DNA from: Chthoniobacterales bacterium
Lineage (GTDB): Bacteria; Verrucomicrobiota; Verrucomicrobiia; Chthoniobacterales; DASVRZ01
Assembly (NCBI GenBank): GCA_039930045.1
Contig: JBDSQB010000005.1
Location: 1 to 64,000, forward strand
DNA: 64,000 nt
Reading direction: 5' to 3'
Position 1 is the stretch's first letter. Each line of letters opens with the position of its first letter. The position numbers and the translations under genes are program-made. This document shows positions 1 through 64,000 of the stretch, in pieces. The notes beneath the pieces were generated by a model. That model saw nothing but the letters and a program-made list of their open reading frames with translations, was not told the DNA's origin and searched no databases.

Positions 1-1791
1 GGCCCGACCACGTTCGGGCTGTTCAGTTGCTCCAAGACCACCAACGAGATGAACTATCTGGCGCAGAAGTTCGCGCGGACGGTGGTGGGCAGCAACAACA
101 TCGATAGCTGCAACCGCACCTGACACGCTCCCAGCGTCGTCGGTCTGGCGACGGTCTTTGGAATGGGCGGCGGCACCACCTCCTACCGGGAGATGGAGGA
201 GACGGATCTCGTCATCCTCTGGGGGAGCAATGCCCGCGACGCGCATCCGATTTTCTTCCACCACGTGCTGAAGGGGATCCGCAACGGCGCGAAGCTCTAC
301 GTCGTGGATCCGCGGACGAGCTCGTCCGCCCAGTGGGCGGTCCCCGGGAACGGGCACCTGCAGCTCCACGTCGGCACGGACATCCCGCTGGCCAACGCCA
401 TGGCCCGGGAGATCCTGGCGGCGGGCCTCGAGAACCGCAGCTTCATCGAGCACGCGACCAGCGGCTTCGCGGAGCTCCGCCGCCACCTCGAGCCCTGGAC
501 GCTGGAGCGCGCCGAGGCCGTCACCGGCGTGCCCGCGGCACAGATCCGCGAGCTGGCTCATGCCTACGCCCGCGCCGATCGCGCCGTGATCTGCTGGACG
601 CTCGGCATCACCGAGCACCACAACGCGGTGGACAACGTCCGCGCGCTGATCAATCTCAGCCTGCTCACCGGCCACGTCGGGCGCTACGGCTCCGGCGTCG
701 CCCCCCTGCGCGGACAGAACAACGTCCAGGGCGGTGGCGACATGGGCGCCCTGCCCGACCGGCTGCCCGGCTTCCAGCATGTCGAGAACGACGAGCTGCG
801 GGCGAATTTCGAGCGCGTCTGGGGCGTGCCCGTGCCGCCCCGGCGCGGCTGGCACCTCTCCGACATGTTCGAGGCCATGGAGCGCGGCGAGCTGACGGCC
901 CTCTACGTGATCGGCGAGAACCCGGCCAACTCCGAGGCGGACCAGCACCGCACCATCGAGCGGCTGCGCGGCCTCGAGACCCTGGTGGTGCAGGACATGA
1001 TCTTCACCGCCACCGCCGAGCTGGCGGACGTGGTGCTGCCGGCGGCCGCCGGCTGGTGCGAATCCGAGGGGACGGTGACCAACAGCGAGCGCCGCGTCCA
1101 GCGGGTGCGCCGGGCGGTGCCGCCGCCGCCAGGCGTTCTCGACGATCTCGAGATCCTCTGCGAGCTCGCCCGCCGTATGGGCCGCGACCTCGGCAACCCG
1201 ACGGCCGAAGAGCTGTGGGACGAGCTGCGCACGCTTTCGCCGGTGCACACCGGCATGTCCTACGCGCGGCTGGAGGCGGAGCAGGGGTTGCAGTGGCCCT
1301 GCTACGACGAGTCTCACCCCGGCGAGATGTACCTGCACGGCCGGCTCTGGCAGCGGCCGGTCGTGGGGCCGCGGGCGCCCTTCGCCTGTGCGGATCACTC
1401 GCCGCCAGTCGATGAGCTGACCGACGAGTTCCCTCTCCGCCTGACCACCGGCCGGCATCTGGATTCCTACAACACCGGCGTGCAGACCGGCTTCTATGCC
1501 TCGCCGAACCGCCGGCCCGCCGGGATCGATCTCCATCCTGAGGACGGCCGGCGGCTGGGCATCGCCGCCGGGGATCTGGTGCGCGTGATCTCGCGCCGCG
1601 GCGCGGTGGTCGCCCCGGCGCGCTTCGATGCCGGACTGCGGCCCGGGCTCGCCTTCATGACCCTCCACTTCCCCGAGCAGGTGGCGACCAATGAGTTGAC
1701 GATCGACGCCGTCGATCCGCTCTCCGGAACCTCGGAGTTCAAGGCGACGGCGGTGCGGATCGAGCCGGTGGGCCAGCCGGCTCTGGTCTAG
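1..1791 (+). CDS. fdhA: Formate dehydrogenase alpha subunit, selenocysteine-containing, 5' partial
   Basis: This is the catalytic molybdopterin (bis-MGD) subunit that oxidises formate to CO2. The frame is open from base 1 except for an in-frame TGA at 121-123. That TGA sits in the context SCNRT-U-HAPSVVGL, which matches the active-site selenocysteine of FdhF-type enzymes (Sec-His followed by a PSV.GL loop). A SECIS-like hairpin follows at once, so I read the TGA as Sec rather than a stop. About 596 residues are visible, with Sec at residue 41 of the visible part. The molybdopterin oxidoreductase domain fills the middle, and the last ~115 residues form the MGD-binding beta-barrel (LTTGRHLDSYNTG onward). 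The N-terminal part, with its Fe-S domain or domains, lies outside the window. An ATG-initiated reading from 163 would lack the active site and is wrong. The NuoE/NuoF-like subunit begins 13 bp downstream, suggesting an NAD-linked enzyme. Third codon positions are almost all G/C, unlike the DNA after about 2640. Confidence 0.9.
121..153 (+). promoter_or_regulatory. Selenocysteine UGA codon and bacterial SECIS hairpin
   Basis: The TGA at 121-123 is followed by a stem-loop: CGTCGTC (135-141), loop GGTCT (142-146), GGCGACG (147-153). All seven positions pair, with one G-U wobble. The GGUCU loop is the recognition feature of the E. coli fdhF SECIS and begins 19 nt after the UGA, the same spacing as I recall for fdhF. 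Its role would be to recruit SelB with Sec-tRNA. The SelB, SelA, SelC and SelD genes are not in this window. Confidence 0.85.
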
Positions 1792-1804
1792 ACGGACGAC
1801 ACGA

Positions 1805-3805
1805 ATGGACCTGCACTTCACCGCTGACGTAGCCGACCCGGAGGAGATGGAGGCCGTCGATCTCTGTCTTGCGGGTCTTTCCGTGGATCTCCCTTCGAAC
1901 GCCGGCGGCCGCCGGCAGTATCTGATCCCGGTCCTGCACGCTATCCAGGACCGCAAGGGGTGGATCAGCCCGGGGGCGCTCAACTACGCCTGCTTCCGGC
2001 TGCAGGTGCCCCCCGCCGAGGCGTTCGGCGTCGCCGATTTCTACGCCCTGTTCCAGACCCGGCCGCACCCGCCGGTGACCGTGCACGTCTGCGACGACAT
2101 CGCCTGCCGGACGCGCGGGGCCGAGGAGCTCTGCGCCGAGGTCGAGGCGATGCTCGGCCCCCAGGGGGAGAGCCGGGACGGCCACGCCACCTGGCACCGC
2201 AGCCCCTGCCTCGGCCTCTGCGAGCGGGCGCCGGCGGCGCTCGTGGTGGCGGCCGGCAGCCCGCCGCGCGACCGCCATGATCGGGACATTGCGCCGGCCA
2301 CCAGCGGCGACATCCTGACCGCCGTGGTGGGCGCGCCCGTGCCGCAGCCGGACCTCGCGGTCTCCGTGCCGCAGATGGGACAACCGGGCCTGAAGCTGCT
2401 CGCCCGCGTCGGCCGGGTGGATCCCACCAGTCTCGACGACTACCGCGCCGCCGGCGGCTTCCACGCCCTGCGCCGCGCCTTCGAGATGGGCCCCGCGGCG
2501 GTGGTCAAGGAGGTCGTCGAGGCCAAGCTCGTGGGGCGCGGCGGCGCCGCCTTCCCCACGGGAGTGAAGTGGCAGGGGGCGCGCTCGACGGCGCTGCCGC
2601 GCTACCTGATCTGCAACGCCGACGAGTCCGAGCCCGGCACTTTTAAGGATCGCTACATTCTGCATCAAGACCCGCATCAGCTTCTCGAAGGGATGCTCAT
2701 CTCGTGCTGGGCACTGAATGTTCACCTCGCCTACCTCTACATTCGCGGGGAATTTCCCGAGGCGGCCAAGATTGCGGAAAAGGCCATCGAAGAGGCACGC
2801 GCCAAGGGTTTCCTCGGCAAAAACATCCTCGGCACTGGCTTCGACGTGGAGATTTACGTGCATCGCGGCGCGGGTGCTTACATTTGTGGCGAAGAAACCG
2901 GCCTCATCGAATCGCTCGAAGGAAAGCGCGCTTACCCGCGCATCAAGCCGCCGTATTTTCCGGCGGTGTTAGGTCTTTATCAGTGCCCGACGATTGTTAA
3001 CAACGTCGAAACGCTCTGCCACGTGAAGCACATCGTGCGCATGGGCGGCGCGGAATACGCCAAAATCGGTCGCCCCAATAACACTGGAACTCGCATCGTC
3101 TGCGTTAGCGGCGACGTGGTGAAGCCGGGTTACTTTGAAATCGAAGTCGGCTCGATCACGTTCGGCGAACTCATCAACGACTTCTGCGGCGGCATGAAAC
3201 CCGGTCGCAAACTGAAGGGCGTCATCCCCGGTGGCAGCTCAGCGAAGGTTCTTCGCGCAGGCGAAAAATACAAAATCAAAGAAAAAGCCGCCGACGGTTC
3301 GATGGTGGACAAAGAGATCGGGCTCGAAGACATCCGGCTCGACTTCGACTCGCTCGCCGCCGTTGGCTCGATGGCCGGCTCGGGCGGCGTGATCGTGATG
3401 GACGACACCCGCGACATGGTTTGGGTGCTGAACAACATCAATAATTTCTACGCCCACGAGAGCTGCGGCCAATGCACGCCGTGCCGCGAAGGCAGTCTCT
3501 GGATGAAAAAAATCACCGACCGCATCGTCGCTGGTGGTGGCGTGGACACCGATCCCGCGGTGCTGAAAAACGTCGCCGACAACATCGCGGGCAAGACGAT
3601 TTGCGCGTTTGGCGAGGCGTGCAGTTGGCCGACGCAGAGCTTCCTCGCGAAGTTTCCCGAGGAGTTTTCGACGAAATCGCTCAAGCCGCTTCCACCGCCC
3701 ATGCCGCCGGAATACACGTCAGAGGAAATCATCGAACACGACCAGATTCCGACCAAGCTCGGCGCTCGTGGAGCGGGTTTGATGGCGGTGGACGCCAGCA
3801 AATAA
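1805..3805 (+). CDS. NuoE-NuoF-like fusion (diaphorase N-terminus joined to complex I NuoF C-terminus); possible chimera
   Basis: This 666-residue reading frame has two functional parts. Residues ~30-150 are a NuoE-like thioredoxin-fold [2Fe-2S] domain, with cysteines in VCDDIAC and CLGLC. Residues ~200-640 are NuoF: the FMN/NADH loop GRGGAAFPTG, the motif CNADESEPGTFKDR, GAYICGEETGLIESLEG, an SLBB region, and the [4Fe-4S] cysteines ESCGQCTPCREG plus TICAFGEAC. NuoE/NuoF fusions are known as the NAD-reducing subunit of soluble formate dehydrogenases, which fits the gene just upstream. Codon use changes sharply near base 2640: upstream codons end almost only in G/C, while downstream codons such as ACT TTT AAG GAT are of the type used by the rest of the window. 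The C-terminal part pairs naturally with nuoG downstream. The protein may therefore be an artificial join of a foreign fdhB and a resident nuoF. It ends 3 bp before the end of the convergent kinase gene. Confidence 0.75.
   Translation: MDLHFTADVADPEEMEAVDLCLAGLSVDLPSNAGGRRQYLIPVLHAIQDRKGWISPGALNYACFRLQVPPAEAFGVADFYALFQTRPHPPVTVHVCDDIACRTRGAEELCAEVEAMLGPQGESRDGHATWHRSPCLGLCERAPAALVVAAGSPPRDRHDRDIAPATSGDILTAVVGAPVPQPDLAVSVPQMGQPGLKLLARVGRVDPTSLDDYRAAGGFHALRRAFEMGPAAVVKEVVEAKLVGRGGAAFPTGVKWQGARSTALPRYLICNADESEPGTFKDRYILHQDPHQLLEGMLISCWALNVHLAYLYIRGEFPEAAKIAEKAIEEARAKGFLGKNILGTGFDVEIYVHRGAGAYICGEETGLIESLEGKRAYPRIKPPYFPAVLGLYQCPTIVNNVETLCHVKHIVRMGGAEYAKIGRPNNTGTRIVCVSGDVVKPGYFEIEVGSITFGELINDFCGGMKPGRKLKGVIPGGSSAKVLRAGEKYKIKEKAADGSMVDKEIGLEDIRLDFDSLAAVGSMAGSGGVIVMDDTRDMVWVLNNINNFYAHESCGQCTPCREGSLWMKKITDRIVAGGGVDTDPAVLKNVADNIAGKTICAFGEACSWPTQSFLAKFPEEFSTKSLKPLPPPMPPEYTSEEIIEHDQIPTKLGARGAGLMAVDASK
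2600..2660. other. Composition breakpoint inside the NuoF coding region
   Basis: Left of about 2638 the codons are nearly saturated for G/C at position three. Immediately right of it, codons such as ACT, TTT, GAT, ATT, CAT, CAA and GAA appear and stay common to the window's end. The break lies in the DNA for DESEPGTFKDR, one of the best conserved NuoF stretches. That is where unrelated genomes share enough identity for a mis-assembly or homologous recombination. The reading frame is preserved across the point. Confidence 0.7.
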
Positions 3806-3808
3806 CGC

Positions 3809-6463
3809 CTAACTGGAGGCAGTTTTTCGTCCGAAGTCCAGGGCTTCTCGGACGGTTTCGATCAGCGCTTGCGGACGATACGGTTTCGGCAGAAAAGTAA
3901 TGCCGTCACTCAGTTCCAGTCCGGATTTCAGTAATTCCTGACTGTAACCGCTCGAATAAATCACTGGCAACTGCGGGTGCGTGAGCCGAATTTTTTCTGC
4001 CACATCGCGACCGGATAATTTCCCGGGCATGACCATGTCGGTGAGCAGGAGTCCGATTTGACTCTGGTGTTGTTCCCAGACTTCGAGCGCCTCGGCGCCG
4101 GTCGTGGCCTCCAGGACGATGTAACCCAAGTCTTCCAACACGCGCTTGGCGAGAGTGCGGACAAATTCCTCGTCCTCCGCCAGGAGAATCGTCTCTTTTC
4201 CACCGCGTAAATCGTCGGCGTTCGAGGCACCCTGGCCTGTCGCCGCCTCGGTCGTCGCCGGGATGAGCACAGTGAAAGTCGTGCCTTTTCCGACTTCGCT
4301 TTCGACCTCCATCCAGCCGTTGTGCTGCTGGACGATGCCGTAAACCGTGGCCAGGCCGAGTCCGGTTCCGGAGCCGACTTCCTTCGTCGTGTAAAACGGC
4401 TCGAAAATATGGGCGAGATGCTCGGGATCGATCCCGGTGCCTGTGTCGGTGACGCTGAGCCAGACGCTGCGACCGGGTTTGGCCCCAATCTTGAGTTGGG
4501 AATGGGCACCGTCGATCACGCAGGTGCCGGTTTTGATGACGATCTGACCGCCACTCGGCATCGCGTCGCGGGCGTTGACCACAAGATTCATGAGCACTTG
4601 CTCAATCATCCCGCCATCGGCCTGGACGTTGGGCAGGGCAGGGGCGAGTTCCATTTCAATGGTGACATTTTCGCCGACCATGCGGCGGAGCATTTTTACG
4701 ATTTCCTCGATGATCGCATTGATGCGAACCGGCTGCGGCTGGAAAAGCTGGCGCCGCGAAAACGTGAGCAACTGGCGAGTCAACTGCGCCGCGCGTTCGC
4801 CCGCCATGGCGATCTGGAGGAGCGAATCGCGCTGCGGACCCGAGATGGGGAATTGCATGAGACTCAGCTCGGCGTGGCCGGTGATGACCGTGAGCAGATT
4901 ATTGAAATCGTGGGCCACACCGCCGGCGAGCTGGCCGATGGCCTCCATTTTTTGAGAGTGCCGAAGCTGGTGTTCGAGCGATTCGTGGTCGCGCTTCAGG
5001 AGCGTCTCGCGCTCTTTTTGCCGGTAGCTGTCGCAGAGGACGCCCGCCTGTTGCACGAGCATCTCCATTTGCGATTGCTCTCCTGTGGAATAACCCTCGG
5101 GGCGATTGGCCAGCGCAATCATGCCGACGACCTCGGCGCCGCGCAGAATCGGGACGCCGAGATAGGTGTTGAGCGGCGGATGACCCTCTGGCAGGAGATT
5201 CGGTTGGCCGGATGCCATCGGCTCGTTGGTGATGAGGACTTTTCCAGAATGAATCACCTCCCCGAAGAGGTTGTCGCACTTGGTGAACGCCAGATAACCT
5301 TTTTCGTTGAAGCTGGCCTCCATCATTTGTGTGAACGCCGGCGAGGCTTCGGGGTGGTTCATCATTCCCTCGTGGGCGAGGACGCGGAGTTCCTTGCGAT
5401 CGTCGGTGAGCACGGCGATAAACCCGTAACTGCTTCGGGTTTGATCCAAGGCACAGCGCAGCAGCCGTCCGAGCGCCTTGCTCCAATCGCCGAGGGCCAG
5501 GAACACTTCGAGCGATTCACTGACGGCAGTGAGCAGCTCGGACTTCGTTTGCAGCGCGATCTGCGCCCGGCGGCGTTCGGTGATGTCGCGGTTGACCCCG
5601 GTCATGCGCACGGCCCGCCGGTTTTCGCCTTCGCCGGCAAATACCACCCGGCCATGGCAGGCGATCCAGTGGATCGAGCCATCCGGCCAGATCACGCGAA
5701 ACTCAGTTTTATAGATACCGTCCGCACTTTCGCGGGCTGCCTGGGATTCCATCTGGACGCGTTTCCGGTCGTCGGGATGAATGCATTCGAGGGTGTACTC
5801 CGGGTCCGACATCTCCGCCTGCAAGCCAAATTGTTGACGCGCCCGCTGGTCCCAAGTCGTGGTGCGGGTGTCCATCGCCGTGTCCCAAGTGCCGAGTTGG
5901 GCGGCATCGAGGGCGATGCGCAGGCGGTCCTCGCTAAGATGCAACTGCGCTGCCCCACTCTTGGAGAGCTCGTAATTTTTCCGGCGCAAGTCCAGTTTCA
6001 CCATCACCATGCGACTCAGCACCTGCAGCGTCTGCTGTTGCATGGGTGTGAGCGTGCGCGGCTCGTAATCCATCACGCAAATCGTCCCGAGACTGACTCC
6101 CTCCGGTGCGACGAGGGGGACTCCGGCGTAGAAACGCATCGGGCGCTGCGCCTTGGTCAGCGGATGATCGCGGAACCGCTCGTCCTCCTGCAGATCGGGA
6201 ACGATGAACAACTCATCTTGGAGAATCGCATGGGCGCAGAGCGACTCGGCTCGCGGCGTTTTCAGAGGCGAATAATTGACGCGCGACTTAAACCACTGCA
6301 GATCTTCGCCCACGAGGCTGATCAAAGCGATCGGAGTGTCGCAAATTTGCGCAGCCATCTGGGTGAGTTCGTCATAGGCCTCCTCCGGCTCGGAATCCAT
6401 CACAGCATAACTTTGCAACACCTCGAGACGGCGTTTTTCATTGGGGGAAAGCTCGGCTTGCAT
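3809..6463 (-). CDS. Hybrid sensor histidine kinase (GAF-PAS-GAF-HisKA-HATPase-REC)
   Basis: This is a cytosolic hybrid kinase of 884 residues with no membrane segment. In order it has a GAF domain (~25-160), a PAS/PAC domain (~175-298, with WPDGSIHWIACHGRVV), a second GAF (~318-480), and a HisKA domain with the phospho-acceptor His in [11 protein letters not shown] (~515). A HATPase_c domain follows (DTGTGIDPEH, then GTGLGLATVYG), and a C-terminal receiver (~757-875, phospho-Asp in LLTDMVMPG). The ATG at 6463 gives a typical N-terminus for this GAF family. The gene lies antisense between nuoF and nuoG and splits what is usually a contiguous nuo operon. Its kinase and receiver halves closely resemble those of the truncated kinase at the right end of the window. 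The input signal cannot be told from the sequence. Confidence 0.93.
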   Translation of the reverse strand: MQAELSPNEKRRLEVLQSYAVMDSEPEEAYDELTQMAAQICDTPIALISLVGEDLQWFKSRVNYSPLKTPRAESLCAHAILQDELFIVPDLQEDERFRDHPLTKAQRPMRFYAGVPLVAPEGVSLGTICVMDYEPRTLTPMQQQTLQVLSRMVMVKLDLRRKNYELSKSGAAQLHLSEDRLRIALDAAQLGTWDTAMDTRTTTWDQRARQQFGLQAEMSDPEYTLECIHPDDRKRVQMESQAARESADGIYKTEFRVIWPDGSIHWIACHGRVVFAGEGENRRAVRMTGVNRDITERRRAQIALQTKSELLTAVSESLEVFLALGDWSKALGRLLRCALDQTRSSYGFIAVLTDDRKELRVLAHEGMMNHPEASPAFTQMMEASFNEKGYLAFTKCDNLFGEVIHSGKVLITNEPMASGQPNLLPEGHPPLNTYLGVPILRGAEVVGMIALANRPEGYSTGEQSQMEMLVQQAGVLCDSYRQKERETLLKRDHESLEHQLRHSQKMEAIGQLAGGVAHDFNNLLTVITGHAELSLMQFPISGPQRDSLLQIAMAGERAAQLTRQLLTFSRRQLFQPQPVRINAIIEEIVKMLRRMVGENVTIEMELAPALPNVQADGGMIEQVLMNLVVNARDAMPSGGQIVIKTGTCVIDGAHSQLKIGAKPGRSVWLSVTDTGTGIDPEHLAHIFEPFYTTKEVGSGTGLGLATVYGIVQQHNGWMEVESEVGKGTTFTVLIPATTEAATGQGASNADDLRGGKETILLAEDEEFVRTLAKRVLEDLGYIVLEATTGAEALEVWEQHQSQIGLLLTDMVMPGKLSGRDVAEKIRLTHPQLPVIYSSGYSQELLKSGLELSDGITFLPKPYRPQALIETVREALDFGRKTASS

Positions 6464-6678
6464 GAGTTAGAAACCAGAAACTGGGGCAAGATTTGGCAGA
6501 TCCGGCATCAGGCTTCCAGCAATAGTTTGGAAAAGCAGCAGGTAAAGTGCCGCATATGATGTTCCCGCCCATCTTAATGCAGCGCGACTGGTTAGCGACC
6601 CAATCATTTCCAAGGAACCGCGCAAATTCACTTCCCAAATTTCCCCGCATCCGCCATGTTCCACCCGAACTTTTTACA

Positions 6679-8331
6679 ATGAGCACCGCCACCGAAACTG
6701 CACCGCCACCCGTGACCCTCCTCAACGTCCAGATCGACGGCGTCTGGCATAAGATCGCCAAGGGCACCCGCGTCATCGAAGCCTGCTCGCAGGCGGGAAA
6801 ATTCATCCCGCGCTACTGCTACCACCCGAAACTCAGCTCTCCTGGCAACTGCCGCATGTGTCTCGTCGAAATGGGCATGCCGAAGATGACACCCGAGCGC
6901 AAAATCGAACTCGGCGAGGACGGTTTCCCGGTCATTAACTGGATTCCGCGTCCGCAAATCTCCTGCGCCCAGGACGTTGCGGAAGGCATGGGAGTTAGAA
7001 CCGATTCACCGATGGTCCAGGAATGCCGCAAGGGCGTCATGGAATTTCTCCTCATCAACCACCCGCTCGATTGCCCGATCTGCGACCAGGCCGGTGAATG
7101 CCGCCTCCAGGAATTTAGCGTGGAATACGGCCAGAGCAGCTCCCGTTTCCTCGAGCACAAAGTCAAAAAACCGAAAAACGTCCAGCTCGGGCCGCGCGTT
7201 ACCCTCGACGACGAACGCTGCATCCTCTGCTCCCGCTGCATTCGCTTCATGAAAGAAGTCGCGAATGACGACGTCCTCGGCTTCACCGACCGCGGCAGCC
7301 ACACCACCCTGAGCTGCCATCCCGACAAGGTACTCGACTCGAATTATTCCCTGAACACCGTCGATCTTTGCCCCGTCGGTGCGCTCACCAACACCGATTT
7401 TCGCTTCAAAATGCGCGTCTGGTTCCTCAAGGAAACCAAAACTATTGACGTCAATTGCGCCACCGGCTCCAACATCATCATCGGCGCTCGTGAAAACCAG
7501 ATTTACCGCATCACCCCTCGTGAAAACAACGACGTGAACCAAAACTGGCTGCCCGACAGCCACCGGCTCAACTTCAAATACATTCACCGCGACGACCGTC
7601 TGCTCCACCCGCAGACCGTCCAGAAAGGCGCGCTCGCCAACACCACCTGGGCCGACGCCATTTCCACCGCCGCAACGCAGTTGAAGTCGATTGAGTCCGG
7701 AAAAATCGCCCTCATCGCCAGTGGCCGCATGACCAACGAAGAACTCTTCCTCGCCAGGCGCCTCGCCGACGCCCTCGGCATCAAAGCCATCGACATCCTG
7801 CCGCGCACCGGCGAGCCCGACGGCATCCTCATCGCCGCCGACCGCAACCCGAACACCGCCGGGGCGAAACTCCTCGGCCTCACCGGCGAAAGACCCGGTG
7901 CCCGCCTCCAGGCCATCGCCGAGGGCGTGAGATCCAGCGCCATCGAGGGCCTCATCCTCCTCGGGGAAAACGCCGTCGCCATCGGATTGGCAGAATCCGA
8001 TCTAACTCGACTGAAAACTTTGGTCGTCCTCGACATTTTGCCCAATGCCTCCACGAAACACGCCAGCATCGTGTTGCCAGGGGCCAGTTTCGCCGAGAAA
8101 CGCGGCTCCATGATCAACGGAAAAAACCGCCTGCAACGCCTCAACCAGGCCATCCAGACCCCCGGCCTCGCCCACGACGATTGGCAAATCCTCCGCGACC
8201 TCATTCAGGCGATCACCGGGTATAATGGCATCTACACCATCGAGGAAGTCTTCTCGCAGATGGCATCGAAAGTCCCCGCCTTCACCGGTCGCAGCCTCAG
8301 CAAGATCGGCGACCTCGGCGTGCAGCTTTAA
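6679..8331 (+). CDS. nuoG: NADH-quinone oxidoreductase subunit G (short form)
   Basis: NuoG carries Fe-S clusters of the peripheral arm of respiratory complex I, passing electrons from NADH towards quinone. The N-terminus is a [2Fe-2S] ferredoxin domain (RYCYHPKLSSPGNCRMC, then ISCAQDV). Next is the His/Cys cluster motif HPLDCPICDQAGEC, then a [4Fe-4S] set CILCSRC with a distant C in VDLCPVGALTN. The last ~250 residues are a reduced molybdopterin-oxidoreductase-like domain without cofactor motifs. At 550 residues it is shorter than many NuoG proteins. I chose the ATG at 6679 (MSTATETAPPP). The longer in-frame start at 6547 adds residues with no family similarity and overlaps the kinase promoter region. 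The genes nuoH-N are not downstream; a repeat array follows instead. Confidence 0.93.
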   Translation: MSTATETAPPPVTLLNVQIDGVWHKIAKGTRVIEACSQAGKFIPRYCYHPKLSSPGNCRMCLVEMGMPKMTPERKIELGEDGFPVINWIPRPQISCAQDVAEGMGVRTDSPMVQECRKGVMEFLLINHPLDCPICDQAGECRLQEFSVEYGQSSSRFLEHKVKKPKNVQLGPRVTLDDERCILCSRCIRFMKEVANDDVLGFTDRGSHTTLSCHPDKVLDSNYSLNTVDLCPVGALTNTDFRFKMRVWFLKETKTIDVNCATGSNIIIGARENQIYRITPRENNDVNQNWLPDSHRLNFKYIHRDDRLLHPQTVQKGALANTTWADAISTAATQLKSIESGKIALIASGRMTNEELFLARRLADALGIKAIDILPRTGEPDGILIAADRNPNTAGAKLLGLTGERPGARLQAIAEGVRSSAIEGLILLGENAVAIGLAESDLTRLKTLVVLDILPNASTKHASIVLPGASFAEKRGSMINGKNRLQRLNQAIQTPGLAHDDWQILRDLIQAITGYNGIYTIEEVFSQMASKVPAFTGRSLSKIGDLGVQL

Positions 8332-8370
8332 AGAAAACGTCTCGGGGCATCGCGCAAGAATGACCCCGAA

Positions 8371-8685
8371 CCGAAATCGATTGAGAGCGCCCGAAAATTG
8401 ATTCAGAGAGGTCTAAAATCGAGTCAGAGCAGCCTAAAATTGACTGAGAGGGGCCGAAAATTCAGTCAGAGGAGACAAAAATCGACTCAGAGCAGCCTAA
8501 AATCGAGTCAGAGGGCGCTAAAATCGAGCCAGAGACGGTGAAAATTGACTGAGAGATGCCAAGGTTTGACTGAGAGGATTTCAAAATTAAGTCAGAGAGA
8601 CTTAAAATTGACTTAGAGACGCCTAGAATTGACTAAGAGACGCCTCAATTTCGTTCGGAGATCGCTAAATTCGACCAAGAGAGCG
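8371..8685. repeat. Degenerate 21-bp tandem array A, 15 units without indels
   Basis: Fifteen consecutive 21-bp units run from 8371 to 8685 with no insertion or deletion, although single units differ at many positions. The consensus is roughly cTaAAAtYGAsTsAGAG followed by four variable bases. A short A-tract and the AGAG block recur in every unit or nearly so. The units are most alike in the middle and decay towards both edges. No gene overlaps the array. In one frame it reads mostly open as a seven-residue repeat, but in-frame stops occur in two units, so I do not call it coding. It occupies most of the gap between nuoG and the OsmC gene. Confidence 0.9.
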
Positions 8686-8746
8686 TAGTCGCACAGACCC
8701 ATTAGGGTCGGCCTATCTATAGCGGATCTATTTCCGGTTCGAATCA

Positions 8747-8856
8747 GGTCCGTAGGACCGGCATGTCCCTGATAACCGGGAAATTCATGCCGCACCTACG
8801 GCGCTCATGCGTCTTCTCCAGCGTTGGTTCTATAGATATTAGGCTCCCATGGAGCC
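8747..8856. repeat. REP-like palindrome pair
   Basis: Two perfect short palindromes flank this stretch: GGTCC-GTA-GGACC at 8747-8759 and GGCTCC-CAT-GGAGCC at 8842-8856. Between them lie related pieces such as CCTACGG and TCTATAGATATTAGG. The pattern resembles degenerate copies of a dispersed bacterial intergenic repeat built around CCTACGGAG-type palindromes. The family assignment is from memory. No open reading frame is credible here. Confidence 0.6.
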
Positions 8857-8902
8857 ATGGGACTCGATGCGTGCGACTTTCGATAGGTTCTCTGATTCGC
8901 CT

Positions 8903-9325
8903 CTAATTCCCCACTTCCGCGAGGTAATGGACCGTCACCGGCAGGGCTACATTGGGACTGAGGCTGGTATGGACGGGGCAGGACATCGCCACCTTTTCCA
9001 ACGTGCGCTCCGGGTCCGCGGAAAGCGGCAGCGGGAGCCACATCTCCGTCTCCAGCTTCGCGATGCGGCGTGGCGCGACGGCACTCATTTCCTTTTTCAC
9101 CGTGATCCGCAGCCCGGTGAGATCAATCTTTTTGCGGCGGGCATAAATATCCATCGTCGTCGCCACGCAGGTGCCGAGCGCCGTGGCGATGAGGTCCGTC
9201 GGGGAGAAACTTTCGCCTTTTCCCTGGTTATCGACCGGAGCGTCGGTGGTGAGAACAGTGCCCGAGGGCCCGTGTGTCGCGGTGCAATGCAGCCCGCCTT
9301 CGTAGGAAATATCGATTTGAACCAT
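8903..9325 (-). CDS. OsmC/Ohr family peroxiredoxin-like protein
   Basis: This 140-residue protein belongs to the OsmC/Ohr superfamily, thiol-dependent peroxidases that detoxify organic hydroperoxides in the cytosol. Both family cysteines are present: one in ATALGTCVATTMD on the central helix and one in AMSCPVHTSL. The family signature SFSPTDLIATALGTC is clear. I chose the ATG at 9325 (MVQIDISYEGG), which starts at the first beta strand. The longer frame to 9487 would run through a palindrome and has no family similarity. The pattern is closer to the YhfA/OsmC-like branch than to Ohr proper. It stands alone, divergent from the HAD hydrolase gene. Confidence 0.9.
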   Translation of the reverse strand: MVQIDISYEGGLHCTATHGPSGTVLTTDAPVDNQGKGESFSPTDLIATALGTCVATTMDIYARRKKIDLTGLRITVKKEMSAVAPRRIAKLETEMWLPLPLSADPERTLEKVAMSCPVHTSLSPNVALPVTVHYLAEVGN

Positions 9326-9386
9326 GCCCGACAGTCTGACACCCAGCATCCCCAACGCACGCTCTAAAGCGCGAGAGCTGAAAGTA

Positions 9387-9417
9387 GGGGAGCACACGCG
9401 AGTCGCGTGCGCTCCCC
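9387..9417. repeat. Strong intergenic hairpin between divergent genes
   Basis: The 14-bp arms GGGGAGCACACGCG and CGCGTGCGCTCCCC pair with a single mismatch around a 3-nt loop. There is no T-tract, and the hairpin lies upstream of both flanking genes, so it is not a simple terminator. It may be a dispersed REP-type element or an operator-like site. Confidence 0.65.
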
Positions 9418-9488
9418 GGAGCCTGCTCGCCTCTCGCCCGCCCATGGGAGTTGCGTTTTTCTCAGGCTGAATAAAGTGACCGTCCATT

Positions 9489-10151
9489 TTGAAGGCGCTG
9501 ATATTTGATTACGACGGTTTGGTGGTGGATTCCGAATACCCGGAATACCTCTCGTGGAAGGAAGTTTACGCCGGCTACAACGTGGAATTGACCGAGCAGG
9601 TCTGGACCTCCGCCGTCGGCTCGGTGAACGCATTTGACCCCAAGTCCACTCTGGAACGCTCCACCGGACTCGCATTCGACTGGGTGGAAATCAACCTCGA
9701 GCGCCGCAGAAAACTCACGGAGCGTCAGTTGCGGCAGACAATTCTGCCCGGCGTTCGGGAGCTGATGGAACGGGGTCGCGCCGAGGGCTGGCGCATCGGA
9801 GTCGCGAGCAATTCGACTTTCATCTGGGTCGATGAGGGACTGAAGAGGCTCGGGTTGCGCGACTATGTCGAGGCGTTGCGAACGGTCGATCAAGTGACCT
9901 CGCCAAAGCCGCACCCGGAGGTGTATCTGCGCGTGCTGGCGGATCTCGGCGCGACGGCAGGCGAGTCGCTGGCGTTTGAGGATTCGCAACCCGGAATCAC
10001 CGCCGCGAAAGCCGCCGGGCTGACCGTGATCGCCGTTCCATCGGCTCTGACGAGGCACCAGGATTTATCGCTGGCCGACAGGCAGGTGGGGAGTCTGGCG
10101 GAGTTTGAGCTGCCTCTGGCGAAACGGAATGGCACGGCGGCTGCTAAATAG
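9489..10151 (+). CDS. HAD superfamily hydrolase, beta-phosphoglucomutase-like
   Basis: This 220-residue haloacid-dehalogenase-type phosphatase or phosphomutase acts on a small phosphorylated substrate. Motif I is FDYDGLVVDSE, with the nucleophile and acid/base Asp pair. Motif II is VASNST, the motif III Lys is in SPKPHPEVYL, and motif IV is FEDSQPGITAAKAAGL. The helical cap inserted after motif I fits the beta-PGM/phosphatase subgroup. The start is TTG at 9489, since motif I lies only five residues in and no ATG or GTG is available upstream. The substrate is unknown. The secreted CAP protein follows 21 bp downstream. Confidence 0.88.
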   Translation: MKALIFDYDGLVVDSEYPEYLSWKEVYAGYNVELTEQVWTSAVGSVNAFDPKSTLERSTGLAFDWVEINLERRRKLTERQLRQTILPGVRELMERGRAEGWRIGVASNSTFIWVDEGLKRLGLRDYVEALRTVDQVTSPKPHPEVYLRVLADLGATAGESLAFEDSQPGITAAKAAGLTVIAVPSALTRHQDLSLADRQVGSLAEFELPLAKRNGTAAAK

Positions 10152-10172
10152 AAATCAACCCATTTACACCTT

Positions 10173-10766
10173 ATGCGCTGGTCAATTTTCCTCACTCTCG
10201 TTCTCTGTTTCAGTCCGCTGGCCGGCTACGCGGCGGGTGAAAATACGTCGGTCGCCCGGGGCGAGTTGGATCGCAATCTCCTGGCCCGCCTCGTGGTGGA
10301 GGAGACGAATCGTTTTCGCATGAGCCAGGGACGGGAGGCGCTGACGATGTGCCCGCCGTTAAACATGGCCGCGCAAGGTCACGCCCAGGCGATGGCCGAG
10401 GAGAAGTTTTTTGCCCATCGCAACCCGAATGACGCAGGTCAGAGGACGCTCACCGACCGGATTCGTGGCGTGGGTTTGGAGACGAAGGCGTATGCGGAAA
10501 ACATCGCGCTGACGTATTCGGTGGATTTCCGCGACATGCAGGCCTGGTCGAAAAGCCGGCACCAAACGCCCGCTCCAGCCGCCCTCGAATACACCTATCG
10601 CGCCCTCGCCAAAAGCGTGGTCCAGCAATGGGTTAACTCCCGCGGCCATCGCCAAAACATGCTCGGCAGACCGTATTCCCAGATCGGGCTCGGGTTTGCC
10701 ACGGCGCAGGATAGCCGCGGGTTTGAGCGGGTCTATTGCGTGCAGACTTTCTGCGCTCCGATCTAG
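10173..10766 (+). CDS. Secreted CAP-domain (SCP/PR-1-like) protein
   Basis: The protein has 197 residues. An N-terminal signal peptide (MRWSIFLTLVLCFSPLAGYA) is followed by one CAP domain. Family motifs are visible: the helix with HAQAMAEEKFFAH, then AENIA, then VVQQWVNSRGHRQNML, and the final strand motif IGLGFA. Bacterial CAP proteins are extracytoplasmic; their biochemical role is mostly unknown. Two cysteines near the C-terminus (YCVQTFC) could form a disulfide. No partner is obvious from the neighbours. Confidence 0.88.
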   Translation: MRWSIFLTLVLCFSPLAGYAAGENTSVARGELDRNLLARLVVEETNRFRMSQGREALTMCPPLNMAAQGHAQAMAEEKFFAHRNPNDAGQRTLTDRIRGVGLETKAYAENIALTYSVDFRDMQAWSKSRHQTPAPAALEYTYRALAKSVVQQWVNSRGHRQNMLGRPYSQIGLGFATAQDSRGFERVYCVQTFCAPI

Positions 10767-10849
10767 GTCGGACCCATTTGGAATATTGCACGAGGGAGCT
10801 TGCCTTGACTGCGGGCGGGTGAAAAAATTACGGGCTCAACTCGTCTCAT

Positions 10850-11542
10850 TTGGCTCCCAAGGTTTATCAATTCACGCTGCCGCGACTCGTCCAAAGCGTC
10901 TGCTTTTGGACCGGCTGGACGCTGATCCGGGCCATCCTGCTCTGCTGTGTGCGGGTGCGCCGGGTGGGGAAATTTCCCGCCGATCTGCCCGGTGGATTCA
11001 TCCTCGCGACGAATCATAACAGCCATCTCGACGCGCATATTTTGGGCGGCCTGATTCCACGCAAAGTGGACTGGCTGTCGCGTGTGGAATTTTTCCAGCA
11101 TCCGCTCTGGGCTTTTTTGCTGCACGCGGTGAGTGCGATCCCAATCCACCGTCAGGGCGTGCCGGTGCGGGCGATCCGGACGGCGATCCGGACGTTGAAG
11201 GCTGGCGGCAACATTGGGATTTGTCCCGAGGGCGAGGTGCGCGATGGCGCGGACAGCGTGATCCATGGCGGCCAACTGAAGAAGGGAGTCGGGTTGTTAT
11301 CTCGCCGGACCGGTGCGCCCGTGGTGCCCTGCGTGATTTTGGGCGTGCAAGCCCTCTGCCGCGTCGAGCCCTGGCTGCCCGCGCGCCGGGGTGAAGTCTG
11401 GATGAATGTGGGGCAGCCGATTTATCCGCGACTCGACTTGCCAGCCAAGGAGGCCCGCGAGGTTCTTTGTCTAGAATTAGAAGCTCAATTTTGCGAATTA
11501 TACCGCCAAATCTGCCAATGCCATCCGGCCGCCGGGAAATAA
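10850..11542 (+). CDS. PlsC-like 1-acyl-glycerol-3-phosphate acyltransferase
   Basis: This 230-residue lysophospholipid acyltransferase probably makes phosphatidic acid at the inner membrane. The catalytic block NHNSHLD (the H-x4-D motif) is at ~60, the glycerol-phosphate binding loop reads CPEGEVRDG, and a hydrophobic helix lies near residues 15-35. The start appears to be TTG at 10850, because the only nearby GTG is out of frame. The substrate class (LPLAT superfamily) is secure; exact specificity is not. Confidence 0.85.
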   Translation: MAPKVYQFTLPRLVQSVCFWTGWTLIRAILLCCVRVRRVGKFPADLPGGFILATNHNSHLDAHILGGLIPRKVDWLSRVEFFQHPLWAFLLHAVSAIPIHRQGVPVRAIRTAIRTLKAGGNIGICPEGEVRDGADSVIHGGQLKKGVGLLSRRTGAPVVPCVILGVQALCRVEPWLPARRGEVWMNVGQPIYPRLDLPAKEAREVLCLELEAQFCELYRQICQCHPAAGK

Positions 11543-11732
11543 ATCGTCTCCGCTTCAAATAATTTTTCAAAAAATCTGGCTGAGTCGTTTTCGGCAAACC
11601 AGCCGGTTTTCCCTCGTGAAAACGAGTTGGATTCGATTCAGGTAGCCGCCGCCGCAGCGAAGCACGAACATTTTTCGCCCTCATTGCCTTTCTCAAATCT
11701 GATGTGGCCTGCCTCCTGCTTTAGAAGACCGT

Positions 11733-12194
11733 ATGGCACAACTTTCAGCCCCCAATACACAGCGCATCACCGTGCGCATCGTTCTTCAGCCCAAGTTTGC
11801 TGAGCAGGCCGCGAGCAAGCCGACCATCCTCGTCATTGAGGACGAGCCCGTCCTTCTCTCACTCGCCCGCATGGTGTTGGAAAACTCGGGTTATCACGTT
11901 TTGGAAGCGTCGTCCGGCGACGAGGCGCTCGCGCTCTGGAAGCAAAAGAAGGACACCGTCGATCTGGTTTTGACCGACATGATCATGCCTGGCAGCCTCT
12001 CCGGCACGCAAGTCGCCCAGATGATGCGCGCGGATAATCCCACTCTCCAGGTGATTTACAGCAGCGGCTACAGCATGGATTCGATGGTCGATTCCACGGG
12101 CGATTCCGACCCCAAGTCTTATCTGCCGAAGCCTTACGTGCCCTCGACCTTGATCAAGGCGATCAAGACCAAACTCGAGACGCCCAAATCCTGA
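11733..12194 (+). CDS. Single-domain response regulator (receiver only)
   Basis: A 153-residue CheY-like protein. After a ~28-residue N-terminal extension comes a complete receiver: the acidic pair in VIEDEP, phospho-Asp in LVLTDMIMPG, switch Ser in VIYSSGYS and Lys in LPKPY. There is no output domain, so it probably acts in a phosphorelay or by binding a target protein. The receiver strongly resembles those fused to the hybrid kinases at 3.8-6.5 kb and at the right end of the window (shared LTDMIMPG and VIYSSGYS wording). A plausible inference is that it is a detached paralogue serving one of them. Confidence 0.9.
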   Translation: MAQLSAPNTQRITVRIVLQPKFAEQAASKPTILVIEDEPVLLSLARMVLENSGYHVLEASSGDEALALWKQKKDTVDLVLTDMIMPGSLSGTQVAQMMRADNPTLQVIYSSGYSMDSMVDSTGDSDPKSYLPKPYVPSTLIKAIKTKLETPKS

Positions 12195-12225
12195 TTTTCT
12201 CCGCGGCGCGTGATAGACTGCGCGC

Positions 12226-13059
12226 GTGCCTGAAATTCCCTGCCCGACATTCGATCTCGCGAAGACGCTGGAGTCGGGGCAGGTCTTCCACTGGTTTCGC
12301 GACGGCGACACATTTTCCGGCCTGATCGGACGCGAACTCGTCACGCTGCGTCAGTCGGGCGACGTCCTCGATATCACTGAAGGTCGCCCGGAAACCGTCG
12401 CGCGGTATTTCGCGCTCGATCATCCGCTGCTGGAAATCGAGGGAACTTTTCCGACGGATACCCCGATGACGGCGGCGGTGGAATTTTGTCGCGGACTCCG
12501 CATTTTGCGTCAGGAACCGTGGGAATGCCTCGCGACTTTCATCACCTCGGCACTGAAACAAGTGCCGCACATCCGGCAAATCTCGCTCGACCTGCGCCGC
12601 CGTTACGGAGAAAAAATCACAGGCGAGTTCCATGCGTATCCAGAGCCCGCCGCCTTGGCGGACGCTGGGGAAGCCGCCCTGCGCGAGTCGCGCCTGGGCT
12701 TCCGGGCGAAGAATCTAGCCGGAGCCGCCCGCATGATTGCGGATGGAGAAATCGACTTGGAAAGCCTGCGCTCGCTGCCCACGGCGGAGTTGCGCCGGGA
12801 ACTGTGCCGATTGCCCGGGGTGGGGGAGAAAGTGGCAAACTGCGTGCTGCTTTTCGCCTACGAACGATTGGAGGCATTTCCCATCGATGTGTGGATCGAG
12901 CGCGTTTTGCGGGAGTTGTATTTCGCGAAAAAGCGAAAAGTGACTTCGCAGCGACTGCGCCATTTCTCCGCGACTCACTTCGGGCCGTATGCCGGTTACG
13001 CGCAGCAATATCTGTTTCATCACGCCCGGCTGACCATGAAAAAACGTCCATCGAAATGA
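12226..13059 (+). CDS. OGG1-type 8-oxoguanine DNA glycosylase / AP lyase
   Basis: The predicted activity is removal of 8-oxoguanine from DNA by a bifunctional glycosylase/lyase. The 277-residue protein has an OGG1 N-terminal-like domain (~1-100) and a helix-hairpin-helix GPD domain. The HhH loop LPGVGEKVANCVLLFA contains the expected catalytic Lys, and the conserved Asp follows in FPIDVWIERVL. The start is GTG at 12226, giving MPEIPCPTFDL, the usual entry to this domain. The gene ends in a 4-bp ATGA overlap with comB, so the two are likely co-transcribed. This architecture is commoner in eukaryotes and archaea than in bacteria, which usually use MutM. Confidence 0.88.
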   Translation: MPEIPCPTFDLAKTLESGQVFHWFRDGDTFSGLIGRELVTLRQSGDVLDITEGRPETVARYFALDHPLLEIEGTFPTDTPMTAAVEFCRGLRILRQEPWECLATFITSALKQVPHIRQISLDLRRRYGEKITGEFHAYPEPAALADAGEAALRESRLGFRAKNLAGAARMIADGEIDLESLRSLPTAELRRELCRLPGVGEKVANCVLLFAYERLEAFPIDVWIERVLRELYFAKKRKVTSQRLRHFSATHFGPYAGYAQQYLFHHARLTMKKRPSK

Positions 13060-13763
13060 AAGTCGCCGCTGTCCTCACGCCCGCCGAAATCGACCAATTG
13101 CCCAAGTCGGATCTAACTCGAATCACCGCCGTCGTCTTCGATGTTTTGCGGGCGACCTCGACCATGACGACCGCCCTGGAGTCGGGTGCGAGTGCGATCT
13201 ATCCGGCGAAGGACATCGCCGAGGCGCACGCTTTTCGGGCGAAATATCCGCACGCGCTGCTCGGCGGCGAACGGCATGGGGAGAAAATCGAAGGCTTCGA
13301 CCTGGGCAATTCTCCCCTCGAATACCGTGACCTCGCGGGCCGGGAAATCATCAGCACCACGACCAACGGCACCATCGCCCTGCGCGCCGTGGCTCATGCG
13401 CAAACGGTGATCGCTGGTGCGCTCTTGAATATCCGCGCTGTCGCCAACTATCTGGCGACGCATCCGCCGGAAGAGTTGCTGCTCGTTTGCGCGGGCACGG
13501 GTCGCGATTTTGCCATCGAGGACGGACTCGCCGCCGGCGCGCTGCTGAGCGAGCTGACATTCGACTTCCATTCCGATGACGCCGCAAAAATGCTCCTCGC
13601 GCTTTGGCGTTCGCACGCCAGCGATCCGTTTGCCGCGCTGGCCGACTCGCGAAACGGGCGCCGCCTGATCGAACGCGGCCGCAGCGCCGAAGTCGAATGG
13701 TGCTCGCAAGTAAGCGTTTGCGCAACGGCCGGCATCCTGTCTGGCGAGGCGTTGCGCCCGTGA
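13056..13763 (+). CDS. comB: 2-phosphosulfolactate phosphatase family protein
   Basis: This 235-residue ComB-family protein would hydrolyse 2-phosphosulfolactate to sulfolactate, a step of coenzyme M synthesis in methanogens. Family motifs seen are VVFDVLRATST near the N-terminus, GERHGEKIEGFDLGNSP, the TTTNGT phosphate loop, and CAGTGRDFAIED. It starts inside the stop of the glycosylase gene (ATGA overlap). No other coenzyme M genes are present, so its substrate in this organism may differ. ComB homologues are scattered in bacteria without known coenzyme M production. Confidence 0.88.
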   Translation: MKVAAVLTPAEIDQLPKSDLTRITAVVFDVLRATSTMTTALESGASAIYPAKDIAEAHAFRAKYPHALLGGERHGEKIEGFDLGNSPLEYRDLAGREIISTTTNGTIALRAVAHAQTVIAGALLNIRAVANYLATHPPEELLLVCAGTGRDFAIEDGLAAGALLSELTFDFHSDDAAKMLLALWRSHASDPFAALADSRNGRRLIERGRSAEVEWCSQVSVCATAGILSGEALRP

Positions 13764-13796
13764 CAAAGCAGTTCGTTTCTGTATCCTGTCGCTCGC

Positions 13797-14780
13797 ATGG
13801 AGAAGTCGGCCCACTCGAAAAAAAAGGTGACGCTCGCTGTGCTGGCGTCGATTTTTTTTCATCTGCTGCTGCTCTTCTCTTTCGCATTTTGGATGGAGTT
13901 AAAGGCGAATCAGCCGCCGGTCCCGCTGCCGAAGGAAAAACCGGTCGAGCTGACGATTCTGCCCGACGTGGAGCCGACCATCGCCGTCGCTCCCACGCCG
14001 CCGCCGGAGCGGGAGACGATTCGCACCGATCAGTTTCAAGACGCCCCGACACCGCCGCCCGATGCCCAGTTTGATTCGGATCGCGACACGGCTGCCGGTG
14101 GCAACAAACCCGGTGCCGGTCCCGCGAACATGCCGAACGTCGATGGCCGTGTCGCGGGCGACATGACGTTGCAAGATCAGGACGTCATTTTGGGCAAACC
14201 GAGCACATCCAGTTCCTCTTCCCAAGCTGCAAAAGAACCTAACTCGACTCCGCAGCCGACGCCGCCCAAAGCTGAGGCCACGCCGCGTCCGACCGCCACG
14301 CCCACGCCCGAGCCGCTGCCGGAAGATGCCATTGCCCTCGGCCGCGCCACGCCGACTCCGGCGGAACTCCCCGCGCCGAAACCTGCCGACAGCGGCGGAG
14401 GGCAATATCAGCCCCAAACCCGTGCGACTCGCATCGAGGGCAGTCTTTCCAATCGTGGTCGTCCGTCCATGGCGACGCGTGGAACGCCGCTCGGCCGTTA
14501 CCTGCGCCAGGTAGAAAACGCCATCGGCTCGCGCTGGTATTTTTACATCAAACGCGACGCCGCCTTCGTCTCTCCGGGCGCGGTGCGGATCATCTTCACG
14601 ATTGATCGCTCCGGCAAGGCGGGCAACCTGCGCGTCCTCGCCAACACGGCGAACGAAAGTTTTGCATCCACCTGCACGCAATCTATTGTGGATGCCGAGT
14701 TTCCGCCGATCCCCGACGAGGTGGCCAGTACTCTTTACACGCAGCGCCTTGAGCTTCCTTTCACCTTCACGATTTACTAG
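13797..14780 (+). CDS. TonB-like energy transducer
   Basis: The 327-residue protein has one N-terminal membrane helix (~11-31, VTLAVLASIFFHLLLLF). A long periplasmic Pro/Thr-rich spacer (~45-220) follows, with repeated PTPPP and TPTPEP runs. A C-terminal TonB/TolA-type domain (~225-327) contains GRYLRQVENAIGSRWYFY and ends LPFTFTIY. ExbB and ExbD follow at once, so the three form the usual proton-motive-force unit driving outer-membrane transport or Tol-type envelope maintenance. The C-terminal domain could be TolA-like rather than a receptor-binding TonB; the sequence alone does not decide. Confidence 0.85.
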   Translation: MEKSAHSKKKVTLAVLASIFFHLLLLFSFAFWMELKANQPPVPLPKEKPVELTILPDVEPTIAVAPTPPPERETIRTDQFQDAPTPPPDAQFDSDRDTAAGGNKPGAGPANMPNVDGRVAGDMTLQDQDVILGKPSTSSSSSQAAKEPNSTPQPTPPKAEATPRPTATPTPEPLPEDAIALGRATPTPAELPAPKPADSGGGQYQPQTRATRIEGSLSNRGRPSMATRGTPLGRYLRQVENAIGSRWYFYIKRDAAFVSPGAVRIIFTIDRSGKAGNLRVLANTANESFASTCTQSIVDAEFPPIPDEVASTLYTQRLELPFTFTIY

Positions 14781-14792
14781 ATTTTCCACGGA

Positions 14793-15509
14793 ATGACCAC
14801 GCACCACTTTCTCGCATTTTCCCTCGAATCGGCCTTTCACCTGGTCAAACAGGGCGGGTTTTTCATGATCCTGCTCATCATTTGCTCGGTCGCGTCATTT
14901 GCGGTGATCGGGCTGCGGGCGTTTGCCTTGCGTCGGAGCGCGGTGCTGCCGTCGATCATCGAAAACGAAATCCAGCGCCTGCAACCCGGCGACAATCCGC
15001 AGCGCATCTCGCGCTTGGTGAAAGGCGATCCAGCGGCCTTGGCTCGAGTCGCGGTCGTGGCGCTCGATCATTTGAAATGGCCCAAGTCGGAGAACGTCGA
15101 GGCCGTGCAAACGCGGGCGCGCCATGAAATCGTCCGGCTCGAAGCGGGCCTCGTCGTGCTGGAAATCGTCGTCGGCATTTCACCCTTACTCGGATTGCTC
15201 GGAGCCGTCTCCGGGCTCGTGCATGTGTTTTCCAACATCGGAACCGGCGCCACTTCCACGGGAGATCTGAGTGGCATAGCGTCGGGCATTTCCGAGGCAT
15301 TGAGCACCACGATTGTCGGTCTCGGGATTGCGGTTCCGAGTCTGGTGGCGTTCTCTTATTTCTCCCGCAAGATCGAAAACATGTCGGTCGAAATGGAGTC
15401 GATCATCGCCGAATTGCTCGGGAAATGTTACTCGCAAAAACCCCGGCTCGGTCTCACTGAACCTCGTAAATCTGTCGGACCCACACCCGGTTTGGACGAT
15501 CCATCATGA
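14793..15509 (+). CDS. exbB: MotA/TolQ/ExbB proton channel protein
   Basis: The 238-residue inner-membrane channel subunit has three hydrophobic segments: ~25-42, ~115-140 around VVGISPLLGLLGAVSGLVHVF, and ~165-185 around SEALSTTIVGLGIAVPSLVAF. The last two are the conserved ExbB/TolQ channel helices with the G-LLG-V-G pattern. It works with the ExbD gene, which overlaps its end by 4 bp (ATGA), and with the TonB-like gene 12 bp upstream. Confidence 0.9.
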   Translation: MTTHHFLAFSLESAFHLVKQGGFFMILLIICSVASFAVIGLRAFALRRSAVLPSIIENEIQRLQPGDNPQRISRLVKGDPAALARVAVVALDHLKWPKSENVEAVQTRARHEIVRLEAGLVVLEIVVGISPLLGLLGAVSGLVHVFSNIGTGATSTGDLSGIASGISEALSTTIVGLGIAVPSLVAFSYFSRKIENMSVEMESIIAELLGKCYSQKPRLGLTEPRKSVGPTPGLDDPS

Positions 15510-15913
15510 GATTCTACGCCCGCAAAAAGCGGATGCCAGTCATCATCATCGTCTCGCTGATCGATATTTTCGCGATCTTGCTGATGTTTTTTATCGTGAC
15601 GACCACGTTCAAGTCGAAGCAGTCGGAACTCACGATCAACCTGCCCGAATCCAAGCAAGCTCGAGAGGCGGCGAACCCGACCGATCCGCTTCTGCTGGCG
15701 ATCACTGCCGAGGAAAAGATGCAACTCGACGAGCGGCCCATCGCTTCGCTGCAAGAGCTGACCGCCGCCATTCGTGAGCGGAATCCAAGTCGCCCGCTGG
15801 CGTTGCGCGCGGACAAAAAAGCGTCCTTCGGATTCATCCTTAAAGTCATGGACGCCCTCAAGGAAGCTGGGATAAAAAATCTCCCCGCCTTCACTCAAAC
15901 CCAGGAAAAATAG
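15506..15913 (+). CDS. exbD: ExbD/TolR biopolymer transport protein
   Basis: This 135-residue protein has a short cytosolic N-terminus, one membrane helix (~11-32, VIIIVSLIDIFAILLMFFIV) bearing the essential Asp in LIDIFAIL, and a periplasmic domain. It completes the TonB-ExbB-ExbD unit. The peptide deformylase gene starts 2 bp after its stop, so the four genes are probably one transcript. Confidence 0.92.
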   Translation: MRFYARKKRMPVIIIVSLIDIFAILLMFFIVTTTFKSKQSELTINLPESKQAREAANPTDPLLLAITAEEKMQLDERPIASLQELTAAIRERNPSRPLALRADKKASFGFILKVMDALKEAGIKNLPAFTQTQEK

Positions 15914-15915
15914 AA

Positions 15916-16461
15916 ATGGTCCTCCCGATTGTTAAATATGGACATCCCGTGCTCCGCGCCAAAGGCAAGGAAGTCCACGAAGTCACCCCGGCTATCCGCA
16001 AGCTGGCGCAGGACATGTTGGAAACGATGGTCGCTGCCGAGGGTGTCGGTCTGGCCGCGCAACAAATCGGGCAGGCAATTCAATTAACCGTTATTGACGT
16101 GCATGATTCCGAGGAACGGCCGAGTTCCATGCATATCGCCGGCAAACCGGTGAAACTGGCCGATCACATGCCGTTGGTTTTGCTGAATCCAAAACTGGAA
16201 TTCACCAAAGAAACCGAGTCGGGCCAGGAAGGCTGCCTCAGTTTTCCAGAGATGAGCGCCAGCATCACGCGTCCCGCCGGAGTGAGCGTGACGGCCAAGG
16301 GCTTGGACGGGCAGGAAATCCGTTTTTCGGCGACTGGATTGTTGGCGCGCGCGGTGCAGCACGAGACGGATCATTTGCATGGCGTCCTCTTTATCGACCG
16401 GATGTCGTCTGCCAGCCGTGCAAGTCTGGCCGGCAAGCTCAAGCGACTGCAACGCGCCTGA
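15916..16461 (+). CDS. def: Peptide deformylase
   Basis: This metalloenzyme removes the N-formyl group from new proteins. All three motifs are intact: GVGLAAQQIG (motif 1), EGCLSFP (motif 2, metal-binding Cys) and QHETDHLHG (motif 3, HExxH with two metal His and the catalytic Glu). At 181 residues it is of normal length, with a short variable insert around 65-80. Translation starts at the ATG 2 bp downstream of exbD. Confidence 0.96.
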   Translation: MVLPIVKYGHPVLRAKGKEVHEVTPAIRKLAQDMLETMVAAEGVGLAAQQIGQAIQLTVIDVHDSEERPSSMHIAGKPVKLADHMPLVLLNPKLEFTKETESGQEGCLSFPEMSASITRPAGVSVTAKGLDGQEIRFSATGLLARAVQHETDHLHGVLFIDRMSSASRASLAGKLKRLQRA

Positions 16462-16625
16462 ACTGTCACTCTCGCGTCTATTTCTGCGACAACGTGTCGC
16501 GGAATCATTCATTTCCTAGGCGACAATGACCCAAAAGGAGAACGATTTCGCCTCTGTGAAAGATTTTTGAACGTCGTGGCATCGCCCTTGCTCTAAGTAA
16601 CGTAACAGTTAACAACGAACCCGTT

Positions 16626-16799
16626 ATGAAAAACACTCGATCCACCAAAAAAAGCTACTCGCTCGGCGACCTCATCGTAGCCGTCACATCCTGCTCGAAG
16701 AACAGCCGCGAAGCTGCCGCTGCCATTTCCGATCTGCTCGAAAGCGGTCGTGTTCGCCTCGCCACCAACGGACGTCGCACACGCTCGAAAGTCTGCTAA
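16626..16799 (+). CDS. Small conserved-looking basic protein (57 residues)
   Basis: A 57-codon frame from ATG 16626 to TAA 16799 encodes MKNTRSTKKSYSLGDLIVAV..., ending RRTRSKVC. It is basic at both ends, with a predicted helical middle (SREAAAAISDLLESGRVRL) that looks like a helix-turn-helix or small DNA/RNA-binding fold. A strong rho-independent terminator begins 7 bp after the stop, and a ~160-bp gap precedes it. This argues for its own short transcript. The codon use matches its neighbours. I believe similar small proteins occur in Verrucomicrobiota but cannot verify that here. Function unknown. Confidence 0.7.
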   Translation: MKNTRSTKKSYSLGDLIVAVTSCSKNSREAAAAISDLLESGRVRLATNGRRTRSKVC

Positions 16800-16805
16800 G
16801 ACACA

Positions 16806-16838
16806 AAATCAGCAAAGACGGTCTTTTGCTGATTTTTT
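16806..16838 (+). terminator. Rho-independent terminator
   Basis: The arms AAATCAGCAAAGAC and GTCTTTTGCTGATTT pair around a very short loop with one bulged base and run into a T-tract. It lies just after the 57-residue gene and before purB. It would end the short transcript. Confidence 0.85.
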
Positions 16839-16871
16839 CCTTTCTATGGCTCTGCAGAACCGGGATTCTGC

Positions 16872-18173
16872 TTGGCTGTGATTGACCGTTATTCCACTTC
16901 CCGTATGCGCGACCTCTGGGCTGAGGAGCGCAAATTTTCCTTCTGGCTCGAAATCGAAACCCTTGCTTGTGAGGGTATGGCCGCCATAGGCCAGATTCCC
17001 GCTTCCGACGCCGCTGAGATCCGCGCCAAAGGCCGTTTTGATCTCGCGGAGATTCTCGAAATCGAAAAGCGTACTAACCACGACGTCATCGCGTTTCTGG
17101 AAAACGTCGCCTCCTATGTCGGGCCATCCGCCCGCTGGATTCATCAGGGGCTGACCTCGTCCGACATTCTCGACACCACGCTCGCGGCTCAGATGCTGCA
17201 ATCGTGCGATTTTCTCCTCGAAGCGCTAAGCAAACTACGCGTCGTCATCGCCAAACGCGCCCTGGAGTTCAAGGACACTCCGATGATCGGCCGCAGCCAC
17301 GGCATCCATGCGGAGCCGATTACGTTCGGACTCAAACTCGCGCTGATGCACGATGAATTTGGCCGCTCCATTGAGCGTCTCGAACAAACCCGCGAACGTG
17401 TCCGCGTCGGCAAACTCAGCGGTGCCGTCGGCACCCACGCGCACCTCGATCCGCGTGTGGAAACCTATGTTTGCGAAAAAATGGGGCTCAAAGCCGCCAC
17501 GCTTTCCACCCAAGTCGTCCAACGCGACCGCCACGCCGAGTTCATGACCACGCTTGCGCTGATCGCGTCGAGCATTGACCGTTGGGCCACGGAATTTCGC
17601 CATTTGCAGCGCACCGAAGTTCTCGAAGCCGAGGAATATTTCAGCCCCGGTCAGAAGGGCAGTTCCGCCATGCCGCACAAGCGCAACCCGATCACCGGCG
17701 AACGTCTTTCCGGTCTCGCCCGCGTCATTCGAGGCAATGCCGTCGCCGCTCTCGAAAACGTAGCCCTCTGGCACGAGCGCGACATTTCCCACAGCAGCGT
17801 CGAGCGCATCATCCTGCCCGATTCCTGCAATTTGCTCGACTACATGCTGCTCAAACTCACCTCGCTCGTGGAAAAATTGCTCGTTTATCCCGACAACATG
17901 GATCGCAATCTGCGCATCACAAAAGGCCTCTATTTTTCCCAAAGCGTGTTGCTGGAACTGACCAAAAAAGGCCTCGACCGCAAGGCCGCCTACGAAGCCG
18001 TGCAACGCGCCGCGATGAAGACCTGGCAGGGAACCGTGAGCCTGCAGGACAACCTCGAAGCCGAGCCCGAGATCAGCCGGGTCATGACGCGTCAGGAAAT
18101 CGACGACGTCTGCTCGCTCGACCGGCATTTCGCCCACAACGATGCGACTTTCAAAGCATTGGGACTCGAATGA
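16872..18173 (+). CDS. purB: Adenylosuccinate lyase
   Basis: This fumarase/aspartase-superfamily enzyme acts twice in purine synthesis, releasing fumarate from SAICAR and from adenylosuccinate. At 433 residues it has the expected length. Signature motifs are TSSDILDT, the catalytic His region IGRSHGIHAEPITFG, and the mobile loop GSSAMPHKRNPI. The start is TTG 16872 (MAVIDRY) or GTG 16878; no upstream ATG fits. The stop overlaps the ATG of the following deacetylase gene. Confidence 0.95.
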   Translation: MAVIDRYSTSRMRDLWAEERKFSFWLEIETLACEGMAAIGQIPASDAAEIRAKGRFDLAEILEIEKRTNHDVIAFLENVASYVGPSARWIHQGLTSSDILDTTLAAQMLQSCDFLLEALSKLRVVIAKRALEFKDTPMIGRSHGIHAEPITFGLKLALMHDEFGRSIERLEQTRERVRVGKLSGAVGTHAHLDPRVETYVCEKMGLKAATLSTQVVQRDRHAEFMTTLALIASSIDRWATEFRHLQRTEVLEAEEYFSPGQKGSSAMPHKRNPITGERLSGLARVIRGNAVAALENVALWHERDISHSSVERIILPDSCNLLDYMLLKLTSLVEKLLVYPDNMDRNLRITKGLYFSQSVLLELTKKGLDRKAAYEAVQRAAMKTWQGTVSLQDNLEAEPEISRVMTRQEIDDVCSLDRHFAHNDATFKALGLE

Positions 18174-19366
18174 AAGGTATGCGGCACCTCCTCATTCTCG
18201 CCTTCGTTTTTCTCGCTGTCCTCGGTGGTTGCAAACGCCAGCCAGCTCCGAAAAAAACTGAGCCAAGTCCGACTCCGATCGCAACTCCCGCTGCAACGCC
18301 GACGCCGTCGCCCACGGCCACGCCGACTCCGGTTTCCATCGCGAACAAAGATGCGCGACTCATCGTCCTTTGCTATCACCGCTTTGAGGATCGGCCAAAG
18401 GATTCCCTCGCCATCAAGCCCTCGGAATTCGAGGCGCAAATGGCCGAGCTGAAGGCGAATAACATCACCGTCATCGGCATGCAGGATTTTCTCGCCTGGC
18501 GTCGCAATGAAAAGGCGATGCCAGTCAAGGCAGCGGTCATCACCATCGACGACGGCTACCTCTCCGGCTACAAAGTCGCCTGGCCCATACTTAAGAAATT
18601 TGGCTTCCCATTTACGATGTTCGTTTACACGAACTACATCAAAGGCGGCCCGAACTCTGGCGGACAATCCATGTCGTGGGAGCAGCTCGCGGAAATGCGC
18701 GACGCGGGCGTGGACATCCAGAGTCACACCGTTTCTCACGCCGATTTACGGATGAAAAAAGCCCACCCGGCCGACTACGACAAATGGCTCGACTCCGAAC
18801 TCGGCGACTCCAAGCGCATCATCGAAAACCAGCTCGGCATCCAAGTCAAAGCGCTCGCGTATCCTTACGGATTGCACAATGAAATCGTGCGCGCAGCCGG
18901 TCTGAAGGCCGGTTACGAGGCACTCTTCACCGTCTATGGACAAACCATCGGCTGGGGCGTTCCCGCCGAGACGATTGGCAGGTACGCCATTGAATCGACG
19001 CACCCGCAGATCTTCGCGACCGCGATCAAATTCCAAGGTGGCCCGGTGCAGGCGGCGACGGCAGATGCTCCCGTGCAGGCCCAGGTTCCATCCATGATCA
19101 CCGAGCCGCAAAATGGCTCGACCATCAACGAGGCTTTGCCGCTCGTTCGCGCCAATCTCGCCACCATGGGCGAACTTGATCCGACTTCCATCGAAATGTG
19201 GATCAGCGGCTTCGGACTCGTCCCGTCGGTTTACGATCCGGCGACGAAAATGGTCAGCTACCAGATTACCCGCAAACTCCACCCGGATTTTTACAAGGTG
19301 ATCGTTTCCGGCCGCGTGAAGGGCAAAAAAGTCGAAACCCAGTGGAGTTTCACCTACGCGAAGTAG
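18170..19366 (+). CDS. Lipoprotein with polysaccharide deacetylase (NodB-like) domain
   Basis: A 398-residue exported protein. The N-terminus is a lipoprotein signal ending LAVLGGC (lipobox Cys at ~22), then a Pro/Thr-rich linker (~28-55). The carbohydrate-esterase-4 domain shows the metal motif start ITIDDGY, the His pair in QSHTVSHADL, and LAYPYG. The last ~100 residues are a separate beta-rich domain. It probably removes acyl groups from a cell-envelope or extracellular polysaccharide. The ATG at 18170 overlaps the purB stop; an alternative ATG lies three codons on. It ends 3 bp from the convergent NIL gene. Confidence 0.88.
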   Translation: MKGMRHLLILAFVFLAVLGGCKRQPAPKKTEPSPTPIATPAATPTPSPTATPTPVSIANKDARLIVLCYHRFEDRPKDSLAIKPSEFEAQMAELKANNITVIGMQDFLAWRRNEKAMPVKAAVITIDDGYLSGYKVAWPILKKFGFPFTMFVYTNYIKGGPNSGGQSMSWEQLAEMRDAGVDIQSHTVSHADLRMKKAHPADYDKWLDSELGDSKRIIENQLGIQVKALAYPYGLHNEIVRAAGLKAGYEALFTVYGQTIGWGVPAETIGRYAIESTHPQIFATAIKFQGGPVQAATADAPVQAQVPSMITEPQNGSTINEALPLVRANLATMGELDPTSIEMWISGFGLVPSVYDPATKMVSYQITRKLHPDFYKVIVSGRVKGKKVETQWSFTYAK

Positions 19367-19369
19367 GCT

Positions 19370-19618
19370 TTAGCCTTCGATGACGTTGATCTCGAGCGGC
19401 TCGACTTTGATTCCAGTCTGCTCGAGCCACTGAATCGCCTCGGCGATTTTGGTGCGTTCGCCTTCGACTTCCAATGACATCACGCCCGCATCGTGGCTGA
19501 CCGAGGCCTGGCGGATATTCGTGATCAAGCCGAAGCGCGTGACCAATTCATAGACGATCGGCTGCGTGACCAGGTCACCCGGGAAATCGAGCCAGAAACG
19601 TTTTTTTTCGGTGGCCAT
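19370..19618 (-). CDS. NIL-domain protein
   Basis: This 82-residue protein consists of a single NIL domain, a ferredoxin-like fold otherwise found at the C-terminus of MetN methionine transporters and in homocysteine biosynthesis proteins. Motifs visible are RFWLDFPGDLVTQPIVYEL and the final strand GIKVEPLEINVIEG. It starts 3 bp after the stop of the ThiS/MoaD-like gene and forms a trio with threonine synthase. A sulfur-related or ligand-binding role is inferred from context. Confidence 0.85.
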   Translation of the reverse strand: MATEKKRFWLDFPGDLVTQPIVYELVTRFGLITNIRQASVSHDAGVMSLEVEGERTKIAEAIQWLEQTGIKVEPLEINVIEG

Positions 19619-19621
19619 AAT

Positions 19622-19897
19622 CTAACCTCCTGCAATCGCGGGAACGATACTGATTTCGTCGCCCTCTTTGACGGCGGTCTCATTTTCCTGGAGAAAACGG
19701 ATGTCCTCGTCGTTGAGATAGACGTTCACAAAGCGGCGGATTTTTCCAGCCTCGTCGCAGATGCGCTCCTTCAAGCCGGGGAAATTCGACTCCAAGTCGT
19801 CGAGCAAAGCCTGCACGGTGGCACCTTCGGCCTGGACGACTTCCTGTTCATTGGTCAGACGGCGAAGGGGTGTGGGAATACGGATGTTAGTGGGCAT
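19622..19897 (-). CDS. ThiS/MoaD-family sulfur carrier protein
   Basis: This 91-residue beta-grasp protein ends in AIAGG, the Gly-Gly tail that is adenylated and turned into a thiocarboxylate in ThiS, MoaD and CysO. The body matches MoaD/CysO style (VQALLDDLESNFPGL, RFVNVYLNDEDIRFL, EISIVPAIAGG). It sits 11 bp after the threonine synthase gene and 3 bp before the NIL gene. This suggests sulfur donation to an amino acid rather than to molybdopterin. No E1-like activating enzyme is in the window. Confidence 0.87.
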   Translation of the reverse strand: MPTNIRIPTPLRRLTNEQEVVQAEGATVQALLDDLESNFPGLKERICDEAGKIRRFVNVYLNDEDIRFLQENETAVKEGDEISIVPAIAGG

Positions 19898-19908
19898 GTT
19901 GAGTGAAT

Positions 19909-21162
19909 TTAGCGGGTGGCGAGTTCTTTGCCAATAAGTTCATCGAACTCGCGGAGTGACGGATTGATGAGGCGCGGTTCGCCGCATTTTCCAATGATGG
20001 CTTCCTGAGTTTTGAGGCCGTGGCCGGTGATGCAAAGCACGGCGCTCTCGCTGGCTGGAATCTTGCCGCTGGCGATGAGTTTCTTCGCACAAGCGACAGT
20101 CACGCCACCGGCGGTTTCGGCGAAAATACCCGTCATTTCGGCGAGCAGTTTGATGCCCTCGACGACTTCCGCGTCGGTGCAATCCTCGGCGCTGCCTCCA
20201 GTTTCCCTCATGGATTTGATCGCGTAATACCCGTCCGCCGGAGTGCCGATGGCGAGGGATTTCACGATGGTGTCGGGCTTCGCCACGGGTTTGACGATGT
20301 CGGAATTGATCTTCATTGCCGCCGAGATTGGACCGCAACCCGCCGCCTGCGCGCCGTGAATGGAATACGGCGTTTCGTCGATGATTCCAAGCTGGATGAA
20401 TTCCTTGTAAGCCTTGTGGATCTTCGTGAGGAGCGAGCCGCTGGCCATTGGCGCGACGGTGTGACGCGGTAATTTCCAGCCGAGTTGCTCAGCGATCTCG
20501 AAGCCCATCGACTTCGATCCCTCGGCGTAATAAGGGCGCAAATTCACGTTCACAAAACCCCAGCCGTATTTGCCGGCGATCTCGGAGCATAGGCGGTTCA
20601 CTTGGTCGTAGGCACCGTGAATGCCGATGACATTGGTGCCGTAAACGAGCGACCCGAGCACTTTTCCCTGCTCCAGATCGGCAGGAATGAGGACGTAACT
20701 TTCCAGCCCGGCGGACGCGGCGTTGGCGGCCACGGAGTTGGCCAGATTGCCCGTGGAAGCGCAGGCGACGATCTTGAATCCGAGTTCCTTGGCGCGGCTG
20801 AGTGCGACGGAAACCACGCGATCCTTGAAGGACAAGGTCGGATAATTAACGGTGTCGTTCTTGATGTATAACTCCTTGATGCCGAGCGCCTTGGCGAGAC
20901 GCGGCGCGGAAACGAGCGGCGTAAACCCCACTTGTTCGCCGACAGTCGGGAGCCCGTCAATCGGGAGCAACTCCCGGTAGCGCCACATGGATTGCGGGCG
21001 AGATTCAATGACTTGCCGGTTGAGGACTTTGCCGATTGCCTCGTAGTCGTAAGCGGCTTCGAGCGGGCCGAAATCGTATTCGCAAATGTGGATTGCCTGC
21101 TTCGGATAAAGCCGTCCGCACTCGCGACATTTCAGGTTGGAGAAATAAGATGTGGTTTCCAT
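19909..21162 (-). CDS. thrC: Threonine synthase (PLP-dependent), possibly a sulfur-accepting variant
   Basis: A 417-residue fold-type II PLP enzyme. The PLP lysine lies in PTLSFKDRVVSVAL, the phosphate loop is ACASTGNLANSVAA, and the N-terminus has a CRECGRLYP motif (half of a zinc knuckle) as in many bacterial threonine synthases. The normal reaction is O-phosphohomoserine to threonine. Co-location with a thiocarboxylate carrier and a NIL protein raises a second possibility: it, or a paralogue, may use carrier-bound sulfur to make homocysteine or cysteine, as CysM does with CysO. The sequence alone supports threonine synthase first. Confidence 0.88.
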   Translation of the reverse strand: METTSYFSNLKCRECGRLYPKQAIHICEYDFGPLEAAYDYEAIGKVLNRQVIESRPQSMWRYRELLPIDGLPTVGEQVGFTPLVSAPRLAKALGIKELYIKNDTVNYPTLSFKDRVVSVALSRAKELGFKIVACASTGNLANSVAANAASAGLESYVLIPADLEQGKVLGSLVYGTNVIGIHGAYDQVNRLCSEIAGKYGWGFVNVNLRPYYAEGSKSMGFEIAEQLGWKLPRHTVAPMASGSLLTKIHKAYKEFIQLGIIDETPYSIHGAQAAGCGPISAAMKINSDIVKPVAKPDTIVKSLAIGTPADGYYAIKSMRETGGSAEDCTDAEVVEGIKLLAEMTGIFAETAGGVTVACAKKLIASGKIPASESAVLCITGHGLKTQEAIIGKCGEPRLINPSLREFDELIGKELATR

Positions 21163-21487
21163 GGAATTCGTATTTTCACCTCATCGAGAGCGACCCCGGC
21201 AGCGCGAGAATTCGAGAGACGATGAGACGAAAAAACCGGAAAGTTTCGCAACGGAAAGTCTTGGCAGACAGGCGGACTAGGATTTTTCCCTCATCTTCTC
21301 CCGGAAAACTTACGTTCACCGGAACTGGATTTGGCACCCGGTCCTTTTCTCCTGAAATAAATCAGAAAATCAGCGGTTGCCGTGACTTCATCGGGCCAGT
21401 CCCTCAGTCACTCTGGATAAGAGTTGCGTGGACCATAATGCAAAGCTCCGGCGCGTCAAAATTTATTTCCGCGAGCGGACCTTCAAT
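21163..21487. other. Intergenic region without recognised feature
   Basis: This 325-bp gap separates the thrC start from the end of the kinase operon. I see no credible gene, repeat array or hairpin terminator. It probably contains the thrC promoter, but no box is clear enough to place. Confidence 0.5.
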
Positions 21488-23116
21488 TCAATGGCTGCCG
21501 TTCTTCGGGTTCGAAAACAATCCGTCGCTCATCAGGGCGAGAGATTTTTGCAGGCGCGAAATATCCACGGGTTTCGTCAGGTGATCGGCAAAACCAGCCT
21601 CGCGGCTGCGTTCGATGTCCTCGGGCATGCCGTAACCGCTGAGCGCGATCCCCGCAACGGGACGTCCGGAGGCAGATTCGAGAAACGGCGGCATGAGGTC
21701 GAGACCACGGCCGTCGGGGAGTCCGATGTCACTCACGAGCACATCGAACTCAGACTCTCGCATGGTTTTTAGAGCCTGAGCGACCGTCTCGGCGGCTTGG
21801 ACTTGATGGCCGCGCTTGACCAGGAGTCGTTTCAAAATCATCGCCGTGTCACCGTGATCCTCGACGAGGAGAATCCGCAAGGGAGCCGCCGCTTGGGTCG
21901 GGGTGGGGGAGTCGGTTTTGAGCGGAGTTTGAGCCGAATGGGAGAGGGGAAGTTGCACCGTGAACAGGCTGCCCGTATTTTCGCCGCTGCTGCTCGCCTC
22001 AATGGTGCCGCCGTGCATTTCAGCGAGCGCACGGCAGATTGCCAGACCTAGGCCGAGACCTTGGGATTGATTGCCGTGAACTTGCTCGAAGGCGTCGAAA
22101 ATTTTCCCCACGCGATCCTCCGAAATACCGATGCCGGAATCTTGGAACGAGACACGGATGGTGCCCTGACTCGCCTCTGTGGTGAGATGAATGGTGCCGC
22201 CGGCGGGGGTGAATTTGATGGCGTTGTTGATCAGGTTCCAAAAAATCTGCTGCAAGCGCGCCGGATCGGCCTGCAACCGGGTGTCGCTCGCATTGAAATC
22301 GATCTGGAGCGTGAGCTCGCGCAGCTTGATCTCGGGTTCGCAAATTTGCACCGCGCGGCGCAGGAGATCGTGAACCTCGACGTCCTCCATGTGGAGTTGG
22401 AGCTTGCCATTGCGAATGCGGGCGAGATCGAGCAAATCGTCGATCAACCGCGCCTCGAGCTGCACATTGCGCCGAATGGTTTCAATCATTTCGCGGATGT
22501 TTGGCGGGCAGCCTTCCTCCTCGATCAAGGCGACTGCGTGCAGAACAGGCGAGAGCGGCGTCCGCAGCTCATGGGAAAGCATCGCGAGAAAACGATCCTT
22601 CGCGCTGTTGGCGGCCTCGGCCTCGGCCCGGGCAGCCTCGGCGTCGATGCGCCGGGCGCGGTCGTCGGCATTTTTGAGAAGCTCCTCGTTCTTGATCGCA
22701 AGTTCCTCGTTGGCGGCGACGAGCGCGGTGGTTTTGCGAAAAAGATCCACGAAAACGCCGATCTTCGAGCGCACAATCGCAGGGTTCACCGGCTTGGTAA
22801 TGTAATCCACCGCACCCGCGCCGTAGCCGAGAACGATGTGCTCGTCCTCGTAATAATGCGCCGTGAGAAACAGAATCGGGATGTGCTGCGTTTTCTTTCG
22901 CTGCTTGATGAGCTGGGCGAGTTCGATGCCGCTCATGTCGGGCATTTTTACGTCCATTACGATGGCTGCGCACTCCTCGTTCATCAGCGTCATCAGCGTC
23001 TCGTCGGCAGTCGTCGCCTTGATCAACCGATATTCTGGAGAATCCAGAATCGTCTCCAGAACCATCAGGTTCTTGAGGTCATCATCGACGAGAAGAATGT
23101 TTACAGGGCTGGCCAT
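21488..23116 (-). CDS. Hybrid histidine kinase with receivers at both ends (REC-HisKA-HATPase-REC)
   Basis: This 542-residue soluble protein has an N-terminal receiver (~5-120: NILLVDDDLKN, phospho-Asp in VMDVKMPDMSG) and a short coiled coil. A HisKA domain follows with the phospho-His in [14 protein letters not shown], then HATPase_c (QDSGIGISED, GLGLGLAICR), and a C-terminal receiver (LRILLVEDHGD, Asp in VSDIGLPDGRG). I chose the ATG at 23116 (MASPVNILLV), which opens directly into the receiver. It lies 8 bp after the stop of the poly-HAMP kinase, so the two are one operon. The domain order suggests a relay partner downstream of that kinase. Confidence 0.93.
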   Translation of the reverse strand: MASPVNILLVDDDLKNLMVLETILDSPEYRLIKATTADETLMTLMNEECAAIVMDVKMPDMSGIELAQLIKQRKKTQHIPILFLTAHYYEDEHIVLGYGAGAVDYITKPVNPAIVRSKIGVFVDLFRKTTALVAANEELAIKNEELLKNADDRARRIDAEAARAEAEAANSAKDRFLAMLSHELRTPLSPVLHAVALIEEEGCPPNIREMIETIRRNVQLEARLIDDLLDLARIRNGKLQLHMEDVEVHDLLRRAVQICEPEIKLRELTLQIDFNASDTRLQADPARLQQIFWNLINNAIKFTPAGGTIHLTTEASQGTIRVSFQDSGIGISEDRVGKIFDAFEQVHGNQSQGLGLGLAICRALAEMHGGTIEASSSGENTGSLFTVQLPLSHSAQTPLKTDSPTPTQAAAPLRILLVEDHGDTAMILKRLLVKRGHQVQAAETVAQALKTMRESEFDVLVSDIGLPDGRGLDLMPPFLESASGRPVAGIALSGYGMPEDIERSREAGFADHLTKPVDISRLQKSLALMSDGLFSNPKNGSH

Positions 23117-23124
23117 CGCGGAAA

Positions 23125-26100
23125 TTAACGATGGAGCCAGACGCGCAGCAGCGAGAGGAGCTGGTCGGTATTCACCGGCTTGGCGATGTAATCGCTGGCC
23201 CCGGCTTCGAGGCATTTCTCGCGGTCGCCCTTCATCGCTTTGGCGGTGAGCGCAAGGATCGGCAGCGTGCGGAACGTAGCGTTGTTGCGGATTTCTTTCA
23301 TCGTTTGATAGCCGTCCATTTCGGGCATCATAATGTCCATCAGCACGATGGAAAGATCGGGCGTGCTCTCGATGATTTCGATGGCCTGGCGGCCATTTGT
23401 GGCACTGAGAATTTCCATTTCCTGATTTTCCAATACGATGGACAACGCGAAAATATTGCGCGCGTCGTCGTCCACGATCAAGACCTTGCGGCTATGCAGG
23501 ACTTCGTTGGATTGATGGAGCTGGTTGATCATTTTCTGCTTCGACTCGGGGAGATCCGAGATAATCCGATGCAGGAAGAGTGCCGTCTCATCCAACAATC
23601 TTTCAGGAGACTGCACATCTTTCAAAACCACGCTCTTGGCCATGGTCTTGAGATGCTTTTCCTCGTTCGGCGACAGGTCTTTGCCGGTGAAAACAACGAT
23701 CGGCACCTCGCGCAGCGACGGCTCCTCCTGGATGCGGTCGAGGAGTTCAAACCCGCTCATGTCGGGCAGGCGCAAGTCGAGAACGGCGCAATCGATCGGC
23801 ATGTCGAGCAGCGCCGCCATGGCCTCGCCGCCGGTGCTCACCGTCGTGATCTCGATGTCGTCGTGACCGAGTAATTCGACGATGCTTTGACGCTCCAGAT
23901 CGTTGTCCTCGACGACGAGCAGACGCTTCGTGCGCGGCGCGGAAAACGTCTTGATGCGGTCGAAGGCCATGTCCAGATCGTCGGTCGTCGCGGGCTTCAC
24001 CATGTAGGAAAACGCGCCGCGCGAGAGGCCGTGCTGGCGCTCCTCGTCGAGCGAAATGATTTGCACGGGAATGTGGCGCGTCATGGAGTCGAGTTTGAGG
24101 TTATTCAGCACCGTCCAGCCGAGCATGTCGGGCAGGAAAATATCCAAAGTGATCGCCGTCGGTTGATATTGACGTGCCAAAGTGAGCGCTTGCTGGCCGC
24201 GCGTGGCCACGATTCCCTTGAAGCCTTTTTCACGGGCGAGTCCGAGCAAAACGCGGGCATAATGCGGGTCGTCCTCGACGATGAGCAGCGTCGTGTCGCC
24301 GTCGATCACCATGTCGCGGTCGTCCACAATCTGATCCTCGCGAGGAACTGGCAGCGCGCTCAAAGTGATGGTCGAAGTGTTGCCATCGACCGATTGCTGG
24401 AGCGAAGGCGTGACCGCCTGCGTCGTGGGCCCGGTGAAGTGCAGCGGCAGATAAAGCGTAAACGTGCTGCCTTCGCCGGCGGTGCTGGTCAGGCGGATTT
24501 CTCCACCCAAAAGTGCGGCGAGTTCGCGGGAAATGGCCAGACCCAGACCGGTGCCGCCGTATTTGCGCGACGTGCCCGCGTCGGCTTGCTGGAAGGCCTC
24601 GAAAATCAGTCGCTGCTTCTCCGGCGCGATGCCGATGCCGGTGTCGGTGATCGCCAAGCTGATCACGTTTGGAGTGCGCTTGAGCACCGGATGATCCGTG
24701 CTCCAGCCCTCGGCAACAGGGGCAACTTTGATTCCGACGCGGCCATGCGAGGTGAACTTGAAGGCGTTCGAAAGCAGGTTCTTGATGATCTGCTGCAACC
24801 GCTTCCAGTCCGTCGTAAAATGCCGCGGCAGAGTCGGATCAAACTCGACTTGGAACGGCAGGTTTTTGTTGTCCGCAATGTGCCGGAAGTTGCGTTCGAC
24901 TGAGTCTTTCAACGCGCTGAAAGTGATCTCCTCCGCCTCGACCGAGACCGTGCCCGACTCGATTTTCGACAAATCGAGAATGTCGTTGATCAGGTTGAGC
25001 AAATCGGAACCCGCCGAGTGAATGTTGCGGGCGAAATCGACCTGCTTGTCGTTGAGATTGCCCGAGTTGTTCTCGGAAAGTTGCTGGCCCAAAATCAGGA
25101 TCGAATTCAGCGGCGTGCGCAATTCGTGGGACATGTTTGCAAGGAACTCCGACTTGTATTTCGACGTGAGCGCCAGCTCGGCGGCCTTGTCTTCGAGCGC
25201 GCGTCGGGCCTGCTCGATTTCCTTGTTTTTGCGCTCCACCTCGACGTTTTGCTCGGCGAGCTGCTGGGCTTTTTGCTCGAGTTCCTCGTTGGTCTGCTGG
25301 AGTTCCTTCTGACCCGACTGCAACTCGGCTGTGAGCTGCTGGCTCTGCTGGAGCAGACCCTCCGTGCGCATCGTGGCTTCGATTGTATTCAACACGACGC
25401 CGATGGATTGCGTGAGTTGTTCGAGGAAATTCAAGTGCGCGTCGGTGAAGATCTGGAGCGAGGCGAGTTCGATCACAGCCTTGGTTTCGCCCTCGAAAAG
25501 CACGGGCAAAACGACGATGTTCACCGGGATCGCCTGGCCGAGGCTCGATTGCACCGGCGTGTAATTGAGCGGGACATTGCTGATGAGAATCCGCTGACGT
25601 TCCAAGGCGCATTGGCCGACCAAACCCTCGCCCATCATGAGGTGTGTGACCTGGTTCTTGGGCGTGGCAAAACCGGCCAGCAAATGCAGTCCGCCCTCGC
25701 CCTCGGCGGAAGTCTGATACATCGCGCCCTGATGTGCCGAAACGAGCGGCGCAACCTCGGAGAGCAGCATCTGACCCACCGTGAAAAGGTCGCGCTGACC
25801 CTGCAACATGCGGGTAAATTTCGCGACGTTCGTCTTCAGCCAATCCTGCTCCTGGTTGCTCTCCGTGGTCTCGCGGAGGTTGTTGATCATCGTGTTGATG
25901 TTGTCCTTCAACTCGGCGACCTCGCCACGAGTTTCGACCTGGATGGAGCGGGTCAAATCGCCCTTTGTCACCGCGGTGGCAACCTCCGCAATGGCTCGGA
26001 CCTGCGTGGTCAAGTTGGCCGCCAGCAGGTTGACGTTTCCGGTCAAATCCTTCCACGTTCCGGCGGCGCCGGGGACGTTCGCCTGGCCGCCGAGACGGCC

Positions 26101-29100
26101 TTCGACGCCGACCTCGCGGGCGACGTTCGTCACCTGATCGGCAAACGTCGCGAGCGTGTCGGTCATGTTATTGATCGTCTCTGCGAGCGCGGCGACTTCG
26201 CCCTTGGCCTGCACGGTGAGTTTCTGGCGCAGGTTTCCGTCGGCGACGGCTGTCACGACTTTCACAATACCGCGGACCTGATCCGTCAGGTTGGCCGCCA
26301 TGACGTTCACGGAATCGGTGAGATCTTTCCACGTTCCGGCGACACCCGAAACTTGGGCCTGACCGCCCAATTTTCCCTCAGTGCCGACTTCGCGGGCAAC
26401 GCGCGTGACCTCGGCGGCGAAGGCGTTGAGCTGATCGACCATCGTGTTGATGGTGTTTTTCAACTCCAAGATTTCTCCCTTCACGTCCACCGTGATCTTG
26501 CGGGACAAATCGCCTCGCGCCACGGCAGTCGTCACCTCGGCGATGTTGCGAACCTGGGCGGTCAAGTTGCCACCCATCGCGTTCACGGAGTCGGTCAAAT
26601 CCTTCCACGTTCCGGCGACACCGGGCACGACCGCCTGCACGCCGAGACGACCTTCGGTGCCGACTTCGCGGGCGACGCGGGTGACTTCCGACGCAAACGA
26701 GCGCAATTGCTCGACCATGGTGTTGATCGTTTCCTTGAGCTGCAAAATCTCGCCGCGCACGTCCACCGTGATCTTGCGGGAAAGGTCTCCGTTCGCCACG
26801 GCGATGGTCACCTCGGCGATGTTTCGCACCTGCGCCGTGAGGTTCGATGCCATGGAATTGACGTTGTCGGTCAAATCTTTCCATGTGCCTGCAACTCCGC
26901 CCACTTCGGCTTGGCCGCCCAGTTTTCCCTCGGTGCCGACCTCGCGGGCGACGCGGGTGACTTCCGACGCAAACGAACTCAACTGATCGACCATGGTGTT
27001 CATGGTTTCTTTGAGCTGCAAAATTTCCCCTTGGACTTCCACGGTAATCTTGCGGGACAAATCGCCGCGCGCAATCGCCGTCGCCACGTCGGAAATGTTG
27101 CGCACCTGGCCCGTCAAGTTAAAGGCCATGGAGTTGACGTTGTCGGTGAGATCTTTCCACGTGCCTGCAACTCCGGGCACTTGCGCCTGGCCGCCCAGTT
27201 TACCCTCGGTGCCGACTTCGCGGGCGACGCGGCTGACTTCCGCCGCGAACGAACGGAGCTGATCGACCATGGTGTTGATCGTTTCCTTGAGTTCGAGAAT
27301 TTCCCCGCGCACGTCCACGGTGATTTTTTTGGACAAATCGCCGCTCGCGACGGCAATCGTCACCTCGGCAATGTTGCGCACCTGGCCCGTGAGGTTCGAC
27401 GCCATGGAGTTGACGTTGTCGGTTAAATCTTTCCATGTGCCTGCAACTCCGCCCACCTCGGCTTGGCCGCCCAATTTTCCCTCAGTGCCGACTTCGCGGG
27501 CGACGCGGGAAACCTCGGACGCGAAGGCGTTGAGCTGATCGACCATCGTATTAATGGTGTCCTTGAGTTCCAAGATTTCGCCCTTCGCATCGACCGTGAT
27601 CTTGCGGGACAAATCGCCGCGCGCCACGGCGGTGGTGACGCCGGCGATGTTGCGAACCTGCGCGGTGAGGTTGTTCGCCATCGAGTTCACGTTGTCGGTG
27701 AGATCTTTCCAAGTCCCGGCGACGCCTTGCACCTCGGCCTGGCCGCCGAGCTTGCCCTCAGTGCCGACCTCGCGGGCGACGCGCGTGACCTCGGATGCGA
27801 AGCCGTTGAGCTGATCGACCATGGTGTTCATGGTTTCCTTGAGCTGCAAAATTTCGCCCTTCACATCGACCGTGATCTTGGACGACAAATCGCCTTTCGC
27901 GATGGCGGTTGCCACGTCGGCGATGTTGCGGACCTGCGCTGTCAAGTTGGATGCCATGGAGTTGACGTTGTCGGTCAAATCCTTCCACGTTCCACCGACG
28001 CCCCGAACCTGCGCCTGGCCACCGAGCTTCCCTTCGGTGCCGACTTCACGAGCCACACGCGTCACTTCGGAGGCGAAGCCGTTGAGCTGATCGACCATCG
28101 TGTTGATGGTGTTTTTCAGTTCCAAAATCTCGCCCTTCACGTCCACCGTGATCTTTTTGGACAAATCTCCATTCGCCACCGCCGTCGCCACGTCCGCAAT
28201 GTTACGAACCTGAGCCGTGAGGTTCGACGCCATGGAATTCACGTTGTCCGTTAAATCCTTCCAGGTTCCCGCCACGCCGCCAACCTCGGCCTGACCGCCC
28301 AACTCGCCTTCCGTTCCGACTTCGCGAGCCACGCGGCTGACCTCAGAAGCAAAGGCGTTGAGTCGATCAACCATCGTATTGATGGTGTTTTTCAGCTCCA
28401 AAATCTCACCTTTAACGTCCACCGTGATCTTGCGGGACAAATCTCCCTTCGCGATAGCCGTCGCCACGTCGGCGATGTTTCGCACCTGCGCCGTGAGGTT
28501 GTTCGCCATGAAGTTCACGTTGTCGGTGAGATCTTTCCAAGTCCCGGCCACGCCACGGACTTGTGCCTGACCGCCCAATTTTCCCTCGGTGCCGACTTCG
28601 CGGGCGACGCGCGTGACCTCGGCCGCGAAGCCATTGAGCTGATCGACCATGGTGTTCATGGTGTTTTTCAGCTCCAAAATCTCACCTTTGACTTCCACCG
28701 TAATCTTCGATGACAAATCGCCTTTCGCGATGGCTGTCGCGACGTCGGCGATGTTGCGGACCTGTCCGGTTAAATTGGACGCCATCGAGTTCACGTTGTC
28801 CGTGAGATCCTTCCACGTTCCGCCGACTCCGGGCACGATCGCCTGGCCGCCGAGCTTGCCCTCTGTCCCGACTTCACGGGCGACGCGCGTGACTTCGGAC
28901 GCGAACGCATTCAGCTGATCGACCATCGTATTGATGGTGTCCTTCAAATTCAAAATCTCGCCCTTCACGTCCACCGTGATCTTGCGGGACAAATCGCCGC
29001 GCGCCACGGCAGTCGTCACGTCGGCGATGTTGCGAACCTGACCAGTCAAGTTCGACGCCATGGAATTCACCGAATCCGTCAAATCTTTCCACGTTCCCGC

Positions 29101-30321
29101 GACGCCCGACACAGCGGCCTGACCGCCCAATTTTCCCTCAGTGCCGACCTCGCGGGCGACGCGCGTGACCTCGGACGAAAACGCGTTGAGCTGATCGACC
29201 ATCGTGTTGATCGTTTCTTTCAACTCCAGGATTTCGCCCTTCACATCCACCGTGATTTTGCGGGACAAATCGCCGCGCGCCACAGCCGTCGTCACGGCGG
29301 CAATGTTGCGCACCTGCGCCGTCAGGTTCGACGCCATCGCGTTCACGGAATCGGTCAAATCCTTCCACGTTCCTGCGACGCCAGGCACGACGGCCTGACC
29401 GCCCAGTCGGCCTTCCGTTCCCACTTCGCGGGCGACGCGCGTGACTTCCGACGCGAACGAACGCAACTGCTCGACCATCGTGTTGATGGCTTCTTTCAAC
29501 TGCAAAATTTCTCCGCGTACATCGACGGTGATCTTTTTGGAAAGATCCCCGTTCGCCACGGCCAGCGTCACATCGACGATGTTGCGGACCTGTGCCGTGA
29601 GGTTGCCGGCCATCTGGTTGACCGACTCCGTGAGGTCCTTCCAGACGCCGGACGCTCCCTTCACCTGCGCCTGACCGCCGAGCTTACCCTCGGTGCCGAC
29701 TTCGCGGGCGACGCGGGTCACTTCCGAGGTGAAAACGGAGAGCTGGTCGATCATTCGGTTCACCAACCGGGCCGAATGCAAAAACTCGCCTTCCAGTGCG
29801 CGGCCATCTGCCTCCAGCGCCATCGCCTGGCCGAGATCTCCCTTCGCCACAGCGCCGATTGCGCGGGTTACATCCGTCGTCGGACGCACCAGATCTTCCA
29901 TCAACCCATTCAGCGCATCGACTTCCACCGCCCACTCGCCGACGAGGCCCGATACACGCATGCGCTGGTTCAGTTTGCCCTCTTTGCCGACGACCCGGGC
30001 CACTCGGGCGGTCTCGCTCACGCGGCGCTCGTTAATGCTCAGAATGTCGTTGAAAGTATCCGCAATCTTGCCGTGCACACCCGTCCAGCCGGAGGGAAGT
30101 TTCTTGGAAAAATTTCCCGCGCGAAACGCCAGCATCGCCTCCAGAATCTCCAACGCCAGATCCGAGTCGCTCGGCTGCGCGATCCCAGTTTGAGTGTTAT
30201 CCAACTCGGCTCCGTTCAGCAGTGCGGCGTCGCCATACAGCGTTTCGCCGAGTGGCGCGGGGTCCGCAGGAGTTTCGAGGATGATTTCAGGTCGCGCTTT
30301 GGGGGTTTTGGTGGCTTTCAT
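23125..30321 (-). CDS. Giant poly-HAMP hybrid histidine kinase with three receivers
   Basis: A 2398-residue soluble kinase with no membrane segment. After a ~95-residue N-terminus come about 15 repeats of ~92 residues (~95-1485). Fourteen carry the core REVGxEG-[KRE]-LG, then GTWKDLT and GDLxxKIxV; the first is diverged. Each repeat is a HAMP-type signalling unit, as in group III kinases such as fungal Nik1/Os-1, but the number here is far higher than the five to six usual there. Next are a GAF domain (~1507-1645), a coiled coil (~1647-1717), HisKA ([12 protein letters not shown]), HATPase_c ([20 protein letters not shown]), and three receivers at ~2010, ~2133 and ~2280. The ATG at 30321 is preferred over TTG 30342. 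The group III relation suggests osmotic or envelope sensing, but that is inference. Confidence 0.93.
25870..30040 (-). repeat. 276-bp coding tandem repeat (poly-HAMP array)
   Basis: The DNA for the HAMP units repeats every ~276 bp, about 15 times. The recurrent block TTCGCGGGCGACGCG appears near 29700, 29425, 29150 and so on down to 26390. Copies differ mainly at third codon positions, so protein sequence is being conserved. Units 1-3 and 11-13 share special variants (RLG, AVVPG, then VSGVAG), which indicates internal block duplication of about ten units. Confidence 0.88.
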
Positions 30322-30548
30322 GGAATCAGAGGCAATCGGCAAATTACATTCGACGGTAAGGAAAACGCACGGCCTGGTGTCATTCGCTTAATTTATCGGG
30401 ATATTATCTGACGAAGTTATCGGGTCAAGGCACTCACCCGGTCTTAAAATTTTCTACATCCACAAGCCCGTATCCGAGCGATAACGGCCTGCAACGCAGC
30501 GGACTTTGCGTGCCCTGCAAATTACACCCTTTATTTCTTGCCAACCAC

Positions 30549-30944
30549 GTGACCGACGAAGGATTACCCGCTCCAGTAAGGCAGTTGATCGAGCGGCATC
30601 TCACTTCCATCGAGCAGATGGAGATTTTGCTCTTGCTTGCGAAAAATCCAGAAGTCAGCTTCACCGTGCAAAGCGTCTATGATGTGATCTTGAGCACGAA
30701 ACTTTCCGTCGCCGCGTGGCTGGAGTATTTTGTGCAGGAACAAATCGTCCAGCGCACCGATGAAACTCCCGCCCGTTATCAATTTGCACCGAATCGAATG
30801 GAACTCCGCCCAGCCATCGAGGCGCTCGTCGAATCCTATCAAGCCCGGCCCGTGCGCGTGATCGAGGCCATCTATCAACGTTGCTCCACGGAGGGCGATC
30901 CGGCGCGCATGTTTGCCGCAGCTTTTCGCCTGAGGAAATCGTAA
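30549..30944 (+). CDS. Hypothetical protein, winged-helix-like
   Basis: About 131 residues from GTG 30549 (MTDEGLPAPVRQ); an earlier in-frame GTG at 30510 would add 13 residues. The pattern of helices and a short beta hairpin (SIEQMEILLLLAKNP, then SVAAWLEYFVQEQIVQRTDE, then ARYQFAP) resembles a small winged helix. There are no metal or catalytic motifs. The gene is divergent from the poly-HAMP kinase, with ~227 bp between starts, and precedes two tiny membrane proteins with which it is nearly contiguous (1 bp). A regulatory role near the kinase is plausible but not shown. Confidence 0.7.
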   Translation: MTDEGLPAPVRQLIERHLTSIEQMEILLLLAKNPEVSFTVQSVYDVILSTKLSVAAWLEYFVQEQIVQRTDETPARYQFAPNRMELRPAIEALVESYQARPVRVIEAIYQRCSTEGDPARMFAAAFRLRKS

Positions 30945-30945
30945 T

Positions 30946-31203
30946 ATGGGACCCGCCGTTTACATTCTCAGCACCTTGAGTTGCATCCTGATCTCCGCGC
31001 TTCTCCTGCGAGGCTACCTGGCCTCGCGACGTCGTTTGCTCTTCTGGAGCATGCTCTGCTTTGGCATCCTCGCCATCGCCAACTGCCTGCTCGTGCTCGA
31101 TTTTCTGATTTTTCCCAACGTGGATCTGGGCTCGTACCGGAGTGTGGTTACTCTGGTCGCGCTCGTCGTCCTGCTTTACGGGCTGGTCTTTGAATCCGAA
31201 TAA
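30946..31203 (+). CDS. Small membrane protein (DUF5985-like)
   Basis: This 85-residue protein has three hydrophobic segments: ~4-24, ~33-55 and ~62-82. A basic stretch (YLASRRRLLFW) lies between the first two. It resembles the small three-helix DUF5985 family, judged by pattern only. It starts 1 bp after the winged-helix-like gene and is followed 5 bp later by a similar protein, so the three look like one operon. Function unknown. Confidence 0.75.
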   Translation: MGPAVYILSTLSCILISALLLRGYLASRRRLLFWSMLCFGILAIANCLLVLDFLIFPNVDLGSYRSVVTLVALVVLLYGLVFESE

Positions 31204-31208
31204 AACCG

Positions 31209-31505
31209 ATGACGCTCCACTCCTTTCTCGCGCTCCAGGTGACGACCGTTACGCCGGACTTTCTGTCGGGTGCCATCGCGATGGCCTGCCTGGTGGTGGC
31301 GGCGTTTTTTCTGCGCTTCTGGCAGAAGACGCGCGACCGGCTGTTTCTTTTTTTCAGCATGGCGTTTCTGCTGCTCATGCTGGAGCGGATTTTGCGGTCG
31401 TTTTGCCAGATGGGAAACGAACTCGCGCCCTTCGTTTACTCGGTGCGCCTGGTGGCGTTTCTCCTGCTCATCATCGCGATCATCGATAAGAACCGCCGCG
31501 CCTGA
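31209..31505 (+). CDS. Small membrane protein (second DUF5985-like)
   Basis: This 98-residue protein has three hydrophobic helices (~18-38, ~45-63, ~73-92). Its layout is like that of its upstream neighbour: first helix, a basic WQKTRDRLF link, second helix, and an RLVAFLLLIIAIIDKNRR ending. The two may be diverged tandem copies forming a heteromer. No functional motif is visible. Confidence 0.75.
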   Translation: MTLHSFLALQVTTVTPDFLSGAIAMACLVVAAFFLRFWQKTRDRLFLFFSMAFLLLMLERILRSFCQMGNELAPFVYSVRLVAFLLLIIAIIDKNRRA

Positions 31506-31564
31506 GAGGTCGTTTTTTCACATCCGCCCTTGTCTTTTTCGGGGCGGGCCGCGATGGGGAAACG

Positions 31565-33583
31565 ATGCACGCCACCTTGTTGCAAGATCTGGCCGTGGTC
31601 ATGGTCGTTGCGGCTTTTGTCACCGTCCTTTTCCGCCGCCTGAAGCAGCCCGTTGTCCTCGGTTACATTCTAGCCGGGCTCATCGTCGGACCGCACACGC
31701 CTCCGTTTCCACTCATTCAGGATCGGGCCACCATTGAGACGCTCTCCGAGCTGGGCGTGGTCTTTCTGATGTTCGCCCTCGGGCTGGAGTTCAGTCTGCG
31801 TAAACTCAAGAAAGTCGGCATGACCGCCCTCATTGCGGCCTCGCTGGAAATCCTCGTGATGGTTCTCGCCGGCTACGAACTCGGCCGGTTCTTCGGCTGG
31901 AGCCTGATGAACAGCGTCTTCCTGGGCGCGATTCTCTCCATTTCCTCGACCACGATCATCATCAAGGCCCTCGAGGAACTCGGCAAAACTCGTGAGCATT
32001 TTGCGCAGCTCATCCTCGGCATTCTCATCGTCGAGGACATCCTCGCCATCGTCATGATCGCGCTCCTTTCCGGCTTTGCGACGACCGGCTCGCTGGCTCC
32101 GGGCGACATCGCGATCACGATGCTGCGGCTGAGCGCGTTTCTGGGAACGCTCCTCGTCCTCGGGTTGATCATCGTCCCGCGATTGCTCGATTATGTCGCG
32201 CGTTTCAAGAGCAACGAAATGCTTCTCATCACCGTGCTCGGCCTCTGTTTTGGCGTCTCGCTGATTGCAGTCAAACTCGGCTACAGCGTCGCGCTCGGGG
32301 CGTTCTTGATCGGCGCGATCATCGCCGAGGCGCGGCAAATCGTCCGCATCGAGAACCTCATGCACCCGATCCGCGACATGTTTAGCGCGGTCTTTTTCGT
32401 TTCCATCGGACTCCTCATCGACCCTGCGCTGCTGGTGAAATACATCGTGCCGATCCTCGTCATTTCCGTCGTCGTGATTGTGGGAAAAGTGCTCGCCTGC
32501 TCCTTCGGCAGCTTCATCGCGGGCAACGACCGACGCTCCTCCCTCCAGGTCGGCATGGGACTCGCCCAGATCGGGGAGTTTTCCTTCATCATCGCCACGC
32601 TCGGGCTCACGCTCCGGGTCACGAGCGATTTTCTTTACCCGATCGCCGTCGCCGTCTCCGTGCTCACCACGCTGGCCACGCCGTATCTCGTAAAAAGCTC
32701 CGACGCCGTCGCGCAACTCATGGAGCGCATTCTGCCTCGGCCCTTGCTCGATTCCCTCGATACTTACACGCGCTGGGTCGGCCAGCGCAGCGGTGGAACG
32801 GACTCGCCCGCCGTTCGCCTTCTGCGCCGCTGGGCCTGGCAGATCGGGATCAATCTCCTGCTCGTCACCGCCATCTTTCTCGGAGCCGTTTACCTGCGGC
32901 CCAAGGTGTTTGTGCGCTGGCCTGACGTGCCCGGCGGCATCGAGGGATTGAAAGCCTTTCTCTGGCTCGGCGCCATGCTGCTCGCGCTCCCGCTTTTCAT
33001 CGCCGTCATTCGTAAACTCCAGGCCGCGGCCATGCTCATCAGCGAGATCACCGTCCATCGCGATGCCGCCGGGGAACGCACCGAGGCGTTGCGCGCGATC
33101 ATCGTGAGCGTTGTAATGATCGCCGGCAGCCTCGCTTTGATCCTGATCGTGCTCCTTCTCAGCTCGACGATTTTACCCTCTTGGAAAATGCTGATCGCGC
33201 TCGGCCTGCTGCTCGTCGCCGCCTTCATTCTCCTGCGCCGCCCGTTCATCCGCCTCTACGCCGGTGCGCAATTTGCCCTTCAGACCACCCTTTCCCAACC
33301 CGAAGTCGCGCGTCAGGCCGCCCCGCTGCCGCCACTCCTCAGCGAGGCCAGCCTGCGCACCGTTTCCATTCCCACGGGCTCGCCAGCCATCGGGAAACTG
33401 ATTGCCGAACTCCAGATTCGCAGTCAGACCGGGGCGAGCATCGTCGGCATCGAACGCGAAAATGGCAGCGTGCTCAACCCCGGTCCCGACGAGGAATTGC
33501 ACCCCGGCGACCGCCTCATTTTTCTCGGTCATCCGCACCAGCTCGCCGCCGCCGAGGGGCTCATCGCGCCAATTGCGATCTAA
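31565..33583 (+). CDS. Kef-type monovalent cation:proton antiporter with TrkA-C domain
   Basis: This 672-residue inner-membrane CPA2 antiporter exchanges K+ or Na+ for H+. The N-terminal ~390 residues hold about 12 hydrophobic helices, including GYILAGLIVGPHTPPF, LGVVFLMFALGLEFSL, ISSTTIIIKAL and ALGAFLIGAIIAEA, all typical of KefB-like exchangers. A second hydrophobic block with 4 helices lies at ~430-560. The C-terminal ~80 residues form a TrkA-C regulatory domain (GSVLNPGPDEELHPGDRLIF). There is no full TrkA-N NAD-binding domain. Confidence 0.92.
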   Translation: MHATLLQDLAVVMVVAAFVTVLFRRLKQPVVLGYILAGLIVGPHTPPFPLIQDRATIETLSELGVVFLMFALGLEFSLRKLKKVGMTALIAASLEILVMVLAGYELGRFFGWSLMNSVFLGAILSISSTTIIIKALEELGKTREHFAQLILGILIVEDILAIVMIALLSGFATTGSLAPGDIAITMLRLSAFLGTLLVLGLIIVPRLLDYVARFKSNEMLLITVLGLCFGVSLIAVKLGYSVALGAFLIGAIIAEARQIVRIENLMHPIRDMFSAVFFVSIGLLIDPALLVKYIVPILVISVVVIVGKVLACSFGSFIAGNDRRSSLQVGMGLAQIGEFSFIIATLGLTLRVTSDFLYPIAVAVSVLTTLATPYLVKSSDAVAQLMERILPRPLLDSLDTYTRWVGQRSGGTDSPAVRLLRRWAWQIGINLLLVTAIFLGAVYLRPKVFVRWPDVPGGIEGLKAFLWLGAMLLALPLFIAVIRKLQAAAMLISEITVHRDAAGERTEALRAIIVSVVMIAGSLALILIVLLLSSTILPSWKMLIALGLLLVAAFILLRRPFIRLYAGAQFALQTTLSQPEVARQAAPLPPLLSEASLRTVSIPTGSPAIGKLIAELQIRSQTGASIVGIERENGSVLNPGPDEELHPGDRLIFLGHPHQLAAAEGLIAPIAI

Positions 33584-33641
33584 CTCAATTTTTTTCATTC
33601 CCCGGCACGCCCGAAATGCGCGCCGCGTTCGATGAAAAAGT

Positions 33642-33935
33642 ATGAGCGACGATCCCAAGGGCGACATCCCCACGCGCACCGAAAAAGAAAACATGGACGA
33701 GCCGCAGGAGGAATTTATCTCGTCCGAGCCGCCGTCCGCCACGCATCCCAATCCGGAGAAAGATCCCGACGATTGGACCACGGGCGACGAGCCGATGACC
33801 GGACCCCAAATGTCCTATCTGAAAACCCTTTCCCAGGAAGCGGGGGAGGAGTTTGACGAGACTCTCACCAAAGCCAACGCCTCCAAACGGATCGAGGAGC
33901 TTCAGCACAAAACCGGTCGCGGCCAGAAGGAATGA
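33642..33935 (+). CDS. DUF3072-domain protein
   Basis: The 97-residue acidic protein has a disordered N-terminus (~1-50, rich in D, E, P) and a C-terminal DUF3072 block: MTGPQMSYLKTLSQEAGE followed by DETLTKANASKRIEELQ. The fold is a short helical hairpin of unknown function. It stands between the antiporter and a DUF2934 protein, all on the same strand, with gaps of 58 and 31 bp. Confidence 0.85.
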   Translation: MSDDPKGDIPTRTEKENMDEPQEEFISSEPPSATHPNPEKDPDDWTTGDEPMTGPQMSYLKTLSQEAGEEFDETLTKANASKRIEELQHKTGRGQKE

Positions 33936-33966
33936 TTTCTCTAATAACCACCTAACTCGACTCATT

Positions 33967-34296
33967 ATGAACTCCCCCAAATCTAAAAAATCCAGTTCAC
34001 CCTCCGAAATCGCTGGCTCCATCGGCAGCGCCGTCGGTGGAATCGTTGGCGCTGCAGCCGGAACCATCGCCAGCGGCGTCGCCCAGATCGCCAGCCAGGT
34101 GATGCCCAAAGGCGGTCTCGCCGAAAACGTGCCCAGCGAAGTCGCCGTCAGCGCCTCCGTCACGATGCCTCCGACAGACGAGGAAATCGGCCGCCGCGCC
34201 TACGAAATTTATCTTTCGGAAGGCTGCCCCGAAGGCCGTTCGCACGAGCATTGGCTGCAGGCCGAGCGCGAGTTGAGCCAGGCTTCCGGCTCATAA
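33967..34296 (+). CDS. DUF2934-domain protein
   Basis: This 109-residue protein starts with a Ser/Lys-rich segment, then a Gly/Ala-rich hydrophobic stretch (~17-42, glycine-zipper-like). A DUF2934 motif is at the C-terminus: EEIGRRAYEIYLSEGCPEGR followed by HEHWLQAERE. The function of DUF2934 is unknown; members are common in soil bacteria. The in-frame ATG at 33967 is the natural start. Confidence 0.85.
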   Translation: MNSPKSKKSSSPSEIAGSIGSAVGGIVGAAAGTIASGVAQIASQVMPKGGLAENVPSEVAVSASVTMPPTDEEIGRRAYEIYLSEGCPEGRSHEHWLQAERELSQASGS

Positions 34297-34318
34297 ATTT
34301 CTCGATCCGGCCGATCCT

Positions 34319-35455
34319 TTGCGGCAGCTTGGGCGGACTTTGAATCCGCTCTCGTTCATTCTCGCCGTCCTCTTTTTCGGGTTCCTCACGAGCGAGGCAC
34401 AAACGCTCAAGCTCCTCGGACGCGCCGTTTTGCCGCACAAAATGCCCGTCGGCAAAACCCTCCTCGGCGGCCTCTCCGGCATTTCCTACGATCCGACTTC
34501 CAAAGCACTCTGGGCCGTCTCCGACGATTCCTCCTACGCCGGCGGTGCTCCCCGGATTTACCAGATTTCACTCCAACTCGGCGACACCTTGCAGCCGCAA
34601 ATCGTGCGCGCGCTCATCCTGCTCGATGAAACCGGCCAGCCGTTCTCCGTCGCCGATTGCGAGGGCATCGCCTGCACCGGGCGCGACTCCGTCTGGGTGA
34701 GCAGCGAAGGCCGGGCCGGGGCCAAAGGTGCGCCGCCTTGGATCAAGCTTTTCTCGCTGAAAACCGGACGCGTCATCCGCACGCTGCCGCTCCCTGCGGT
34801 CTATCTGCCCACCGATGAAACGGGAAAGTCCGTGCCCGTCGGCAGCTCCGCGCAAACCCGTGGCATTCTCTCCAATCGCGCCATGGAATCCTGCTCGCTC
34901 TCGCCGGATCATCTCACCCTTTACACGGCCAACGAAAGCTCGCTTCTCCAGGAAAAAGCTCCCGGCGAAAACAGCGAGGGCGGCGCCAGTGTTTTCAATC
35001 CGACTCAGGTTCGTATCAGCGCCCTCGACGCCAAGACCGGACGCTGTCTTGCGCAGAAACTTTACATCTCCGACATGGGCTGTTTCTTCGGCTCCATCTC
35101 CGATGTTAGTCCGCTCGACAAGCAGGGAAATTTGCTGGTGTTAGAACGCCGCATCATCCGCACCACCCTCGGCACCGGCTGCACTGGAATCCGTCTTTAT
35201 CGCGTGAATCTCGCTGAGGAATCCGCAGCCGATCTGCGCGACATTCCCAATGTTAGAACCCAGCCCGCCACCAGCCTCACCAAGACGCTCGTCTATGATT
35301 CGCGTAAGGAAGGCATCGACGACTTGGACAACATCGAGGGCGTCGCTCTGATGCCACTCCCAGGCGGACGCACCGGAGTCGTGATGGTCAGCGACGACAA
35401 CTTCGGAGACGATCAGCAAACCCAGATTCTTCTCTACGAACTAACATTCCACTAA
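34319..35455 (+). CDS. Secreted phytase-like esterase domain protein
   Basis: This 378-residue protein has a signal peptide (LSFILAVLFFGFLTSEAQ) and a beta-propeller domain of the 'esterase-like activity of phytase' family. It begins LLGGLSGISYDPTSKALWAVSDD and includes ADCEGIACTGRDSVWVSSEG and DDLDNIEGVALMPL. These Asp/Glu-rich repeats likely bind calcium. It would act in the periplasm or outside the cell. The start is uncertain: TTG 34319 or TTG 34340, both before the signal peptide. It ends 1 bp before hemL. Confidence 0.82.
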   Translation: MRQLGRTLNPLSFILAVLFFGFLTSEAQTLKLLGRAVLPHKMPVGKTLLGGLSGISYDPTSKALWAVSDDSSYAGGAPRIYQISLQLGDTLQPQIVRALILLDETGQPFSVADCEGIACTGRDSVWVSSEGRAGAKGAPPWIKLFSLKTGRVIRTLPLPAVYLPTDETGKSVPVGSSAQTRGILSNRAMESCSLSPDHLTLYTANESSLLQEKAPGENSEGGASVFNPTQVRISALDAKTGRCLAQKLYISDMGCFFGSISDVSPLDKQGNLLVLERRIIRTTLGTGCTGIRLYRVNLAEESAADLRDIPNVRTQPATSLTKTLVYDSRKEGIDDLDNIEGVALMPLPGGRTGVVMVSDDNFGDDQQTQILLYELTFH

Positions 35456-35456
35456 C

Positions 35457-36728
35457 ATGACTTCCGCCGAATCCTTCGCTGCCGCCAAACGTATCATTCC
35501 CGGAGGCGTGAACTCACCCGTGCGTGCCTTTCGCGGAGTTGGCGGCGAACCTTTTTTCGTCGAGCGCGCCCTCGGTTCCCACATCTGGGACGTCGATGGA
35601 AATGAACTCATCGACTACGTGGGAACTTGGGGCCCGGCGATATTAGGACACGCGCCGAAGGTCGTGCTGGATGCGATTGTTAGCACGGCACAGCGCGGCG
35701 TTAGTTTTGGCATTCCCAACCCACTCGAAATCGAAATGGCGGAGACAATCATCCGCTTCGTTCCTAGCATTGAAAAAGTCCGCATGGTCAACAGCGGAAC
35801 GGAAGCCACGATGTCCTGCATCCGGCTCGCACGCGGATTCACCGGACGCAACAAGCTGGTGAAATTCGAGGGTTGCTACCATGGCCACGTCGATTCGTTG
35901 TTAGTCAAGGCCGGCAGCGGCGCACTCACCCTCGGCCAGCCCGACAGCGCGGGCATTCCCGCGGAACTCGCCGCGCTCACCATCACGCTGCCCTTCAACG
36001 ACCCTGACGCGCTCAAGGCCGTCTTCGCCCGTGAAGGCCGCGAGATCGCTGCCATTATTGTCGAACCCGTGCCCGCCAACGCCGGACTTTACCTGTCGAA
36101 ACCCGGCTACCTCGAACTCCTTCGCCAGCTTTGCGACGAGTCGGGTTCCATTCTCATCTTCGACGAAGTGATGACCGGATTCCGCCTCGCGAAAGGCGGC
36201 GCGCAGGAAATTTACGGCATCACGCCCGACCTCACCGCGCTGGGGAAAGTCATCGGCGGCGGACTCCCCGTGGGCGCTTTTGGCGGTCGCGCCGACATCA
36301 TGGATTTCCTCGCGCCCGACGGCCCGGTGTATCAGGCCGGCACGCTTTCCGGCAACCCGCTCGCCATGGCCGCCGGTCTCGCCCAACTCCGCGAACTCGA
36401 ACGCCGCAATGGCTGGGCCGAGTTGGAAAAGATCGGAGTCGCATTCGAATCTGGCGTCCGCGAAGCCCTCTCCGTTGCTAATAAAAAGTTCACCTTCCAA
36501 CGCCTCGGCTCGATGTTTTGCCTCTATTTTACAGACCAGCCCGTGGACAACCTCGCCATGGCCCAGCGCTCCGACCGCGCCGCCTTTGCTCGCTACTTCC
36601 ACGCCTGCCTAAAGTCCGGCGTCTATTTCGCCCCGAGTCAATTCGAAGCCGGCTTCCTCTCCCTCGCCCACACCGCGGAGGATCTGGAAAAAACCGCCGA
36701 GGTCACGGCAGCGGCCTTGCGAGCGTGA
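35457..36728 (+). CDS. hemL: Glutamate-1-semialdehyde 2,1-aminomutase
   Basis: This PLP enzyme makes 5-aminolevulinate for heme synthesis from glutamate-1-semialdehyde. At 423 residues it is of normal length. The N-terminus IIPGGVNSPVRAF, the cofactor region NSGTEATMSCIRLARG, the Asp of IFDEVMTGFR, and the PLP lysine in ALGKVIGGGLPVGAFGG are all intact. It begins 1 bp after the phytase-like gene, and an untranslated repeat region follows. Confidence 0.96.
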   Translation: MTSAESFAAAKRIIPGGVNSPVRAFRGVGGEPFFVERALGSHIWDVDGNELIDYVGTWGPAILGHAPKVVLDAIVSTAQRGVSFGIPNPLEIEMAETIIRFVPSIEKVRMVNSGTEATMSCIRLARGFTGRNKLVKFEGCYHGHVDSLLVKAGSGALTLGQPDSAGIPAELAALTITLPFNDPDALKAVFAREGREIAAIIVEPVPANAGLYLSKPGYLELLRQLCDESGSILIFDEVMTGFRLAKGGAQEIYGITPDLTALGKVIGGGLPVGAFGGRADIMDFLAPDGPVYQAGTLSGNPLAMAAGLAQLRELERRNGWAELEKIGVAFESGVREALSVANKKFTFQRLGSMFCLYFTDQPVDNLAMAQRSDRAAFARYFHACLKSGVYFAPSQFEAGFLSLAHTAEDLEKTAEVTAAALRA

Positions 36729-36838
36729 TTTGAGACTCCCCCTGGCGCGGGTGAAACGCTTAGGCTGGATTGGCGGTGAACTCGGGTTGGCGAACCGAAG
36801 TTGCTGAAAAGAGGGGAGTTAGAGCGAATTCAGCCAAC

Positions 36839-37069
36839 GCGCCGGGTCATTGCTTCGCTGTAACGGTCAATTGCTTGGACGTAACGAGCGATTGCTTGCG
36901 TGTAACGGTCAATTGCTTCGATGTAACAGTCGATTGCTTGGACGTAACAGTCGATTGCTTGGACGTAAGGGGCGGTTGCTGCGCCGTAATGACCAATTGC
37001 TTCGAGGTAACGGGCGGTTGCTTGAACGCGAGATCGCGTTGCTTGGCTGTAAGACCGAGTGGCTGGAGG
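36839..37069. repeat. Degenerate 21-bp tandem array B, 11 units without indels
   Basis: Eleven 21-bp units run without insertion or deletion. The consensus is gtaacgGtCgATTGCTTggac; two adjacent units (36923-36943 and 36944-36964) are identical, while the outer units are more diverged. A possible twelfth, more degenerate unit precedes at 36818. The sequence is unrelated to array A, but the unit length is the same. Because 21 is divisible by three, reading frames stay open on both strands and show heptapeptide repeats; none has family support. A long hairpin abuts the right end. Confidence 0.88.
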
Positions 37070-37126
37070 GCATTTGTCCCCAAATGCTGGGTGCGGCTGA
37101 AAGGCATTTGAGGACAAATGCCCTCC
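37065..37126. repeat. Long inverted repeat / hairpin
   Basis: The 23-bp arms at 37065-37087 and 37104-37126 match with one mismatch. Each contains GGCATTTGTCC and CAAATGC blocks, so the arms are themselves partly palindromic. The loop is 16 nt. It lies between convergent hemL and lptF-like genes. It could serve as a bidirectional terminator or a dispersed REP-type element. Confidence 0.8.
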
Positions 37127-37199
37127 ATGCGTCACCCTCGGGGAGTCGGATGAAACTCCGCTCACTTTTCGACAGGAAAAATTCCAGTCTAGTTACACC

Positions 37200-38309
37200 C
37201 TAATTCCGCGCCATTCTTGCGCAGAGCCAGGTGCCGAGGGTGATGAAGATGAAATTCGGCGACCAGATGAGCCATTGGGGGTAGAGCGCCGGGTTGTTGC
37301 GGGAGTTGTCGGCGATCATGATGAAGATGAAATACGTCACCGCCACGGCGAGGCTGAGGGCGAATCCGATGGAGGTCTCGCGCCGGTGGGTGGTGATGCC
37401 GAGCGGGATGCCGACGAGGGCGAGGGCGAAGCAGCCGAGGGAGAGCGAGTAGCGTTTGTTCAGCTCGGTGAGGGTGGCACTCTGGCGCTCGACAGTGTTG
37501 GGGCCGTCGAGGGCGGTCTTGAGTTCGTCGAGGGTGAGGGTGGTGAGGCCGCGGCGCTTTTGGTTTTGCTCGTAAAGTTGGGCGAGGGAAATGGGCAGCA
37601 CGCCCTCTTCCATGGTGATGCCCTGGCGGATTTTGTGAATGTTATTGGGGTCGGTCTGGTCGCGTTCCTCGTAGATGGCGTTGTTCAGCCGCATGAGCAC
37701 GCGCTGCTGGGCGAGGTCGAGTTCGAGGCTGCCCTCGCGGGCGGAAACGACGCGGACGGGCTTGTTGGTGTCGTCGATCTCATAGACCTGGATGTTGTGC
37801 AGTTTCGTGCCGTCCTTCTGGCCGACGTAGATTTTGCGTCCGGGAAACTGGTCGATAATCCGGTCGCTGCCGAAGAGGGACAGCGGGTCGCTGGTGGCCA
37901 CGTCTTTCAGCGTTTCCTTCATCTGCTGCTGGGCGCGCGGGGCGACGGTGGTATTGATCCAGAAACAGAAAAACGAGAGCAGCAACGCCGTGCCGACGAC
38001 CGGCGCGCAGATGCTGGCGAGGCTCACTCCGCAGGCGCGCATGGCGATGAGTTCGTTCTCCGCCGAGAGCCGTCCATAGACGAGCAGGACGGTCGTCAGG
38101 AACGCCCACGGGATGGTGTACATCAGCGAAAACGGCACGATGTAGGCGATGAAACGCGCGACGAAGATGAGCGGAAAGTCGTGATTGACCAATAAATCAA
38201 GCACCTTGGTCATGATCGAGCCGAGGATAAAGATGCCGCTGAGGACCGTCACCGCGATCAAAAAAGTCACGAGAACTTGGCGGACAACGTAGCGGTGGAG
38301 AAGTTTCAT
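37200..38309 (-). CDS. LptF/LptG family permease
   Basis: This 369-residue inner-membrane subunit is of the LptBFG lipopolysaccharide exporter family. The N-terminal helix pair includes LLHRYVVRQVLVTFLIAVTV. The IPWAFLTTVLLVYGRLSAEN region carries the coupling helix (ENELIAMRACGVS). A periplasmic beta-jellyroll (~120-260) and three C-terminal helices complete the YjgP/YjgQ pattern. The ATG at 38309 opens directly into the first helix; a longer frame to 38354 adds 15 unlikely residues. Whether it is LptF or LptG is not clear. Confidence 0.9.
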   Translation of the reverse strand: MKLLHRYVVRQVLVTFLIAVTVLSGIFILGSIMTKVLDLLVNHDFPLIFVARFIAYIVPFSLMYTIPWAFLTTVLLVYGRLSAENELIAMRACGVSLASICAPVVGTALLLSFFCFWINTTVAPRAQQQMKETLKDVATSDPLSLFGSDRIIDQFPGRKIYVGQKDGTKLHNIQVYEIDDTNKPVRVVSAREGSLELDLAQQRVLMRLNNAIYEERDQTDPNNIHKIRQGITMEEGVLPISLAQLYEQNQKRRGLTTLTLDELKTALDGPNTVERQSATLTELNKRYSLSLGCFALALVGIPLGITTHRRETSIGFALSLAVAVTYFIFIMIADNSRNNPALYPQWLIWSPNFIFITLGTWLCARMARN

Positions 38310-38386
38310 CAGGGCCGGGGCGCAAACGATGATTCGGGCGGGAATCGTTTGCAAGAAGATTGGTCCGCTGTTACATCACCAGCCAC

Positions 38387-38839
38387 ATGCGAGACGAGAA
38401 TTTCCGGTCGAGTCTGAACCCCATCCTGCGGCCTTTCTGCCTGTCGGCGCTCCTCTTTCTCACCTCCTGCGCCGCGCTCCTGCCCAAGCCGGACCCGACG
38501 CCCACACCGGGGTTGAAATGGAAGTCGATCGGTGGCCAGGTGCGCTACTCCGACACCCGGCGCACCATCGTCGCCGACGTCACGATCCGGGCCAAAAACG
38601 CCCGCGAATACTCCATGGAAGTAAGCAAAGCCGGGGCCATGCTGCTCAAACTCGACCGCGCCGGCACCGAGGGCTGGGCCTCCGGACCGCTCGCCCACTG
38701 GCCGTTCCATGGACCGGTGGATAAAGCCCCGAGCCATCTCACCGGCTGGTATCGCGAAACCACCGCCGCGCTGGAAAACCCCGGCGCACCACAGCCAGCG
38801 GCCAGCGGTCCCGGCATTCAATTCCGGCTCCAGCCTTAA
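38387..38839 (+). CDS. Small lipoprotein
   Basis: This 150-residue protein has a lipoprotein signal (SALLFLTSC; lipobox Cys at ~28) followed by a Pro-rich stretch (LLPKPDPTPTPG). The body shows no known domain. It begins the operon with the MMPL exporter, which starts 3 bp after its stop. It may be an outer-membrane partner of that exporter. The ATG at 38387 is chosen because the signal peptide follows. Confidence 0.75.
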   Translation: MRDENFRSSLNPILRPFCLSALLFLTSCAALLPKPDPTPTPGLKWKSIGGQVRYSDTRRTIVADVTIRAKNAREYSMEVSKAGAMLLKLDRAGTEGWASGPLAHWPFHGPVDKAPSHLTGWYRETTAALENPGAPQPAASGPGIQFRLQP

Positions 38840-38842
38840 TCG

Positions 38843-41323
38843 ATGTCGTCCCCGAGTCGCGCCATCGCGCATTCCATCGTTCATCGCCGCCGCGCGTGGT
38901 TGATCAGTCTGGCCGTTGTCATTGTCTTGGCGCTGACCACGATGGCGCTCAAACTCCGCTTCGACACGGAGATCCTGAACCTGCTCCCGTCCGGCTTTGA
39001 CACAGTTGAGTCGCTGAAAGTTTACAGCGGACAATTCAGCAAAAATCGTGAGCTGACTTTCGGTCTATTGGACGAAACGGGGAAGGTCGATTTGGAGGCT
39101 TTTGCCGAACATTTCTCGACCATGCTCGGGAAAGAACCATGGGTCACCCGTTTCCTCGACCGGTCGCCGATGGAAAAAGCCAACGGCATGGAGGAGGTCC
39201 AGGCGCTCGCGTTGCCGCTGCTCTTCAATCTGCCTGGGGACGAGTTTGATTCCGCTCTGGCCCAGCTTCAGCCCGCCGCGATGGCGACCCGGTTTCAGCA
39301 ACAACGGCAGGCCATCGAGTCCGGTTCGCCTCGCGCCGAGATTCAACTCACACTCGACCCTCTCGGACTCGTGATCCCTGCGATGAAGCCGCTGGCGAGT
39401 TCCTTTTCCATGGAAAAAGCCCAGCCGCTGGTCTCGGCGGACGGCACGATGCATCTCGCGATGGTGCTCACGAATCAGCCCGGCGACGGCCCGTTTGAGT
39501 GCCGCGAGCTGATGAAAAAGGTGAACGACTTCCATCAGCGTGTCATCCGTTCCTGGGACGGTCCCGCGCCGCAAATCGTGGTGACAGGTCGCACGCCTTA
39601 CGTGGCGCAGATGTCGAAGGGCATGGAGCGCGATATTATTTCCACCGTGCTGGGCTCCATTCTATTGGTGGCGGCGATTTTCTATTACGGGTTTCGCCGG
39701 GTGCGACCGCTGATCGCGATCATTCACGTGCTCTTTTTGTGCTGCATTCTGGCCATCGCCCTAGGCTCGCTTTGCTTTCCCGCCTTGAATGGAATCACGG
39801 TCGGCTTCTGCTCGATTTTGATCGGACTCGGGGTCGATTTTGGAATGTTGCTCTACGGTGCCTATCAAAATTCGCGCGAGTTAGGGACGACTCATGAGGA
39901 GGCGATCGGAACCGCCATCGAGCGAATCGGCCGCGGTATTTTGTTTGGAGCGGCGACGACCGGGGCCGGCTTCGGCGCGCTGCTGCTGAGCGGCTGCGAG
40001 GGTTTTGCGCAACTCGGCTTGCTGATCATGTTCGGCATTTTGCTGGCGGCCGGACTGATGATGACGGTCTTCTTTTTGTTCATCGGCTCGGCCCATCGTC
40101 CGGTCCGCAGCGACTTGCTCACAGTCGGGTTGGATCGCTATCTGGGGTCGCTTTTTCGCAGTCCGCAGCCTGTGGGTTGGTATTGCCTCGTCCTGCTCTT
40201 GGGACTGACAATTTTCGCTGTTCTGCCCATCGCCACGCTCAAGATTGAGCCGAATCCGCAGTCGCTCGAACCGAAAAACATTCCTGCTGGTTACGCGCTG
40301 CGGAAGATCCAGGAAAAGATGTCCCCGACCGGCGACGAACTCGTTTTGGGCATCATTGACGCGCCCGACGCGAAAGAATTTCACCGTCGCTGGACCGCGA
40401 CCGAAGTCCATTGGCAGAAACTGCTCGCCGGGGGAAAAATCAAGAGCGTGACCACGCCGACGGCCTTTGTTTCGTCGCCCGACAATGTTCGCATCAACAC
40501 CGCGAAACTGGTCGGACTCGACTTCCAATCGATTCGCAGTTCGCTCACCCAGGCGCTGGAAAAAGAGGGTTTTTCGCCCGAGGCATTCGCCAGAGGATTT
40601 CGCACGCTCGACCAGTTGCAGAACATCGCCAAGGTCGGCCCGGCGGCGCTCAGTTACCAGGAAATGCTCCCGCCGAATTCAAGCTGGTGGTTCGTTCTGG
40701 ACAAGTTTTTCGGCTCCAAAAAGAATCTCGCCTGCGCTTATCTGACGCCGCTGCATAAGATTTCCACTCCAGCGGAAAAGGCGGCGTTTTTGGAGTTGGT
40801 CACGCCTCCCGGCGTGCCCGTGCACCTCACCGGCTGGACGTTTACCCTCGCCGATCTCATCACTTGGGCGCAGAGCAAACTCGTCATTCTCACCTCGACG
40901 ATGCTGATCTTTAACATCCTGCTGCTGATCTTTCTCTTCCATCGGTTTCGCCCGATTTTTCTGCTTATGGTCACAATCACCCTCTCCATCGGCGCGATGG
41001 TGGCGACGGTCAAAATGGCCGGATTGCCGCTCAATTTGTTCAACATTCTCGCCTTTCCGCTCGTCCTCGGAGTCGGGGTGGACTATGGCATTTATGTCCT
41101 GCTGGCGGCGCGTCAGGCTGGCGATGCACAGACGCTGCTAAAGGGTATTTTGAAGCCGGTGTTGCTCAGTGCGCTTACCTCCATTGCGGGTTTCGGTTCG
41201 CTCGGTTTCGCGGAAAATCCCTCGCTGAGCGGACTTGGATTGCTCTGTGCCATCGGCGTCGGCTGGAGCCTGTTTGCCACCCTGTTTTTCCTCGTGCCCG
41301 CCTATGTCTGGAAGCGCAACTAG
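38843..41323 (+). CDS. MMPL/RND-family lipid exporter
   Basis: This 826-residue inner-membrane transporter has two MMPL halves. Each half has one helix, a large periplasmic domain and a five-helix bundle. Typical motifs are FCSILIGLGVDFGMLLYGAY in the first half and LAFPLVLGVGVDYGIYVLLA in the second. The conserved Asp residues in GVDFG and GVDYG are those used for proton coupling. The nearest known relatives include HpnN-like hopanoid exporters and exporters of aryl polyene clusters. Its partners here (small lipoprotein, LpxL-like acyltransferase, LolA-like carrier) suggest export of a lipid to the outer membrane. Confidence 0.88.
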   Translation: MSSPSRAIAHSIVHRRRAWLISLAVVIVLALTTMALKLRFDTEILNLLPSGFDTVESLKVYSGQFSKNRELTFGLLDETGKVDLEAFAEHFSTMLGKEPWVTRFLDRSPMEKANGMEEVQALALPLLFNLPGDEFDSALAQLQPAAMATRFQQQRQAIESGSPRAEIQLTLDPLGLVIPAMKPLASSFSMEKAQPLVSADGTMHLAMVLTNQPGDGPFECRELMKKVNDFHQRVIRSWDGPAPQIVVTGRTPYVAQMSKGMERDIISTVLGSILLVAAIFYYGFRRVRPLIAIIHVLFLCCILAIALGSLCFPALNGITVGFCSILIGLGVDFGMLLYGAYQNSRELGTTHEEAIGTAIERIGRGILFGAATTGAGFGALLLSGCEGFAQLGLLIMFGILLAAGLMMTVFFLFIGSAHRPVRSDLLTVGLDRYLGSLFRSPQPVGWYCLVLLLGLTIFAVLPIATLKIEPNPQSLEPKNIPAGYALRKIQEKMSPTGDELVLGIIDAPDAKEFHRRWTATEVHWQKLLAGGKIKSVTTPTAFVSSPDNVRINTAKLVGLDFQSIRSSLTQALEKEGFSPEAFARGFRTLDQLQNIAKVGPAALSYQEMLPPNSSWWFVLDKFFGSKKNLACAYLTPLHKISTPAEKAAFLELVTPPGVPVHLTGWTFTLADLITWAQSKLVILTSTMLIFNILLLIFLFHRFRPIFLLMVTITLSIGAMVATVKMAGLPLNLFNILAFPLVLGVGVDYGIYVLLAARQAGDAQTLLKGILKPVLLSALTSIAGFGSLGFAENPSLSGLGLLCAIGVGWSLFATLFFLVPAYVWKRN

Positions 41324-42233
41324 CCGGCCCAACCCGTGGTATAACTCCCTCACGTTTCGGGCGGCGCAACGTCTGGCGTCGTTCTTGCCGCGCTTCGTCA
41401 CGCTGGGGATTGCGCGCTTCATCGGCCATCTCGCCCACGATCTTTGCGACACGCAACGGGAGATCATGCTGGAAAATTTGCGGCCCGTCACCGGTGCGAC
41501 TGGACCGGAGTTGGATGCGATTGGGCGGCGGGTTTTTGTTCATTTTATCGAGATGATCGCCGACAACATCGTCTTCATGAACGGCAGCCTGGAGGAGGTC
41601 GCCGACATCATGGGCGACTGGTCGGGCCTGGAGCATTTGCAGGCGGCGCAGGCGTGCGGGAAGGGGACGGTGCTCATCACGGGTCATCTCGGCGCGTGGG
41701 AATTGGGCGGGATTTTTCTCGCCGCGCGCCACATTCCAGTGACCGTCGTCACGCTGGCCGAGCCGGTGGCCAATGTGGGCGAATGGCGCGAAAAATATCG
41801 CCAGAAATTTGGCATCAACACGATCACACTCGGGGATGACCGGTTTGCCTTTCTCTCCATCGTCCAGACGCTGCGCAAAAATGGCATCGTCGCCCTGCTG
41901 GTGGATCGTCCGTATGGCGGCCACGCAATGCCGGTGGAAATGTGTGGGAAAACGACCCAGTTTTCTCCCGCTGCATCGCTCCTGTGGCAACACACGGGAG
42001 CGACTATTTTGCCCGCGTTTGTCTTTGCCCAGCCGATGGGGAAATACGCCTCGCACGCGTATCCGCCCATCGAAATGAGCACTGCCGCCGATCCAACTCA
42101 AACTCATCATGTCAACACCCAACGCATCGCCGATTTCTTCGCCTCGCTTCTCCGGCTTCATCCGGATCAATGGTATAATTTTGTTCCTGTCTGGACTGCT
42201 TCTGAGTCTGGCGCAGGCCGAGCCTCTGGATAG
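41304..42233 (+). CDS. LpxL-like lysophospholipid/lipid A acyltransferase
   Basis: This 309-residue LPLAT-superfamily acyltransferase has the catalytic H-x4-E motif in TGHLGAWELGG. DNIVFMNGSLEE precedes it, and VALLVDRPYGGHAMPVEMCG is the substrate loop. It starts at ATG 41304, overlapping the end of the exporter gene by 20 bp in another frame. It is likely translationally coupled and would add an acyl chain to a lipid at the inner membrane. A longer frame starting at 41235 is less likely. Confidence 0.87.
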   Translation: MSGSATSRPNPWYNSLTFRAAQRLASFLPRFVTLGIARFIGHLAHDLCDTQREIMLENLRPVTGATGPELDAIGRRVFVHFIEMIADNIVFMNGSLEEVADIMGDWSGLEHLQAAQACGKGTVLITGHLGAWELGGIFLAARHIPVTVVTLAEPVANVGEWREKYRQKFGINTITLGDDRFAFLSIVQTLRKNGIVALLVDRPYGGHAMPVEMCGKTTQFSPAASLLWQHTGATILPAFVFAQPMGKYASHAYPPIEMSTAADPTQTHHVNTQRIADFFASLLRLHPDQWYNFVPVWTASESGAGRASG

Positions 42234-42828
42234 CGCGGCCACGAAAACGCTCGTGGAAAAAATCGCCGCGATCCGTCAATCGAGGCCATTCATTCAAGCC
42301 AGTTATCGCGAGGAAAAAAGCGGCGGCATTCTCGCCCGGCCGTCCATCAGCACGGGCAAAATGTGGTATGCCGCGCCAGATAAATTTCGCAAGGAAAGCC
42401 GCGGCGCGGGCAAGGAAAGCGTGATCGTGAGCAACGGCGAATTGCTGTGGATGTATTACCCGGCGTTTCAGGAAGCGGAGCGGTATGATTTGAAGAAACA
42501 GAAATTCATCAGCCAGGGAATCTCGGCGTTTACGACCGGGCTGGATTTCGCCCAGGTGGATAAGGATTTCACGATTCAGGCCGAGGCACTTCCGAGCGGC
42601 TACTCTATTCAGCTCGTGCCAAAGCGGGGGGCGATCAGCCGGATGGTGACGCAACTCGAGGTGCGTTTTAACAAGGGATTGGAACTCGAATCGGTCCAGA
42701 CCGTTTCTCCGCGTGGTGAGAAAATCAAGACCGAGCTGACCGACCTGAGCACCGAGCCCGTTCCCGCGGCGACCTTCGATTTTACCCCGCCCGCTGGAGC
42801 GAACGTGAGCACGCCGCTCGGCAAATAA
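42109..42828 (+). CDS. LolA-like outer-membrane lipoprotein/lipid carrier
   Basis: The protein has up to 239 residues. A signal peptide (GIILFLSGLLLSLAQA) is followed by a LolA/LolB-type half-barrel that binds acyl chains in the periplasm: FIQASYREEKSGGIL, SGKMWYAAPDKFRKES-like strands and LLWMYYPAFQEAERYDL. The ATG at 42109 lies 125 bp inside the acyltransferase gene in another frame. A downstream TTG next to the signal helix would shorten this overlap. It closes a four-gene lipid transport operon. Confidence 0.82.
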   Translation: MSTPNASPISSPRFSGFIRINGIILFLSGLLLSLAQAEPLDSAATKTLVEKIAAIRQSRPFIQASYREEKSGGILARPSISTGKMWYAAPDKFRKESRGAGKESVIVSNGELLWMYYPAFQEAERYDLKKQKFISQGISAFTTGLDFAQVDKDFTIQAEALPSGYSIQLVPKRGAISRMVTQLEVRFNKGLELESVQTVSPRGEKIKTELTDLSTEPVPAATFDFTPPAGANVSTPLGK

Positions 42829-42884
42829 CACTGGAACTCGCCTCGGAATCTCGATAAACAACACGGCACGCTTTCGTTTGAAAC

Positions 42885-43739
42885 ATGCGTTTTAGCCTCT
42901 CCCAACATCGTTGCCTGCTCGCCGCCAGTGTCCTGCTCGGGACGTTGTCGTTTTCCCCGGCAGAGCCTGCCGAGGCGGTGAACAAGCTGGTCGTCCCCGA
43001 GGTCGCGGCACTGACCAAGGCCGACATGGATCAGGCGTCGAAAAGCGATGATCTGACGCTGCCGATGCCTGGGGAATTTTTCGCGGCCATCGGGAAGCGA
43101 AATCGCCCCAACTGGACGCTGTTTTATCGAACTCCGCTGACGATGACCTATGGGAATCGCGCCCAGATTGCCCTGAATCTCGGCGGTTTGATTGCCGACG
43201 GCTACATCGCGGTCGAGGCGCAGGATGGCCGCCAGGTGAAAAATATCGGAAAGGACATTATCGCCCTCGCGAAGCAACTCGGGGTGAGTCAGAACGTGCT
43301 TGGACGGGGCAACAGCATCACGGATTTCGCCGAAAACAACGAGTGGAACGCGCTCAAGGAGGAGTTGGAAGCGACTCAAAACGACGTTCGCTCCGCCATG
43401 GCCAGCATGGAGGATCAGGATCTCGTTATTCTCGTGAATCTCGGCGGCTGGGTGCGTGGTACGGAAGTCGTGAGCAGCGTCGTGGCGCAAAACTACGATC
43501 CGGACGACGCGAAATTGCTGCGCCAGCCTGCGATCATCGATTACCTGAACAAGCAGATGGATCAACTGCCCCAGTCTTTGCAGGAGCAGACGCTGATCCG
43601 TGAATTGAAAAAACGCCTCCTCGCCATACACGACATGGCCTCTTACCCCATCGATCACACCCCGACCCAGGTCGAGGTGGTGACGTTGCGCACCGCCGTC
43701 TCGGAGATCATGCCAATCATCACCACGCCCACGAAATGA
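42885..43739 (+). CDS. Exported hypothetical protein
   Basis: A 284-residue protein with a signal peptide (CLLAASVLLGTLSFSPAEPAEA) and an otherwise helical body. No family was recognised, and there are no catalytic motifs or metal ligands. It overlaps the next gene by 4 bp (ATGA). It follows the lipid-transport operon after 56 bp and may belong to the same envelope set. Confidence 0.75.
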   Translation: MRFSLSQHRCLLAASVLLGTLSFSPAEPAEAVNKLVVPEVAALTKADMDQASKSDDLTLPMPGEFFAAIGKRNRPNWTLFYRTPLTMTYGNRAQIALNLGGLIADGYIAVEAQDGRQVKNIGKDIIALAKQLGVSQNVLGRGNSITDFAENNEWNALKEELEATQNDVRSAMASMEDQDLVILVNLGGWVRGTEVVSSVVAQNYDPDDAKLLRQPAIIDYLNKQMDQLPQSLQEQTLIRELKKRLLAIHDMASYPIDHTPTQVEVVTLRTAVSEIMPIITTPTK

Positions 43740-44173
43740 GCCGCTTTTTTTTCCTGATCCTGACGCTGGCCCTGGCCGCATCGCCATTGCGGGCGGATGA
43801 CGATCAGACGGTGGCCGCCCGAAGCGCCGCCTTCGATCTGGCGGGCGCGTTTTCCGCGAACGACGGTTACAAACTCCGAGATGGCTTTTTCTCGGCCAAG
43901 CTCAAGAAGGGCGAGTCGAAAGTCTTCACCGTCAATCTTTACGCTGGCAACAGCTATTGGTTTTGCACCGCCACCGCGCCCGCAGTGAAAAAGATGGAAG
44001 TCACGCTCTACGACGAGACCGGCAAAGTCCTCCCGATTCAGCCCTTTGTCGATGGAGCACGCGCCGCCGCCGGCATCACCGCGGCCTACAGCGGCACCTA
44101 TTATGTGAAAATTTCCGTGGTCGATGGCGGCTCGGAAAGCTCGACGGCCTGCCTGCTTTACGCTTACAAATAG
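43736..44173 (+). CDS. Exported beta-sandwich-like hypothetical protein
   Basis: A 145-residue protein with a signal peptide (FFFLILTLALAASPLRA). The body has alternating strands and a pre-peptidase (PPC)-like pattern: KKGESKVFTVNLYAGNSYWF, later YSGTYYVKISVVDGG. PPC-type domains are usually appendages of secreted proteins; here it stands alone. It overlaps the upstream gene (ATGA) and precedes an ACT gene by 2 bp. Confidence 0.72.
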   Translation: MSRFFFLILTLALAASPLRADDDQTVAARSAAFDLAGAFSANDGYKLRDGFFSAKLKKGESKVFTVNLYAGNSYWFCTATAPAVKKMEVTLYDETGKVLPIQPFVDGARAAAGITAAYSGTYYVKISVVDGGSESSTACLLYAYK

Positions 44174-44175
44174 AT

Positions 44176-44640
44176 ATGGATAAATCCTACGATACCTTGG
44201 AAAAACTTTCCGCGCCGCGGGTGCAGCATTTCTCCGTATTTGCGGAAAACCGGGCGGGTGCCCTACTCGATCTGGTAAAATTACTCAGCCGCGAACACGT
44301 CGAAATAGTCGCCCTCAGCGTGCAGGATTCGGCGGATTCCTCGATCGTCCGCATGATCGTGAGCGACCCCGATCTGGTGAAGGAACTTTTTGCACAGCAA
44401 GGCATCGCCCACAGCCATACCGAGGTGCTGGTGGTGGAGATGACCGAATGCACCGAGCTGGGAAAATTGCTCGCGACGTTGCTCCAAGCCGAGGTGAATA
44501 TTCATTACAGCTACCCGGTGATGACGCGGCCCAATGAGCGTTCGGCGCTTGTCATTCATCCGGACGATGACGACTGCGCCATCTCAGTTTTGCGCGGTGC
44601 GGGATTCAAAATCCTAACCCAGGGCGACATTTCCCGGTAA
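44176..44640 (+). CDS. ACT-domain protein (tandem ACT)
   Basis: This 154-residue protein has two ACT-like ligand-binding units. The first begins QHFSVFAENRAGALLDLVKLL and the second EVLVVEMTECTELGKLLATL. Stand-alone ACT pairs usually sense amino acids and regulate enzymes or transport. It is cytosolic and starts 2 bp after an exported-protein gene. Its ligand is unknown. Confidence 0.85.
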   Translation: MDKSYDTLEKLSAPRVQHFSVFAENRAGALLDLVKLLSREHVEIVALSVQDSADSSIVRMIVSDPDLVKELFAQQGIAHSHTEVLVVEMTECTELGKLLATLLQAEVNIHYSYPVMTRPNERSALVIHPDDDDCAISVLRGAGFKILTQGDISR

Positions 44641-44768
44641 ATTCCTCCCCCGGAACATGGCTGGTGAATCGAATGGAACTCAAATGCAGCCCGGGCACGG
44701 CGGGTGCTATGTAAAGGCGTGGACAGTTTCCAACCTCTAGAGTCCAAGATTTTACCAACCTCACCATA

Positions 44769-46103
44769 ATGTCCAAAGTCATCCTGCCTCGAACCAACAT
44801 CGTTCGCAGCTTCAACCAGACTCGACCGTCACATCTCCGCGAGCCAGAGGACACGGCTGCCAGGGCTCCGATCCCGATGCCGATGGAGCACTCCGAGCGC
44901 GTGCTGCTGCTGGAGGACGAGGCGCAAACCAACTTCATCCTGCGCGAATATCTCGAGTCGCTGGGTTACCAAGTCGTGGCCGTGGCCAACGGGGTCGATG
45001 GTCTCAAAGAGGTCATGCGAGCCAATTTCGAGCTCGTGATTTGCGACATGATGATGCCCAAGCTGCCCGGCGACATGTTCTATCTCGCCGTGCAAAAGAC
45101 GCGGCCCGAGCTTTGCAACCGCTTCGTTTTCATCACCGGCCACCAGTTGAATCCGACCGTCGATGCCTTCATCGAGAAGACGCATTCGGCCATCTTGGTG
45201 AAACCCTTCCGCCTACAGCAGCTGGAGGCCACCCTCGAAGGTATCCTGTCGCGTTTCCCTAAAAAAGTCCGGCCCATCACCTTGTCGGCCACGCCCGTCA
45301 TCGAGCGGCTTTCAGACACCATGGGCGCTCCTACAGCGGACGAAAAAACGCCGTCGATGGTTTCCAAGGCGCTCAAGATGGTCGGGTTCGGGCGCAATGG
45401 CGAAGCCGTTTCCTCGGTCGAGGAAAAACTCGCCGAACCTGCGAAACCTGCCGCCAGTTCCACCAAAGTCACCCGCCGCATTCCCCATCTCGCCAATGCC
45501 CCGGTGATGCCGTCCAAACCGCAGGCGCCGGCGGCGAGCACGGCCAAAGTTACCCGCCGCATCCCGGCTCCTCCGTCCGAGGGCGTGGAGCCCAAGATCA
45601 CTCGCAGAGTCAGCCAGGCGGAAAACATCATTCGCGTCAAACACCTCACGCCCGCCGACGCTCCGAAGCCGGTCACTACCCGCAAGATCGCCGCGCCTGT
45701 GGCAGCCCCGCAGCCGACTCCGAAGCCCGTCACTACGCGCAAGATCGTCGCGTCCGAGCCGGCTCAGAAGCCGGTCACGACTCGCAAGATCGCTCCTCCA
45801 GCTCCTGTGATTGCACCCAAAGTCACTGCGAAGATTGCGCCAGCCAAAGTTGCGCCAGCCAAGGCACCCGCAGCGAAGACCACGATCAAAGTCGCCGCTA
45901 AAAAAACCGCGCCCGCTCCGAAGGTGACTTCCAAAGTTTCCCCCAAACCTGCCGCAAAGACGGCCCCGAAGACCACCGCGAAGATATCGCCAAAAGTTAC
46001 GGCCAAGGTTTCCACCAAAGTCCCCGCCAAAGCCGCGGCCAAGATGACCTCGCTCATCCCCGCGCCCCTCAAACGCTCCGCCTCCGCGAAAAAGTCCCGC
46101 TAG
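44769..46103 (+). CDS. Response regulator with long Lys/Ala/Pro-rich histone H1-like tail
   Basis: A 444-residue protein. A receiver occupies ~43-160 (VLLLEDEAQT, phospho-Asp in VICDMMMPKLPG, Lys in ILVKPFR). The rest is a low-complexity basic tail (~220-444). The tail repeats a short motif: KVTRRIP twice, KITRRV once and KPVTTRKI three times. It then passes into an Ala/Lys/Pro/Thr region with PKVTAKI and AKVSTKV variants. Such tails resemble histone H1 C-termini and bacterial AlgP-like proteins, which bind DNA non-specifically. The combination suggests a phosphorylation-controlled nucleoid or scaffold protein. There is no kinase alongside. Confidence 0.87.
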   Translation: MSKVILPRTNIVRSFNQTRPSHLREPEDTAARAPIPMPMEHSERVLLLEDEAQTNFILREYLESLGYQVVAVANGVDGLKEVMRANFELVICDMMMPKLPGDMFYLAVQKTRPELCNRFVFITGHQLNPTVDAFIEKTHSAILVKPFRLQQLEATLEGILSRFPKKVRPITLSATPVIERLSDTMGAPTADEKTPSMVSKALKMVGFGRNGEAVSSVEEKLAEPAKPAASSTKVTRRIPHLANAPVMPSKPQAPAASTAKVTRRIPAPPSEGVEPKITRRVSQAENIIRVKHLTPADAPKPVTTRKIAAPVAAPQPTPKPVTTRKIVASEPAQKPVTTRKIAPPAPVIAPKVTAKIAPAKVAPAKAPAAKTTIKVAAKKTAPAPKVTSKVSPKPAAKTAPKTTAKISPKVTAKVSTKVPAKAAAKMTSLIPAPLKRSASAKKSR

Positions 46104-46211
46104 TTAGAGGCGACTTCCATTCCAACCTTCGAGGAGTCGATTTTCCCGTCTGCAATTCGCCTGCGCAGCATCGACAAAAGAGACATCCCCATAAATAGTC
46201 TGCCCGCATCC

Positions 46212-47528
46212 ATGTCCGACGCGAGCCCTCCACCATCCAGCCTTCGCTCCCGCGTGCGAACCTGGACGGTGCTCCTCATGCGCTTCATCTCCGGCGAGAT
46301 CGTCGTGCAGGGGATCGGATTCCTCATCGGCATCTTCCTCTTTCACCATTTCTCGAAAGCAGACGCCGCCTTCTACAATCTGGCCAACAGCATGCTCGGC
46401 ATGATGACCCTCCTCTCCGACAACGGCGTGGGCGCGGGCATCTACGCCATTGGCGGCAAAGTCTGGCGCGACCGCAACCGCTTCGGGGAATTAATCGCCA
46501 CCGCGTTTCACATCCGGCGACGGCTGAACATCCTCACCATGGCCGCCGTCTCGCCGCTCACCTGGTATCTGCTGCGGCACAATGGCTGCCCGCCGTGGCA
46601 AACCTTCGAGATCACCTGCGTCGTCATCATCGGAACGTATTTCCAGATTCTCACCTCGATTCTGGGGGAAATCCCCAAGCTCCACTTGCAGGCGATTCGG
46701 CTGCAGAAACTCAACATCGGCATCGCACTCCTGCGCCTCGGCCTCATCGGAGCCGCGCTGCTCACCCGCCTCTCCACCCTCACCGCGCTCCTCGCCAACC
46801 TCGGCGGTTCCATCGTCCAGGCGCAATACTTGCGGCGTTGGATGCCGCCGCTGGCCGATCCCGATGCGCCGGTGAATGTGGAGGATAAAAAAGTCCTCAT
46901 CAGCCTCATCAAACGCCAGCTTCCCAGCTCGATCTACTACTGCATTTACGGCCAGATCACCATCTTCCTCATCTCGCTCACCGGCAATGTTAGCAACCTC
47001 GCCGATGTCGCCGCGCTGTCCGCCCTGGCCCGCGTTTTTGCCGTCATCGGCTCCGTCATGAGCACCATCATTTACCCGCGCTTCGCCCACATCCAGGAGC
47101 CGTATTTGCTCTGGCGGCGCTACTTGCAAATCATCGGGCTATTCCTCCTCATGGGCGCTGTCATGTGCGGCTTAACCTGGCTTTTCCCGAGGGAACTCCT
47201 CTGGATATTAGGAAACAAATACCAGCATCTGCAAAACGAAGTTCTCCTGATGGTCGCCGGTTCCGTGTTAGGAGTCATCGGAGGAAACCTCTGGAGCCTG
47301 AACTCCGCCCGAGGCTGGATCGTGGCTCCGTGGCTCTACATTCCGGCCTCCATCCTCACCCAAGCCTTGCTCATCTGGCTGCTGCCCGTTTCCACCGTCG
47401 GAGGCGTGCTCTGGATGGGATTACTCGGAAACATCCCCGGCATTGCCATCAATTTCGCCCTGGCCCACCGCCGCGTCGGTGAAATGAAAAATGCCGCCGC
47501 GCATCCTCTTCCTAACATCGCGATCTAA
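46212..47528 (+). CDS. Polysaccharide biosynthesis flippase (Wzx-like)
   Basis: This 438-residue integral membrane protein has about 12 hydrophobic segments in the MOP/oligosaccharide flippase pattern (for example LISLTGNVSNLADVAALSAL, IGLFLLMGAVMCGLTWLFP). It would move lipid-linked sugar units across the inner membrane. The glycosyltransferase gene follows 29 bp later, so they form a small surface-polysaccharide module. The start ATG 46212 follows a gap of ~108 bp. Confidence 0.82.
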   Translation: MSDASPPPSSLRSRVRTWTVLLMRFISGEIVVQGIGFLIGIFLFHHFSKADAAFYNLANSMLGMMTLLSDNGVGAGIYAIGGKVWRDRNRFGELIATAFHIRRRLNILTMAAVSPLTWYLLRHNGCPPWQTFEITCVVIIGTYFQILTSILGEIPKLHLQAIRLQKLNIGIALLRLGLIGAALLTRLSTLTALLANLGGSIVQAQYLRRWMPPLADPDAPVNVEDKKVLISLIKRQLPSSIYYCIYGQITIFLISLTGNVSNLADVAALSALARVFAVIGSVMSTIIYPRFAHIQEPYLLWRRYLQIIGLFLLMGAVMCGLTWLFPRELLWILGNKYQHLQNEVLLMVAGSVLGVIGGNLWSLNSARGWIVAPWLYIPASILTQALLIWLLPVSTVGGVLWMGLLGNIPGIAINFALAHRRVGEMKNAAAHPLPNIAI

Positions 47529-47557
47529 CTCGTTCCTAACTTCCTGCTAACCTTCCA

Positions 47558-48766
47558 ATGAGAATCATCGTCTGGGGAATCAACTACGCACCTGAAGTCA
47601 CCGGCATCGCGCCCTGCAACGTCGCGCTCTGCGAGTTTCTCCACGCGCGCGGACACGACGTCGAGATGGTCACCAGTTTCGCCTACTACCCGCAATGGGA
47701 AAAACGCCCCGAGGATCGCGGATGCCTCTATCGCGCCGATTGGCTTAATGGAGTGCGCGTCCACCGCTGCTGGCACTACGTCCCGCGCAAAGTCTCCGCC
47801 GCCAAACGCATCCTGCACGAGGGCACCTTCGTCGCCACCTCCTTCCTGCGCGCCCTGCTCCTGCGGAAATCCGATGTCGTTGTCGTCGTCTCGCCGCCAC
47901 TCTTGTTAGGAGCCGCCGCGTGGTTGCTAACCTCGCTGCGCGGCAATCGCTACCACTTCCACGTGCAGGACTTGCAGCCCGACGCCGCCGTCGGCCTGAA
48001 CATGCTCCGGCCCGGACTCTTCACCCAGTTGCTCTACAAGCTGGAAGCTCTCGCCTACCGGCACGCCAGCAAAGTCAGCGGCATCGGCCAGGGTATGATT
48101 GACGCGTTTGTTAGAAAAGGAGTGCCGCCGGAAAAGATCGCCCTGCTTCCCAACGGCTTCGACGTGAGTGGGGCCGCCCGCCTGTCGTCCGTCGATTTCC
48201 GCGCCCGATACGGATTCGACTCCGATGCATTTCTAGCCATCTACTCCGGCAACCTCGGCGTCAAGCAAGGCCTAGAAATCCTCCCCGCCGCCGCTGTGCT
48301 TCTAACCAATCCTAACATCCAGATCGTCATCTGCGGCGACGGCGCGCGCCGGGCGTTATTGGAAGAAGAAATCGCCCGCTTGCGGCTGACTAACATCCGA
48401 CTCCTCCCCCTGCTCGACGACGACACCTACCGCGCCATGCTCCAGACCGCCGGTGCCTGCCTCATTACGCAACAAGCGGGCTCCGGCAACGCCTTTCTGC
48501 CCAGCAAACTCCTGCCCACGCTCGCCTACCGCCGGGCCGTCATCAGCGTCGCCGACAGCGACAGCGCCCTCGCCACCGCCGTCGCCGAGGGGCAGTTTGG
48601 AACGAACATCGCGCCCGGCAACGCCGCCGCCCTCGCGCAAGTCCTCGAAGACTTCGCCGCCAATCCATTGCAACTCGAAACCTACCAGCGCAACGGCCAC
48701 ACCTACGTCACCCGCTTCGATCACGCCAAAGTGTTAGCCGACTTCGAGCGCACCCTGATCGACTAA
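47558..48766 (+). CDS. Family 4 glycosyltransferase (WcaI-like)
   Basis: This 402-residue GT-B glycosyltransferase has an N-terminal Rossmann half starting IIVWGINYAPEVTGIAPCN. The linker helix region holds ALLPNGFDVS. The C-terminal nucleotide-sugar site has AIYSGNLGVKQGLE, VICGDGARRALL and the acceptor/donor loop FLPSKLLPTLAYRRAVIS. WcaI of colanic acid synthesis is the closest recalled type. It probably extends an exopolysaccharide repeat handled by the neighbouring flippase. Confidence 0.88.
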   Translation: MRIIVWGINYAPEVTGIAPCNVALCEFLHARGHDVEMVTSFAYYPQWEKRPEDRGCLYRADWLNGVRVHRCWHYVPRKVSAAKRILHEGTFVATSFLRALLLRKSDVVVVVSPPLLLGAAAWLLTSLRGNRYHFHVQDLQPDAAVGLNMLRPGLFTQLLYKLEALAYRHASKVSGIGQGMIDAFVRKGVPPEKIALLPNGFDVSGAARLSSVDFRARYGFDSDAFLAIYSGNLGVKQGLEILPAAAVLLTNPNIQIVICGDGARRALLEEEIARLRLTNIRLLPLLDDDTYRAMLQTAGACLITQQAGSGNAFLPSKLLPTLAYRRAVISVADSDSALATAVAEGQFGTNIAPGNAAALAQVLEDFAANPLQLETYQRNGHTYVTRFDHAKVLADFERTLID

Positions 48767-48840
48767 CTCCGCAACGGGGAAGAGAATGAACCGCCAAGAC
48801 ACCAAGGAAGAAAAGAATGCCTTCTGAGGAAAGTGCACCT

Positions 48841-48981
48841 CGTTCCCAAACTCCAGTTTGGGAACGCACTTGCTCAGGAAACTATGTTTCCGTGAAGGCT
48901 CAAGATGCTGACACTAAACCTTCACCCGAACGAAACGGAGTTTCGCGGACACTGGCATTCCCAAACAGGAGTTTGGGAACG
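48841..48981. repeat. REP hairpin cluster (four palindromes)
   Basis: Four short palindromes lie in 141 bp. Two are related: CGTTCCCAAACT-CC-AGTTTGGGAACG at 48841-48866, with perfect 12-bp arms, and CATTCCCAAAC-AGGA-GTTTGGGAACG at 48956-48981. Two smaller ones lie between: GGAAAC-TAT-GTTTCC (48877-48891) and CGAAAC-GGA-GTTTCG (48931-48945). Such TTCCCAAACTC-type palindromes are typical REP elements dispersed in many bacterial genomes. The cluster directly abuts the truncated end of the gene cassettes. Confidence 0.8.
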
Positions 48982-49043
48982 AGGGGAAACTAATTACACG
49001 AAAGCTACGCATCGGAGCGGGGCGCGGTTCGCTGCATCGCTGG

Positions 49044-49448
49044 TTAGATGCGGCGCACCGCAAGCACTCGCAACCAGAAACTGAAGGTGAACACTAGCGC
49101 GCCGCAAACTGCTGGAAGGGCAAGCCACAAAAGTACGCCTTCCCAAATCTCGGTTCGTTCGTATGGGCGCAACCAGAAGTCGAAACCGAGCAAGATGAAG
49201 ACTGGAAAAGCGAACACCAGCAGTGATCGTCCCAAGCAGGCGAAATAGTGCAGCCAAGCGCGTGAGACCGGCAGCGCCGAGAGCAGTGACAATACACCGA
49301 ACAGGATCACCGTGTATCCTAGCCACAACCAGAGCGCGTTGTCAGCGAACCAGCTCTCCGGCAGTCTCGTGATGAAGAACCCGAGAACGATTGCTCCAGC
49401 TGCAAAGAGGCTGCTGTGTAGGAAATCCGATTTGCCGAAGCTGGTCAT
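49044..49448 (-). CDS. Cassette-borne membrane protein (134 residues)
   Basis: The protein has four hydrophobic segments (~12-30, ~38-58, ~68-92, ~105-127). No family was recognised. It starts with ATG overlapping the stop of its upstream partner (ATGA), so both share one cassette. Its stop codon TAA is part of the ATCTAAC box of a truncated attC, as is usual for cassette genes. Low GC relative to the flanks supports recent acquisition. Confidence 0.75.
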   Translation of the reverse strand: MTSFGKSDFLHSSLFAAGAIVLGFFITRLPESWFADNALWLWLGYTVILFGVLSLLSALPVSRAWLHYFACLGRSLLVFAFPVFILLGFDFWLRPYERTEIWEGVLLWLALPAVCGALVFTFSFWLRVLAVRRI

Positions 49449-49783
49449 GTTGAGCTGGTTGGAAGCTTAAGCACACGACGAACAAGCATAAAGAAGGCGA
49501 TGCCAGACAGAATACGACTCACGACTGAGAGAAGGGGTTGCAGCACGATGATAGCGCGATAGAGCTCCCCGGGCTGTAACTTAGTCGCTAAGACGTGCGG
49601 AATGAATAGCAAGGCAAGCACCGTGCCAAGAACTGAAAGACCAGCGGCGACCGCGAACATGTAGAAGACGAGTCTGAACGAAGAACGACGGGCCGCAACG
49701 AGAGATACAATGCAGATAGCAATACGGAATCCAAGATCGGCGCAAGTCACGGCCCAGTAAAAAATTTGGTCTGAAAGGTTCAT
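49445..49783 (-). CDS. Cassette-borne membrane protein (112 residues)
   Basis: The protein has about three hydrophobic helices (~10-30, ~38-65, ~80-100) and no recognised family. It begins ~18 bp after the GTTAGGC end of the attC site, in the normal position for a cassette gene. It ends in an ATGA overlap with the next membrane-protein gene. Two-gene cassettes are less usual than single-gene ones and suggest that the two proteins act together. Confidence 0.75.
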   Translation of the reverse strand: MNLSDQIFYWAVTCADLGFRIAICIVSLVAARRSSFRLVFYMFAVAAGLSVLGTVLALLFIPHVLATKLQPGELYRAIIVLQPLLSVVSRILSGIAFFMLVRRVLKLPTSST

Positions 49784-49801
49784 GCAGTGAATACGCTAGT
49801 C

Positions 49802-49925
49802 GCCTAACGAGAACAAGATGAGCGACGGCGGACGAGGGCGCGTCTCGCTCGGAGTGTTCGTGTGGAAGTCATCTCAAAAGTGGAGCGCGCAGCGGTCCGC
49901 CGTTCGCTCCATCGCATGGTTAGAT
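49802..49925 (-). other. attC recombination site (complete)
   Basis: On the minus strand the 124-bp site starts with R'' ATCTAAC (49925-49919) and ends with R' GTTAGGC (49808-49802), both matching the RYYYAAC and GTTRRRY consensus. Inside, the arm GATGGAGCGAACGGCGGAC (49913-49895) pairs with GTCCGCCGTCGCTCATC (49833-49817). The pairing is complete except for two extra bases, one G and one A, on the first strand. These are the extrahelical bases that define attC polarity. Unpaired spacers of 5 and 8 nt separate the boxes from the arms. Confidence 0.85.
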
Positions 49926-50303
49926 GCTTTCGCGTTGCAACTCATCACGTAATCCCTTCGTGAAGTTAGGATGAGCTTCGCCCCAAGCCAATGCACAATC
50001 CCAAGCCTCGCGTAACCGGTCGTCGCCTTCCCAATGTGCAAAGAATCGGCGCAGCTTCGGCTGCTCAAGAACATGCTCCAAAAATCCTGTCTCGATAGCA
50101 CGCTGCACAGACTCATCGCTGGCCAAGAAAAGTTGCGTCACCGCGGCAGCAAGCTCAGTAAGCATGTCGTCCGCGTCGCTTCGCTTCGCAATGTCGTCGA
50201 AACACACCTCAAGTTCTCCGGCAGCCTCGTAACGGGTCGGTGTGTCGCCATCTTGCGGGTCGTCGCGAATGCAACGCAGTAGGTATTCGAGGTGGTCGTG
50301 CAT
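49920..50303 (-). CDS. Cassette-borne hypothetical cytosolic protein (127 residues)
   Basis: A soluble acidic helical protein (MHDHLEYLLRCIRDD..., ending LRDELQRESI). No family was recognised with confidence. Its ATG overlaps the GTTAGAT boundary of the cassette and its TAA stop overlaps the ATCTAAC box of the attC, so the gene fills the cassette completely. It is probably a mobile accessory gene. Immunity or stress functions are common for such cassettes, but nothing in the sequence proves one. Confidence 0.78.
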   Translation of the reverse strand: MHDHLEYLLRCIRDDPQDGDTPTRYEAAGELEVCFDDIAKRSDADDMLTELAAAVTQLFLASDESVQRAIETGFLEHVLEQPKLRRFFAHWEGDDRLREAWDCALAWGEAHPNFTKGLRDELQRESI

Positions 50304-50325
50304 CTAACATCTTATAGACGAAAGC

Positions 50326-51303
50326 CTACGCCGTCCACACCTGCACGGGGCTGGGGGTGCTGCTGCCGGTGGCGTTTCTGGCTTGGAGCCAGAGTTGATA
50401 GGTCTGGCCGGGTTGGAAGGTGATTGTCGCGGGAATGGTCACACTCGTCTCTTCGCGGGTGCCGAGGGCGATCAATTCATTGGCTCCGCCTTCGCCGAGA
50501 CGCCAGGCTTCGAGCCGGGTGGCACTCTCGGGCAGGGCACCGGTGGAGAGGGTGCGGGCAGTGGGGTTCCAGACGGTCGTGGCCGGGGCGGCAGGAACGG
50601 GTTGCACGGGGGAACGCAGCACGTTGATGTCGAATAAAGTATCCACTTGAGCGGGGTCGCCCTGGAAGACGGACATGCCGAGGCCGACCATGCCGTAGAG
50701 GGCGGCAGCGGCGGCGACGCGGAGGGGTTCCATGGCGTTTTGCGCGTTGTCGGCGGCGGTCATTTTCGTGGTCTGCGAGGTGCGCAGGGCGCGGGCGGAG
50801 TCGGACCACGAGGTAACGGTGACGCCGAGGGCGACGAGCGCGGGCTTGGCGGTTTGCTGGGAAAGGCGGACGCCGAAATCGCGCAGGGCGTCGAGGCGAT
50901 CCTCGGTGGTGCCAATCGTGAGCGTGTCGCGACCGTGCGGCAGGAGTTCTTTGTAAGTAGGGCCATTGTAGGCGACTGCGCCGCGAATGGTGGTGTCCCA
51001 AGTTTCCAGCGGGCTATTCGTGTCGGCATCGGGCTTGCGGGTGAGGCTGTCGAGGCGATCGGTAAAGGCGAAGGTCGCGCCGACTTGGGCGGCAAACGTA
51101 TTCACTGCCAGGGTCTCGCCTGCGCTCCAACTGGTGGCCACGGCAGCGATGGCGGCCTGGGCCGGGGCGAGTGCGGGGTGGAGCAGGGCAGCGGCGGTGA
51201 TGCGAGGCAGGGTGGAATCGATCAGTTCGCTCATGAGCGACAGGCTATTGACGGTGGCGGAGTCGAATTGGTTTTCGGCGTATTTCGATGGTGATGTGGA
51301 CAT
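50326..51303 (-). CDS. Hypothetical protein with C-terminal Fn3-like domain
   Basis: This 325-residue protein has a helical N-terminal two thirds (~1-220, Ala-rich, no signal peptide). A short linker rich in Pro/Val follows, then a C-terminal beta-sandwich (~240-325) with the Fn3-like ending QTYQLWLQARNATGSS. No family was recognised. The cassette segment is inserted 18 bp after its stop, and array C lies just upstream. Its codon use matches the main genome. Confidence 0.7.
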   Translation of the reverse strand: MSTSPSKYAENQFDSATVNSLSLMSELIDSTLPRITAAALLHPALAPAQAAIAAVATSWSAGETLAVNTFAAQVGATFAFTDRLDSLTRKPDADTNSPLETWDTTIRGAVAYNGPTYKELLPHGRDTLTIGTTEDRLDALRDFGVRLSQQTAKPALVALGVTVTSWSDSARALRTSQTTKMTAADNAQNAMEPLRVAAAAALYGMVGLGMSVFQGDPAQVDTLFDINVLRSPVQPVPAAPATTVWNPTARTLSTGALPESATRLEAWRLGEGGANELIALGTREETSVTIPATITFQPGQTYQLWLQARNATGSSTPSPVQVWTA

Positions 51304-51358
51304 GGTATTTAACGTGTGTGGTTGGACTTGCGTGGACTGAGCAGAATGAAACTCAACT

Positions 51359-51610
51359 GCGGGAGGCAGGGCGCGGTGGTCGACAGGGAGGAAGTGGCCC
51401 GCCGGACATCCGGCATGGCAGTCGGCAGAGAGGAAGAGGGTTGCCGGACGTCCCGCATCGCAGTGGGAAGAGAGGAACAGTGCTGCCGGACATCCGGCAT
51501 CGCCATCACTAGAGAGGAATCGGCCCGCCGGACATCCGGGAGTGCTATCGGCAGAGAGGAATTGGGCTGCGGGACATCCGGCAGCGTTATCGGCAGGGAG
51601 TCAAGGCGAT
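51359..51610. repeat. Degenerate 42-bp (2 x 21) tandem array C, 6 units without indels
   Basis: Six 42-bp units start at 51359, 51401, 51443, 51485, 51527 and 51569, again without insertion or deletion. Each has a first half near GCCGGACATCCGGCatggcag, which contains the palindrome GCCGGA-CA-TCCGGC. The second half is near tcggcAGAGAGGAAgaggg. The first and last units are most diverged. The array lies 55 bp upstream of the Fn3-like gene. Open frames through it show 14-residue repeats, but none has a plausible start with family support. From 51611 to 51861 I see nothing further. Confidence 0.88.
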
Positions 51611-51861
51611 ACTGGATCTTCCTGCTCACCTCCGGCAGCTCCAGTGAGCGATAATCGCCACATTTTCCCCGCAAAACCCGTTGCCGACCCTGCCACAGAC
51701 CCATTGCCAGTGCAATTGAGTGCCGCTTTCCCTCTGCCGTTGCCGTGCTGGGTGCCATTGAACCGTAATACAAGCGGGAACAAAGAACCCCGTCCAGTTA
51801 TTCTGGCGATTTATTTTCGTCCATCACTTTACGCGCGATGAGCGGTCGTAGAGGGTTGGCC

Positions 51862-52437
51862 TCATTTAGTCTTGGCGGCTTTCCAAGCTTTCTCAAATCG
51901 TTTGGCTCCATATAGCCGCTTTCGAATCTCGATCGCTTGCGCGACGACCTCGCCGGAAGCGCCGCCGCCTTCATATTGATCGTTGTATTCTACGTTCTGT
52001 TTCATCCAACGGATGGTTTTGTCCCACTCGTCCATGTATCCAAAAACGGTGATGATCAGGCTATCTCGACCAATGCCTCTCTTCTTGTCCTCGGCCAAAA
52101 GCCAGTCGAGCTGGGACTTGTCGCCAAAAACATATTTGTAGTGGGCGACGGCCAAAAGCGGAACGTATCCCAAGGTTTTTTCGTAGAGATCGAGCGACTG
52201 CTTCAACTTCGGATCGTGACGCACCGCCGCTTCATTGATGATGTCGAACATCTGCAACTCGATTTCATGGCGCTTACTGTAGAGCTGATTGAGTCGCAAC
52301 GGATCGTAGTCAGGGAACGGTGTCGCACCCGTTACAGGCTGAGCAGTGCCAAATAAATCACGAGGGTAATCGCGTTGTTGCGCAGAGACACTCGCGGCAA
52401 AGGCCAGCAGGAAAAATGCGATGAATGATGTGCGCAT
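51862..52437 (-). CDS. Exported hypothetical protein
   Basis: A 191-residue protein with a clean signal peptide (FIAFFLLAFAASVSAQ) and a helical body rich in aromatic residues and Lys. The helices may form TPR-like hairpins (LDLYEKTLGYVPLLAVAHY, then DEWDKTIRWMKQNVEY). It starts 4 bp after the RodZ-like gene. No firm family. Confidence 0.72.
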   Translation of the reverse strand: MRTSFIAFFLLAFAASVSAQQRDYPRDLFGTAQPVTGATPFPDYDPLRLNQLYSKRHEIELQMFDIINEAAVRHDPKLKQSLDLYEKTLGYVPLLAVAHYKYVFGDKSQLDWLLAEDKKRGIGRDSLIITVFGYMDEWDKTIRWMKQNVEYNDQYEGGGASGEVVAQAIEIRKRLYGAKRFEKAWKAAKTK

Positions 52438-52441
52438 AAGG

Positions 52442-53083
52442 TTAGAACGGAGTCGGGGGAGGGGTGTGGATGAGGGGGTGGTCTTTCTGCACTCGGGGGT
52501 AGAAGGGGGTGGTGCTGGGGCCGGGAGGGGTGGGTCGCGTGGTGTTTAAAGAGGGCAACGGGGGCGGGGCGGTGAGCGGAGTGGGGGACGATTCAGCGGG
52601 GCTGGCAGCGGGATTGCCCGGGGAACCGGGGGCGGCGGAGGAGGCTCCGGCGAGGTTGAGGCGGCGGAGGTTGACGGAGAGGTAAACGGCGAACATCAAA
52701 AAAAGCACGATGCCGCCGATGATGCCGAGGGTGCGCAGGGTCTGGTCGCCGCCGCGTGGGGCGGAGTGGGTGTGCATGCGGCGCTGGGGGCGGAAGCTGG
52801 TGTCGTCGCTGCGCTCGACGTTGAGGTATTGGTAGTTTTCGATGCCGATCCTGGCCGGGGTGGTGAGGCGGGCGAGGCCGTCTTTTACGTCCACTTTCAG
52901 GTGTTTGCCGTAGAGGGCGAGGAAGTTGCGCGCGTGGGTGATGCTGGGGAACTGGGTGTAGTCGTCGGCCTCGAGGGCGAGGATGACGGAGGGCCGCATC
53001 TTGGTGGTGCTGACGATGTCTTCCACGGAAAGGTCGCGGGCGGCGCGGGCGGCCTGGAGTCGTTTGCCGGGAGAATCGGTCAT
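52442..53083 (-). CDS. RodZ-like helix-turn-helix membrane protein
   Basis: This 213-residue protein has an N-terminal HTH_25 domain (~5-75: RLQAARAARDLSVEDI, ITHARNFLALYGKHL). A basic stretch and one membrane helix follow (~120-140, LGIIGGIVLFLMFAVYLSV), then a Pro/Ser/Thr-rich periplasmic tail. This is the layout of RodZ, which links MreB to the envelope. The usual folded periplasmic domain is missing, so it is a shortened form or a RodZ-like regulator. The ftsK gene is ~196 bp upstream on the same strand. Confidence 0.82.
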   Translation of the reverse strand: MTDSPGKRLQAARAARDLSVEDIVSTTKMRPSVILALEADDYTQFPSITHARNFLALYGKHLKVDVKDGLARLTTPARIGIENYQYLNVERSDDTSFRPQRRMHTHSAPRGGDQTLRTLGIIGGIVLFLMFAVYLSVNLRRLNLAGASSAAPGSPGNPAASPAESSPTPLTAPPPLPSLNTTRPTPPGPSTTPFYPRVQKDHPLIHTPPPTPF

Positions 53084-53098
53084 TGGGGAGGAAGAGGA

Positions 53099-53217
53099 GA
53101 AACCTGAAAGCTGAAACTTGAAACCTGAAGAGGGAACGTGCGGAGTGCCGGTGTTGGGTGTGAAGGATATGGAAGGTTAAAGGGAGAAAAGCCTGCTTCC
53201 TTCAGCTTTCAGGTTTC
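53099..53217. repeat. 17-bp inverted repeat in ftsK-rodZ gap
   Basis: GAAACCTGAAAGCTGAA at 53099-53115 is perfectly complementary to TTCAGCTTTCAGGTTTC at 53201-53217, with 85 bp between. A shorter direct copy (GAAACCTGAAG) follows the first arm. It fills the gap between rodZ-like and ftsK and may be a dispersed element. Confidence 0.7.
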
Positions 53218-53279
53218 CAGTTTGCGCCTGTGGGGGAAATTGGAGGCGCGATGTCGTTTAACTCCGTTCAGGTTTCTTT

Positions 53280-55757
53280 TCAAACCAGGCTATCGAGGTC
53301 CACGAGGATTTCGCGGGGTTTGGCGCCTTCGCCGGGGCCGAGGATGCCGCGGTCTTCGAGGATATCGACGATGCGGGCGGCGCGGGTGTAGCCGAGGCGC
53401 AGGCGGCGCTGGAGCAAGGAGGTAGAGGCTTTCTTTTCCTGGCGGATGATTTCGAGGCACTTGGTAACGAGTTCCTCGTCTTCCTCGCTGATTTCCTCTG
53501 CTTCGTCGCCGCCGGTTTCGATCTTTTGCTGGACGGCCTCATCAAAGGACGGCGGCGCTTGGGCGGAGACGAAATCGACGAGTTTCTGGATTTCGTCGTC
53601 GGTGACGAGCACGCCCTGGGAGCGGATGAGTCGGCTGGAACTCGGGGGCATGTAGAGCATGTCGCCCTGGCCGAGGAGGCGTTCGGCGCCTTTTTCGTCG
53701 AGGATAATGCGGGAGTCGAGACCCGAGGCGACCTGGAATGCGATGCGGCACGGGACGTTGGCTTTGATGACACCGGTGATGACGTCGGCGCGCGGGGTCT
53801 GCGTGGCGATGATCATGTGAATGCCGGCCGCGCGCGCCTTTTGCGTGATGCGGGCGATGCCGCTCTCGACATCCGCCGGGGCGGTCTGCATGAGGTCGGC
53901 GAGCTCGTCCACGATGACGACGATGTAGGGCAGCCGATTCGGAATGATGAGGTCATCATCGCGGGCGACGGACATTTTCGGAAGCTCGGGCTGGGCCACC
54001 ACGGCAGCGTTTTCGAGGACAGCATCGGAGATGAAATCGTCGGGCGTGAGTTCGTCGGAGTCGTCGGGGAATTTCTCGTTCTCGGCGTCTTCCGCCGCAC
54101 GATCGGCATCCAACTCGGCCTGCGTTTTGGGGAGCGGTCGGGCGTTGAAGCTGGCGATGTTGCGCACGCCGAGTTTGGCAAACATCTGGTAGCGGTTCTC
54201 CATTTCGTTGATGACCCAACGGAGGGCGAGGAGGACTTTTTTCGGATCGGTAACGACCGGGACGACGAGGTGCGGCAGGGTGTTATAAATCTGCATCTCG
54301 ACCACTTTCGGATCGATCATGATGAAGCGGAGTTCGTCGGGCGTGAACTTATAGAGAATGCTGGCGATGACGGCGTTGATGCAGACGGATTTGCCCGAAC
54401 CGGTGGTTCCGGCGACGAGGCAATGCGGCATGGCAGCGAGATCGGCGATGATGGTTTTGCCGTAAACGTCCTTGCCGAGCGCGATGGGGATGCGCGCCTT
54501 GGTGTTGGCCCAATCCTCGGATTCGAGGATCTCGCGCAGGGTGACTTTGACCTTTTTCGAGTTGGCGATTTCAATGCCGACGGTGTCTTTGCCGGGGATC
54601 GGGGCGAGAATATTGATCCGCTCGGCGCGGGTGGCGCGCTGGATGTCGGCCTCGAGGCTGGCGATGCGATCCACGCGGACGCCTTTCGCCGGATAGACTT
54701 CGTAGCGGGTGATCGTGGGGCCCTTCGTGATGTCGCCCGGACTCGCGGCTATGCCGAAATGGGCCAAGGTTTCGATCAAAGTCCGCTGGATTTCGAGGAG
54801 TTCCTCGTGGTTCGCCTCGCTGTGGCCGGTAAAATCCCTTTCGTCGAGCAACTCAAAATCGGGCTTCTGGTAGTTGTCGAACGCGCCATCCGCCGAGGCG
54901 TTGAGCAGGGCCTGCTCCTTCTTTTCGAGCTTGGGTTTGGCCGCGCTCGGCAGGGGCACCGAGGTGTCGGTGACCTTCGGCGGCGGACGAAACGGGGCGG
55001 GCTCCAGCGGGACGCCGACGATCAGATCGTTGGGGACACCTTTTTTGCGGAGGTCTTTTTCGAGGCGGCGCTGTTCTTTTTCCAGGCGATGCAACTCAGC
55101 TTCGTGCCGCTCGGCCTCGGAGGCGTGCTGGAGACGGCGTTCCTCGGCGGATTCGAAGGCTTGAATAATGGCGCTCTTGATCCAGGAAATCGTGGCGATG
55201 AGCAGGTGAATGGGCCGGATGCCGGTCGCAAGGACGAGGCTGACGAGGTAAACGCCGAGCACGAGCATGGCCGAGCCGGGGCCGCCGAGGAGTTTCTCGA
55301 GGAGGCGGGTCCCAAGGTGGTAGCCGATGGTGCCGCCGGGGCCATCGTTATTGAACTCGCGCGCCCAGCTTTGCAAAAACCATGGCTGCATTTGGGCGAG
55401 GCACGCGCCGCTGACGATGAAGACGACGACCCAGGGCAGGCGGCGGAGGAGGGGGGAGCCGAGGGCGAGTTTGACTCCGCCGTAGCCGAGGAGCAGCGCC
55501 GCGACCAGGTAGGAAGCCGCGCCGATGCAGAGATAACTGAAGCCGGCGATGACGGCTCCGACGGGTCCGACGAAGTTTTGCGCGGGGTTGTTGGGCGGCG
55601 ATGCGGTGTTAAACCAGACCCAGGTCGGCACGTCGCGCGGCGTGTAGGAGACCAGTGCCATGAAATAAGCCACGCCGAGCACGACCAAAGTGAGCCCGAG
55701 GACTTCATTCCAATGACGGGGACGCGAGGTTTTGACAGCTTTGGCGGCAGGAGGCAT
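53280..55757 (-). CDS. ftsK: DNA translocase FtsK/SpoIIIE
   Basis: This 825-residue septal DNA pump clears chromosome ends at division. The N-terminus has four membrane helices (~17-165). A charged coiled linker (SEAERHEAELHRLEKEQRR) follows, then the motor: Walker A GTTGSGKS at ~450 and Walker B VVIVDELADLM at ~612. A C-terminal winged-helix gamma domain (LLQRRLRLGYTRAARIVDIL) recognises KOPS-type sites. An acidic insert of ~55 residues (LDADRAAEDAENEKFPDD and on) sits between the Walker motifs, longer than in most FtsK proteins. I chose the ATG at 55757 (MPPAAKAV); an upstream alternative start at 55796 adds 13 residues. Confidence 0.93.
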   Translation of the reverse strand: MPPAAKAVKTSRPRHWNEVLGLTLVVLGVAYFMALVSYTPRDVPTWVWFNTASPPNNPAQNFVGPVGAVIAGFSYLCIGAASYLVAALLLGYGGVKLALGSPLLRRLPWVVVFIVSGACLAQMQPWFLQSWAREFNNDGPGGTIGYHLGTRLLEKLLGGPGSAMLVLGVYLVSLVLATGIRPIHLLIATISWIKSAIIQAFESAEERRLQHASEAERHEAELHRLEKEQRRLEKDLRKKGVPNDLIVGVPLEPAPFRPPPKVTDTSVPLPSAAKPKLEKKEQALLNASADGAFDNYQKPDFELLDERDFTGHSEANHEELLEIQRTLIETLAHFGIAASPGDITKGPTITRYEVYPAKGVRVDRIASLEADIQRATRAERINILAPIPGKDTVGIEIANSKKVKVTLREILESEDWANTKARIPIALGKDVYGKTIIADLAAMPHCLVAGTTGSGKSVCINAVIASILYKFTPDELRFIMIDPKVVEMQIYNTLPHLVVPVVTDPKKVLLALRWVINEMENRYQMFAKLGVRNIASFNARPLPKTQAELDADRAAEDAENEKFPDDSDELTPDDFISDAVLENAAVVAQPELPKMSVARDDDLIIPNRLPYIVVIVDELADLMQTAPADVESGIARITQKARAAGIHMIIATQTPRADVITGVIKANVPCRIAFQVASGLDSRIILDEKGAERLLGQGDMLYMPPSSSRLIRSQGVLVTDDEIQKLVDFVSAQAPPSFDEAVQQKIETGGDEAEEISEEDEELVTKCLEIIRQEKKASTSLLQRRLRLGYTRAARIVDILEDRGILGPGEGAKPREILVDLDSLV

Positions 55758-55844
55758 GGGCGGATGCGATTGTAACCTGTCCCGTCGGACGTTCAACAGG
55801 GAAGGTGCCTCGCCGAAGGGAAAATGCGGCGGTCTGGGCCGGGG

Positions 55845-57311
55845 TTATTCTTCCTTCTCGCGAGCGCGGGTCTCGAAGCGGGTGAATTCTTTGAGGAAGG
55901 TCAGCGGCACCTCGCCGACCGGGCCGTTACGCTGCTTGGCAATGATGAGTTCGGCCATGCCTTCCTTCTCTTTTTTATCCTCATCGCCGTCGGCGTAATA
56001 TTCGCTGCGCATGAGCAGACAGACGACGTCGGCATCCTGCTCGATGGAACCGGATTCGCGCAAATCGCTGAGCATGGGCTTGTTGCCTTTGCGTTTCTCA
56101 GATTCGCGGTTGAGCTGCGCAAGAACGACGACCGGAATGTTCAATTCCTTGGCGAGCGCCTTGAGGCCATTGGAGATTTCTGAAATTTCGAGCTGCCGAT
56201 TGTCCTGCGCCCGGCGGCTGGTGGAACGCAGGAGCTGGAGGTAATCGATGACGATCAACTGGATGTCGTGCTGCGCCTTGAGCCGGCGCGATTTGGCGGC
56301 GAGTTCCAATACGCTCAAACTCGAGCTGTCGTCGATAAACATCTGGGCCTGAGAGAGTTTCGAGCCGGCGTCCATCAGGGCGGGGAAGTCGCGCGGACTC
56401 AGAAAACCGTCGCGCATGTTGCGCAAATTGACGCGCGCCATGGAGCCGAGGAGACGCTGGGTGAGTTGCGCGCTGCTCATTTCCAGACTGAAAACGGCGA
56501 CGGCTTTTTGCTCATGCACCGCAACGTGCTCGGCGATGTTCATGGCAAACGCGGTCTTGCCCATGCTCGGGCGCGCGGCGACGACGATCATTTCCGACCC
56601 GTGCAAACCGTCGGTCATGCGGTCGATATCGGCGAACCCGGTGGCCAGCCCGGTGATTTGTCCGCGACTCTCGAAAAGCTTCTCGATCGACTCGATGGCG
56701 AGCATGACGTTGTCCTTCATCGAGGGCAGCTTCTGTTTCACGCGCTCCTCGGTGATGGCAAAAACCTTGCGCTCCACTTCATCAAGCAATGTGGCGACCT
56801 CGCCTTGTTGATCGTAAGACTGCGCGACGCACTCGGTGCAGGTGTTGATGATCTGCCGCAGGATGTGTTTTTCCCGGACGATCTCGATGTAGTAGGAGAC
56901 GTTGGCCGCAGTCGGAACGAACTCAAAGAGCCGGTTCAGAAACGGCACACCACCAACTTGATCGAGGAGTTTCCGATCACGCAGAAGCTGGGTGATCGTG
57001 ATGGCGTCGATCTCGACGAAGCGTTTTTGCATGTCGAGCAGCAGCTCGAACATCGTGGTGTGCGCCGGAATGTGGAAATGCCCCGGAGACAAACGCAGCA
57101 CGCATTCGTCGAGCACTTCCTTGGGATTCAGGAAGATGGAACAGAGCACGCCCAGCTCGGCATCGAGGCTGTGCGGGACAGGACGGTGAGTATCCGGTAA
57201 ATAAGACTCCGGTTTTTGTGAATAACTTCCGCCGCTGCTTTGCGCGGTTCCCTTCGCTTTCCTTGCGGTGGGATTCTCAGCCAACAAAGTCGCTGAAGAA
57301 TCTTCAGGCAT
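55845..57311 (-). CDS. dnaB: Replicative DNA helicase DnaB
   Basis: This hexameric 5'-3' helicase of the replication fork has 488 residues. The N-terminal domain begins PHSLDAELGVLCSIFLNPKE, and the RecA-like motor has Walker A ARPSMGKT at ~243. The H-motifs EMSSAQLTQRLL, LIVIDYLQLL (Walker B) and AQLNRESEKR follow, with IEQDADVVCLLMR near the end. It starts 6 bp after rplI, the common rplI-dnaB order. There is no intein. Confidence 0.96.
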   Translation of the reverse strand: MPEDSSATLLAENPTARKAKGTAQSSGGSYSQKPESYLPDTHRPVPHSLDAELGVLCSIFLNPKEVLDECVLRLSPGHFHIPAHTTMFELLLDMQKRFVEIDAITITQLLRDRKLLDQVGGVPFLNRLFEFVPTAANVSYYIEIVREKHILRQIINTCTECVAQSYDQQGEVATLLDEVERKVFAITEERVKQKLPSMKDNVMLAIESIEKLFESRGQITGLATGFADIDRMTDGLHGSEMIVVAARPSMGKTAFAMNIAEHVAVHEQKAVAVFSLEMSSAQLTQRLLGSMARVNLRNMRDGFLSPRDFPALMDAGSKLSQAQMFIDDSSSLSVLELAAKSRRLKAQHDIQLIVIDYLQLLRSTSRRAQDNRQLEISEISNGLKALAKELNIPVVVLAQLNRESEKRKGNKPMLSDLRESGSIEQDADVVCLLMRSEYYADGDEDKKEKEGMAELIIAKQRNGPVGEVPLTFLKEFTRFETRAREKEE

Positions 57312-57317
57312 CGCGGA

Positions 57318-57848
57318 TTACTTCGCTTTGCGAACGTAACGCTTGCGCCCGCCGTCGTCTTCGTCGGCAGGAGCTTCTTCTTTCACAACGACTTCGGGAG
57401 CCTTGATGGTGAGCTTCAATTTTGCGACCACATCGTGGTGCAACTTGATTTGGATTTCGAGATCGCCAGTTTCCTTGATTGGACGCTCCAATTGGATGCG
57501 GTGACGATCCACTTCCTGGCCGAGTTCCTCGAGGAGGCGGTCGGCGAGATCTTTTGCAGTCACAGAACCGAAGGCTTTGCCGGTCGCGCCGGTTTCGAGC
57601 ATGAAATTCAGGCGCAGCTTGTTGATGCGGCGGGCGAGGTCCTCGGCTTCGTTGAGTTCGCGAGCTTCGCGCTCAGCACGCTTGGCCTTGAGGTTGTTGA
57701 TCTGGCGGAGAGTGGTCTTGGTCACCTCATAAGCCTTGCCTTGGGGAAGGAGGAAATTGCGGGCGTAGCCACGTTTGACTTTAACGATGTCGGCCTCGGC
57801 TCCGAGGTGCTGGATGTTTTCTTTGAGAATGACTTCGGTGAGGGACAT
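57318..57848 (-). CDS. rplI: Large ribosomal subunit protein bL9
   Basis: This 176-residue protein has the N-terminal rRNA-binding domain EVILKENIQHLGAEADIVKV and the signature GYARNFLLPQGKA. The long central helix is followed by the C-terminal domain (IQLERPIKETGDLEIQIKLH). A ~25-residue acidic-then-basic C-terminal tail (EEAPADEDDGGRKRYVRKAK) extends beyond the usual ~150 residues. The gene starts the rplI-dnaB pair. Confidence 0.96.
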   Translation of the reverse strand: MSLTEVILKENIQHLGAEADIVKVKRGYARNFLLPQGKAYEVTKTTLRQINNLKAKRAEREARELNEAEDLARRINKLRLNFMLETGATGKAFGSVTAKDLADRLLEELGQEVDRHRIQLERPIKETGDLEIQIKLHHDVVAKLKLTIKAPEVVVKEEAPADEDDGGRKRYVRKAK

Positions 57849-57957
57849 AACGTGGTTCTAGGTAAAAGGCTGCGGGTTTGAAAAAGGGATGGAGATATAG
57901 CTCTCGATCTGTGGAGTGTCAAGGTGGAGGTGCGGGCTTTTTCCAGAAGCGTGTCGC

Positions 57958-59112
57958 TTACCGGAAGAAGTCTTTCGCTTTCTCGAAAAAGCTCCGGTGA
58001 ATCGGGCTGTTTTCATCGCCGCACGCCTCGGCAAACGCGGCCAGTTTCTCACGCTGCTCGGCGTTCAGCTTCGAGGGGACTTCCACTAAGACCTGCACGA
58101 TGAGGTCGCCCGCGCCGCGCGATTGCAGGCCCTTGATGCCTTTGTCACGGAGCTTGAAACGCGTGCCGCTCTGGGTGCCTGCGGGAATTTTCAGAGTCGC
58201 CTTGCCTTCCAATGTCGGGGCCTGCAATTCACCGCCGAGTGCCGCTGTCGTGAAGGAAATCGGGAGTTCGCAATACAGGTTGTCCTCGTCGCGTTGGAAA
58301 ATCGCGTGCTCCTTGACGTGGATCACCACGTAAAGATCACCCGCCTCGCCGCCGCGCAAACCCGCCTCGCCGTTGCGGGAACTTCGCAGGCGCGCGCCGT
58401 CGTCGATGCCCGCGGGAATTTTGAGTTTGATGCGACTCGACTTCTCGACTCGGCCCTCGCCGTGGCAGGTTTTGCAGGGCTTCTCAATCGTTCGTCCGGT
58501 CCCAGAACATTTCGGGCACGTCTGGGACACTTGGAAAAACCCCCGGCTGCTGATGACCTGGCCGCGCCCCTGGCACATCGAGCAGGTGGAAACTTTCGAG
58601 CCCGGCTCGGCTCCGCTTCCGGTGCAAGTGCCGCAGGTGTCGGGCTTGGCAATCTCGATTTCTTTCTCCACGCCAAACGCCGCCTCCTCCAATGTAATCT
58701 GGAGATCGTAACGCAAGTCGCTGCCGCGCTGGCGTCCGTCGCGGTCGGGCCGCTGCCCGCCTTGCTGGCCAAAGATTTGATCGAAAATGCCGCCGCCACC
58801 GCCGCCTTGCTGGCCGAAAACTTCACGGAAAATGTCGAACGGATCGTGCATTCCGCCGCCCGCCGGACCGGCGCTGCCACCGGCAAAAGCCTGATGCCCG
58901 TAACGGTCGTAGGCGGCACGTTTGTTGTCGTCCATGAGGACGTCGTAGGCCTCCCCGAGCTCCTTAAATTTATCCTCGGCTGTGTGATCGCCGGGGTTTT
59001 TATCAGGGTGAAACTGCACCGCGAGTTTGCGGTAGCTGCGCTTGATCTCGTCGCCGGTGGCGGTGCGGGTGACCGAGAGAATTTCGTAATAGTCGCGTTT
59101 GACGGTGGCCAT
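57958..59112 (-). CDS. dnaJ: Chaperone DnaJ
   Basis: This 384-residue type I J-protein stimulates DnaK ATPase and holds unfolded clients. The J domain (~1-70) has the HPD motif in [12 protein letters not shown] Gly/Phe-rich region (~75-125) follows. The zinc domain has four CxxCxGxG-type repeats ([32 protein letters not shown]). A C-terminal client-binding domain completes it. It starts 3 bp after grpE, so the pair is co-transcribed; dnaK is not in the window. Confidence 0.96.
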
Positions 59113-59115
59113 GAT

Positions 59116-59685
59116 TTATCCCTGCGGAGGAGCGGTTTCGGGTGAAACGGTGACGGCTTCCTCAGGGGCGGCGGTGCCGGTGGAAACGACGACATTGGCG
59201 GGGCGCAACAGGCGGTCGCGCAGTTTGTAGCCTTTGCGAACCTGGCGAAGAACGATGCCCTCGGGGACCTCGGCGGATGGTTCCTGGGCGAGCGCTTCGT
59301 GCTGATTCGGATCAAACTTCTGCCCGACGGCCTCGATGGCGTTGACGCCGAAATCCGCGAGGAAGTCCTGCGTCTGTTTGAAAACCATGTCGAGTCCCAT
59401 CAGAATGGAACTCCCTTGGGAGTCGTTGCGGGCGGCGGCGAGGCCGAGTTCGAAATTGTCCAAAATCGGCAGCAGACTCTCGAAAAGACGCGAATTGGCG
59501 AAGCGGATGGCGTCCTCTTTTTCGCGGGCAGCGCGCTTGCGATAGTTATCAAACTCGGCCTGGCCGCGCAGGGCGAGGTCGCGGTATTTGGCCGCCTCGG
59601 CCTGGGCTTCGGCGAGTGGGTCCAGGGGAGTTGCAGTCGGTTCTGCGGGCTCGGTTTTATCTTCGGCAAGTTCTTCGGCGTTCAT
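59116..59685 (-). CDS. grpE: Nucleotide exchange factor GrpE
   Basis: This 189-residue nucleotide exchange factor for DnaK has an acidic disordered N-terminus (~1-30) and a long coiled coil (LAEAQAEAAKYRDLALRGQA). The conserved head motif is GQKFDPNQHEAL, and QVRKGYKLRDRLLRPANVVV is the signature near the C-terminus. I chose the ATG at 59685 (MNAEELAED) over the longer frame to 59745, which adds an unlikely basic leader. Confidence 0.94.
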   Translation of the reverse strand: MNAEELAEDKTEPAEPTATPLDPLAEAQAEAAKYRDLALRGQAEFDNYRKRAAREKEDAIRFANSRLFESLLPILDNFELGLAAARNDSQGSSILMGLDMVFKQTQDFLADFGVNAIEAVGQKFDPNQHEALAQEPSAEVPEGIVLRQVRKGYKLRDRLLRPANVVVSTGTAAPEEAVTVSPETAPPQG

Positions 59686-59767
59686 GTTTTTATCGGGTTT
59701 GCTGGCGCGTCTCTGCAGGAAATGGAGGAAGTCGGGGAGAGGCAAGCGTGGTTGGGTGAATCAATCT

Positions 59768-61204
59768 TTAAATTTTGCGGATGGCGATGAGGGTGATGTC
59801 GTCGTTTTGCGGCTGGTTGCCAGCGAATTCGGTGATCTCGTCGGTCAACCTGCGAAGGATGGCGGCGGCACCCTGAGGCGCACTGGACTGGATGGCGAGG
59901 TTCATTTTTTCCATGCCAAACTCCAGGCCCTCGTCGTCCAGAGCTTCGGTGACTCCATCGGTGTAAAGCACGATGCAATCGCCAGTCTCGAGGTCGAATT
60001 CGAAATCAGCCGTGACCCTATCGAAGACGCCCCCGCTGTCAATTCCGAGTGCCATGCCACGCGGGTTGAGCCGCTCAATCGTCCGGTCTTTGGCCCGGTA
60101 AAGCATCGGCGCATCGTGCCCGGCGCGGCTGAGAATGACGTGGTTGCTGCCAGCGGTGAGCAGCAGGTAGGCCATGCTGATGAACATGTCCTCTTTAATG
60201 TCGGGAAAGAGCTGGCGGTTCACCTTGTGCAGCACGTCAGCGGCGGAAGTGTTGGCCGGGGCCTGGCTGCGGAGAACGCTGCGACACATGGCCATGATGA
60301 GCGACGCTGGGATGCCTTTGCCCGAGACATCGGCGATGGCGACGCCAGTCTGCTGGTCGTTGACCGGGATGTAATCGAAGTAATCGCCGCTGACTTGTTT
60401 CGCGGGAATGTTTAGCCCGCAAATTTCGTAGCCCTCGATCTGCGGCGAACTCGACGGAAGCAGGATGCGTTGAATGTCGCGGGCGATATGCAAGTCGCGG
60501 TCGAGGCGTTTCTTTTCGCTGGCCTCGTAGTAAACGATGGCGTTGTAGAGCGCGAAGGCCGACTGCTCGGCGATGGATTTGAAAACGCCGAAATCCGCCT
60601 CGTTGAACGGCGTCGCCTGCGAGCCATTGGCGAGCGCGAGGACGCCTAGCAATTGTCCGCGATACGTCATCGGCACGACTAGAATCGCCGACGTGTGCAG
60701 CGTCGTGTCGCGCAAGCTAGCGAGTCGTGGATCGGATGGATCGTTGATGATGAAAACCGGTTCGCGCGTGGCTAGGACGGAGCCGAGGATGCCCTCGTTT
60801 TTCTGCACCGCATGGAGTCGCACGTAGCTCTCCAAGGCTTGCGGAGCGGAGGCGAGTTGCAGGTGAATGTGCGGCGGCAGCTCGATCAGGGGCGGACAGC
60901 CTTTCGAGACAAACGCCGGCATGAGCTGAGTTTCATGCTTATCGACGAGATAGAGCGCGCCGCCTTGCGCGTCGAGAATGCGCACCGCGCTTTCCACGAT
61001 CAACCGATGCAAGTCTGCCGTGCGAATGTCGTCGGAAAACGCCTCGCCGAGACTGTGCAGGAAATCGAACACTCGCGTTTCCTCCAGCCGGATTTCCTCG
61101 CGTTCGGAACAGGCAATCGCGATCAGCCGGCTTTGGCGGCGGTAAATGACGATAAACGCCACCGCTATCCCCAAAAGCAGCAGCGTTTCTATCAAGGACC
61201 TCAT
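59768..61204 (-). CDS. SpoIIE/RsbU-type PP2C phosphatase with GAF domain
   Basis: This 478-residue membrane-anchored Ser/Thr phosphatase has one N-terminal helix (~5-22), a GAF domain (~55-215), and a PP2C-like SpoIIE domain (~245-478). The metal Asp motifs are seen in VSGDYFDY, IADVSGKGIPASL, LYTDGVTEA and NDDITLIAI. Family members dephosphorylate STAS anti-anti-sigma factors, and a STAS gene lies just upstream on the same strand (gap ~55 bp). The GAF domain probably senses a small ligand. No serine kinase (RsbW-like) is nearby. Confidence 0.92.
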   Translation of the reverse strand: MRSLIETLLLLGIAVAFIVIYRRQSRLIAIACSEREEIRLEETRVFDFLHSLGEAFSDDIRTADLHRLIVESAVRILDAQGGALYLVDKHETQLMPAFVSKGCPPLIELPPHIHLQLASAPQALESYVRLHAVQKNEGILGSVLATREPVFIINDPSDPRLASLRDTTLHTSAILVVPMTYRGQLLGVLALANGSQATPFNEADFGVFKSIAEQSAFALYNAIVYYEASEKKRLDRDLHIARDIQRILLPSSSPQIEGYEICGLNIPAKQVSGDYFDYIPVNDQQTGVAIADVSGKGIPASLIMAMCRSVLRSQAPANTSAADVLHKVNRQLFPDIKEDMFISMAYLLLTAGSNHVILSRAGHDAPMLYRAKDRTIERLNPRGMALGIDSGGVFDRVTADFEFDLETGDCIVLYTDGVTEALDDEGLEFGMEKMNLAIQSSAPQGAAAILRRLTDEITEFAGNQPQNDDITLIAIRKI

Positions 61205-61258
61205 CGCAACGTGTGATTAAGCCCTCTGACGACGCAGGGAAAGGAAATTGGGCCGATA

Positions 61259-61783
61259 TTAGTTCTCGGAGCCCGCGCCGACATGCAGGTCGGTCTTCAG
61301 ATATTCCAGAACATCCTTAAAGCGGGCCTCATTTTCCGGAGCCGCCTCGACCAGAGCCTCGTGCGCCTCGAGCATCGTCTCAGCCGTGTTCGATTTGGAG
61401 AAAGCATTGGAAGTCAGCTCCTCGACGCCGCTGTTCGGATAATAATTTTTCGCCATGTCGTCGGCGGAATCGAGCTCGAACAAATGATCCAGCCCGAGGT
61501 TTTGCAGGAGATCGGTGTTGCGCTCGTTGCTGTTGATCACATGCAGATTGCCCTGGCCCAGCTCCCGGAGTCGCAATCCCATGCCGGCCAGTGTTCCCAT
61601 GAAAGTCGAGTCCATCACCGAGCATTGCTTCAGATCGAGCACAAACTCGCGATGCCCGCGGTTCATCATTTCACGCGAGAAATCCTTCATGCCCTGACTG
61701 TTTTGGAACGAACCTTTGCCTTCGACTTTGATCCAAACCACCTTGTTATTACAGCCGACTAATATGGATGCTTGCTGACTCAC
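61259..61783 (-). CDS. STAS-domain protein (anti-anti-sigma-like)
   Basis: This ~174-residue protein has a STAS domain (~8-110) containing the phospho-acceptor Ser in LKQCSVMDSTFMGTLAG. A ~60-residue acidic C-terminal extension (VEELTSNAFSKSNTAETML and on) is not part of the domain. The start is GTG 61783, giving MSQQASILVG; TTG 61825 is an alternative adding 14 residues. With the phosphatase downstream it would form the two visible parts of a partner-switching system. Confidence 0.85.
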   Translation of the reverse strand: MSQQASILVGCNNKVVWIKVEGKGSFQNSQGMKDFSREMMNRGHREFVLDLKQCSVMDSTFMGTLAGMGLRLRELGQGNLHVINSNERNTDLLQNLGLDHLFELDSADDMAKNYYPNSGVEELTSNAFSKSNTAETMLEAHEALVEAAPENEARFKDVLEYLKTDLHVGAGSEN

Positions 61784-61929
61784 TTTTGTGTTAGGGATAA
61801 TCGTTGGGTGGGAGAGTGGTGTCAAATCTTCTTGGCCTCGACTCTTCTAATGCATAAAGCCTGCCACCACCGCTTCTTTTCCCGCTGTGAGTGGGCGCTT
61901 CAGGTGCCATCCTATTCAACTTCACGACT

Positions 61930-62547
61930 ATGAACTTAGATCCCATTGAAACTCGCATTCTTGGCTGTCTCCTTGAAAAGGAACGACTTACGCCCGAAAA
62001 TTATCCGCTCAGCCTCAATTCCCTCACCGCCGCCTGCAACCAGACGACGAACCGCGAGCCCGTGGTGGATTTCTCGGAAAAACTCGTCGAGGAAACCCTG
62101 GCCAACATGCGTGAGAAAAAAATCGCCACCGTTGTCTTCGGTGCTGGCTCACGTGTGCAAAAATATCGTCACAACCTCGGCGACCATTTCACCCTCACTC
62201 CCGCCGAGATCGCGCTCCTCTGCATTCTTCTCCTGCGCGGCCCGCAAACCGTGGGCGAACTCCGCACCCGCAGCGAACGCATGACTCCGTGGGAATCCCT
62301 CGCGCAAGTCGAGTCGGTGCTCACCGGCCTCGCGGCGGGCGACGAACCACTCGTCCGCCTGCTCCCGATGCGGCCCGGGCAAAAAGAGCAGCGCTACCTG
62401 CAACTCCTCGGCGCGACCATGGAAATCGAAGTCCCGTTGGACACTCCGTCCGCTCCGGCGACTCCCACTCGAATGGACCGCATGGAAGCCGAACTCGCCA
62501 GTCTCCGAGCCGAGTTTGAGTCGTTTCGGAAACAATTCGAGGGCTAA
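61930..62547 (+). CDS. yceH: YceH/DUF480 family protein
   Basis: A 205-residue double winged-helix protein of the UPF0502/YceH family. Signature segments are LDPIETRILGCLLEKERLTP, YPLSLNSLTAACNQTTNREP and LTPAEIALLCILLLRGPQT. A short C-terminal coiled coil (DRMEAELASLRAEFESFRKQ) follows. The ATG at 61930 matches the family start. It is a probable DNA-binding protein; its function is not established. It converges with the truncated kinase (8-bp gap). Confidence 0.92.
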   Translation: MNLDPIETRILGCLLEKERLTPENYPLSLNSLTAACNQTTNREPVVDFSEKLVEETLANMREKKIATVVFGAGSRVQKYRHNLGDHFTLTPAEIALLCILLLRGPQTVGELRTRSERMTPWESLAQVESVLTGLAAGDEPLVRLLPMRPGQKEQRYLQLLGATMEIEVPLDTPSAPATPTRMDRMEAELASLRAEFESFRKQFEG

Positions 62548-62555
62548 AAGCTTTT

Positions 62556-64000
62556 CTAACTTTTGACGGCCTTGGCGCGCGGACGTTTGACTGGCTTCGG
62601 CAGCGCGCGGGTGATTTTTTTCAACGGCTTGTTTGCCATCAGTGGAGTCACTTTCGAAAGCGGGCGCGACTGGCCGTTTTTCGCGGTCGGATGCGGGACG
62701 ATGGCGTCGAGACAGGAGCGCACGGCGGCGGCCAGCTTGGCGGGAGGATAAGGTTTCGGCAGGAAATTTTGGCCGTCGCGCAGGGCATAACCTTTGGCGA
62801 TGAGGTCGATGCTGTAACCGCTGGTGTAAATGACTTTGAGTTCGGGCCGCGTCTTCAGCATCCGCTCGGCGAGTTGCAATCCGGAGATGGCCTCGGGCAT
62901 GACGATGTCGGTGAGGAGCAGGTCGATTTCGTTCTGTTTTTTGGCCCAGATTTTGAGGGCTTCGACGCCATTTTCCGCGCAGAGAGTTTTGTAGCCTTGC
63001 TCGGTGAGAATGGTGTCCACAAGCAGGCGGAGATTTTCCTCGTCTTCAACAATGAGGACGGTTTCGCGTCCGCGCGGCAACGTCTTGGGAGTGGTGAGCT
63101 TCGGCTCCTGCGGTTGTTCCGCCTGTGAACTGGTCGGGAGGAAAACGCGGAAAGTGGAGCCTTTGCCGACTTCGCTAACGACGTCGATCCAGCCGTTGTG
63201 CTGTTGGACGATGCCGTAAACGGTGGCGAGTCCCATGCCGGTGCCTTTGCCGACTTCCTTGGTGGTGAAAAATGGCTCGAAGATATGACCACGAGTCGCC
63301 TCGCTCATGCCGCAACCGGTGTCGGTGACAGAAAGGCAGATAAATTTGCCTGCGATGGCTTCGCGGTTGGCACGGCAATCAGCGGCGGTGATTTCTTTTT
63401 CCTCGGTCTTGATGATGAGTTGACCACCGTCGGGCATGGCGTCGCGTGCGTTGACCACGAGGTTCATGATGACTTGCTCGAGGCTGCCGTGATCGGCGTG
63501 AATCGGCGGAAGCTCTTGGCTGAATTCGGTCTTGAGCTTGATGTGCTCACCGATGAGGCGGTTCAGCATGGAGAGCAGTCCGGTGATGGCTTCGTTGAGG
63601 CCGAGACCGCGAAGTTGCATGATCTGCTTGCGGCTGAAGGCAAGGAGCTGCCGGGTGAGGGCGGCGGCGCGGTCGGCGGCGACGGAAATTTGCTCGAGCG
63701 ATTCCTGGGTCCGTTCATCGACGCTTTTCGAGAGCATGCTCAAACTCGCATGGCCCTGGATGACGGTGAGAATGTTATTGAAGTCGTGCGCGACGCCGGC
63801 TGCGAGTTGGCCGACGGCTTCCATTTTCTGCGACTGGCGAAGCTGCGCCTCGAGCCGGAGACGTTCGGAAAGATCCTGCCAGATGAGGATGGCGTAGGTT
63901 TGTTTTACGAGGGAAAAAGTCTCGCCGGAGAGCAAAGTGGACCGCGGCTGCCCAGCTTTGTCGAGAACGGTGATCTCGATATTCGTGAGGGAATGCTCGG
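62556..64000 (-). CDS. Hybrid histidine kinase, 5' partial (PAS-HisKA-HATPase-REC)
   Basis: The frame stays open to the window edge, so the N-terminus is missing; a TTG at 63935 is not the true start. The visible ~480 residues begin in a PAS-like domain ([13 protein letters not shown], then LLSGETFSL). HisKA has phospho-His in [15 protein letters not shown], and HATPase_c includes [21 protein letters not shown] receiver follows ([11 protein letters not shown], Asp in [10 protein letters not shown]). A ~45-residue Lys/Pro-rich basic tail ([12 protein letters not shown]) ends it. It is closely similar to the kinase between nuoF and nuoG and is probably its paralogue. Confidence 0.92.

Follow-up and report, generated by a model that had tools for sequence, protein, structure and literature searches.

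Cassettes at an attI-core-like junction without an adjoining integrase in a Chthoniobacterales genome that encodes IntI

Introduction

CALINs are common in bacterial genomes, and their origin is usually obscure. Off-target insertion of cassettes by the integrase IntI elsewhere in the genome is one proposed origin (PMC8618304), and off-target activity of IntI is known (PMC10127599). As described in the citing papers PMC12901181 and PMC11641012, Loot et al. (2024, Nat Microbiol, doi 10.1038/s41564-023-01548-y) reported insertions at attG sites; according to PMC12901181, these sites are strongly divergent from classical att sites. Integrons have already been listed for Verrucomicrobiota (PMC8618304).

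We analyzed a 64,000-nucleotide stretch (hereafter the window) of a Chthoniobacterales bacterium, located on contig C5 of a 3.52-Mb genome that is 99.9% complete and assembled in 23 contigs. A sequence-only reading had described positions 49043-50308 as orphan cassettes in an unusual host. We show here that the cassettes are bounded on one side by a junction that copies the core of the host attI, and we weigh how they came to the site.

Results

A genuine attC site separates two cassettes

The site at 49802..49925, with the minus strand as the functional strand, is a genuine attC. It is 124 bp long and contains two extrahelical bases. On the minus strand, the R'' box is ATCTAAC (49919-49925) and the R' box is GTTAGGC (49802-49808); the two are of the RYYYAAC/GTTRRRY type and pair with each other. 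The L'' and L' arms, AT(G)GAGCGA(A)CGGCGGAC and GTCCGCCGTCGCTCAT, also pair, with both unpaired bases in the L'' arm. We built a covariance model from 17 attCs found elsewhere in this genome, leaving out that of the window; it scored this site at 43.0 bits (E=6.7e-9), the next best in the window being 17.0 bits. The earlier description of consensus R boxes, paired L arms and two extrahelical bases was upheld. Three of 200 shuffled sequences folded as well as the attC stem. A scan of the window for paired R boxes with a stem returned this attC and one weaker site elsewhere, against a background of 0.6 sites per strand in shuffled windows. CTAAC/GTTAG is clustered at 44000-52000 (21 copies in 8 kb), and four copies lie within 60 bp (47500-47560) between two glycan-type genes.

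The window attC is clearly divergent from the attCs of the host array, which are mostly 102-104 bp long and differ from it also in the centre. It shares 91% identity with attCs of genome G434, the Spartobacteria MAG palsa_1379 (taken to be also G027, since the coordinates match). Because of this identity to attCs of another Spartobacterium, the cassette carrying it appears to have been acquired; its attC type suggests a palsa_1379-type lineage as the source.

Cassettes, genes and flanks

We read 49043-50308 on both strands; all three cassette genes are on the minus strand, which the earlier reading had not noticed. Cassette A (49808..50307, minus strand) consists of gene 3 and the complete attC and is bounded by G|TT crossover points. 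Cassette B (49014..49807, minus strand) contains genes 2 and 1, the ORFs of which overlap, followed by a truncated attC. As noted before, starts and stops are fused to the boundaries: the ATG of gene 3 to GTTAGATG at 50308-50301, the stop of gene 3 to ATCTAAC at 49925-49919 and that of gene 1 to ATCTAAC at 49049-49043. The nature of the two outer boundaries had gone unrecognized in the earlier reading: that at 50308 is an attI-like core, and that at 49043 belongs to a truncated attC (49014..49049, minus strand), since only R'' (ATCTAAC), a spacer and the L'' arm (CAGCGATGCAGCGAACCGCG) remain and the 3' half is missing. This remnant was not matched by the covariance model; it was recognized by its identity to host attCs in their 5' half (CCA-GCGATGCAGCGAAC).

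The reported difference in composition also stood. The GC content of the locus is 55.0% versus 59.5%, within the lowest 2.2% of the window; the shift is mild. A short direct repeat, ACGAAAGC(C)TACGC, flanks the locus: one copy is at 48998..49010, and the other, at 50318..50331, overlaps both the attI-like core and the end of an fn3-like gene (50326-51303) that flanks the attI-like junction. The locus lies between this gene and a glycosyltransferase gene.

REP-like inverted repeats at 48830-48990 (GTTCCCAAACTCC..GTTTGGGAAC) adjoin the truncated cassette end, and similar ones occur at the right ends of the cassette loci on C23 and at C3:169066. The end of the array on C21 (L016:13200-14110) and that of the C3:169066 locus (L090:1900-2700) finish in the same sequence, GTGGCCTAACCCCTATGAAARGTGTCAAGTTAAGGTT, which is attC-like without a normal stem; a similar end is found at L214 in another genome. 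Elsewhere in the window, a SAM riboswitch is located at 21288-21423 on the minus strand (Rfam RF00162, 77.3 bits).

Genes 1 (49044..49448, minus strand, 134 aa, with its stop inside R'') and 2 (49445..49783, minus strand, 112 aa) encode hydrophobic products that look like small membrane proteins according to prediction. Neither matched a Pfam, PADLOC or PHROG family, and their NCBIfam matches were insignificant. Gene 3 (49920..50303, minus strand) encodes a 127-aa protein predicted to be all-alpha, with a weak, sub-threshold match to DUF7674. Its structure model is all-helical but of low confidence (pLDDT 70), and no significant match to it was found in the PDB. Among 388 genomes of the phylum, the host included, there was no homologue besides gene 3 itself, and viral contigs gave no match. 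In a plasmid collection, we found a sole distant homologue (30% identity over 113 aa, E=6e-4) from Eleftheria terrae, encoded directly downstream of an RHS-repeat gene. This weak resemblance to the neighbour of an Rhs-repeat gene is the only functional lead in the locus; as the best available guess, gene 3 may tentatively be regarded as a candidate orphan immunity protein. The idea that these might be defence genes found no direct support, as no PADLOC defence model matched genes 1-3.

The host possesses an intact integron integrase and a cassette array

By a profile search of the whole genome, we identified IntI on contig C10 (C10:677-1612; TIGR02249, 450.7 bits against a cut-off of 265), in an intact frame of 328 aa (C10:629-1615). 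An attI and a divergently oriented attC array adjoin it. The covariance model located attCs at 19 places (8 on C7, 5 on C21, 3 on C13, and 1 each on C10, C9 and in the window), among which one sequence present at both the C7 and C21 ends may be double-counted. Because its arms lie at four contig ends (C10, C7, C21 and C13), the host array was broken by assembly. C13 (L017:1-1461) carries a multi-cassette array with an attI-core-like first junction and no adjoining integrase; it may be a second, separate large array of this host that lacks intI.

The host IntI resembles those encoded in an uncultured Spartobacteria genome (66% identity), a Chthoniobacter MAG (65%) and a Udaeobacter MAG (63%), which marks the host as one of Chthoniobacterales type. 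Of 289 genomes sampled from the phylum, 81 have an IntI above the cut-off, so the host is not an unusual one. Of the view that the locus is a CALIN-type orphan, one part was retained, in that no integrase lies beside it; the absence of an integrase does not hold for the genome as a whole, which has IntI, attI and at least 17 attCs besides that of the window.

The outer junction imitates the core of the host attI

The native attI, which adjoins IntI on C10, reads TTTACGCCTACAATATG|TTAGGC on the functional strand. The outer junction of the window locus, TTTCGTCTATAAGATG|TTAGATG, has the same geometry. Judged by sequence, the attI-core-like junction CTTTCGTCTATAAGATG|TTAG (50304..50324, minus strand), with the G|TT crossover between 50308 and 50307, imitates the core of the host attI: an L box CGYCTA, six bases and then G|TT are all present (CGTCTATAAGATG|TTAG). 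The junctions at C9 (TTTCGCCTACAATATG|TTAGGC) and at the C13 array (CCGTCTAATACTCG|TTAGGC) are similar. The window site lacks the upstream arm that the native attI has: alignment there was no better than with shuffles, and a full attI copy is unsupported. With attI, the window site and the host's other dispersed sites have no more than about 16-18 bp in common. No intI gene lies next to the window junction, and no integrase model, IntI fragments included, matched contig C5.

The same core is found elsewhere in the host. YCTAN6GTTAG starts every attC-bearing locus with a readable first junction (the C10 attI, the window on C5, C9 and C13). In the 3.52 Mb it matched 14 times, compared to 73 times for the reversed control. 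The longer motif TTTNCGYCTAYAAN3GTTRG matched on C10, C5, C9 and C23 and at two loci on C3, each time with a small cassette-like ORF behind it. Its further places, C23:62086, C3:169066 and C3:60888, are each followed by a small cassette-like ORF on the same strand; no attC was detectable at these three with the covariance model. Besides the window, there are four off-array host loci with the same core. By rough scaling from 1.19 Mb of a relative, chance alone would give about 0.5 copies of TTTCGYCTAN6GTT in the host genome.

The motif is a feature of attI in other Chthoniobacterales

The motif was defined from the host loci first, so that the test in other genomes was independent of that choice. 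We searched 147 genomes of the order for TTTCGYCTAN6GTTAG, a pattern including nothing further upstream, and found 44 matches in 22 genomes, the reversed pattern giving 15. Family f8 accounted for 38 of the matches and for 2 of the reversed ones; most of the 38 have a fuller attI. At the sites in other genomes, a TAGRC box was found no more than 42 nt upstream in 27 of 32 (1.3% of control stretches), and an ORF of at least 70 aa started within 45 nt in 25 of 32 (34% of controls). About 20 of the motif loci contained an attC recognized by the covariance model.

Of the 32 distinct sites, 4 have IntI or a remnant of it as their immediate neighbour; the motif is therefore considered a feature of attI. 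Because several loci are near contig ends, the number of integrase-free sites is approximate. The integrase is divergent at L206, in the same orientation at L199 and L194, and degraded at L215. At L194 and L199, the integrase in cassette orientation (an inverted arrangement) stands beside a conserved attI. Next to IntI in six related genomes with readable neighbourhoods, the core consists of YCNA, six bases and G|TTAG, and 2 of the 6 fit YCTAN6GTTAG exactly. Aligned to the complete upstream element of a relative, the host attI scored 47.4 (best of 500 shuffles, 32.0), which identifies that element as attI. The conserved YCTAYAA resembles a -10 box and may be explained by a promoter alone, but this would leave the attI homology and the TAGRC box unexplained.

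Four copies of the hairpin were present in 1.19 Mb of one relative, each followed by G|TTAG and none of them empty; on this ground, and because near-matches in the host were no commoner than those of the reversed control, an ordinary repeat or terminator was rejected for the flanking hairpin. A genome of f8 may have as many as six places at which cassettes follow a nearly full attI copy, of up to about 50 bp.

Discussion

The locus probably arose by off-array insertion, in which the resident IntI, acting in trans, placed cassettes at an attI-like chromosomal site. In favour of this interpretation are the genuine attC, the intact IntI with its array, the attI-like core at the junction and the sister loci with the same core. 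IntI (C10:629-1615) would recombine folded bottom-strand attCs with a double-stranded chromosomal site located just after the stop codon of the fn3-like gene, where the sequence imitates the host attI core. Two cassettes, one with gene 3 and one with genes 2 and 1, would have been inserted in series, and the terminal attC would later have lost its 3' half. That IntI acted in trans, that the steps followed this order and that the complete attC arrived with its cassette from another Chthoniobacterales lineage are inferences.

The core need not have preceded the insert. Several such sites are present in the host and all are occupied, versus about 0.5 by chance; the half site could therefore have travelled with the insert. 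If an attI-like site pre-existed, an empty site ending GCTTTCGTCTATAAGATG|TT would be expected; otherwise, dispersal of the half site would be favoured. The host is the only member of its family in the sample, and the nearest homologue of the fn3-like flank is at the level of the order and not syntenic. The truncated right end together with the flanking direct repeat is unexplained by a simple single insertion.

A related but wider proposal is that integrons in Chthoniobacterales are distributed, with one IntI serving several intI-less attI platforms, the window being a satellite reduced to the core. We regard this as possible, though somewhat doubtful. If true, each platform, with a full or a core attI, has its own cassettes.

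It is unlikely that the core or the full attI hairpin is itself mobile, dispersing with cassettes and continuing to catch more while IntI serves in trans. The nearly full attI copies in f8, the occupancy of all four hairpin copies in the relative and the occurrence of the motif with intI in both orientations would suit such a platform; however, the short stretch that the window and the dispersed host sites share with attI does not, and no carrier or mechanism moving attI was seen.

Equally, there is little to commend the view that the window locus is what is left of a complete integron, with intI lost in place and attI and two cassettes remaining. In-place loss of intI does exist as a route in the order, since at the sister locus L215 a degraded IntI lies immediately upstream of the attI-like site, and the attC at the right end of the window locus has decayed too. 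At the window site, however, only 1-2 nt separate the end of the intact fn3-like gene from the motif, so that there is no room for a decayed intI; contig C5 carries no IntI fragment, and the site lacks the upstream half that the native attI has. A chance build-up of R-box-like motifs within ordinary genes can be set aside, because, even with GTTAG/CTAAC as the most over-represented 5-mer in sampled host DNA (1.8-fold), it accounts neither for the covariance score of the attC nor for its identity to attCs of another genome.

Off-array insertion by the resident IntI thus being the preferred reading, the locus can be compared with three described systems. Like CALINs (PMC8618304), it comprises attC-bounded cassettes without a nearby integrase. 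It differs in having one complete and one truncated attC, whereas at least two attCs are the criterion for a CALIN, and in the presence of an intact IntI in trans and an attI-core-like junction. Like the attG insertions of Loot et al., as the citing papers describe them, it would represent cassettes integrated by IntI at a non-integron chromosomal site; in contrast to attG, the window site copies the attI core. Like genomes with sedentary chromosomal integrons, the host carries IntI together with attI, and similar attCs form an array spread over C10, C7, C21 and C13, but the window locus lies off the array and its attC is of another subtype (124 bp versus mostly 102-104 bp). What is unusual is that the core of attI is copied at secondary sites, and that attI copies which are nearly full but lack intI are found widely in the order. 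This pattern suggests that an attI need not stay coupled to an intI. With an integrase, an attI and satellite loci with attI-core junctions coexisting in one genome, and dozens of mostly intI-less attI copies with cassettes in its relatives, the off-target origin of CALINs becomes testable.
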